Shown piece after piece: positions 1 to 34,249 of a stretch of DNA of 34,249 nucleotides (position 1 is the first letter of the stretch; each line of letters begins with the position of its first letter). Where the stretch lies: NCBI GenBank assembly GCA_903877335.1, contig CAIRDJ010000296.1:1-34249 (forward strand). Reading direction: 5' to 3'. This stretch comes from an uncultured Chloroflexota bacterium (GTDB taxonomy: Bacteria > Chloroflexota > Anaerolineae > Aggregatilineales > Phototrophicaceae). The notes below the pieces were generated by a model, which saw only the letters and a list, made by a program, of their open reading frames with translations, was not told where the DNA came from and did no database searches. A program made the position numbers and the translations under genes.

Positions 1-1034
1 CGCTTGGGGTCCGTGTTGATGACCTCAACCAAGGCTTCTTCAGTGGGTTGCGGTTGGGCAGCTGTGACGGATGCTTCGGTAGCAGGAGCACTGCTGGGCG
101 CAACACCATTCAACGGGGGGATGACGATTTGTTGCCCCAGTTGCAAAATTGACCCCGTCCCCAACTGAGGATTGAGCGAAAGAATGGTGGTAGTGGGAAC
201 GCCATAAGCCACAGCAATCGCTGACAAGGTGTCGCCAGAAACAACAGTGTGGACGATAGAACCACCTTCACGGTTTCCCTGTGGGTTCACGAATGGAGCG
301 TATTGTTGAGCTGGGGTGGCGGTTGGAATGGGCGCGTTCGACTCGGAATTCGTCGCACCTTGGGCAGAGCTGTCGCTTCCCGTCGCAAGTAGTTTTACAT
401 CGTCTATCCAGACATTGTTGAATGTATTCGGAACACCCTGAGTGTGATAGACAAACACAGTCACAGTTCCCCCTGTCGCGGTGGCATTCACCCCGTGGCG
501 TAGCCATTGGTCATGTGGCTCGATGAAAGCCGACCACACCACTTCGGGCGCGGTGGGATCCGTTCCACCGTTTGGATCAATCCCAATGCGCGTGCTTGCA
601 CCTGACTGCAAAGATGAGCCACACCCACTTCCCTCCGCGGCAGGGGTACAGGACTTCACTTGGGTGGTCGCTTCGGCACGCAAACCTGTTCCCGCCGCAA
701 CATTCACTTCCTGATACAATGCCATGCGATACTGCACATAACCTCCGCTATAGTTAGCGGCAGTCGTGCCCTCCACCGGAGCAGGTCCCACCCCCTGATG
801 AGGAAAGCCATACACGCGATCGCCGCGATCGTAATATCCAGAGGGTGAACCAAGCGGAAGCCACAAACTCCAACCCATTGGAACGGTCAAATCACCACGA
901 GTTGTGCCCACATAATTGCCAAAATTTCCTTGTTCCAAACCACCGTTATTGAGCAGATTCGTTTGGGCAAACGTGGGAGGCACGCCACAAAATATTGATA
1001 AACACAATCCAAGAAGGATGATTCGGTATCTCAT
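1..1034 (-). CDS. Secreted LysM-domain protein with N-terminal carbohydrate-binding-like region (3' end outside window)
   Basis: The ATG at 1034 is preceded by GGAG seven bases upstream. Residues 1-24 form a signal peptide ending in TFAQ. The mature part begins NLLNNGGLEQG, the opening typical of CenC-like jelly-roll modules, and continues to about residue 215. A Thr/Pro-containing linker follows, then a LysM domain at about 262-306 (HTVVSGDTLSAIAVAYGV...IVIPP). The visible 344 codons end in a Pro/Thr/Ala-rich tail and the C terminus is not seen. LysM modules bind GlcNAc-containing glycans, so a cell-wall or extracellular-glycan-binding role is likely; no catalytic domain is visible. It lies 66 bp downstream of the amine oxidase gene on the same strand and may be co-transcribed with it. 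The jelly-roll assignment is by pattern only. Confidence 0.8.
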   Translation of the reverse strand, partial: MRYRIILLGLCLSIFCGVPPTFAQTNLLNNGGLEQGNFGNYVGTTRGDLTVPMGWSLWLPLGSPSGYYDRGDRVYGFPHQGVGPAPVEGTTAANYSGGYVQYRMALYQEVNVAAGTGLRAEATTQVKSCTPAAEGSGCGSSLQSGASTRIGIDPNGGTDPTAPEVVWSAFIEPHDQWLRHGVNATATGGTVTVFVYHTQGVPNTFNNVWIDDVKLLATGSDSSAQGATNSESNAPIPTATPAQQYAPFVNPQGNREGGSIVHTVVSGDTLSAIAVAYGVPTTTILSLNPQLGTGSILQLGQQIVIPPLNGVAPSSAPATEASVTAAQPQPTEEALVEVINTDPK

Positions 1035-1099
1035 CAGAATTCTCCGCAATCGTCAGGGTCAGGAAAATTTTAACATGGGGGGGGAAGGTGTCAAGCTAC

Positions 1100-2488
1100 C
1101 TAGATGGCTTCAATCAACTCATCCGCAGCGCGTTGCCCACTCATGAGGGCACCGTGTACTGTACCTGGGTAATCTAGGTTAGTCGCTTCCCCTGCAAAGA
1201 ACAACACATCCGCCACACTTTCCGCCAATGCCTCAATATCATCAGGCGTGCTACCCACCCCATAGGATGAGTACGATCCATAGCTATAGCGATCATTCGA
1301 CCAGTTAGTACGCAAATGCCCAATAGGGGCGGGAATAGCCTCCCCATAAATGGTGCGTAACATGCTCATTGCCCCTTCGATGATGTCAGCATCGCTCCAA
1401 GATTCCACCTCTTGCCCAAACTGACCGGCATTGAAACACAACAAAATGGGTTGCTTCACCACGTCGGCAAGGTTCAAACATTCGCCCCAGCGCCCGCGTG
1501 CTTCTGCATCGACATAACCGATGAAACGTGCCTCTTCGTCCCAAAAGATTTCAGGGAATTGTAGATAGAGTTTACTCAGGATGCCCATTTGCAACCGCTG
1601 AATCGCTTGTTGTTTGGCGGAGGGCAACGCTGGATTGAAGGTGATGGCGTTCGCCTTCAACACGCCCAATGGCACCGTGACCAATGCGGCATCGGCAACA
1701 AAAGTTTGCCCCCCCGCCCTGACGCGCACGCCCTCCTCATAGGCATAATCAATCTGGGTGACGGGCATCTCTAGGCGAATGTCCAACCCCTGCGCCAAAT
1801 GGTCGGTGAGCCAGTCATAGCCATTTGGGAACACCACATCCTCGCCTGAATATGCTTCGGACTCGTTCCAATACCATGCGGATAACTTACCAACACGGTT
1901 GGCATATTCATGCTCGATGGTGGTATTGATGAAATAGGCGAGTATTTGATTCTCTTCGTCATCAAATTCATATTCTAGTTCCACCAAAGCCAGTTGAATA
2001 GCTTCGCTCAAGGGTAGGTCATGGTCGCGTTCTTCGGCAATGACATACGCGGTTTCTATGATCTCTTCAAAAATGCTATAGTATTCGTCGGCATCGGCAT
2101 CCGGCATCGGAGAGCCATCACTATAGAAGGTTACGCCGTTGTCGTAGTCGGTTTCCACTCGCATGATGTTGAGTTCATCCGCCAATTCGGTCAGAGGGTT
2201 GCCGTCCACGCCATGAATCCAAGACGCCCCCATGTCCAACGCCAAGCCATTCAAGTCTCGGTTTGTCCAAACGCGCCCACCATAACGAGCGCGAGCTTCT
2301 AGCACGACCACGCGATAGCCGTCCTGCTGCAGAGTTTGCGCTGCTGCCAACCCCGCCACCCCCGCACCAACCACCACAACCTCTATATCATCCTCTTGGG
2401 CAACACGCGCCACGCTGACGCTAGGCATTATCCCCACGCTCAACAACATCTTTAAAAACTTCCGACGATCTATGATGGGTTTGTGCAC
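1100..2488 (-). CDS. Flavin-dependent amine oxidase, Tat-exported
   Basis: This 462-residue protein starts at a GTG with GGAG about ten bases upstream. Residues 7-13 (DRRKFLK) followed by a hydrophobic stretch look like a twin-arginine signal, so the enzyme is probably exported folded with FAD bound. The ADP-binding motif GAGVAG lies at 41-46, followed by the conserved [24 protein letters not shown] segment carries the Lys that is conserved near the flavin in monoamine and polyamine oxidases. The C-terminal FAD motif [18 protein letters not shown] is present. The family oxidises primary or secondary amines, polyamines or amino acids, producing an aldehyde or imine and H2O2; the substrate cannot be told here. 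The gene is divergent from the metal ATPase gene. Confidence 0.88.
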
Positions 2489-2581
2489 AGTCTATTCTCC
2501 GATTGGTCACTTGCAATATATTTGTTCATGAATCTTGATAGGGTTGTCGCGCTCGTAACTATAACACAAGAAACTATTTCG

Positions 2582-2596
2582 CTTGATATAGTCAAG
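2582..2596. promoter_or_regulatory. Small inverted repeat between amine oxidase and metal ATPase genes
   Basis: CTTGA, five bases, TCAAG form an inverted repeat in the divergent intergenic region, about 145 bp upstream of the ATPase ATG. It could be a binding site for a metal or redox regulator. The arms are only 5 bp and no regulator gene is nearby, so this is weak. Confidence 0.25.
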
Positions 2597-2675
2597 AAAA
2601 CGAACAACCCGCACAAGTGCAGCTATGTCAAGGTGCTTAGCGAGATAAAATACGCATTAGAGTAATTTTATGGCG

Positions 2676-2705
2676 TTGGCAAAACTATTTTAACCGATGT
2701 AAAAT
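2676..2705 (+). promoter_or_regulatory. Candidate sigma-70 promoter of the metal ATPase gene
   Basis: TTGGCA (2676-2681), an 18-base spacer and TAAAAT (2700-2705) lie about 36 bp before the ATG at 2741. A start near 2712 would leave a short leader containing an AAAAGG ribosome site. Confidence 0.4.
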
Positions 2706-2740
2706 CGATCCAATTGCTTGGTTATCGAAAAGGTTACACG

Positions 2741-4705
2741 ATGTTAAATCCTTCTTCGCCCATCACCCAACCCTCTAGCTCCGCTTCTGAAGGCACGCCA
2801 TTTTTGACCAAAGAATGGCTAGAACCGCGCTTGGTGGTGGCAACGCTCGTGCTGATTGCGATGAGTTTTGTGGCAGAAAATCAACAATGGGCACCGAGGT
2901 TGATCTTGCTCATCAACATTGCCTCCTACCTAACAGGGGGATGGTTTGGTTTGCGGGGGGCAATTCACGCTTTGGTAGAAGAGCGCGTGGTTGATGTGGA
3001 CTTGCTGATGATTCTAGCGGCACTCGGTGCGGCGGTCATTGGTGAATGGCACGAAGGGGCAATCTTGCTCTTCTTGTTTTCACTCAGCAACGTGTTACAA
3101 GATTACGCCATCGGGCGCAGTCGTAAAGCAATCCAAAGCCTGATGAAGCTCTACCCCGAAGAAGCAACGCTCAAGCGGGGGGATCAATTTGTCACCATCA
3201 AAGCGAGTGAAATTCAACCCAACGACTTGCTCTTGCTGAAGCCAGGCGAGCGCGTCCCTGTGGATGCCCTTGTCATAGCAGGACAGTCTAGCCTAGACGA
3301 ATCCAGCATCACGGGCGAATCCATCCCCGTTGATAAAACCGTCGGCGCAATCGTATTCGCCGGCACCTTAAACGGGCACGGTTCATTAGAGCTACAGGCA
3401 ATCGGCACTGCACAAGAGACGGTATTGGCGCGGGTGATTCAAATGGTGGAGAATGCCCAAGACAGCAAAGCCCCCACGCAACGCTTCTTAGAAGCATTTG
3501 AAAGGCGCTACGCCGTCGCCATCATCGGATTCATCGCGCTGTTCATTGCCATTCCCCCGTTGTTCGGTGTGCCCTTCACCGACAATTTCTACCGTGCAAT
3601 GGTGTTGATGACGGTTGCCAGTCCGTGTGCGCTGGTGATTAGCACGCCAGCATCGTTCATCTCTGCCATTGCCGCAGGGGCGCGTAATGGGGTGTTGTTC
3701 AAAGGGGGGGCGCACCTCGAACTATTCGCCGACATCAAAGCGATGACGTTTGACAAGACCGGCACGCTCACGATTGGGAAACCCCAAGTGACTGACCTCA
3801 TCCCGCTGGGGGCAGAGACCAACACCAGCGCACTACTGGGACTGGTCGCCAGTGTCGAATCCCACAGCGAGCATCCGTTGGCGCGGGCAGTCGTGCGCTA
3901 TGCACAAGCGCACGGGGTCAACATGGCGGAGGTGACGGGCTTCCGTGCGGTGGTTGGGCGCGGGGTGGAAGCACAAGTGGATGGACAAACCATCACGATT
4001 GGCAGTGCCAAGCTGTTCACCCCTCCCCCACCGAGTGAGGTTCAGCAGCATGTGCGCATGCTGGAATCGGCAGGCAAAACCGTCATGTTGATTCAACAAG
4101 CGGATCGCTTCATCGGGTTGATCGCCCTAGCCGATCAGCTTCGCCCTGAATCAAAAGCGGTCATTGCCTCGCTCAAGCAACAGGGTGTCTTGACGGTCAT
4201 GCTCACGGGGGATAATGAGCGCGTGGCAAATGCGATTGGGAAGGAAGTTGGGATTGATCGTATTCATGCTGACCTGCTCCCGTCGGACAAGGCACAGATC
4301 ATTGAGCAACTTCAACGCGAGGTTGGCTCCGTGGCAATGATTGGCGACGGGGTGAACGATGCCCCCGCCTTGGCGGTTGCCAACATTGGGATTGCGATGG
4401 GGGTTGCTGGCTCGGATGTTGCGCTAGAAACAGCGGATATTGTCTTGATGGGAGATCGCCTTCCGTTGATTGACTACGCCTTCCAACTGAGCCGAAAAGC
4501 ACGGCGCGTCGTCTGGCAGAACATCACTTTCTCGTTGGCGGTCATCGGCGTGCTAGTGGTGAGCGTTTTCGCCATCAACCTGCCGTTGCCGTTTGGGGTG
4601 TTCGGTCATGAGGGTAGTACGGTCATTGTGGTACTCAACGGGTTGTTTGCTCTGCTCATCCTGCCGGAGATTGCTCGCCGTCGGCGAGAACGCACACTAG
4701 CATGA
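2741..4705 (+). CDS. P1B-4-type heavy-metal-exporting ATPase (Co/Fe/Zn class)
   Basis: This 654-residue ATPase uses ATP to move a transition metal ion out of the cytoplasm. Visible motifs are TGES at 191-194 (actuator), SPC at 294-296 in the transport helix, DKTGT with the phosphorylated Asp338, HP at 378-379, and GDGVND at 535-540. HEGST follows at 623-627 in the last membrane segment. SPC together with HEG(S/G)T and the absence of an N-terminal metal-binding domain is the signature of subgroup P1B-4 (CoaT, CtpD, CzcP), whose substrates are Co2+, Fe2+ or Zn2+. I chose the ATG at 2741 because AAAAGG precedes it; a TTG at 2714 would add nine residues without a clear ribosome site. It is a single gene, and no MerR or ArsR regulator is adjacent. 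Confidence 0.93.
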   Translation: MLNPSSPITQPSSSASEGTPFLTKEWLEPRLVVATLVLIAMSFVAENQQWAPRLILLINIASYLTGGWFGLRGAIHALVEERVVDVDLLMILAALGAAVIGEWHEGAILLFLFSLSNVLQDYAIGRSRKAIQSLMKLYPEEATLKRGDQFVTIKASEIQPNDLLLLKPGERVPVDALVIAGQSSLDESSITGESIPVDKTVGAIVFAGTLNGHGSLELQAIGTAQETVLARVIQMVENAQDSKAPTQRFLEAFERRYAVAIIGFIALFIAIPPLFGVPFTDNFYRAMVLMTVASPCALVISTPASFISAIAAGARNGVLFKGGAHLELFADIKAMTFDKTGTLTIGKPQVTDLIPLGAETNTSALLGLVASVESHSEHPLARAVVRYAQAHGVNMAEVTGFRAVVGRGVEAQVDGQTITIGSAKLFTPPPPSEVQQHVRMLESAGKTVMLIQQADRFIGLIALADQLRPESKAVIASLKQQGVLTVMLTGDNERVANAIGKEVGIDRIHADLLPSDKAQIIEQLQREVGSVAMIGDGVNDAPALAVANIGIAMGVAGSDVALETADIVLMGDRLPLIDYAFQLSRKARRVVWQNITFSLAVIGVLVVSVFAINLPLPFGVFGHEGSTVIVVLNGLFALLILPEIARRRRERTLA

Positions 4706-4715
4706 CGCTCATACG

Positions 4716-4745
4716 GGGTGAGGGGGCACAGACTGCCCCCCACCC
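4716..4745. terminator. GC-rich hairpin between convergent genes
   Basis: GGGTG-A-GGGGGCA (4716-4728) pairs with TGCCCCCACCC (4734-4745) around a five-base loop, with one bulged A. It sits between the convergent ends of the metal ATPase and the epimerase-like gene, so it can serve both strands. There is no U-run directly after it on the plus strand. Confidence 0.55.
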
Positions 4746-4755
4746 ATTACGAAGG

Positions 4756-5712
4756 CTACTTTAATTTTTTGCCGGTGAAGAAGATGTTGAGGGTATCGCC
4801 TACGTTGTTATCGCGCAGGTAGGCAATGTGTTCACCCTTGAACGGAATGGGATCCATGCCGAAGTGATTGACTAGCGCGTTATCCTTGACCACGTTGGGG
4901 ACTGCCAACAGGTCTAACAAGGAAGAGGTGACGGGCGAGCCGGGGAGGAGTGTTTCCATGATGGCAACCGGCAAGCGGAGCAACCCCACTGGGGCAGGAA
5001 ACCATATACGGCGGGCACCCAGTGCCACCAAGATTCGCTCTTCGATCTCCCCCAACGTTAACACTTCGGGACCGCCCAGCAACAACTCTTTGCCAATGGT
5101 GGTTTCATCGTCCACACAGCGCACGGTTGCTTCGGCAACATCTAGCACCGAGACGGGTTGGAACTCCGCTTTGCCGCCCCCGATGAGCGGAAAGATGATC
5201 GGGGTGAGTTGTACCAAACGCGCAATCGAGTTGAAAAATTCATCTTGTGTGCCAAAGATGGCGGAGGGGCGGAGTGCTGTCCAGTCCATTCCGGAACGTG
5301 CGACGTACTCTTGCGCCATGCCCTTGCTCTTCAAGAAGCGATAGGGCAACGCGCTGGACGCACCATTCTGGCTCATGTTGATGAAGCGTTTGATGCCGGC
5401 TTGTTTGGCGGCATCCACCACGTTGATGGTGCCTTGATAGTTGACTTCTTCGTAGGTGGCTTTGCCCTTCTCAATGGCAATGGCAACCAAGTGAATGACC
5501 ACATCCACACCGTGCATCAACGCAACCAAAGACACGCGATCGGTGACATCTGCCTGCACAAACTCGACACGATCTTGATACTGGCTTAAACGCATCTTTG
5601 CAACGTCCATGTTGCGAACTTGAGCGCGAACAGTATAGCCCCGCTCAACGAGTTTAGGAACAATATTGTTGCCAACGTAACCGTTAGCTCCTGTCACCAA
5701 TACGGTTGTCAT
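4756..5712 (-). CDS. NAD(P)-binding atypical SDR / NDUFA9-like epimerase family protein
   Basis: The 318-residue protein opens with a Rossmann fold: TGANGYVG at residues 7-14 matches the TGxxGxxG motif of atypical short-chain dehydrogenases. The middle (LKSKGMAQEYV, then WTALRPSAIFG and the FQPVSVLDVAEA segment) resembles the YbjT/NDUFA9 group of NAD(P)H-binding proteins more than sugar epimerases. Members act as oxidoreductases or as structural or quinone-linked proteins, and no substrate can be assigned. Its ATG overlaps the TGA of the upstream glycosyltransferase gene by four bases (ATGA at 5709-5712), so translation is likely coupled and the two are probably one operon. Confidence 0.82.
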   Translation of the reverse strand: MTTVLVTGANGYVGNNIVPKLVERGYTVRAQVRNMDVAKMRLSQYQDRVEFVQADVTDRVSLVALMHGVDVVIHLVAIAIEKGKATYEEVNYQGTINVVDAAKQAGIKRFINMSQNGASSALPYRFLKSKGMAQEYVARSGMDWTALRPSAIFGTQDEFFNSIARLVQLTPIIFPLIGGGKAEFQPVSVLDVAEATVRCVDDETTIGKELLLGGPEVLTLGEIEERILVALGARRIWFPAPVGLLRLPVAIMETLLPGSPVTSSLLDLLAVPNVVKDNALVNHFGMDPIPFKGEHIAYLRDNNVGDTLNIFFTGKKLK

Positions 5713-7634
5713 TTTGCCTCCACTGGGTTGTTGAATGTAATGGTAGCGAGTGAGTAGGCATCTTGTCCGCCTGCAATCAACACTCTCTTATTTGGATGCT
5801 CATAATTGTACAAACCAACAATGAGTGTGTTATGAGTCGTAGATAGGGAATTAGGGATGAAGAGGGCGTGCTGGTCGATGATGGCTTGCCCAATCTTCCA
5901 AGTGGGGGTGGGGGATTGCCCCCCCACTGGCTCGGCATCGTGTTGGGCAACCAAGACCCCGTCCTCGTTCAACAGTTGCACAAACACTTTATAACGTTCT
6001 TGCAGGGGGGAAGCGGTTTGCCAGTGCAAACGCACCATGAGCGCGTCATACGGTTGTACGCCGGTGCTACTGATGGCATAGTCGGTTAGGGTGATGTGTT
6101 CGCCAAAGCGCACATCCACCCCCTCATGAACCTCGCCAAAGGTGGCAGGGGGAAGGGCATAACGCGCCAAGCGCACATCCCCAAACCACGCATCTCCAAC
6201 CTCAAAGGCAGTCTGGTCAAGCACCGTTTCCACCACGCGATTGGGATCACGCTCTGCTTCTCCCCACAAGACGGCAAAGAGCGTGTCCACTTGAGGCAGC
6301 ACGGCTTGAACATCTTGGCGAATTTCCGCATCAGGACTAGAGAGATGGGCGGGGATACCAAAAGTCAGCAAGCGGTTTTGCGCATAATAATTGAACACTT
6401 CAACTTGACCGGGCGCGTTCAAGATCACCCCCACTTTGCCTTGTGAGGTCGTGAGGATGGTTTGCACCAACCCGCGATAGTCATCTCGTTGATAAGCAGG
6501 CGCGTTATAGAGCGGTGGGATAATCTGGCGGAAGGTGAACAACGTCCCCACTACGCCAAGCATCACGATGCCCCGCGCCAACGGACGGATCATGCGTCGC
6601 TCACTTTCCATCCACCACAAACTAGCAACGCCCTGCCCAATCGCCAATGCCAACCCCACTTGTGAGGGTAGCAAAAATTTGAGGTTGCCCTCACGGAATA
6701 AGCCTTGTGCAAGGAAGAATCCAATCGGCACAAGTGCGACCATCAACGGGAGAAACCGCTTCCAAGTTGCTTTCTCGGCATGGATGCGCAACCCGAACAA
6801 GGCGAAGACCAGCAGAATACTAATCCAATGAAAGGGGGCTTCGGTGTAGGTCATCCCCATGACAAGCCAACCCACAATCTGATTGAGGCTATCCACTAAG
6901 GGGGTAGGCTCGCCCGTGTTGGGCCACGTGGTCACTTGACGAATGGCAACCGCCATGAGCGGGGCGAACAACACCAACGCCAGCGCGTTCGCCACCCCAT
7001 ACCACGCCAGTTTACGCGCTGTTGAGGACAGGGTGCGCCAGTGTAATCCTTCCAGCAACCACAACACCGCCACCCCACCTTGCGCAATCATCACCAGCGG
7101 GAAGGCGTATTGCGTCCACAAGCCCAGCGCGTTCAAGATGCCTAATGCCACCGCCCTGCGCCAAGTTGGGCGCGTCAGGAAGCCCACTAATGCCCACAAC
7201 GCGCCCACACTCCACAGCGTGAGCGTGGCGTACATGCGCATTTCTTGACTGTAGTAAATCTGAAAGGTGTTGAACGCCACCAATCCCCCAGCAACAACCG
7301 CACCCAAATAGCCGTTAGCGGGTTTGCTCCCCAACCGTTGCGCCAGCGCAAACGTCCACGCCACCCCCAGCACCCCCTGCAAAGCAGAAAGCGCACGCAA
7401 GCTCAATTCCGCATCCCCCACCGCACTGCGCCAAATCTTGAGCAACCAATAATATAGGGGGGGGTGGATGTCGGCGGCAGCATTCTGGGCGATTTGGGCA
7501 AAGCTACGGGTGGCTTGCACATAACTGCTCCCCTCATCATTCCATAGCGACTGTGCCCCCAACTGATGAAAGCGCAACCACGACGCGCACAGGGTGATTC
7601 CGATTGCCAACAGAAGGTAAGTGAATTTGTGCAT
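5709..7634 (-). CDS. GT39-type integral membrane glycosyltransferase
   Basis: The 641-residue protein starts at an ATG with GAGG five bases upstream; a longer version from 7655 has no such site. The first external loop contains WNDEGSSY, the acidic motif of the PMT/ArnT (GT39/GT83) fold, followed by HPPLYYWLLKIW. Roughly ten to twelve hydrophobic segments occupy the first 380 residues. A soluble C-terminal half of about 250 residues follows, rich in beta-like segments and presumably outside the membrane. These enzymes transfer a sugar from a polyprenyl-phosphate donor to a protein, lipid or polysaccharide acceptor on the outer face; donor and acceptor are unknown here. It precedes and overlaps the SDR-like gene. 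Confidence 0.85.
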   Translation of the reverse strand: MHKFTYLLLAIGITLCASWLRFHQLGAQSLWNDEGSSYVQATRSFAQIAQNAAADIHPPLYYWLLKIWRSAVGDAELSLRALSALQGVLGVAWTFALAQRLGSKPANGYLGAVVAGGLVAFNTFQIYYSQEMRMYATLTLWSVGALWALVGFLTRPTWRRAVALGILNALGLWTQYAFPLVMIAQGGVAVLWLLEGLHWRTLSSTARKLAWYGVANALALVLFAPLMAVAIRQVTTWPNTGEPTPLVDSLNQIVGWLVMGMTYTEAPFHWISILLVFALFGLRIHAEKATWKRFLPLMVALVPIGFFLAQGLFREGNLKFLLPSQVGLALAIGQGVASLWWMESERRMIRPLARGIVMLGVVGTLFTFRQIIPPLYNAPAYQRDDYRGLVQTILTTSQGKVGVILNAPGQVEVFNYYAQNRLLTFGIPAHLSSPDAEIRQDVQAVLPQVDTLFAVLWGEAERDPNRVVETVLDQTAFEVGDAWFGDVRLARYALPPATFGEVHEGVDVRFGEHITLTDYAISSTGVQPYDALMVRLHWQTASPLQERYKVFVQLLNEDGVLVAQHDAEPVGGQSPTPTWKIGQAIIDQHALFIPNSLSTTHNTLIVGLYNYEHPNKRVLIAGGQDAYSLATITFNNPVEAK

Positions 7635-7915
7635 GGTTTCCTCACGATAGGTCAACCGAACTCAAGCCTTCATGCATTGTAACCAAGCAGCGTGCCGAGT
7701 GTGAGAGCGACTGCCAACCGCCCCCGCAAGATACGCGCATCCGCTCACTGGTATATCCCCCCAACTTATGTCAAACTTAGATGTTTGTGCTTACGGCTTC
7801 TAAACGTTGACTAAACAAACTCTGATTTATTTCCAACAACGATGCCATAGGTTTGCTGTTGATTTTTAGAGCCTAGTAACACTCTGATCACAAAATACAA
7901 GAAAGGCTAAATTCA

Positions 7916-8866
7916 ATGATAGAAGTGGAAAATTTGGTCAAACAGTACGGCGACTTCATCGCTGTTAACGGCGTGACCTTTTCCGCAAAGCCGGGAGAAG
8001 TGACGGGTTTCTTGGGTCCGAACGGAGCCGGTAAAACCACCACGATGCGGATTCTTGCGGGATACCTCCCCCCCACGTCGGGGCGGGCAATGGTTGCGGG
8101 ACAGAATGTATTTGAGAACAGTTTAGCGGTTCGGCAACATGTTGGCTATCTGCCAGAAAGCGTTCCGCTCTATCGAGACATGACCCCCTTGGGGTATCTC
8201 ACTTATGTGGGAGAAATTCGCGGGGTCAGCAATCTACAAGCACGCGCCCTACAAACCCTAGAGCGCGTGGGGTTGCACGAACGCGCTTACAACCGCATCC
8301 GCAACTTGAGCAAGGGGATGAAGCAACGGGTAGGCTTGGCGAGCGTGCTACTGCATGACCCCGAAGTCATCATCCTCGATGAACCCACCATCGGGCTAGA
8401 CCCCCTTCAGGTGGAAGAGTTGCGCGCGCTCATCCGTGAGCTAGGCAAAAACCACACCGTACTTTTCAGCACGCACATTCTTTCTGAAGCAGAAGCTGTG
8501 TGCGATAACATCGTCATCATCAATCAAGGGGAGATCGTGGCAAAGGGAAGCCCTGCCACGTTGCGCTCCCAACTAGAAAGTGGCGGGCGCATCCTCATCC
8601 GCTTGGATGGAATGGACAGCGGCGACACGCGCGAAACCGCCCGCCTCACTTTAGAGAAGTTGGATGAGATTAGCCATGTGGTCATCAATGATGAAATGCT
8701 GATTGCCACCCCCGCACGTGATGATATTGATCCACGCCCGGTCATTGCCCGCACGGTGATTGAACAAGGTTGGGACTTGATTGAGCTACGCGCGTTAGCG
8801 GTTGACCTTGAGGAAATCTTCTTGGAAGTTACACGACGCACATCCAATAAACAGGGAGCGAACTAA
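7916..8866 (+). CDS. ABC transporter ATP-binding protein, GldA-like
   Basis: The 316-residue protein has Walker A GPNGAGKT at 34-41, the ABC signature LSKGMKQRVGLA near 136 and Walker B VIILDEPTIGLDP near 156, followed by the switch His in FSTHILSEAE. A C-terminal domain of about 90 residues resembles that of GldA and other ABC-2 exporters. It should power the permease encoded two bases downstream. The start is the ATG at 7916 with GAAAGG ahead of it. It is the first gene of a four-gene operon with an ABC-2 permease, a GldG-like protein and a DUF4340 protein. That set is known in Bacteroidota for gliding and in other phyla as an exporter of unknown cargo. Confidence 0.92.
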   Translation: MIEVENLVKQYGDFIAVNGVTFSAKPGEVTGFLGPNGAGKTTTMRILAGYLPPTSGRAMVAGQNVFENSLAVRQHVGYLPESVPLYRDMTPLGYLTYVGEIRGVSNLQARALQTLERVGLHERAYNRIRNLSKGMKQRVGLASVLLHDPEVIILDEPTIGLDPLQVEELRALIRELGKNHTVLFSTHILSEAEAVCDNIVIINQGEIVAKGSPATLRSQLESGGRILIRLDGMDSGDTRETARLTLEKLDEISHVVINDEMLIATPARDDIDPRPVIARTVIEQGWDLIELRALAVDLEEIFLEVTRRTSNKQGAN

Positions 8867-8868
8867 CC

Positions 8869-9654
8869 ATGCGTGCGATTTTTACCGTCTATAAACGTGA
8901 GCTGGCAATCTACTTCCGCTCTCCCATTGCGTATGCCATCGCCTTTGCGCTCATGCTGTTCATGGGCTTACAGTTCTCCTACGCGCTGATCTTCGCCACA
9001 CAGGCGAACATCCAAGCCCAACAATTTGGGGGAGGACAGCAGTACACCCTCATGACCATTTTGGGGAGCGTCCAGTTGCTCACCTTCTTGATGTTCTTGG
9101 TGGGTCCGTTGCTCACCATGCGCCTGATTGCGGAAGAGAACCGCGAGGGCACGCTTGAAGTATTGATGACCTTGCCGATGAATGAGTATGAGTTCATCGT
9201 TGGCAAATTCCTTGCCTCTTGGACATATTACACCTTCATCTTGGTGCTCACACTCGTCCACGCTTGGTTAGGCTCGGCAGTGGGCAATCTCGATTATGGG
9301 CTATTGATCGGGCAATATGTCGGCGCGTGGTTGTATGGCGCGGCAGTTTTGGCAATCTGCTTGATCTGGAGCGCGGTGACAGAGGATCAATTGGTGGCAG
9401 CGTTCTTAGGGGCGTTGTCGGTCTTGATTCTATATGTATCCAACTGGGCGTATGAGTACGTCATCAACCTTCCTATCTCTGGCGCAGAATTGCTGGGCGA
9501 GTTCGTGCGTCAATTGGGCGTGGGGGTACACTACACCGAAACCATGTCACTAGGGATTATCCGTCTTGAAGACATTGCCTACTTCGTTTTCATGACCATT
9601 GCCGCGTTGTTCATCACCACGCGCATTGTAGAAACTCGCCGTTGGAGAAGCTAA
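8869..9654 (+). CDS. ABC-2 family permease, GldF-like
   Basis: The 261-residue protein has six predicted hydrophobic segments. Its N terminus (FTVYKRELAIYFRSPIAYA) is typical of ABC-2 permeases of the GldF/NosY class. The segment LLTMRLIAEENREGTLEVLMTLPMNEYEFIVGKF (broken here across positions 82-115) is the cytoplasmic coupling helix region conserved in this family: Arg-Leu-Ile-Ala-Glu-Glu followed by Gly-Thr-Leu-Glu. It begins two bases after the stop of the ATPase gene, so the two are translated together and probably form one transporter. The cargo is unknown. Confidence 0.9.
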   Translation: MRAIFTVYKRELAIYFRSPIAYAIAFALMLFMGLQFSYALIFATQANIQAQQFGGGQQYTLMTILGSVQLLTFLMFLVGPLLTMRLIAEENREGTLEVLMTLPMNEYEFIVGKFLASWTYYTFILVLTLVHAWLGSAVGNLDYGLLIGQYVGAWLYGAAVLAICLIWSAVTEDQLVAAFLGALSVLILYVSNWAYEYVINLPISGAELLGEFVRQLGVGVHYTETMSLGIIRLEDIAYFVFMTIAALFITTRIVETRRWRS

Positions 9655-9656
9655 AC

Positions 9657-11303
9657 ATGACACAAAATCAATCCTCTACACAACAACCCATCATCCCCCC
9701 TTTCATCCTCGTTGGATTAGCGGTGGTGGGGTTGCTGGTTGCCTTCGCCAGCTTATTGGTGTCTGGCGCATTGGGCATTGTTGGTTGGGCAGCTTTGGGT
9801 GTGGGCGCGTTGGCACTGGTCGCGCTGGCGGTGCTTGCTCCCCAAACCGTCTTGAGCGCGTTCAGCGGGCGCAACTTCCGCTTTGGGGGAACGAGCGTCT
9901 TGGTGACAGTGGTCTTGCTGGGCGCGTTGATCGCCGCCTATGTCATCATCGCCAATTTTGAAGTGGTCTGGGATGTCACCGGTAACGATGAGTTCAAACT
10001 CAATACACAGGCACAAGAAGCCATCACTGCACTGGGTGCTGACCCCAACATCCAAGCCATTGAGTTGATCGCTTTCTATGATTCGTCCCTACGGAGCGAG
10101 CAAGAACGCCGTGAACTCTTGTTCCAAGATTACGTCAACTACAGCAACAACAAAGTTAGCTATCGCTTAGAAGACCCCAACCGTAACCCCACCCTCGCGC
10201 AGTTCTATACCGCTGTGAACGGGGATATTGTGGTGCAGTTGGCAGGCAATGAAGACCCTGCTGGCGTGGAAAAGGTTCAAACCGCCTTTGGGTTCGACCA
10301 GAACCAAATCACCAACGCCATCCTGAGCATTGCCTCCAGTGGAGATTTCCGCGCTTACTTCTTGAATATCGACAGCGATGTCTCAAGCGAGGACACCGAA
10401 GGTTTGGGCGCGTCTGAAATATCAGGCATCCTGTCCGACCGTTTACGTTGGACGGTGAACGAAGTTTCTTCGATTGATTTGCTGTCCACCGGTAGCGAGT
10501 TTGAGCTTTTGGACGAAACAGCTGACGGAGAAGTCTTGGTGGTGATCGGTGGCAACCGTGAACTACGCGAGGAAGAGGTAGAACTCATCACCAATTACGT
10601 GAGTGAGGGCGGGCACTTGGTATTGATGGCGGCCCCTGATATTGACGGCTTGGCGTTGGCTTCTACAGGGACGCTCAATGATTGGCTCAAGCAAAACGTC
10701 GGGTTAAGTTTCTCTACAGATGTGGTCATTGATCCGTCACAAAACTTCCAAAGCCCCTACTTGCCCGCCATCACCGACCTTGATACCGCCCAATACATCA
10801 CTTCTAACATGGCGGCAAACAATGGCGCACTGGTGTTGCAACTCCCACGCCAAATCGTGGTAGAAACTACCTTGCCAGAAGACGTGACCGTCACGCCGAT
10901 TGCTCGCACTAGCGAAGGGTCTTACCTCAAGTCGGTAGAGAGCCTGCTTGCCGAAGACATCGAACCAACCGAGGACACGGTTAAGGGTCCCTTTGTGGTC
11001 ATGGCAGTAGCAGAAAACAGCAACAGCGGTGCGCGCGTGGTGCTTGTCGGAAGTCAAGACCTTGCCAGCAACCAATTCGGGTCAATCAACTTGGATGTCT
11101 CGCTTAGCACAATAGTTTGGGCAACCAACTATCAAGCGTTCTTTGAGTCGCTTCCGCGCGTGGCATCGGATGAGTTCAACCAAGATATTCCGATTGTGGC
11201 AACCAATGATGTCATCAATCAAATCAACTTTGTGAACCTATTCGCCCTGCCCTTCGGTATTCTTTTCATCGGTGGTTTCGTCTGGTGGAATCGTCGTAAG
11301 TAA
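9657..11303 (+). CDS. GldG-like ABC auxiliary membrane protein
   Basis: This 548-residue protein begins with two to three hydrophobic segments in the first 105 residues. A long extracytoplasmic domain follows, of the GldG / ABC_transp_aux type, and one C-terminal membrane helix (FALPFGILFIGGFVWWNRRK). The extracytoplasmic part includes a Rossmann-like stretch (EVLVVIGGNRELREEEVELI, then VSEGGHLVLMAAP) that is standard for this family. I used the ATG at 9657 because GGAG lies nine bases upstream; the TTG at 9642 overlaps the permease and has no ribosome site. It likely forms the outer part of the ABC complex. What it handles is unknown. Confidence 0.88.
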   Translation: MTQNQSSTQQPIIPPFILVGLAVVGLLVAFASLLVSGALGIVGWAALGVGALALVALAVLAPQTVLSAFSGRNFRFGGTSVLVTVVLLGALIAAYVIIANFEVVWDVTGNDEFKLNTQAQEAITALGADPNIQAIELIAFYDSSLRSEQERRELLFQDYVNYSNNKVSYRLEDPNRNPTLAQFYTAVNGDIVVQLAGNEDPAGVEKVQTAFGFDQNQITNAILSIASSGDFRAYFLNIDSDVSSEDTEGLGASEISGILSDRLRWTVNEVSSIDLLSTGSEFELLDETADGEVLVVIGGNRELREEEVELITNYVSEGGHLVLMAAPDIDGLALASTGTLNDWLKQNVGLSFSTDVVIDPSQNFQSPYLPAITDLDTAQYITSNMAANNGALVLQLPRQIVVETTLPEDVTVTPIARTSEGSYLKSVESLLAEDIEPTEDTVKGPFVVMAVAENSNSGARVVLVGSQDLASNQFGSINLDVSLSTIVWATNYQAFFESLPRVASDEFNQDIPIVATNDVINQINFVNLFALPFGILFIGGFVWWNRRK

Positions 11304-11309
11304 CTTCAC

Positions 11310-11338
11310 AATGGGGCAGGCTCATCCTCTGCCCCATT
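11310..11338 (+). terminator. Perfect hairpin inside the ABC operon
   Basis: AATGGGGCAG (11310-11319) and CTGCCCCATT (11329-11338) form a perfect 10-bp stem with a nine-base loop, right after the GldG-like gene. No U-run follows. It may reduce transcription of the DUF4340 gene or protect the upstream mRNA from exonucleases. Confidence 0.5.
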
Positions 11339-11363
11339 CCACAATAAACAGGAGCATTCAAAC

Positions 11364-12143
11364 ATGAGACTCAATTTACGTAACATCATCTTTCTTGTAG
11401 TCGGCGTTGCTGTGATTGCGGGGGTTCTCATTTGGCAGAACACCACCGCCAATACTCCCGAAGTCACCGAAACACCCGAAGCCACCATGAGCGGGGTCTT
11501 GTTAGAAGGCGTAGACGCTTCTGCCATTGACAAGGTGGATGTGCGTCGGAGCATCACAGTCGAGGGACAAGCAACCCCAACCGAAGAATTTGTCGTGCTT
11601 GCTCGCAATGACGCTTCCGTTTGGTCAATTGAGGAAGCGACCAACGTAACCGAGCGTGACACCGACCAAACCCCCATCACCACCGCTATCAGCAATGTGG
11701 CAACGCTTGAATATAACGATCGCTTTTCCCTCAGCGAAACCAACGCCGCTCTCAGCGCGTTCGGGTTGGATACGCCCACCTTCACGCTAGTTTTGAGCGC
11801 GGGCGAAACCACCACAACCGTATATGTGGGCGCAAAGAATCCGGGCGGAAGCCGTTACTATGTCCGCCTCAATGAGGATATGGACACGGTTTACTTGGTT
11901 GCACCTGCTAACCTTGACCGCTTCAACACGTTCATCACCACCCCGCCCTATGTTGCCGCGCCCACTTCTACCCCCACGCCCTACCCCACTGCCAATCCCT
12001 ACAGTGAAGTGGAACAAACCGCGACTGCCCAAGTGGAACTAGAGGCAACCTCCACCGCTATGGCAGCGTTCAACGCCACTGCCACCGCTGTTGCAGAAAT
12101 CACCCCCACCGCCACGCCCGAAGCCACCCCAACTGAAGGTTAG
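11364..12143 (+). CDS. DUF4340 domain-containing membrane-anchored protein
   Basis: The ATG is preceded by AGGAG. Residues 8-24 form a single N-terminal membrane anchor (IIFLVVGVAVIAGVLIW) and the rest should lie outside. Residues 45-190 match the DUF4340 pattern seen next to GldF/GldG-type ABC genes: VWSIEEA, the SLSETNAALSAFGLDTP segment, YVGAKNPGGSRYYVRL and VYLVAPANLDRF. From about 198 the protein becomes a low-complexity Thr/Pro/Ala tail with ten-residue repeats. The family's function is unknown; co-occurrence suggests it completes the ABC complex. It is the last gene before a strong hairpin. Confidence 0.88.
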   Translation: MRLNLRNIIFLVVGVAVIAGVLIWQNTTANTPEVTETPEATMSGVLLEGVDASAIDKVDVRRSITVEGQATPTEEFVVLARNDASVWSIEEATNVTERDTDQTPITTAISNVATLEYNDRFSLSETNAALSAFGLDTPTFTLVLSAGETTTTVYVGAKNPGGSRYYVRLNEDMDTVYLVAPANLDRFNTFITTPPYVAAPTSTPTPYPTANPYSEVEQTATAQVELEATSTAMAAFNATATAVAEITPTATPEATPTEG

Positions 12144-12154
12144 GCGCGTCGGTT

Positions 12155-12194
12155 TTCCCCCTCATGCTTGTCAGTTCATGGCATTGAGGGGGAA
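12155..12194 (+). terminator. Terminator-like hairpin after the ABC operon
   Basis: TTCCCCCTCA (12155-12164) pairs perfectly with TGAGGGGGAA (12185-12194); TGC and GCA extend the stem inward. It begins 12 bases after the DUF4340 stop. As with the other hairpins here, no U-run follows. Confidence 0.6.
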
Positions 12195-12447
12195 GCCCCC
12201 AAATCATCAATGGCATGTGAACAGCACACGCTTTGGAATGAATGAGCTGGTTTTGCTTAGCGAGACAAGGTAGACCGTTTTACGGGCTACGAGCGGATTT
12301 AGAGGAGCGTTCCCAAATGTGGGTGAAGCGTCATGGCACCCATGCAGTCCATCATGGTTGACGATCACTTAAGGCATTTGTGTGCCCAATCCCCTTCCGC
12401 GCATCCCTTACGATTCAAACGCGACAGGCAACACCCCCTGTCAAACG
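12195..12447. other. Non-coding stretch downstream of convergent genes
   Basis: With the hairpin before it, about 300 bp separate the DUF4340 gene from the end of the epimerase gene. I found no ORF with a ribosome site and no tRNA or other RNA pattern. The only structure is a 6-bp hairpin, GACAGG (12423-12428) with CCTGTC (12437-12442), just beyond the epimerase stop, which may help terminate that gene. Confidence 0.5.
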
Positions 12448-13395
12448 CTAAAGCCCGTGTTTCGCCTTGAACCAGTTCCAAACGTGCATCAACCCTTGCG
12501 CGAGGGGAACTTGCGGGGCGAACCCCAGCAATGCTTTGGCGCGGGTGTTATCGCAATAGGTGATGAGAGGCTCGCTGGGGGGGGCTTCGCCATGTTCAGC
12601 AACCGCTTTCCTACCCACCAATTCCTCATAGATGTGGACAAACTCCGCTAACGAGACCGGCGAACCGTATCCCAAGTTGAACGTCATGAACCCCATGGGG
12701 CGGTTGAGCGCGGCAACAATGCCCGCTACGGTGTCCGCCACATACGTCCAATCACGCTTGAGAGTTTCTGCATTCCACAGCGTGAGTTTGTGCCCATACA
12801 CGATGGATTCCAGCGTCCGAATGGGCATCATATCCGGGCGACCGTCTTCGCCGTACACGTTGAAGAAGCGCAGAATGGTGACATCCAAGCCATACAGATT
12901 ATGATAGACATGGGCGAATAACTCTGCGGAGCGTTTGCTGGCAGGGTAGGAAGCAAGCGGACGGTCGGCGGCATCCTCTTCTTGGAAGGGAACTTTGGTG
13001 GTTTGCCCATAGATGGAAGATGTGGAGGCGAGCACAAAATGGCGCACCCCAAATCGCTTACACATCTCCAGCACATTCATGGTTCCGCCCAAGTTGACCT
13101 GCATGTACAGCAGATCGCGGTTGATGGAGTATCGCACAGAAGATAAGCCGGCTAGGTGTACCACCTTTTCGATGGCGTGTTTTTGGAAAACCGCTTCTAG
13201 CTGATCGACTTGACAAATGTCTGCCAACTCAAACGCGACGCGACCGCCTAATTGTTCAATGCGCGCTCGTTTGATGGCGGGGTCATAATAGGGGTCAAAA
13301 TTGTCTATCACCACCACGCGCTCCCCTTGCTCCACTAGCGACCGCGCCAAGTGACTACCGATGAAGCCGGCACCGCCGGTAATGAGAATAGCCAA
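12448..13395 (-). CDS. NAD-dependent sugar epimerase, UDP-glucuronate 4-epimerase-like
   Basis: The 315-residue extended SDR starts at a TTG with AAGGGTG just upstream. GGAGFIG at residues 7-13 binds NAD, and NFDPYYDPAIKRARIEQL resembles UDP-glucuronate 4-epimerases of capsule loci. A conserved STSSIYG segment supplies the catalytic Ser/Thr, and YPASK supplies Tyr and Lys. RFFNVYGEDGRPDMMP is the substrate-loop motif shared with that group. The reaction is probably interconversion of UDP-glucuronate and UDP-galacturonate for surface polysaccharide. GDP- or UDP-hexose epimerases of related type remain possible. It stands alone on the minus strand, divergent from the isomerase gene. Confidence 0.85.
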   Translation of the reverse strand: MAILITGGAGFIGSHLARSLVEQGERVVVIDNFDPYYDPAIKRARIEQLGGRVAFELADICQVDQLEAVFQKHAIEKVVHLAGLSSVRYSINRDLLYMQVNLGGTMNVLEMCKRFGVRHFVLASTSSIYGQTTKVPFQEEDAADRPLASYPASKRSAELFAHVYHNLYGLDVTILRFFNVYGEDGRPDMMPIRTLESIVYGHKLTLWNAETLKRDWTYVADTVAGIVAALNRPMGFMTFNLGYGSPVSLAEFVHIYEELVGRKAVAEHGEAPPSEPLITYCDNTRAKALLGFAPQVPLAQGLMHVWNWFKAKHGL

Positions 13396-13449
13396 GTCAC
13401 CCTTATCCTATCTAAATCAGCAAAATCGACAGCAAGTGTATCAGGATGG

Positions 13450-13477
13450 TTAACTTTTCAATAGCCTGTGCTAAAAT
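13450..13477 (+). promoter_or_regulatory. Candidate promoter of the isomerase-MOSC-TauE operon
   Basis: TTAACT (13450-13455), 16 bases, then TAAAAT (13472-13477) preceded by TGC, an extended -10 element. It lies about 38 bp before the TTG start, and AGGAG (13501-13505) follows. Confidence 0.4.
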
Positions 13478-13514
13478 GCCACCCGTTCGATAGTGATTGT
13501 AGGAGCATTGTCTT

Positions 13515-14387
13515 TTGAGCAAAGCACGATTGATCTTTTCTACTGGCTCATTGTGGCTAACCGATACTGCCTATAGTTTTGAACTGGCGGCAGAAGCCGG
13601 CTTTGACGGCATCGAGATCATGTGTGACCAACGCTTTACCACGCGCAATCCTGATTATCTTTTATCCCTAGCAGAACGCTATCAGTTGCCCATCTTAGCG
13701 GTACACACCCCCTTCAGTGACGATGTACCCGGTTGGGGCAAGAACAGCACCGAGCTGGGGCGTGTCACCTCCTCTGTGCAGTTGGCGGAACAAATTGGAG
13801 CTGAAGTTGTGGTGGTGCATCTCCCCATGAAGTTGTGGTATCGCTCGTTTAAGGTCGGACGGTTGCTGCAGGGACAATATCTAGCGGGGGGTGTCTTCCG
13901 CGAGATCAAAGAATGGATTGAACAAGGCACACTCAAAACCATGCAAGCACAAACCCCTGTCAAAATCGCCATCGAGAATATGCCCATCAGTGAATTTTTG
14001 GGTAGATCGGTTGATTTTGCCAATTGGAACACTCCGCAGGCGTGGAGCAGTATCCACGACCATCTCACCTTAGATACTACCCATTGGGGAACTTTCAATA
14101 TTGACCCCATTGAACCGCTCCGCATGGCAGGGGAGCGCGTGGCACATATTCACCTGAGCAACTACAAGAACAAGCGTGAGCATCGGTTACCCCAAGACGG
14201 GGAACTGAGCTTGGGCGCGTTCTTACAAGAATTGGTGAAGATGGACTTTGGCGGAACGGTCAGCGTTGAACTTCATCCCGACGCACTGGCATTTGAAAAC
14301 CCAACCGCCACCCGCCGCAAAATGGCAGAAACCGTCGCATTTTGTCGCCAGCACCTACAAGGCACGATCGAAGGAACACCCCTGTGA
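13515..14387 (+). CDS. Sugar phosphate isomerase/epimerase family protein (TIM barrel)
   Basis: The 290-residue protein starts at TTG 13515, nine bases after AGGAG. It has the AP endonuclease 2 / xylose-isomerase-like barrel pattern. GFDGIEIM comes at the second strand and PILAVHTPFSDDV and VVVVHLP follow. AIENMP brings a metal-binding Glu, LDTTHWG a metal-binding Asp/His, VAHIHLSNYK a His, and VSVELHPD a late Glu. These residues hold a divalent metal in the family, which includes sugar and inositol isomerases, epimerases and dehydratases. The substrate is not determined by sequence alone. Its stop overlaps the GTG of the next gene by four bases (GTGA), so coupling with the MOSC protein is likely. 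Confidence 0.85.
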   Translation: MSKARLIFSTGSLWLTDTAYSFELAAEAGFDGIEIMCDQRFTTRNPDYLLSLAERYQLPILAVHTPFSDDVPGWGKNSTELGRVTSSVQLAEQIGAEVVVVHLPMKLWYRSFKVGRLLQGQYLAGGVFREIKEWIEQGTLKTMQAQTPVKIAIENMPISEFLGRSVDFANWNTPQAWSSIHDHLTLDTTHWGTFNIDPIEPLRMAGERVAHIHLSNYKNKREHRLPQDGELSLGAFLQELVKMDFGGTVSVELHPDALAFENPTATRRKMAETVAFCRQHLQGTIEGTPL

Positions 14388-15208
14388 AGGTGTCCGCTTT
14401 ATTCACCTATCCAATTAAATCATGTGGAAGTATCGCCCATACTAGCCTGGCGGTCTTTGCCAGTGGGGCACAGTATGATCGGCGTTGGATGCTCACCGAT
14501 ACAACATATCAATTTCTTTCACAGCGTGAGTTTCCTCAGCTTGCCTTGATTCAACCTACCCTCACAGAGCAGACGCTACGCCTGACCGCGCCCAAGATGC
14601 CCCCCCTAGAAATCCCCCTTCCCCACGCCGAACAAGATGATCCCACTGTTTCCGTGACCATTTGGCGGGACACCGTACCAGCGGTTGATGCGGGGGATAG
14701 CGTGGCAGAATGGTTGAGTACCGCCATCGGAGGGGCGGCACGCCTGGTCTACATGCCCAATAGCACCTACCGCGCCCTCGACTCCCGCTATGCCAAGCGA
14801 GGGGGCAACGTCAGTTTTGCCGATGGCTATCCGTTGCTGATTACCACAGAAAGTTCACTAGAAGATTTGAACCGTCGCATGATAGAGCGTGGCAAGCAAC
14901 CCATACCGATGTCGCGCTTTCGCCCGAATATCGTGATCGCTGGCACAGAAGCATGGGCTGAAGACCACTGGCTTGAGGTTGAAATCGGAAGCATGCGCTT
15001 TGATCTGGTCAAGCCGTGCGCCCGCTGTACCATCACCACAGTAGACCAAGCCACCGCCCAGATTGTGGATCATCAAGAACCGCTGGCAACCTTGAGTCTA
15101 TTCCGTCGCAATGACAAGGGTGGGGTGTTGTTCGGGCAGAATTCCGTTCCACATGGGGAGGGCATCCTGACGATAGGCGAGCGTGTGAGCGTGATAAAAC
15201 ATGCCTGA
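14384..15208 (+). CDS. MOSC domain protein (YcbX/mARC-like)
   Basis: Starting at GTG 14384, with GAAGGA eight bases ahead, the protein is 274 residues long. It begins VKVSALFTYPIKSCG, the usual opening of the MOSC N-terminal beta-barrel domain, followed by DRRWMLTD. The C-terminal MOSC domain contains RFRPNIVI and KPCARCTITTVD, whose conserved Cys is the proposed ligand of molybdenum cofactor in mARC and YcbX enzymes. Relatives reduce N-hydroxylated compounds or handle Mo-cofactor sulfur. A dedicated electron-donor domain (ferredoxin) is absent. It overlaps both neighbours, so the three genes form a tight operon. The cofactor assignment rests on family knowledge. Confidence 0.87.
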   Translation: MKVSALFTYPIKSCGSIAHTSLAVFASGAQYDRRWMLTDTTYQFLSQREFPQLALIQPTLTEQTLRLTAPKMPPLEIPLPHAEQDDPTVSVTIWRDTVPAVDAGDSVAEWLSTAIGGAARLVYMPNSTYRALDSRYAKRGGNVSFADGYPLLITTESSLEDLNRRMIERGKQPIPMSRFRPNIVIAGTEAWAEDHWLEVEIGSMRFDLVKPCARCTITTVDQATAQIVDHQEPLATLSLFRRNDKGGVLFGQNSVPHGEGILTIGERVSVIKHA

Positions 15209-15926
15209 TTGGATGGGTTTTTTTTTTACATTCGCCCTCGCCTCCATGATCCAAACCATCAGCGGATTCGGGATGGGCTTAATTGGGATGCCCATCCTCG
15301 TTCCTGCAATCGGGATTGACCCCGCGCGGGTGACGATGGTGGTGATTGCCACCATCACACAAGTAGTGAATGTCATCAAAAGGAAGGAATCCCTAGAGTT
15401 ACGCTCGATCGGTTGGTTGGGGTTTAGCGGTTTGTTGGGCATTTTAGCTGGCTTTTGGATTGTCGATTATGACATCTTCCCAGAACAACGCTTGGTGCAA
15501 TCCCTCGCCATCCTGACCATAGGTTACGCACTATCGGCGTTATTCATCCCCACGCTCCCCCATCTAACCCACAACCGCTTTGCCCCTGTGGCGGGCTTCG
15601 TGAGCGGCATTCTCACGGGCGCGTATAACATCGGCGGACCGCCGGTGATTATGTATGCCAACGCTCGCCGTTGGAGTGCAGAGCAAACCCGTGCAAATTT
15701 GAACGCCTTCTTCACGATCAAGAATGTTTTCGTTTTGGTCTCACATTTTATCGTGGGAAATTTTACCGCATCCATCCTGCGCTGGATTGTGGTCGGTTTA
15801 CCGTCGATGGGCTTCGGAATTATACTGGGCTTGCTCGTCGCCCATCGCATTCCAGAAAAACATTTTCAGCGGATTGTGCTGGTCTTGCTGTTGATTGTCG
15901 GGCTACAAATGTTGTTTTCTGCATAG
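15201..15926 (+). CDS. TauE/SafE family membrane permease
   Basis: The 241-residue protein has about eight hydrophobic segments. The N terminus FTFALASMIQTISGFGMGLIGMP is the TauE/SafE signature: Gln-x-x-x-Gly-Phe-Gly. A second copy of the fold carries GFVSGILTGAYNIGGPPVIMY, with the conserved GGPP. The family exports sulfite, sulfoacetate or other organic anions, and the substrate is uncertain. The ATG lies eight bases inside the end of the MOSC gene. Codons 6-9 contain a run of ten T (15218-15227) encoding Phe-Phe-Phe, where slippage would shift the frame almost at the start. Confidence 0.9.
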   Translation: MPDWMGFFFTFALASMIQTISGFGMGLIGMPILVPAIGIDPARVTMVVIATITQVVNVIKRKESLELRSIGWLGFSGLLGILAGFWIVDYDIFPEQRLVQSLAILTIGYALSALFIPTLPHLTHNRFAPVAGFVSGILTGAYNIGGPPVIMYANARRWSAEQTRANLNAFFTIKNVFVLVSHFIVGNFTASILRWIVVGLPSMGFGIILGLLVAHRIPEKHFQRIVLVLLLIVGLQMLFSA

Positions 15927-16005
15927 CGTCTATCAACCATTGGTTGCCCCTCATCAAAATTTGATTTAGGATTACCTATGATTCAGCATGACGAAAGTAT
16001 ATTGA

Positions 16006-17358
16006 ATGAGTTTTGATCCTTTAGACGAAACCAACCCATCTCGCCCATTTCAAGAACCGCCCATCCATGCCGATGATACCAACCCCTCCGTTGTTGTGCG
16101 TCATGCACGCTTGGCGCAAGAAGAGCCACATCCGCATGCAGAGGACACCAACCCCGCTCCCCTTGAAGACACTGCACCCTCGTTGGTGATGCGCCGCGTC
16201 AACACGCGGTCAACTTGGAGGCAGGCAGTTGGGGTGTTGAGTTTGCTGGGGGCAAGCCTGTTCACGTTGGCGACGGTGTGGTTGATGTGGGCGGATGCGT
16301 CCCAAGTCCCACCCCCCCCCACGCTGGCGGCGACGAGCGAGGTGAACCTGTTGCCTAGCCCAACCACGCTTGATCCAACGGTTGATGCCTCCCCCGTGAA
16401 TGACGCGGACTTACCCACACTCGCGCCTGATTTCCTAGCGAGTATTTTGGCGCAACCGCTTGTCACCCCCACTGGTGACCCCTTAGAAATCACCGCTAAC
16501 CGTTTTGATCCGTTCACCATCATTCCCGATCGTCCGCGCAACGAGGTCATTCAATACACGGTGAAAAGTGGAGACACCATCGAAGGCATTGCCACACAAT
16601 TTAACCTGAAGCCGGAATCCATCGTTTGGGCGAATGGCGCAGGGATTGTTGAAAGCCTACCGATTGGAATCACTTTGTACATCCCCCCGATTGATGGGGT
16701 GTTGTATGAGCATGTGGGCAGCAAAACCTTACAAGAAATCGCCAGCGAGTATGACCTGCCAGATGCTTACGCCATCATCAACTCGGAGTATAACACCCCC
16801 TTGCGGGGCTACTTTCCAAATGATGTCCCCCCTAGCGGGGCATTGTTGATGTTGGCAGGGGCACAGGCTTATGAGGTTAGCTTCTATGATCCGGTGATCG
16901 TGACGGAAGGGGGAGATGCAGGGGCAACGGGAACGTATGTCACCTTTGCGCCCGGCGAAGCAGGCAGTTGTGCGCGTGTGCAAAATCCAGGCGGGGGGGC
17001 GTTCTGGACGCCTCCGCTTAACAGCTACACTTGGATTCGTGGTTTCTCCGGTTATCACACCGGCGTAGACCTTGCGGCATCGGTGGGCACCCCCATTTCT
17101 GCGTCTAATAGTGGTCGTGTCATTTTCTCGGGTTGGAACAGTTGGGGCTATGGATACATGGTAGCATTGGCACATGGTCCCTTCACCTCAATTTATGGGC
17201 ACATGAGTGTGGTTTATGTCGCTTGTGGGCAAGACGTGGGGGCGGGTGCCATCATCGGTGCAGTCGGAAATAGTGGCAATTCTTCCGGTCCACACCTGCA
17301 CTTTGAAATCCGTTACAACAATCAACCGCAAGACCCAACCATCAGCTTAGCATTTTAG
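16006..17358 (+). CDS. Membrane-anchored LysM / M23 metallopeptidase
   Basis: The 450-residue protein has a cytoplasmic tail of about 72 residues, one membrane helix at about 74-95, and a long external part. A LysM domain sits at about 182-227 (YTVKSGDTIEGIATQFNL), and a second LysM-like repeat follows up to about 285. The C-terminal M23 domain has His351 and Asp355 in HTGVD, YGHMS near 395, and HLH at 430-432, so all zinc ligands and the catalytic His are present. It should cut peptide cross-links in cell-wall peptidoglycan or activate other lytic enzymes. The tail carries four acidic-Thr motifs at Thr9, Thr25, Thr48 and Thr56. Nine C in a row (16312-16320) encode prolines 103-105 after the helix. 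It leads an envelope-related gene group. Confidence 0.9.
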   Translation: MSFDPLDETNPSRPFQEPPIHADDTNPSVVVRHARLAQEEPHPHAEDTNPAPLEDTAPSLVMRRVNTRSTWRQAVGVLSLLGASLFTLATVWLMWADASQVPPPPTLAATSEVNLLPSPTTLDPTVDASPVNDADLPTLAPDFLASILAQPLVTPTGDPLEITANRFDPFTIIPDRPRNEVIQYTVKSGDTIEGIATQFNLKPESIVWANGAGIVESLPIGITLYIPPIDGVLYEHVGSKTLQEIASEYDLPDAYAIINSEYNTPLRGYFPNDVPPSGALLMLAGAQAYEVSFYDPVIVTEGGDAGATGTYVTFAPGEAGSCARVQNPGGGAFWTPPLNSYTWIRGFSGYHTGVDLAASVGTPISASNSGRVIFSGWNSWGYGYMVALAHGPFTSIYGHMSVVYVACGQDVGAGAIIGAVGNSGNSSGPHLHFEIRYNNQPQDPTISLAF

Positions 17359-17368
17359 AGAAACTGCG

Positions 17369-18487
17369 ATGAAACGCCTTGCCCTGCTACTTAGCTTTTT
17401 GACAATCCTCTTGATGATCGAACGGATTCAGGCACAACCACCTGTGATCGTCACAAGCCACCGACCCACCCCGCTCTATAGTGGACCCGGCATCACTTAC
17501 GTGGATCATGACCGCCTTAATCCGGGCATAGAGGTGCAGTTGGTAGAGCGTAATTTGGTGGGGAATTGGGTTTACCTTCAACGACTGACCCCAGATCAAC
17601 AAATTGCCCAAAGTGGTTGGGCACAAAGCGGATACCTAAACCTCCCCCCAGAGCTACACTTTAGCGAGATACCCGTTACCACCCTTCCAGATGCCGACCT
17701 CGCCCGCGCCCAAAGCCAAACGGAACAGGCACTCTATGACGTACCGCTCATCTCGCTCCCCCTTGAAACAGTTGCCGAAATCTTCGAGCGCGGGCAAGCG
17801 CGAGGTTATGACCCCCATACCCTCACCAAGGTGGGGGACAGCGTGAGCGCAGACCCAAGCTATTTAGAGATCATGGGGAATCCTGAACCGACCTTAGGGG
17901 CATACGATCATCTTCTGCCAACGCTGGACTACTTTGTTGATTCTGCAACACGCCCCAGCGTGGCAGCAAAGATTGGGCTTTCCAGCTATGTGGTGTTTGA
18001 TCCCTTTTGGGCGGACAAAACCATGTGCGAAGCGAATGAGTCCCCGTTGCAGTGTGAGTATCGGTTGAAACAACCCAGCTTTGCGTTCATCATGTTTGGG
18101 GCAAATGATGTCTTGAGCATGACTTATGAGGAGTATGGGGAACAATTGGAGCAGATCGTTCAAGAGACGCTCGCGCACGACATTGTGCCCATCCTTTCCA
18201 CCTTCAGCACCCACCCTGAACACCCAGCTCACGAGCAGGCACTCGCCTTCAATCTCAAGGTGTTAGAAGTTGCCCATCACCATGACCTACCTCTCATCAA
18301 TCTATGGAGCGCAACTCGTGCCTTGCCCGATTATGGACTAGACCATGACCACATTCACATGAAACAAAGTGGCTTCAACTATCTCAAATATGACAGCGGA
18401 CATGAAACTTGGTACGGTACTAGCCTGCGCAATTTGTTAGCATTGACCATGTTAGATCAACTTCGCCATCAATTAGACCTACCATGA
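17369..18487 (+). CDS. Secreted SH3-like plus SGNH/GDSL hydrolase
   Basis: A signal peptide covers residues 1-22 (ending IQA). Residues about 25-90 look like a bacterial SH3 domain (PLYSGPGITYVD, VYLQRL, SGWAQSGYL). The catalytic part shows the SGNH blocks. These are GDS at 156-158 with nucleophile Ser158, GAND at 244-247 giving the oxyanion Gly/Asn, and DHIH at 327-330 with the Asp/His pair. Such enzymes hydrolyse acyl esters; secreted ones often deacetylate polysaccharides or peptidoglycan. Fusion to an SH3 module and a start 11 bases after the M23 peptidase gene suggest a cell-wall target, which is inference. The gap to the next gene is short. Confidence 0.82.
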   Translation: MKRLALLLSFLTILLMIERIQAQPPVIVTSHRPTPLYSGPGITYVDHDRLNPGIEVQLVERNLVGNWVYLQRLTPDQQIAQSGWAQSGYLNLPPELHFSEIPVTTLPDADLARAQSQTEQALYDVPLISLPLETVAEIFERGQARGYDPHTLTKVGDSVSADPSYLEIMGNPEPTLGAYDHLLPTLDYFVDSATRPSVAAKIGLSSYVVFDPFWADKTMCEANESPLQCEYRLKQPSFAFIMFGANDVLSMTYEEYGEQLEQIVQETLAHDIVPILSTFSTHPEHPAHEQALAFNLKVLEVAHHHDLPLINLWSATRALPDYGLDHDHIHMKQSGFNYLKYDSGHETWYGTSLRNLLALTMLDQLRHQLDLP

Positions 18488-18500
18488 ACAGGAGTCGTTT

Positions 18501-18872
18501 ATGAAATCTTGGATGTTTGCCCTCGCACCATTGCTGATGGTTGGGTTAGTGGGTTGTGGAACCCCCCCACCCGCACAAGTACAAACTGTCGAAGCGTATT
18601 TACAGGCAAAAGTAGAGTCTGACCTTCCCACTTTGCAATCCCTGATCTGTGCCGAATTAGCACAGAGGGCGGTTGCAGAAAGCCGCACGTTCGCCACCGT
18701 GAGCAACGTTACCATCCAGAACATGTCTTGTCGCGTGGATGAGGATGACACCCATGTCACGTGTAGCGGGGAAATCATCGCACAATATGGCAACCAAACC
18801 ACCCCCTTCCCACTCACACGCTACCGTGTGGTACAAGAAGAGGGCGTATGGAAGTGGTGTGGGGAATCTTAA
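18501..18872 (+). CDS. Small lipoprotein of unknown function
   Basis: The 123-residue protein has a lipoprotein signal peptide: hydrophobic residues 5-18 and the lipobox LVGC with Cys19, followed by a Pro-rich spacer. The mature domain (VEAYLQAKVESDLPTLQSLI..., ending in YRVVQEEGVWKWC) is shaped like small NTF2/DUF4878-type lipoproteins. It has an initial helix about gene products of this size and then beta strands, with four further Cys residues that could pair. AGGAG precedes the ATG. It follows the SGNH hydrolase by 13 bases and is probably in the same operon. I do not recognise a specific family. Confidence 0.75.
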   Translation: MKSWMFALAPLLMVGLVGCGTPPPAQVQTVEAYLQAKVESDLPTLQSLICAELAQRAVAESRTFATVSNVTIQNMSCRVDEDDTHVTCSGEIIAQYGNQTTPFPLTRYRVVQEEGVWKWCGES

Positions 18873-19057
18873 CGGTGCCTCTCGGTGGAATGAATTCGCC
18901 CTACAGGACAGCGCGACAACCCACCCTACCCGTAGCGCGAGCGCCCAAGAAATTGATCCCGACTATCCCACCAACTAGCGTCACTGGTTGGGCTAACAAT
19001 CGACCAACAACACGAGGGTGATTGAATTCCGCCGCGCCGTGTGTGCTGGTCTCCCGT

Positions 19058-21535
19058 TTATGGTTCACAGTTCAACTTGCCCTCAAAACTTGCCCCGTTC
19101 AAAAACCCGCTCACGTCCGCCTCACGGGTACACCCTAGTGACTCATCGCCTGCGGTCGCGCTGAATTGCAAATTCTCGAAGCTATTGCGAACATTCAACC
19201 AACGACCGTCTTCCACCTGTTTGTAGCGCGAGGAATAAACCACCTCTCCTAGCCGAATCAACTTCACCATCATCGTGCCATCCGCCTCTGCTGTGAGTTC
19301 AATATCGCGTATCTGCTCCGGCGCGGTGAAGATGCGCACGGGAATGCGCCCACTCACAGGAAGGGTTGAATTGGGTGCGGGAACAGGGGTTGCCACAACC
19401 TCAGTCGCGTTCACTTCGGCAACAGGAGCAACTTCCTGCACGGCAACAGGAGCAACCTCCTGCACGGCGACCGGTTCAATCGTCACCGTTTCTACCGCGC
19501 CTGCTGTTGTTACCAATGGAGCAAAGACCAATTCTGCAGTTGAAGGTAGAATAGAATCGAACGAGGCATCATAAATCGTGCGCCAAGTTCCATCGCCAAT
19601 GATCTCCCCCAACGTGACATCCACCTCGTCACGGAAGTCGGTTTGCCCAGGTGGGATCACCATGGAGTACGTCTCGCTGGTGAGAAATTCGCCAATTATT
19701 TGGTAATCCGTAGCGTTAGGTGCAGTGGCTCGCAAGGCTTCTAAGGTTGCCCAGTTGTCGCTCACGGCTTCAACTTGACCATCTTGTAAAGCCGCAAAGA
19801 CCTCAATGAGTGTCGCCTGAATGGGCATCACATTAACGCCTAAGCCAGCACCCTGTAGGGTTTCTTCCGCCAGCGTGCCCGTTTGGACGGCAACCGCCCG
19901 CCCAGCAAGTTGGTCGTTGCTGGTCAAGCCACTGTCTGCCCGCACCATAAACCGTTGCCCATCCACAAAGTAGAATGTATTCGTCCATTCACCCCAACCC
20001 GCGTTATCTAGCGTGAAGACGGTATTGCGAATGAGCAGGTCAACTGTGCCGGTTGTGAGTGCCTCTGCTTGTTGACGACTAGAAACCTTCACCCATTCAA
20101 TCGGCATGCTTTCCCCAAACAAGCGTTTTACCAACTCTTTGGCAATCTCGATCTCAAAGCCCTGATAGGTGGCATCGTCGATCCGCATGGAAAAAACCGG
20201 GAAGCTACCGTTCACACCAATGCGAATGCTACCACGCGCTTGGATCGATTGAGCGAAAGCCGAAGAAGCTCGACTGGCAGTGCTGGGAACCGCAACCAAC
20301 TCTACTACTGGGGCAACCATTACGCTTTCAACCGTTGCTTGAGGAGTCGCTTCAGGATTGACCACCAAACCTGCCAACATGCCCGGATCAATCCCTTCAG
20401 GGGTGGCAAGCACGACCTCGCTATTGGTGGCGGGCAACTCAACTGTTGGTGCTGCCGTTGGGGGCGTATTCACAACCACCCCGAAATCGTTGGTACCCGG
20501 CGCAATGACCACGCCTTCTGGCAAGGGAGCGGTCGCTAATGGCAGCACGCGCACCTTCTCATTTGAGTACGCACGGGATTGAGTGGGTACACCTGCTGCC
20601 AAGCCATCTAAGCCCATTGGAACGCTGGTGAATTGTCCGCCAGAAACAGAAACCCTTGCACCACCTGATTCAACCGAAAGCACGCCTTGTAGCGCGTAAA
20701 CGTCTAAGCTGTTATTAGGAAGGGCTTGCACCCACGCAGTAACGGTGCGATCAATGACCAAACGCACCCCGTTTAGCTCCAACAGGGTGGAATTGGGTGC
20801 TTGGAGGAGCAAGCCACTGTCGGGGGCGTTGGCACACGGGCGATCCTCTTTGCTGGCAAGCGTCAACTTCATGCGAGTGAGCGTTTGGGTTTCAGTCGCT
20901 TCAAACGAAAGCGGAGACAAACTGGCAACCAGCGCGGTCTCCTTCACCACAAAGGCGGGCACCCACCCGCTCCCCAATTGAGAAACCATCTTGATCCACT
21001 GCATGCCAGACACTTCCACCCGCCCCAGACCGATTAAGGTGTCCCCAGAGATCATGGAGGCGACCACTTGACTGGACATGGAAGGGGTGAGGTGAATGTT
21101 ACCGAGCGTCCCCACAGTGAAAGGTAGCTCCACCACGGGCGCGGTGAGGTTTTCGAGCAGGGCATTTCCATACAGTTGTAAGGTGGTGCGGTCGTTGGTA
21201 TTGGTAGGAATGGTGAGCAAACTCACACCATAATGGCGCGTCACCTGGTCATAACCGCTCGCCAAGATGGACTGTAACTCCACCGCAGAGCCAACTTGAC
21301 CGGGTTGGGTGAGGCTCAAGCTAGAGGCGCGGCGGGCAGTGGTTAAAACATTGGCATTGCCATAGCACACTTGATTGAGCCGTATCAGTTGGCAATTGGT
21401 CTGGGCAGTTTGCCAAGCACTCTGAACGATGGCTTCACAAGTTGCATCTGACTGTGCGCGAGCTGGGGTGGTTATCGTTGCCCCCACCCACAGGAATAAA
21501 CAGATGGTTAAAAGGTGCTGAAGGTGTTTTGGCAT
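19058..21535 (-). CDS. Secreted multidomain solute-binding fusion protein (SH3-like, FecR-like, SBP family 3)
   Basis: The 825-residue protein starts at ATG 21535 with AGGA upstream; a TTG eight codons earlier is less likely. It has a signal peptide (1-27) and a Cys-rich domain with Cys33, Cys48 and Cys57 in NQVCYGN. An SH3-like region follows at about 138-205 and a FecR-like beta region at about 225-330 (LDVYALQGVLSVESGG). A Pro/Val linker leads to a family-3 periplasmic binding domain at about 432-662 (RIGVNGSFPVFS, GFEIEIAKEL, VDLLIRNTVFT). A Val/Pro repeat linker and a roughly 105-residue C-terminal domain with two Cys end the protein. Family-3 domains bind amino acids or similar small ligands. 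No permease genes are adjacent, so a sensing or scavenging role is possible. Confidence 0.82.
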   Translation of the reverse strand: MPKHLQHLLTICLFLWVGATITTPARAQSDATCEAIVQSAWQTAQTNCQLIRLNQVCYGNANVLTTARRASSLSLTQPGQVGSAVELQSILASGYDQVTRHYGVSLLTIPTNTNDRTTLQLYGNALLENLTAPVVELPFTVGTLGNIHLTPSMSSQVVASMISGDTLIGLGRVEVSGMQWIKMVSQLGSGWVPAFVVKETALVASLSPLSFEATETQTLTRMKLTLASKEDRPCANAPDSGLLLQAPNSTLLELNGVRLVIDRTVTAWVQALPNNSLDVYALQGVLSVESGGARVSVSGGQFTSVPMGLDGLAAGVPTQSRAYSNEKVRVLPLATAPLPEGVVIAPGTNDFGVVVNTPPTAAPTVELPATNSEVVLATPEGIDPGMLAGLVVNPEATPQATVESVMVAPVVELVAVPSTASRASSAFAQSIQARGSIRIGVNGSFPVFSMRIDDATYQGFEIEIAKELVKRLFGESMPIEWVKVSSRQQAEALTTGTVDLLIRNTVFTLDNAGWGEWTNTFYFVDGQRFMVRADSGLTSNDQLAGRAVAVQTGTLAEETLQGAGLGVNVMPIQATLIEVFAALQDGQVEAVSDNWATLEALRATAPNATDYQIIGEFLTSETYSMVIPPGQTDFRDEVDVTLGEIIGDGTWRTIYDASFDSILPSTAELVFAPLVTTAGAVETVTIEPVAVQEVAPVAVQEVAPVAEVNATEVVATPVPAPNSTLPVSGRIPVRIFTAPEQIRDIELTAEADGTMMVKLIRLGEVVYSSRYKQVEDGRWLNVRNSFENLQFSATAGDESLGCTREADVSGFLNGASFEGKLNCEP
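19418..19465. repeat. Two-copy 24-bp tandem repeat in the solute-binding fusion gene
   Basis: The units at 19418-19441 and 19442-19465 differ by a single base and encode VAPVAVQE-type octapeptides in the linker before the C-terminal domain. A partial third copy (GGCGACC) follows. Copy number could vary between strains and change linker length in frame. Confidence 0.8.
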
Positions 21536-21615
21536 AACATGCTTCCTGTCGTACTTCAACCGAAAAATTAACGGTGATTTATCGTATCATCTTTGATGGG
21601 GATTAAGCTATGCTT

Positions 21616-22542
21616 TTAGCGGACTAAACCCAAACGCCGTAGATCATTCAGAATAATTCGCTCAAAGCTGACATCAGTGCGCGCCAAAACATAGTGGATT
21701 CCCTGTTGGCGAAATTGGCGCGAAAGCTCGGTTTGCCATTGTCGCACGCGACGCAGATACAATTGGCGCATATCTTGGTCAAGGGAAACATCTTGTGGCA
21801 CAAAGTTCTCGGCATCCACCAAGCGCAAATCCCCCAGCAAAGACGGATCGAGTTCATTCGGGGCAAGCACCTGCACCACCGCTACTTCATAGCCTCTACC
21901 AATTAATGCCTGCAACCCCTCACGGTAGGCATCACGATGGAACAAATCGCTCAAGATGAAAAGTAAGCCCGGCAACCGTTCATGCTTGGCGTAGTCGCTC
22001 AAGAACTGGTTGAAGTCGAGGGTGGTGTGTGGCTTCAGGCGTTGCAAGAACTGATAGAGCGGGACTTGGAAATTGCGCCCGCGCGCCGGACCAAAACGCT
22101 CCACTTGGTCGGCATGGGCAGCGGTCAAGCGCAAGCGGTCATTGGTTGACATCGCAATAGTGGCAATCCCTGCTGCCAAGCGTTTGGCATAGGTGAACTT
22201 GTGATGGTCGGTTGGCTCGGCATGAAGGGGAAAGTTCATGCTTTCGGATTGATCAATCAGAATGTGAACGGCTAAATCCTGCTCATCTTCATATTGTTTG
22301 ATGTAGGGCTTTTCAGTGCGAGCATATAAGTTCCAGTCCAAGTGGCGCAGATCATCCCCTTGTACGTAATTACGATAGCCAACAAACTCAATGCTACTAC
22401 CTCGTTTTGCGCTGCGACGGTCGCCCTTGATCGCGCCAACTCGCACACGTTGGGCTACAAGCATGAGTTGCTCCAGTTTGCGCCGTGTACGGTCATCAAA
22501 TAGACGTTGGGAAGACACGGTCAGTTTGTTTCCCAAACACAT
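21616..22542 (-). CDS. DUF58 domain-containing protein
   Basis: The 308-residue protein carries the DUF58 core: RTRRKLEQLMLVAQRV, then SSIEFVGYRNYVQGDDLRHLDW and YARTEKPYIKQYEDEQD. A von Willebrand A-like half follows, with DQSESMNF in place of the MIDAS DxSxS motif. DUF58 proteins usually partner a MoxR-type AAA+ ATPase, but none is encoded here. Start choice is uncertain. The ATG at 22542 has no ribosome site, while a GTG at 22518 lies two bases after the stop of a small upstream ORF (22521-22655) that does have a strong one. The conserved core begins after both. The role is probably assembly or maturation of an envelope or metal-dependent complex. Confidence 0.85.
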   Translation of the reverse strand: MCLGNKLTVSSQRLFDDRTRRKLEQLMLVAQRVRVGAIKGDRRSAKRGSSIEFVGYRNYVQGDDLRHLDWNLYARTEKPYIKQYEDEQDLAVHILIDQSESMNFPLHAEPTDHHKFTYAKRLAAGIATIAMSTNDRLRLTAAHADQVERFGPARGRNFQVPLYQFLQRLKPHTTLDFNQFLSDYAKHERLPGLLFILSDLFHRDAYREGLQALIGRGYEVAVVQVLAPNELDPSLLGDLRLVDAENFVPQDVSLDQDMRQLYLRRVRQWQTELSRQFRQQGIHYVLARTDVSFERIILNDLRRLGLVR

Positions 22543-22655
22543 ACGCGGGCTAAACCGTTTCGTAGAGGCATGGGGAAGCCCATACAGTTGCGGGGTACAC
22601 TGAAGTCCCCATCAAAGCCGGTGGCGCGTTCCTTGGGGATGATTAGCGTTGCCAT
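22521..22655 (-). CDS. Possible 44-codon leader ORF ahead of the DUF58 gene
   Basis: An ATG at 22655 is preceded by GAGGAGG seven bases upstream, the strongest ribosome site in this region. The 44-residue peptide (MATLIIPKERATGFD..., ending VCVWETN) shows no family I recognise and no signal peptide. Its TGA is followed by CC and then the GTG candidate start of DUF58, so the ORF could load ribosomes for that gene by coupling. A chance ORF, or a frame error separating a real DUF58 N terminus, cannot be excluded. Confidence 0.4.
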   Translation of the reverse strand: MATLIIPKERATGFDGDFSVPRNCMGFPMPLRNGLARVCVWETN

Positions 22656-22828
22656 GTGAACGCCTCCTCGCTTGTCGCGTTGACGCAAAACGTGAACTTC
22701 ACATCATGCAACAACATGGTACTAATTTCCATACCCACAACACCCTCGCGGATAACAGGAGCGTCGAAATTACAACGAGCTAAGGCGCGTGGCGGTTACG
22801 CCTAAGAAAAATGTAGAGAGCTGTCCTG

Positions 22829-22857
22829 TTTACGAAGCCCAACAGGAGTTGTATACT
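22829..22857 (+). promoter_or_regulatory. Candidate promoter of tsaE-tsaB-rimI
   Basis: TTTACG (22829-22834), 17 bases, TATACT (22852-22857). A start near 22864 leaves about 24 bases of leader with GTAGGAG before the GTG at 22888. Confidence 0.5.
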
Positions 22858-22887
22858 ATCACACAGATCACCCCGTAGGAGTCATTT

Positions 22888-23388
22888 GTGGCTATTATCC
22901 GCGACGACCAACTTGACATCATCAGTCATAGCCCAGAGCAAACCGTTCGGCTTGGGGCACGCTTGGGCAAATTGCTTGTTCCCGGCGATATTATCTGCCT
23001 ATCAGGAGAGATGGGCGCGGGGAAAACTGTCTTCGCCAGTGGGGTTGGTCAAGGTTGGGGAACGCTCAACACGGTCACTAGCCCAACCTTCACCGTCGTT
23101 CATCAACACCGTCGCAAAGGGGATAGCCAACGCCTCCATCACTTGGACTTGTACCGCATTCAAAATGAAACTGAAGTGGACAGCATTGGATGGGAAGATA
23201 TTTTGGACGATAACGGTCCAGTAATTTTAGAGTGGCCAGAGCACATCCGCGATGCGATCCCCACACAACATCTATGGATTGCAATCCGTGTCATTGAAGT
23301 TACCCGCCGTAATTTGCTGATGGAGGGGGTAGGCAAACGTTATACCCACCTACTCAATCAATTTCGTGAACAAACGTTTGGGGTATAA
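22888..23388 (+). CDS. tsaE: tRNA threonylcarbamoyladenosine biosynthesis ATPase TsaE
   Basis: The 166-residue protein has Walker A SGEMGAGKT at 39-47 and SPTFTVVHQH, then HLDLYRI and VILEWPEH. All are conserved in TsaE. TsaE works with TsaB and TsaD to transfer threonylcarbamoyl onto A37 of ANN-decoding tRNAs, its ATPase resetting the complex. The start is GTG 22888 after GTAGGAG. The stop overlaps the tsaB start (TAATG), which fits the usual tsaE-tsaB-rimI arrangement; tsaD is not in the window. Confidence 0.95.
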   Translation: MAIIRDDQLDIISHSPEQTVRLGARLGKLLVPGDIICLSGEMGAGKTVFASGVGQGWGTLNTVTSPTFTVVHQHRRKGDSQRLHHLDLYRIQNETEVDSIGWEDILDDNGPVILEWPEHIRDAIPTQHLWIAIRVIEVTRRNLLMEGVGKRYTHLLNQFREQTFGV

Positions 23389-24068
23389 TGATGTTATTGG
23401 CACTTGATACCGCAACCAAAATCATGGGCTTGGCGATTTACGACGGCAAACGCCTGATCGCCGAACAAATGTGGAAAGCCAACCACAATCAAACTGAACG
23501 TTTAGCCCACACCATCCGCGACCTTCTGCATCACCATCACCTCCGCATGGCAGACTTCACCGCGGTTGCCGTCGCAGTTGGACCTGGATCCTACGCGGGG
23601 GTGCGCATTGGGGTTTCTATGGGGAAAGGCTTGGCACTGGCACAGTCCTTGCCCTTGATTGGGATGACCACCCTCGACATTTTAGCGATGAGCCAACCCC
23701 GTTATACAGGCACGCTCATTGCGCTGGTGGATGCTGGGCGCGAGCGCGTTATCACAGGAACTTATCGCTGGGCAGAAACACGCTGGGTGGAACGCGGAGA
23801 AGCACGCTTGCTAACCTGGGAAGAAATCTTTGCACAACTGGATGGACCTGCCACCCTATCTGGCGAGATCTCCGATGAGGGCTATCGCGCCCTGCAGGTG
23901 GCAAAACAAGCGAACCCACTGCTCAAGGTTTCGGTTGCCCCGGCTAGTCATCAGCTACGCCGAACCGGCTTTTTGGCAGAGATGGCGTGGAGCACGCTAG
24001 AGGCACGCGGTAGGCAGGCTTTCTTGGCGACAACTTTAGCCCCCGTCTACATCAATAGTCTGACTTAA
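23388..24068 (+). CDS. tsaB: tRNA threonylcarbamoyladenosine biosynthesis protein TsaB
   Basis: The 226-residue protein opens MMLLALDTATKIMGLAIYD, the ASKHA-fold start of TsaB, and contains AVAVGPGSYAGVRIGVSMGKGLA, the dimerisation helix conserved in the family. It lacks the metal-binding His residues of TsaD, as TsaB does, and acts as the partner subunit that TsaD and TsaE bind. The A of its ATG is the last base of the tsaE stop codon. A second ATG lies directly after the first, so the start could be one codon later. Confidence 0.94.
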   Translation: MMLLALDTATKIMGLAIYDGKRLIAEQMWKANHNQTERLAHTIRDLLHHHHLRMADFTAVAVAVGPGSYAGVRIGVSMGKGLALAQSLPLIGMTTLDILAMSQPRYTGTLIALVDAGRERVITGTYRWAETRWVERGEARLLTWEEIFAQLDGPATLSGEISDEGYRALQVAKQANPLLKVSVAPASHQLRRTGFLAEMAWSTLEARGRQAFLATTLAPVYINSLT

Positions 24069-24072
24069 GCCC

Positions 24073-24672
24073 ATGTCACCGCTCCTTCGCAACATGACCT
24101 TGCAGGATGTTCCCGCTGTCGTTCATATAGATTATCTCTCGTTCACGAACCCGTGGTCAGCGCGTTCTTATGCGTATGAGGTCAGTCAGTCCGACTATAG
24201 CTATATGGTGGTCTTGGAGGTTGTGAACTCACCTAGCCCAACGACCACCCTGTGGCAACAATTACGCAGATGGTTGGGGATCACGCCACGCCCTGTAGCG
24301 GTCTTGCTTGCCTACGCCGGCATGTGGAAGTTTGAAGACACGGCGCACATCAGCACGCTTGCTAGTCATCCCCAACATCGTCATCAAGGTTGGGGAAAGT
24401 TGGTACTCTTAGCCCAGTTGATTCGCGCTAGCCAACTGAATGTGGAAAGGGTCTCGCTTGAGGTCCGTGTAAGCAACACGATTGCACAAAATCTGTATCA
24501 ACAGATGGGCTTTCAACAAACGGGCATCAAGCAAGGTTACTACAGCGATAACCAAGAGGATGCGTGGGTGATGGCGTTGTCCCTGCCCGCTCATCTCGAA
24601 ACTTTGCAAGAACACTATCAACAACTGCTTGAAACCCACCGCGTCGAAGACCACTACACTAACGCACAGTGA
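24073..24672 (+). CDS. rimI: Ribosomal protein S18 alanine N-acetyltransferase RimI-like
   Basis: The 199-residue GNAT protein begins with MTLQDVPAVVHIDYLSFTNPWS, typical of RimI, and holds the acetyl-CoA loop HPQHRHQGWGKLV, followed by SLEVRVSNTIAQNLYQQMGFQQTGI. RimI acetylates the N-terminal Ala of ribosomal protein S18. Compared with the usual 150 or so residues, it has an insertion of about 25 residues (near 52-77, SPSPTTTLWQQLRRWLG) and a C-terminal extension. It starts four bases after tsaB and no clear ribosome site is present, so it is probably translated by coupling. Confidence 0.87.
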   Translation: MSPLLRNMTLQDVPAVVHIDYLSFTNPWSARSYAYEVSQSDYSYMVVLEVVNSPSPTTTLWQQLRRWLGITPRPVAVLLAYAGMWKFEDTAHISTLASHPQHRHQGWGKLVLLAQLIRASQLNVERVSLEVRVSNTIAQNLYQQMGFQQTGIKQGYYSDNQEDAWVMALSLPAHLETLQEHYQQLLETHRVEDHYTNAQ

Positions 24673-24857
24673 AGGCTTCAGTTTTGTGTTTCGAGGGCAG
24701 GAGTGGGCTTGCGTGCCCATAACCTGCGTAAGTTCAGCACATTCTACCGAAACGTGCCCGCCACCAACCAAACAGCAGTGGCTTCATCCAGCTTTCCCAC
24801 GATTTCAGCCAATCCTGCGGTCGGGTTCAACGAATAGATCAATCCCAAATGGGGAAT

Positions 24858-25868
24858 TTAGGAGTCTAACTTCGCACACACGCGATGGGTGAAGTCTTGT
24901 GTCGTGATGTATCCGTCTGTCACCACATCCGCGGTGTGCATGCCCTCTTCCAAAACACCACGCACGGCGTCTTCTAGCATTTGTGCTTCCCGCGGTAAAT
25001 TCCAATGATGCCGAATGAGCATTGCCACACTCAACATGGTGGCAGTAGGGTTGGCAATCCCTTTGCCGGCAATGTCTGGCGCAGAGCCGTGTACGGGTTC
25101 TGCCACGGCGACCCCATCCCCCAAGTTGAGCGAGGGAGCAAGCCCTAACCCACCGCTCCAAGCAGCTGCCATATCCGAGAGAATGTCACCATACAGATTG
25201 GGGGCGAGTACAATATCAAAGCGAGTTGGCTCTTTGACCATCCAATAGGCGGCGGTATCCACCAGCAAATCATCCACTTTTAGTTCAGGATAGTGGGTTG
25301 CCATATCGTATGCCACACGACGGAATAGCCCATCAGATTGTGGCAGGACATTCGCTTTGGTGACAATCGTCACCCGACGGCGACCACTGCTCACCGCTAA
25401 CTCATACGCCAAACGGGAAACGCGCTCGGTAGCCTGGCGCGTAATCACCTTTTGGGCGACCACCCGATCGCCAGAATCCTCCGACGTTTCTAAACCCACG
25501 TACAGGTCTTCGGTATTTTCGCGCACCACCAACATATCCACGCCCGGCCGCGCCGTGGGGACGGGCAGATAGCGCGAGGGTCTAAGGTTGGCATACGCTT
25601 GTAGCTCTCGGCGCAAGCGCACGATCGGAGAAAAGTAACCGTCTACAGCATAAGAAGGGGAAGAACACGCACCGAAAAGAACACTTTTAATGCTCTTCGC
25701 ACAATCAATCGTTGCTTGTGGAAGCGACACGCCATGCTTTTGAAAGGTATCCCACCCTGCTTCGGCATGGTGTATGTTGACATTCGGGAAAAGTGTTTTG
25801 AGTACACTTACAGCTGCAGGCACGACTTCGCGCCCAATTCCATCACCTTCAATTACGCAAACATCCAT
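24858..25868 (-). CDS. Isocitrate/isopropylmalate/homoisocitrate dehydrogenase family
   Basis: Starting at ATG 25868, with AAAGGG upstream, the protein is 336 residues. It shows GDGIGREVV at the N terminus, RLRRELQAYANLRPSR with the substrate-binding arginines, RENTEDLYVGLE, and KANVLPQSDGLF with the catalytic Lys. The metal-binding segment NLYGDILSDMAAAWSGGLGL and the NAD-binding GSAPDIAGKGIANP are also present. The family oxidises and decarboxylates a 2-hydroxy acid with NAD(P). Length and the RENTEDLY form resemble archaeal or Thermus-type isocitrate and homoisocitrate dehydrogenases as much as LeuB, so the substrate is open. No leucine or lysine pathway gene is adjacent. Confidence 0.9.
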   Translation of the reverse strand: MDVCVIEGDGIGREVVPAAVSVLKTLFPNVNIHHAEAGWDTFQKHGVSLPQATIDCAKSIKSVLFGACSSPSYAVDGYFSPIVRLRRELQAYANLRPSRYLPVPTARPGVDMLVVRENTEDLYVGLETSEDSGDRVVAQKVITRQATERVSRLAYELAVSSGRRRVTIVTKANVLPQSDGLFRRVAYDMATHYPELKVDDLLVDTAAYWMVKEPTRFDIVLAPNLYGDILSDMAAAWSGGLGLAPSLNLGDGVAVAEPVHGSAPDIAGKGIANPTATMLSVAMLIRHHWNLPREAQMLEDAVRGVLEEGMHTADVVTDGYITTQDFTHRVCAKLDS

Positions 25869-25897
25869 ATTGATGAACCCTTTAGTATCGACAAACT

Positions 25898-25919
25898 CTA
25901 AAATGAAAGTCAATTTTAG
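25898..25919 (-). promoter_or_regulatory. Inverted repeat in the dehydrogenase leader
   Basis: CTAAAAT, eight bases, ATTTTAG form a perfect 7-bp inverted repeat 30 bp upstream of the ATG at 25868. It could be an operator or an AU-rich hairpin affecting translation. Confidence 0.35.
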
Positions 25920-25982
25920 ATTTTTAGGGTAAAAACAAAGAAGATGTTAAGTAATTGTATCAAACCTTAATGGTAGGCACGT

Positions 25983-26012
25983 ATTATGTCACAGGTCAGA
26001 AGCATTTGTCGA
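25983..26012 (-). promoter_or_regulatory. Candidate promoter of the dehydrogenase gene
   Basis: Read on the minus strand: TCGACA, 18 bases, CATAAT, each one mismatch from consensus. The start point would be about 105 bp before the ATG, with the inverted repeat at 25898-25919 in the leader. Confidence 0.35.
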
Positions 26013-26038
26013 GAATAAAATTCAGGGACTTTTTGCCA

Positions 26039-26074
26039 TTCCCCCTTCACCATCTCAATTTAGCGAAGGGGGAA
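26039..26074 (-). terminator. Terminator-like hairpin after ppk
   Basis: TTCCCCCTTC (26039-26048) and GAAGGGGGAA (26065-26074) form a perfect 10-bp stem with a 16-base loop, 17 bases past the ppk stop. It resembles the hairpin at 12155-12194 and likewise lacks a U-run. Confidence 0.6.
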
Positions 26075-26090
26075 GACAAGTCGGGGAAAA

Positions 26091-28253
26091 CTAGGGTTTC
26101 GCATCCATCATGTGCCGTAGTTTATCAGATGTGATTCCGTAGCTACTTTGGGTGAAGATTTGTTGAGAGTTGATCGTTTCGCCCTGTGGAACACGCTTTT
26201 GGTAGCTACCATCACGCATCAGTTCCCACGCGCCATCGTTGTCCAGAAGGGAGGTGAATAGAATGCGTTGAATCCGCTTCTGGTTGATGGGGTCTATAAT
26301 CGGAAAGACGGTTTCAACACGGTTCAACAGATTACGGCGCATGAGGTCTGCACTCCCACAGTACAAGCGTTGATCTTCTGGGGCATTCTCAAAATAGTAG
26401 ATGCGGCTATGTTCAAGGAATCGCCCTACCACGCTCATCACCCGAATATTCTCGCTGTAGCCCGGCACATTCGGGCGCAAACAACATAGCCCACGCACGA
26501 TCAAATCAATTTGTACACCTGCTTGAGATGCCTCATACAGTTTGAGAATGACATCATCTTCTTCGATCTGGTTCATCTTGAAGATCAAACGAGCGGGTCT
26601 ACCCTCTTTAGCCGCTTGTATTTCGTTGTCAATCAAGCCGATCAACCCGCTGTGCAAATATTCAGGGGCAACCAACAATCGGTGATAAGTGGTTTCTGGA
26701 GCATAGCCCGTCAGGCGGTTGAACAAGTGGCTCGCATCGTCGGCAATCGCCTCATCGTCCGTGAACAATCCAATGTCGGTATACAAGCGAGCCGTTGACG
26801 CATTGTAGTTCCCTGTTCCCAAATGCACATAGCGACGCACGCCATCTTTTTCCTTGCGCACAACCAACGCAATCTTAGAGTGGGTTTTCACGGGTAGCTC
26901 TTGTACGCCATAGGTGACGTGTACCCCCTGCTCTTCCATCGCCCGCGCCCATTCCAGATTGTTCTCCTCATCAAAACGCGCTTTCAATTCAACCAACACC
27001 GCAACTTGCTTATCATTGGCGCGTGCGTCCATCAAAGCCTGCACAATAGGCGAATTCTTGCCCACCCGATAGAGCGTTGCTTTGATCGCCAAAACGTTGG
27101 GGTCAGTGGCGGCGGTACGGAAGAAATCTTCCACGGGGGAGAAGGAATCATAGGGGTGATGCACCACCATATCGCGCTGGGCAATGACATCAAATATGTT
27201 GACAGACTGGGAGATTGGGGAAGGCACGTGTGGCACATGGGGTTGGTCACGCAAGTCTGGGCGTTGCACAGTCCCGTAGATGCTGAACAAGGCGGACGTT
27301 CCTAACGCACCCTCAACGCGATAGACATCGCGCTCCGCGTCTACATCCAACTCTTTGACCAAACGGCTAAGAATCCGATCGCTAATATCGTCTTGCACGC
27401 TCAAGCGCACCACCCGCCCAAAGCGACGATCTTTAAGGGAATTTTCAATCAGGATAGCCATATCGTAATCATTATCGCTGTCGTCTAATTCATGTTCAAA
27501 GTCAATGTCCGCGTTGCGCGTAACGCGAAAGGGCGCGGCTTCGATGACGTTCATGCCAGGGAATAAGGTATCAAGGTGGCTGGCGATGAGGTCTTCTAGC
27601 CAGATGAAGGTCACAGTGTTTGGGTCGAGTTCATTCGCGAGGCCGTTGCCATATCGCTTGACCACCTGCTCAACATGAATCAGGCGCGGGATCACATCAT
27701 TGGGCACTTTAATCCGTGCAAACTCGGCGTGATGGCTATCGTCGTTATTGCGTTCTAGCCAAACCGCCAAATTCAAACTTAAATTTGAGATGAACGGGAA
27801 GGGACGGGCATGATCGACCGCAAACGGAGTCAATACTGGAAAGATTTCGCGCTGGTAGTATTGCTTAAGAATGGCTTGTTGATTAGCGGGCAGTGCCGCC
27901 ACGCGAATGACATGAACACTCTCCTGTGCTAATTCAGCCAACACTTGCACAAGGAGATCACGATGGAGCTGTAACAATTGGCGCAACCGTTCCTTCGCCT
28001 CTGTCAGGACTTGCACAGGGGTTAACCCATCGGGACGGGTGCGGGTGATATTCGCCTGTAGCTTGTTGTGGTAAGAAGCGATCCGCACCATGTAAAATTC
28101 GTCTAAGTTGTTGCTAAAAATCGCCAGGAACTTCAGCCGCTCTAGCAAAGGATTACGGGGATTTTGTGCTTCTGCCAAAACACGACGGTTGAACTCAATC
28201 CAGCTGAGTTCACGGTTGATGTAATTCTCTGAACTAAGTTGCAACTCAGGCAT
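26091..28253 (-). CDS. ppk1: Polyphosphate kinase 1
   Basis: The 720-residue protein starts at ATG 28253, with GAGGGA seven bases upstream; a start 11 codons earlier has no such site. The N domain reads NRELSWIEFNRRVLAEA and the middle FPFISNLSLNLAV, both typical of Ppk1. By alignment with the E. coli enzyme, His458 (in KTHSK) matches the phosphorylated His435. His477 (in HLGTGNYN) matches His454 and His615 (in EHSRIYYF) matches His592. The enzyme reversibly polymerises the gamma-phosphate of ATP into polyphosphate at the membrane. No exopolyphosphatase or pho gene is adjacent. It is transcribed alone, divergent from the SDR gene. Confidence 0.96.
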   Translation of the reverse strand: MPELQLSSENYINRELSWIEFNRRVLAEAQNPRNPLLERLKFLAIFSNNLDEFYMVRIASYHNKLQANITRTRPDGLTPVQVLTEAKERLRQLLQLHRDLLVQVLAELAQESVHVIRVAALPANQQAILKQYYQREIFPVLTPFAVDHARPFPFISNLSLNLAVWLERNNDDSHHAEFARIKVPNDVIPRLIHVEQVVKRYGNGLANELDPNTVTFIWLEDLIASHLDTLFPGMNVIEAAPFRVTRNADIDFEHELDDSDNDYDMAILIENSLKDRRFGRVVRLSVQDDISDRILSRLVKELDVDAERDVYRVEGALGTSALFSIYGTVQRPDLRDQPHVPHVPSPISQSVNIFDVIAQRDMVVHHPYDSFSPVEDFFRTAATDPNVLAIKATLYRVGKNSPIVQALMDARANDKQVAVLVELKARFDEENNLEWARAMEEQGVHVTYGVQELPVKTHSKIALVVRKEKDGVRRYVHLGTGNYNASTARLYTDIGLFTDDEAIADDASHLFNRLTGYAPETTYHRLLVAPEYLHSGLIGLIDNEIQAAKEGRPARLIFKMNQIEEDDVILKLYEASQAGVQIDLIVRGLCCLRPNVPGYSENIRVMSVVGRFLEHSRIYYFENAPEDQRLYCGSADLMRRNLLNRVETVFPIIDPINQKRIQRILFTSLLDNDGAWELMRDGSYQKRVPQGETINSQQIFTQSSYGITSDKLRHMMDAKP

Positions 28254-28294
28254 TTCACTTCCCTCAATGTGACATTCACAACGCAAACTGTGTG

Positions 28295-28324
28295 TATTCT
28301 ATGGGAGAATAATCCTTCTGTGTA
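28295..28324 (-). promoter_or_regulatory. Candidate ppk promoter with palindrome over the -10 box
   Basis: On the minus strand TACACA, 16 bases, TAGAAT lie about 45 bp before the ppk ATG. The palindrome TATTCT-ATGGG-AGAATA (28295-28311) covers the -10 box, so a repressor bound there would block RNA polymerase. Confidence 0.35.
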
Positions 28325-28418
28325 TGTGTCAGCACAAAACATCCACAAGGCTTAATATTTGGCTCCAAAGTTAGATCAACCGTCTTCGAGCTACCCTAGC
28401 AATTTATGGACTATCACC

Positions 28419-28443
28419 TTGTGCTGTGAAATCACATGCACAA
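28419..28443. promoter_or_regulatory. Nested palindrome between ppk and the SDR gene
   Basis: TTGTGC (28419-28424) and GCACAA (28438-28443) flank TGTGA-AA-TCACA (28425-28436). The 25-bp site is almost symmetrical, off by one base. It lies 97 bp upstream of the SDR start and is a good operator candidate for that operon or for ppk. Confidence 0.45.
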
Positions 28444-28539
28444 TCGCTTCTTCATCTTGTTTCCTTTTCGTCATCCATTAGGCTTGATGGTATCCAAATC
28501 CCATAGAATGACTGCGCTTACAAATCGGAAGGAACGAGC

Positions 28540-29322
28540 ATGAGCATGGACGCACAATTCAACTTCAGTGACACAACGGTCTTGGTGACGGGCGCAAGCG
28601 CCGGCATTGGCGCGGGCATCGCTCGCTCTTTCGCACAAAGTGGAGCGACCGTGCTCATCCATTATCGCCACAATAGCGAGGAGGCTTTGCGCCTACAGCA
28701 TGCGCTACGCGATCAAGGTTGGAATGCCCACGCTATCGGAGCAGACCTCACACAGTCGAGCGAGGTTAAAGCCCTGTTCACACAGGCAACCGAGATGATT
28801 GGGCAGGTTGATATACTGGTGAACAATGCGGGCATCTATCCGTTACAGTCGGTGCTGGAGATGGACGTGGAAGAATGGGACGCGGTGATGAACGCTAATC
28901 TGAAAAGTGCGTTCTTGTGCACACAAGCGTTTGCACGCCAATTCCAAGCACAACCCCATCAGGGCATGGCTTCGATCATCAACATCGGGAGTATTGAAGC
29001 GGAGAACCCTGCCCCCCTCCACAGCCACTACAACGCCAGCAAAGGTGGGCTATTGATGTACACGATGGCATGTGCCTATGAACTTGCCCCATTGGGAATC
29101 CGCGTGAATATGGTCTCGCCGGGTTTGATCTGGCGCGCGGGGATTGAAAGCAACTGGGCAGATGGGGTGAAGCGGTGGGAACAATCCGCGCCGTTGAAGC
29201 GACTGGGGCAACCGCAAGATGTGGCGGATGCGTGTTTGTTTTTAGCCTCCAGCGCGGCAAGTTGGATAACGGGTGTTAACTTGCGCGTGGACGGTGGTAT
29301 CATGACCAAGCAAATCTTTTAG
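28540..29322 (+). CDS. SDR family oxidoreductase (FabG-like)
   Basis: The 260-residue classical SDR has TGASAGIG at 17-24 for the dinucleotide, NNAG for fold stability, a conserved Ser in NIGSIEA, and Tyr164/Lys168 in YNASK. The end (WITGVNLRVDGGIM) is the typical family tail. The Thr-Gly-Ala-Ser loop followed by HYRHNS at the second strand suggests NADP(H). Substrates of such proteins range from 3-oxoacyl-ACP to sugars and alcohols. It starts at ATG 28540 after AAGGAAC, and its TAG stop touches the AGGAG of the next gene, so it is co-transcribed with a cupin_5 protein. Confidence 0.88.
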   Translation: MSMDAQFNFSDTTVLVTGASAGIGAGIARSFAQSGATVLIHYRHNSEEALRLQHALRDQGWNAHAIGADLTQSSEVKALFTQATEMIGQVDILVNNAGIYPLQSVLEMDVEEWDAVMNANLKSAFLCTQAFARQFQAQPHQGMASIINIGSIEAENPAPLHSHYNASKGGLLMYTMACAYELAPLGIRVNMVSPGLIWRAGIESNWADGVKRWEQSAPLKRLGQPQDVADACLFLASSAASWITGVNLRVDGGIMTKQIF

Positions 29323-29331
29323 GAGCAAGTG

Positions 29332-29850
29332 ATGAGCCGCCCGACCGTCCAGCAACTTATCTCGCATTTACAGTTAGAACCGCTTGAGGGGGAAGGTGGG
29401 TTGTTTCGGCGGACATGGCTTGCCTCCCACGCGCTTGAGCCAGCAAATTTGGGCGCACCGTATCATGAAGCGAAACCGCTTGGCTCATGTATCTACTATC
29501 TGCTCACTGAGGAAAGCGATTCGTTCTCTGCTTTCCACCGCCTGCCCACTGATGAAATCTACCACTTCTATCTGGGCGATCCTGTCACGCTGTTCATGCT
29601 GGATTCACACGGAGTTGGCGAGGAGATTACGCTGGGGCACGATCTTCTTCACGGGCAACATGTGCAATATGTGGTGAAGGGGGACAAATGGCAAGCAAGC
29701 ATCCTCAAAGAAGGCGGGCAATATGCACTCATGGGGACAACGATGGCACCCGCCTTCACTGCTGGCGATTTTGAACTGGGCAACCGCGCAGAGTTGCTTG
29801 CGCATTACCCCACACACCGCGACTGGATCACGCGCTTGACGCGCACCTAA
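29332..29850 (+). CDS. Cupin_5 (DUF985) family protein
   Basis: The ATG at 29332 lies six bases after AGGAG; a GTG three bases earlier is too close to it. The 172-residue protein contains LEPLEGEGGLFRRTW, then IYYLLTEESDSFSAFHRLPTDEIYHFYLGDP and the end motif GTTMAPAFTAGDFELG, all characteristic of the DUF985 cupins. His and Glu residues in the HRLPTDEIYHFY segment could bind a metal. Relatives are described as predicted sugar epimerases with unproven activity. It is the second gene of an SDR-cupin pair and ends nine bases from the convergent permease gene. Confidence 0.85.
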   Translation: MSRPTVQQLISHLQLEPLEGEGGLFRRTWLASHALEPANLGAPYHEAKPLGSCIYYLLTEESDSFSAFHRLPTDEIYHFYLGDPVTLFMLDSHGVGEEITLGHDLLHGQHVQYVVKGDKWQASILKEGGQYALMGTTMAPAFTAGDFELGNRAELLAHYPTHRDWITRLTRT

Positions 29851-29859
29851 ATCGGTAGG

Positions 29860-30789
29860 TTACTTGTTTGACCCCAACGTCAACCCTTGAATGAAATAGC
29901 GTTGCAAGAAGATGAAAACCAAGACAGTCGGTAACGTCCCCAAGATTGCCCCAGCGGTGATGACGGGCCAATCTGTGACGTATTGCCCTTGCAAGGTTGC
30001 CAAACCAGCGGTCACCGGACGCAAGGCATCTTTGCTGATAAGGATGATCGCCCACAGATAATCGTTGAACACCCATGTAAATTCCAACGTGCCCACCGCT
30101 GCCAAGCCCGGCAAACTCAGGGGCAACATAATCTGCCAGAAGCTACGAAACGCGCTGCTTCCGTCCACCTGTGCCGCATCAAAGATTTCAGACGGAATGC
30201 CCTTCATGAAGTTGCGCAACACGAAGGTACAAAAGCCCATTTGAAAGGTGGTGTGAATCAAAATGAGTGCCCAATAGGTGTTATACAACCCCAGATCGCT
30301 GGTCAGGCGAAACACAGGGAGAAGCAAGATTTGAAACGGGAGCATCGTCCCCGACACAAACAAGAAGTATATCGGCATATTCAGGGCAAACTTATAACGC
30401 GCCAAAGCGTAAGCAGTGAGCGAGGACAGAAACAACATGAGGAATAGCGAGGGAAGCGTGATGATGAAGCTGTTCAGCAGATAGCGACTCACGCGGGCAT
30501 TCGTCCATGCTTGGGTGTAGTTTTGCGAAAGCGTTTGCATCCATTGCGAAGCATCCATCGGCACACCAAACTCTTGCGCGCGTATCTCCGCGCGCTGTTG
30601 GATTTCTTGCCCAACCATGCCGAAATTCCAAAAGCCATTTTTGTTGATGTCGCGTTGTGTCCGTACCGACGTGAACAGAGCGGCGATGATGGGCAGTAAC
30701 CAAATGAAGGTGAGGGTAATCAAGAACAGGTGCTTAAATAAAGTGCCCACTGTGAAAGGACGAGCTGGTTTGCGGGTGAGCGTGGTCAT
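29860..30789 (-). CDS. Carbohydrate ABC transporter permease, MalG-like
   Basis: The 309-residue membrane protein has six hydrophobic segments. Its cytoplasmic EAA loop reads EIFDAAQVDGSSAFRSFWQIMLPLSLP, with the Gly that docks the ATPase, and MalG-like ends (FIFLQRYFIQGLTLGSNK). A segment of about 75 residues between the first and second membrane helix is larger than in minimal permeases but is common in MalG relatives. GGAGG precedes the ATG, and it begins 12 bases after the first permease gene. It should form the channel with that protein. No ATPase gene follows; an MsmX-type shared ATPase may serve it. Confidence 0.92.
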   Translation of the reverse strand: MTTLTRKPARPFTVGTLFKHLFLITLTFIWLLPIIAALFTSVRTQRDINKNGFWNFGMVGQEIQQRAEIRAQEFGVPMDASQWMQTLSQNYTQAWTNARVSRYLLNSFIITLPSLFLMLFLSSLTAYALARYKFALNMPIYFLFVSGTMLPFQILLLPVFRLTSDLGLYNTYWALILIHTTFQMGFCTFVLRNFMKGIPSEIFDAAQVDGSSAFRSFWQIMLPLSLPGLAAVGTLEFTWVFNDYLWAIILISKDALRPVTAGLATLQGQYVTDWPVITAGAILGTLPTVLVFIFLQRYFIQGLTLGSNK

Positions 30790-30801
30790 GTAATGCCTCC
30801 G

Positions 30802-31701
30802 TTACGCTTCAATTTCATCTTGAAGCACACGCCACAAGAAGAACAAAATGAACACAAAACTAATGAGGAACAACATGACCGCGATAGATGCCCCGTACCC
30901 CATCTTGTAGTTATTGAACGCTTCGATGTACATGAAGTTTGCCAACACTTGGGTATTGTTGCCCCCGCGCGTCATCACGCTGACCAGATCAAAAGCACGC
31001 AATGAATCAATCACCGAGATGACCACAATGATGCTGGTGACGGGCGCAAGCAAGGGCAAGATCACACGGAAGAACAAATTCAAACGGTCTGCGCCATCCA
31101 CTTGGGCGGCATCCACCAAGCTGGGGTCAACGTTCTTCAAGCCTGCTAGGTACAACACCATCACATAGCCAACTTGTCGCCAAACAGCGGCGGCGATCAC
31201 CGCCCAGATGGCGGTTTGACGGCTAGAAAGAATGCTGATCTTGGCATCGGGATTACCAAACCAAGTTGCCACCAACTGAAGCAAGCCCTCTTGTGGGTTA
31301 TACACCCCAAACGACCACACCAACCCAATGACCGGCAACGAAAGCACCAAAGGCGCAAAGAAGCTCACCTTGTAGAAACGCCCGCCCACCATCTCCGCGT
31401 TGAAGATCATCGCCAAGAATAAGCCCGCCACGCTTGGGACGGTGATGAAAACCAGCAACCAGCGCAAATTGTTTTGAAGCGAGAGATGAAAGTCACGGTC
31501 AGAAAATAACCGATCATAGTTTGCGAAGCCAATGAAGCGCGGGTTGCGAGTAACGCCGTCCCAATTGGTTAGGCTAAGATAAAAGGTGGAAAAAGTGGGA
31601 TAAACAATCCATGTGAAATAGAGCGCGAGCGGAATCAACATGAACAGGTACGGTGTCCAATTGATAGGCTGACGTTTAGAACCTGTTTTCAAAGAAGCCA
31701 T
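30802..31701 (-). CDS. Carbohydrate ABC transporter permease, MalF-like
   Basis: The 299-residue protein has six hydrophobic segments (first at about 17-35, PYLFMLIPLALYFTWIV) and the EAA loop SLVDAAQVDGADRLNLFFRVILPLLAP. The opening (YLSLTNWDG) is typical of MalF/UgpA-type sugar permeases. It lies 111 bp after the binding-protein gene, across a strong hairpin, and directly before the second permease. The two permeases and the binding protein make a CUT1-type importer for an oligosaccharide or glycerol-phosphate-like solute; the ligand cannot be fixed from sequence. Confidence 0.92.
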   Translation of the reverse strand: MASLKTGSKRQPINWTPYLFMLIPLALYFTWIVYPTFSTFYLSLTNWDGVTRNPRFIGFANYDRLFSDRDFHLSLQNNLRWLLVFITVPSVAGLFLAMIFNAEMVGGRFYKVSFFAPLVLSLPVIGLVWSFGVYNPQEGLLQLVATWFGNPDAKISILSSRQTAIWAVIAAAVWRQVGYVMVLYLAGLKNVDPSLVDAAQVDGADRLNLFFRVILPLLAPVTSIIVVISVIDSLRAFDLVSVMTRGGNNTQVLANFMYIEAFNNYKMGYGASIAVMLFLISFVFILFFLWRVLQDEIEA

Positions 31702-31742
31702 AACTTGTCTCTCTTTTTATCATCAACAAGGACAGATAACAA

Positions 31743-31772
31743 ACACAGCCAACCGTGACGGGTTGGCTGTGT
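31743..31772 (-). terminator. Strong hairpin between binding-protein and permease genes
   Basis: ACACAGCCAACC and GGTTGGCTGTGT form a perfect 12-bp stem with a six-base loop, 40 bp past the binding-protein stop. On the minus strand it is followed by a weak T-rich stretch. Partial termination or mRNA protection here would give more binding protein than permease, as in other sugar ABC operons. Confidence 0.65.
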
Positions 31773-31812
31773 CCATAGCAATTACAAGATTGCAGGGTAA
31801 AGGGAAATTCCC

Positions 31813-33093
31813 TTATTGCTCGGCAGCTTGTTCTTCAGCAATCCGTACACGGTCTTCTTCAAGGCGTGCGAGGATGTCTTCAACAGCAGCGGGGTTATCC
31901 CAGAATTCCATGAAGCCGTCCATACCTGCATCCGCCATTTCGGGGGTGGTGTCGCGGTCATAGAATTGTGCAATGAAATCTGCACTTTGGATCATGCCGA
32001 TACCCTTTTGAGTCAATTCATCAAGGTTAGACAAATCAACATCGGTGCGGGTTGGGAGGCGGTTCAACTCGTCAAGGAACAATTGTTGAACTTCAGCAGA
32101 ACCCAAGAAGGTCATGAAGGCTTGTGCGCCAGCGGGGTTGGCCCCGTTAGCGGACATGAACCAACCGTCAGTGGGAGCATCTTCACCGATGGCAACATCA
32201 GGGTTGATGATCGGGAATTGGAAGAAGTCTAGGTCTTCCAACATTTCAGGAGCGGTGCTACGAACTTGGTCGCGGATGAAGTCGCCCATGAGGTACATAG
32301 CAGCTTCCCCATTTGCCATAGGAGTAACGGCTTCGTGCCAGTCCAAAGCGGAAGCATCTTCGTTGAAGCAGTTATGTTCAAACAACTTGTTCCAGTTTGC
32401 CATGGTATCCATCACGCGGGGGTCGGTGTAGGATTCTTTCAAGAGCATCAGGTCGATGTGGAATTCAGGACCGTTGGTGCGCATGTTGATATAGTCGAAC
32501 CAAGCTGCAGCGGTCCAACGATAGCGCGTGCCGACCGTGATGGGGGTGATGCCAATCGCATTGAGCGCATCGCAAGCTGCCAAGAGTTCGTCGAAAGTAG
32601 CGGGGGTGCTTTCGATACCAGCTGCTTCGAAGATGGAGGGGCGGTAGTACATCGCCCACCAGTAGTAGTTTGAAGGCAAGAAGTAGGCATTGCCATCATC
32701 CAAGTAATCGGTTGCCAATGCTTGGAAGCCGGGCGCGAACATGTCGCCAAAGCCGGGTTGACTCCATGCCTCAGTGAAGTTGCCAATCAACTCACGGGAG
32801 ATGAAGAAGTTAGCACGGTTGCCTGCAAACCAGGTCAACACGTCAGGAGAAGGTTCAGCAGCGAGGTAAGCGCGGATCGCTTGCTTGAAGTCTTCATGTG
32901 CAACGGTGGAGTGTTCTACCTGCATGTCGGGGTTCATCTCATTCCACATTGCAACTACCCGTTCATCCATCTCACGCGGAAGGGGGTCGCTTGCATTGGA
33001 GCTGTAGGTGATGACATCTTGTGCAGAAACAGAGGCGACGGCTACTGCCAACATTGCCAGTAGTACAATAAGAACCATGAAATGCTTTTGCAT
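31813..33093 (-). CDS. Extracellular sugar-binding protein of ABC importer
   Basis: The 426-residue protein has a signal peptide (about 1-24, ending SVSAQ) without lipobox. It belongs to the family-1 solute-binding class: VVAMWNEMNPDMQVE near the start, DFKQAIRAYLAAEPSPDVLTWF, then EAAMYLMGDFIRDQ and ANPAGAQAFMTFLGS. These proteins capture mono- or oligosaccharides and hand them to MalF/MalG-type permeases, which are encoded just downstream. AAGGAG lies eight bases before the ATG. The divergent galT suggests galactose-containing sugars, which is inference from context only. Confidence 0.92.
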   Translation of the reverse strand: MQKHFMVLIVLLAMLAVAVASVSAQDVITYSSNASDPLPREMDERVVAMWNEMNPDMQVEHSTVAHEDFKQAIRAYLAAEPSPDVLTWFAGNRANFFISRELIGNFTEAWSQPGFGDMFAPGFQALATDYLDDGNAYFLPSNYYWWAMYYRPSIFEAAGIESTPATFDELLAACDALNAIGITPITVGTRYRWTAAAWFDYINMRTNGPEFHIDLMLLKESYTDPRVMDTMANWNKLFEHNCFNEDASALDWHEAVTPMANGEAAMYLMGDFIRDQVRSTAPEMLEDLDFFQFPIINPDVAIGEDAPTDGWFMSANGANPAGAQAFMTFLGSAEVQQLFLDELNRLPTRTDVDLSNLDELTQKGIGMIQSADFIAQFYDRDTTPEMADAGMDGFMEFWDNPAAVEDILARLEEDRVRIAEEQAAEQ

Positions 33094-33135
33094 TTTTATT
33101 TCTCCTTAAATTCCATTCGGAAAAAACTTACCTAG

Positions 33136-33168
33136 TTAGCCATTCCGTGAAATAATACGGTTTAGCCA
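33136..33168. promoter_or_regulatory. Operator-like repeats in the sugar importer leader
   Basis: TTAGCCA occurs twice in direct orientation (33136-33142 and 33162-33168), spaced 26 bp start to start, and the inverted repeat CCGT-N8-ACGG (33145-33160) sits between them. They lie just downstream of the minus-strand -10 box, where a sugar-responsive repressor could bind. Confidence 0.35.
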
Positions 33169-33177
33169 ACCATTCGT

Positions 33178-33205
33178 ATTGTAACCTAGCGTGTATAATT
33201 TGCAA
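33178..33205 (-). promoter_or_regulatory. Candidate promoter of the sugar importer operon
   Basis: Minus strand: TTGCAA (33205-33200), 16 bases, TACAAT (33183-33178). The start point would be near 33171, giving about 75 bases of leader before the ATG at 33093. Confidence 0.5.
33194..33199 (+). promoter_or_regulatory. Candidate -10 box of galT
   Basis: A perfect TATAAT sits 58 bp before the galT ATG, inside the spacer of the opposing importer promoter. No good -35 box is present at 16-18 bases, so an activator may be needed. Confidence 0.4.
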
Positions 33206-33257
33206 GTATTTCGTTGGTGTATTTAATTTATCATTCGATTAATGGTAGGTTCTGCTG

Positions 33258-34249
33258 ATGTCCTTCACCCATTTAGAAACACCCCACCGTCGTTATAACC
33301 CGTTAACGGGAGAATTTGTTCTGGTCTCTCCTCATCGCACCAAACGTCCTTGGCAAGGGCGACAAGACCCCCCCAGTACCGAACAGAAGCCCAGCTTCGA
33401 CCCCACCTGTTACCTTTGCCCTGGTAACCAACGTGCCGAAGGGCAAAGCAACCCCGCCTATGACGGCACTTATGTTTTCACCAATGATTTCGCCGCTTTG
33501 TTGCCCACCCCCCTAGAGGTTTTGCCTTCCTCATCGCACGACCTGCTACAAATTCAGCCCATTCAAGGGACGTGTCGGGTGATTTGTTTCTCCCCCCGTC
33601 ATGATTTAACCCTGCCAGAAATGCCAATTGAAACCATTGTGCAGGTGATCAATCTTTGGGCGGAGCAAACCGAAGCGTTGGGGCAGATGTATCAATGGGT
33701 ACAGGTCTTTGAGAATAAGGGCGCGGTGATGGGAAGCAGCAACCCACACCCACACGGGCAAATCTGGGCGCACAGCACCCTCCCGAATGAAATCACCAAA
33801 GAGGACGCTCATCAAGGCAACTACTACCTCCAAAAGGGCAGCGTGCTGTTGATGGATTACCTTGAACAAGAACTTCTACAAGATGAGCGCGTGGTCGTGG
33901 CAAATGAGGATTGGGTAGCAATGGTTCCATTTTGGGCGGTTTGGCCCTATGAGATATTGCTTTTGCCACGTCGCCATGTGGTGCGCATCACCCAGCTAAC
34001 CCCATCCGAACGCTTGACATTGGCGGACATCCTCAAGCGTTTGCTCACGCGGTACGATAATTTATTTGAGACTTCGTTTCCGTATTCAATGGGTTGGCAT
34101 GGTGCGCCCTTCAACGCCAATGACCCCACACCCTGGCAACTTCATGCACATTTCTACCCACCCCTATTGCGCTCTGCCAGCGTGAAAAAATTCATGGTGG
34201 GTTATGAGATGCTCGGCGAAGCGCAACGCGACATCACCGCCGAACAGGC
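33258..34249 (+). CDS. galT: Galactose-1-phosphate uridylyltransferase (3' end outside window)
   Basis: The 330 visible residues cover nearly all of a GalT, normally about 340-350. The start [18 protein letters not shown] is conserved. The zinc pair CYLC lies at 51-54, and NPHPHGQ at 162-168 gives the nucleophile His166 that carries UMP. A second metal/His region ([12 protein letters not shown]) appears near the end. The enzyme swaps UMP between UDP-glucose and galactose-1-phosphate in the Leloir pathway. It is divergent from the sugar importer, so uptake and use of galactose-type sugars may be regulated together. The ATG at 33258 is preceded by a weak GGTAGGT. Confidence 0.95.

Follow-up and report, generated by a model that had tools for sequence, protein, structure and literature searches.

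A predicted exported Chloroflexota protein joining an SH3b-in-FecR module to a family-3 solute-binding domain that lacks the amino-acid clamp residues

Why should a family-3 solute-binding domain lie inside a long, probably exported protein that is built neither like a component of an ABC importer nor like a sensor kinase? The question is raised by the gene at 19058..21535 on the minus strand of a 34,249-nucleotide stretch of DNA (the window) from an uncultured Chloroflexota bacterium. The gene encodes 825 amino acids plus a stop codon and begins with an ATG, with AGGAAG located 6 bases before it. An alternative TTG start eight codons earlier gives 833 residues, and subtracting 8 from the 833-numbering gives the 825-numbering. 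The initial annotation had described an 825-residue multidomain protein with an export signal (by eye) and SH3-like, FecR-like and family-3 domains, and the open reading frame, the Pfam matches and a structural model all agree with it. The absence of a kinase domain from the protein (Pfam) likewise fits its view of the overall build. The domain order is signal peptide, cysteine-containing head, SH3-like domain, FecR-like domain, linker, SBP_3 domain, linker and cysteine-containing C-terminal domain. By eye, residues 1-28 (21452..21535; this and all other parts of the gene are on the minus strand) form a Sec-type signal peptide ending in TPARAQ, without a lipobox cysteine. Of the cysteines, seven in all, the signal peptide has one, the N-terminal part four (33, 48, 57 and 234) and the C-terminal end two (802 and 823). 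Promoter and terminator scans did not rise above shuffled controls.

The N-terminal ~320 residues make up a single Chloroflexota module in which a FecR-like beta domain with four cysteines is interrupted by an SH3b domain, a unit that no Pfam model matches as a whole. Its first half, the cysteine head (residues 29-129, 21149..21451, with Cys 33, 48 and 57), was placed from the cysteine columns and the model; the inserted SH3b domain (residues 133-207, 20915..21139) from fold comparison, from SH3_3 matches in relatives and from relatives without SH3; and the second half of the FecR-like domain (residues 217-334, 20534..20887, with Cys 234) from fold comparison and the cysteine column. The module was modeled by AlphaFold2 with 74 sequences (pLDDT 89, pTM 0.81) and the model was compared with known chains by VIA-align. 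SH3b chains aligned at model residues 106-180, with 6biq_B at Z 11.1 (67 residues, 1.6 A) and 8b2f_A, a muramidase wall-binding domain, at Z 10.8 (70 residues, 1.9 A). The FecR-type anti-sigma parts 6ovk_R (Z 10.7, 133 residues, 3.5 A) and 4m0h_B (Z 10.3, 135 residues, 3.9 A) aligned over model residues 58-308, a range that begins before the SH3b and ends after it. Model residues 1-57 appear in none of the VIA-align rows listed, which has no bearing on their fold. These comparisons support the SH3 and FecR folds named in the initial annotation, although Foldseek itself returned nothing at E <= 0.001 for the module model against the PDB. At the sequence level, Pfam SH3_3 (PF08239) does not match the 825-residue protein itself, but it matches 34 of the 39 rows of module alignment A1. 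The protein has no Pfam FecR match, and the case for a FecR-like part is a purely structural one that comes from the predicted fold.

In six relatives, the match to the module profile is split into two adjoining pieces, from which the SH3b positions alone are missing (e.g., 5-121 then 205-318). The four cysteines are retained in every one of them, and the spacing of the first three is unchanged. On the predicted fold, and with these SH3-less relatives as independent support beside it, the SH3b is an insertion inside the FecR-like domain. The earlier view of a fusion of separate Cys-rich, SH3 and FecR pieces therefore holds for the folds but not for the joining, as we find one conserved module. 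The FecR-like beta domain is probably stabilised by disulfides, and one bond is predicted to link the head to the second FecR half over the inserted SH3b. It shares its fold with the periplasmic domain of FecR/PupR anti-sigma proteins (6ovk, 4m0h; Z about 10), but differs from them in the inserted SH3b, the four cysteines and the lack of a cytoplasmic anti-sigma domain. Pfam finds no FecR-type cytoplasmic anti-sigma domain in the protein, and its N terminus is by eye a signal peptide and not a FecR-like transmembrane helix. Five of the six SH3-less relatives (L229, L230, L231, L232 and L233) belong to one other family of the class and carry the module behind a segment that is hydrophobic by eye, and the module would be extracytoplasmic there too, since it follows that segment. 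A Thr/Pro linker comes after the module in all five, a similar-looking C-terminal domain is present in L230-L233, and the N termini of the three that were scanned (L229, L231 and L233) resemble TPR weakly, with scores below the cut-off. This SH3-less layout resembles a FecR-style membrane protein.

Membership of the 825-residue protein in the module family is clear. It scores 170 bits with a profile of 73 relatives built without it, the best of 200 shuffles reaching 3.9, and it shows the three cysteines spaced 15 and 9 apart, the fourth cysteine in the FecR-like part and the whole-module profile match that characterize the family. The four cysteines are present in 74/74 rows of alignment A4 (for which 73 of 90 eligible rows were used) and in 67, 69, 69 and 68 rows, respectively, of an earlier 69-row alignment that included the 825-residue protein. 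A scan of named genomes found the module at 208 loci. The 80 loci kept have titles reading Chloroflexi, Anaerolineae, Anaerolineales, Anaerolineaceae, Phototrophicales or Aggregatilineales, except for two contigs of one MAG labelled Bacteroidetes. The named-genome scan run with the single 833-residue protein as query gave 18 pattern matches and zero relatives, and a search of viral contigs with module alignment A2 gave 16 pattern matches and zero relatives. This defines a common, probably surface-located module in a phylum with few cultured members, with a domain-inside-domain layout that is testable.

What follows the module differs from gene to gene. Two further module genes of the same genome (C328 and C394) carry other tails, and 136 distinct module-like ORFs yielded 125 tails once 11 had been set aside because the tail was short or the ORF was a copy of the query itself. 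Pfam matched SH3_3 in 10 of the 125 tails, LysM in 2, PKD in 2 and the VHL beta domain in 2, and other domains, among them PPC and an alpha/beta hydrolase, in single cases. Repeats, either acidic or of Asn/Gly or Thr/Pro type, make up many of the tails. The module profile was covered to 75% or less in 7 of the 136 ORFs. Five of these are among the 125 tails and hold one of the two LysM cases, two of the ten SH3_3 cases and a beta-lactamase match, leaving SH3_3 in 8 and LysM in 1 of the 120 fuller modules. Because the tails vary in this way, the module can be regarded as a carrier with changing cargo. An SBP domain was absent among the 25 listed of the 28 Pfam tail families, and a direct search with the SBP domain of the 825-residue protein found none in the other module ORFs collected. 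The VHL beta domain (PF01847) tails belong to Chloroflexota module proteins at L122:6391-6774 and L147:1284-1718 (E 3.6e-12 and 3.7e-8), and the alpha/beta hydrolase is joined to the module at L024:2473-3156.

In the 825-residue protein, the module is followed by a low-complexity Pro/Thr/Val/Glu linker (residues 350-422, 20270..20488, by eye) and then by the family-3 solute-binding domain (residues 423-664, 19544..20269), which was recognized by Pfam (stretch 437-659), NCBIfam and PDB chains. PF00497 (SBP_bac_3) matches with E 5.9e-19 and 68.6 bits against a cut-off of 26.4, and PDB chain 5eyf_A with E 3.3e-22; the NCBIfam matches are to amino-acid transporter binding proteins, all below cut-off. 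The match runs the full length of the domain, and the reading frame is unbroken. A tree of 56 domains places this one on a long branch (1.57) beside the AapJ-like clade (support 86/85), with the tree program warning that long branches may be misplaced. With the SBP_bac_3 amino-acid binding proteins (AapJ-like 4z9n, AncQR, GlnH), it shares the sequence family, at ~30% identity to relatives, and one conserved pocket Phe, and with the AapJ-like proteins also an RNT motif. Unlike those transport proteins, it is part of an 825-residue putative envelope protein, has no transporter genes of the family-3 type among the neighbors scanned and lacks the Thr/Arg clamp.

This clamp consists of an Arg (R83 in AncQR, R75 in GlnBP) and a Thr or Ser (T78 in AncQR, T70 in GlnBP) that hold the alpha-amino and alpha-carboxyl groups of the ligand, according to PMC5431781. 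At this place (20003..20020), the phmmer alignment to 4zv1 puts Val506 at the AncQR Thr78 position and Asn511 at the Arg83 position (V514 and N519 in the 833-numbering). Among 51 related SBP domains, the loop Arg is found in 48, Ser/Thr at the first place in 41 and both in 41; the 825-residue protein has neither. Clamp loss is not unique to it, since 3 of the 51 domains, all in composite proteins (L217, L220 and L033), are without the loop Arg and 10 are without the Ser/Thr. The phmmer alignment also shows that Phe453, the equivalent of AncQR Phe20, is kept. Two other positions are odd (833-numbering), Leu563 where 41/51 domains have Thr and Thr630 where 46/51 have Pro, and the alpha-amino-binding Asp is kept in the phmmer alignment but is Asn in the MAFFT alignment. 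A model of the SBP and C-terminal domains from the single sequence reached a mean pLDDT of 38.7, too low for use, and the pocket is read here from the sequence. The loss of the residues that grip amino acids suggests that the domain probably has a role other than feeding a transporter. The proposal of a surface ligand sensor or scavenger is narrowed accordingly: an ordinary amino-acid type becomes less likely because the amino-acid-holding residues are gone, while another ligand, or a domain that no longer binds, would fit these substitutions.

Another low-complexity linker, in which VAVQEVAP is repeated (residues 665-717, 19385..19543, by eye), connects the SBP domain to a C-terminal domain of 108 residues (718-825, 19061..19384). 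The claim of a Cys-containing domain at this end is correct (Cys 802 and 823), and no relative of it was found. Searches of 60 relatives and of the genome itself gave, beyond the domain itself, weak matches only (best E 0.0046). The weak matches L074-L081 were re-scored, four were inspected, and they were judged to be chance. The domain was unrelated by hhalign to the 12 largest tail clusters, was found in its own genome only among 301 genomes of the phylum (a sample of a larger group), and had no match in the PDB (best E 0.37).

We then asked how singular the joining of these parts is. Among the matches listed for the 60 relatives, the gene itself is the only one to span both the N-terminal and the SBP part; all others are confined to one of the two. 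No second fusion with both parts was present among the matches listed for 154 genomes of the order (E <= 1e-30, 6 candidates per genome) or for 396 genomes of the class, a sample of a larger group (E <= 1e-32, 2 candidates per genome), thresholds at which a fusion with weakly matching parts could be missed. In a search from the SBP side over the 154 order genomes (all candidates scored, E 1e-12), only the frame of this gene exceeded 612 aa among the best rows. The other frames above 500 aa in those rows (G047, G029, G092, G150 and G151) are five tandem- or single-SBP proteins of 500-612 aa without the module. Literature searches listed no description of the full architecture. Within the limits of the genomes searched, this is the only gene seen joining the module to a solute-binding domain, and the claim of a new full architecture is to that extent upheld.

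The idea that an SBP_3 domain in a composite protein is in itself singular had to be abandoned. Composite SBP_3 proteins occur in other families of the class (L215-L221) and in the same order (L033, L035, L236, L237 and L238), and carry two to four SBP domains in tandem: four with an FGE-sulfatase domain in L217, two with LysM in L216, two with a Thr/Pro linker and an SH3b of the module family's flavour (36.9 bits) in L218, and two behind AAA_35 and TPR in L219. Because composites of other layouts recur in the class, the theme is not unique to this gene; family-3 binding domains have been reused in composite proteins several times within the class. These proteins share with the 825-residue protein the family-3 domains in a long chain, as well as SH3b in L218 and LysM in L216, but differ in the tandem arrangement and in the loop Arg, which persists in most of the domains compared. 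The Cys-FecR module was sought in L033-L036 and L236-L238 and was not found. SBP domains in larger, non-transporter-like proteins are thus a recurring theme of the class, reached here by another route. The tandem composites could be multi-site receptors.

The gene neighborhood was explored by scanning 20 window genes with Pfam and one more with NCBIfam only. No sensor kinase and no family-3 (polar amino-acid type) permease or ATPase gene was found among them. The claim that no permease or kinase lies nearby holds for these types but not for permeases in general, as two ABC permeases and an SBP_bac_1 gene are located ~8 kb away (29860-33093); these form a set of the sugar type, which thus includes a binding protein of its own. 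Directly upstream, ~80 bp from the ATG and on the same strand, is a DUF58 gene (21616..22542, minus strand), a possible operon partner; no DUF58 relative was found among the ORFs of the module-relative loci collected. A further neighbor encodes TsaE. On the plus strand are a LysM-M23 peptidase (16006-17358, Pfam) and a GDSL lipase (17369-18487, Pfam), the N terminus of which is weakly SH3-like (12.7 bits). Together with a small protein that by eye begins like a lipoprotein, they stand in a row at 16006-18872, and this envelope-type group faces the 825-residue gene across a convergent gap. The window also encodes an ABC_transp_aux / DUF4350 protein (PF09822, PF14258) at 9642-11303.

SH3b domains often bind cell-wall peptidoglycan. 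The regulatory domain of MltF is SBP-like, and SBP (PBPb) domains act as sensor modules in BvgS-type sensors. In MltF, muropeptides control the regulatory domain of a wall protein (PMC10746161), which makes it the closest worked-out parallel, and CdgH uses a PBPb domain as a sensor module (PMC5431781). The 825-residue protein differs from MltF in lacking a transglycosylase domain, and from CdgH and the BvgS-type sensors in lacking a kinase or cyclase output (Pfam). A PDB match to 6hqh, named lytic transglycosylase F (E 9.1e-4), was not counted as likeness to MltF; we take it to be misnamed because it is tied in length and score with the deoxyfructosyl-amino-acid binding protein 5l9o, and the name is probably a carried-over misannotation.

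The open reading frame, the module family, the insertion, the SBP family, the loss of the clamp residues and the failure to find a second fusion were established directly. From these, we tentatively favor, at a little short of an even chance, a Sec-exported, wall-facing tethered receptor or interaction protein that is not an importer part and is built on a carrier module with swappable cargo. In this model, the protein would be exported by Sec to face the wall, the SH3b-in-FecR module would hold it at the envelope, possibly by wall binding, and the low-complexity linkers would present the SBP domain and the orphan two-cysteine domain. The SBP domain would be cargo used outside transport, closing either on a protein or on some small ligand that is not a free alpha-amino acid; by analogy with MltF, wall-derived peptides are our best guess at such a ligand. 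Closure could then be read by the C-terminal domain or by a partner. We counted for a receptor the module family with its conserved cysteines, the SH3b and FecR folds, the SH3-less relatives, the SBP_3 domain and its long branch, the clamp loss, the varied tails, the other composites, the lack of amino-acid-type permease or ATPase genes among the window genes scanned and the envelope-type neighbors on the plus strand, and against it the single known sequence, the ambiguity of the Asp, the clamp loss elsewhere and the Foldseek null for the module. A bolder version, in which a Chloroflexota-wide envelope receptor system uses a disulfide-locked SH3-in-FecR carrier with interchangeable cargo, and the rebuilt pocket here recognises a non-amino-acid ligand (e.g., a fragment of the wall), the signal being passed on mechanically by the orphan C-terminal domain and needing neither a transporter nor a kinase, seems improbable to us as a whole. 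Profile-based annotation would likely name the protein a transporter binding protein, which its pocket and surroundings do not support.

The same substitutions could mean that the SBP domain has lost ligand binding altogether, its two-lobe fold being kept as a spacer or a protein-interaction surface. Val and Asn at the clamp places, Leu563, Thr630 and the long branch would all fit such a dead domain, but the frame is open and intact, the match extends along the whole domain and Phe453 is kept. Moreover, the family-3 protein NocT has lost its amine-binding residues, while keeping the Arg, and binds opines instead (PMC4192606). We consider a binding-dead domain unlikely, though a serious contender. 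One could also think of an assembly or binning chimaera joining two unrelated genes, as the MAG has 500 contigs and a contamination of 5.81% and no second copy of the fusion was found among the matches listed. This would surprise us greatly: one open frame runs through both junctions, each of which lies within an in-frame linker, and GC is even along the gene (0.53-0.57 in every segment vs 0.527 for the whole window).

The FecR-like part might instead relay the binding of a ligand across the membrane, to a sigma factor or another partner. The match to the anti-sigma periplasmic parts of PupR and BDI_1681 points in this direction, as does the FecR-like transmembrane arrangement of the five proteins in which an SH3-less module follows a segment hydrophobic by eye, but the signal peptide looks cleavable, a cytoplasmic part is missing and the window genes scanned include none for a sigma factor, making a FecR-kind surface signalling receptor very unlikely. 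Only somewhat less doubtful, and still quite improbable, is a scavenger, in which an ordinary binding protein of AapJ/GlnH type has become anchored and hands its ligand to a distant ABC importer. The nearest neighbors of the SBP domain in the tree are AapJ-like binding proteins, and the genome has three other SBP_3 matches, including an AapJ-like one whose adjacent ORFs resemble ABC permeases by eye. However, the clamp residues are lost, scanning of the window genes turned up no transporter genes of family-3 type, and the SBP domain is flanked on both sides, by a wall-type module and by the C-terminal domain. The permease ORFs that adjoin the AapJ-like SBP_3 gene of this genome (L002) look sugar-type by eye, an unusual pairing.
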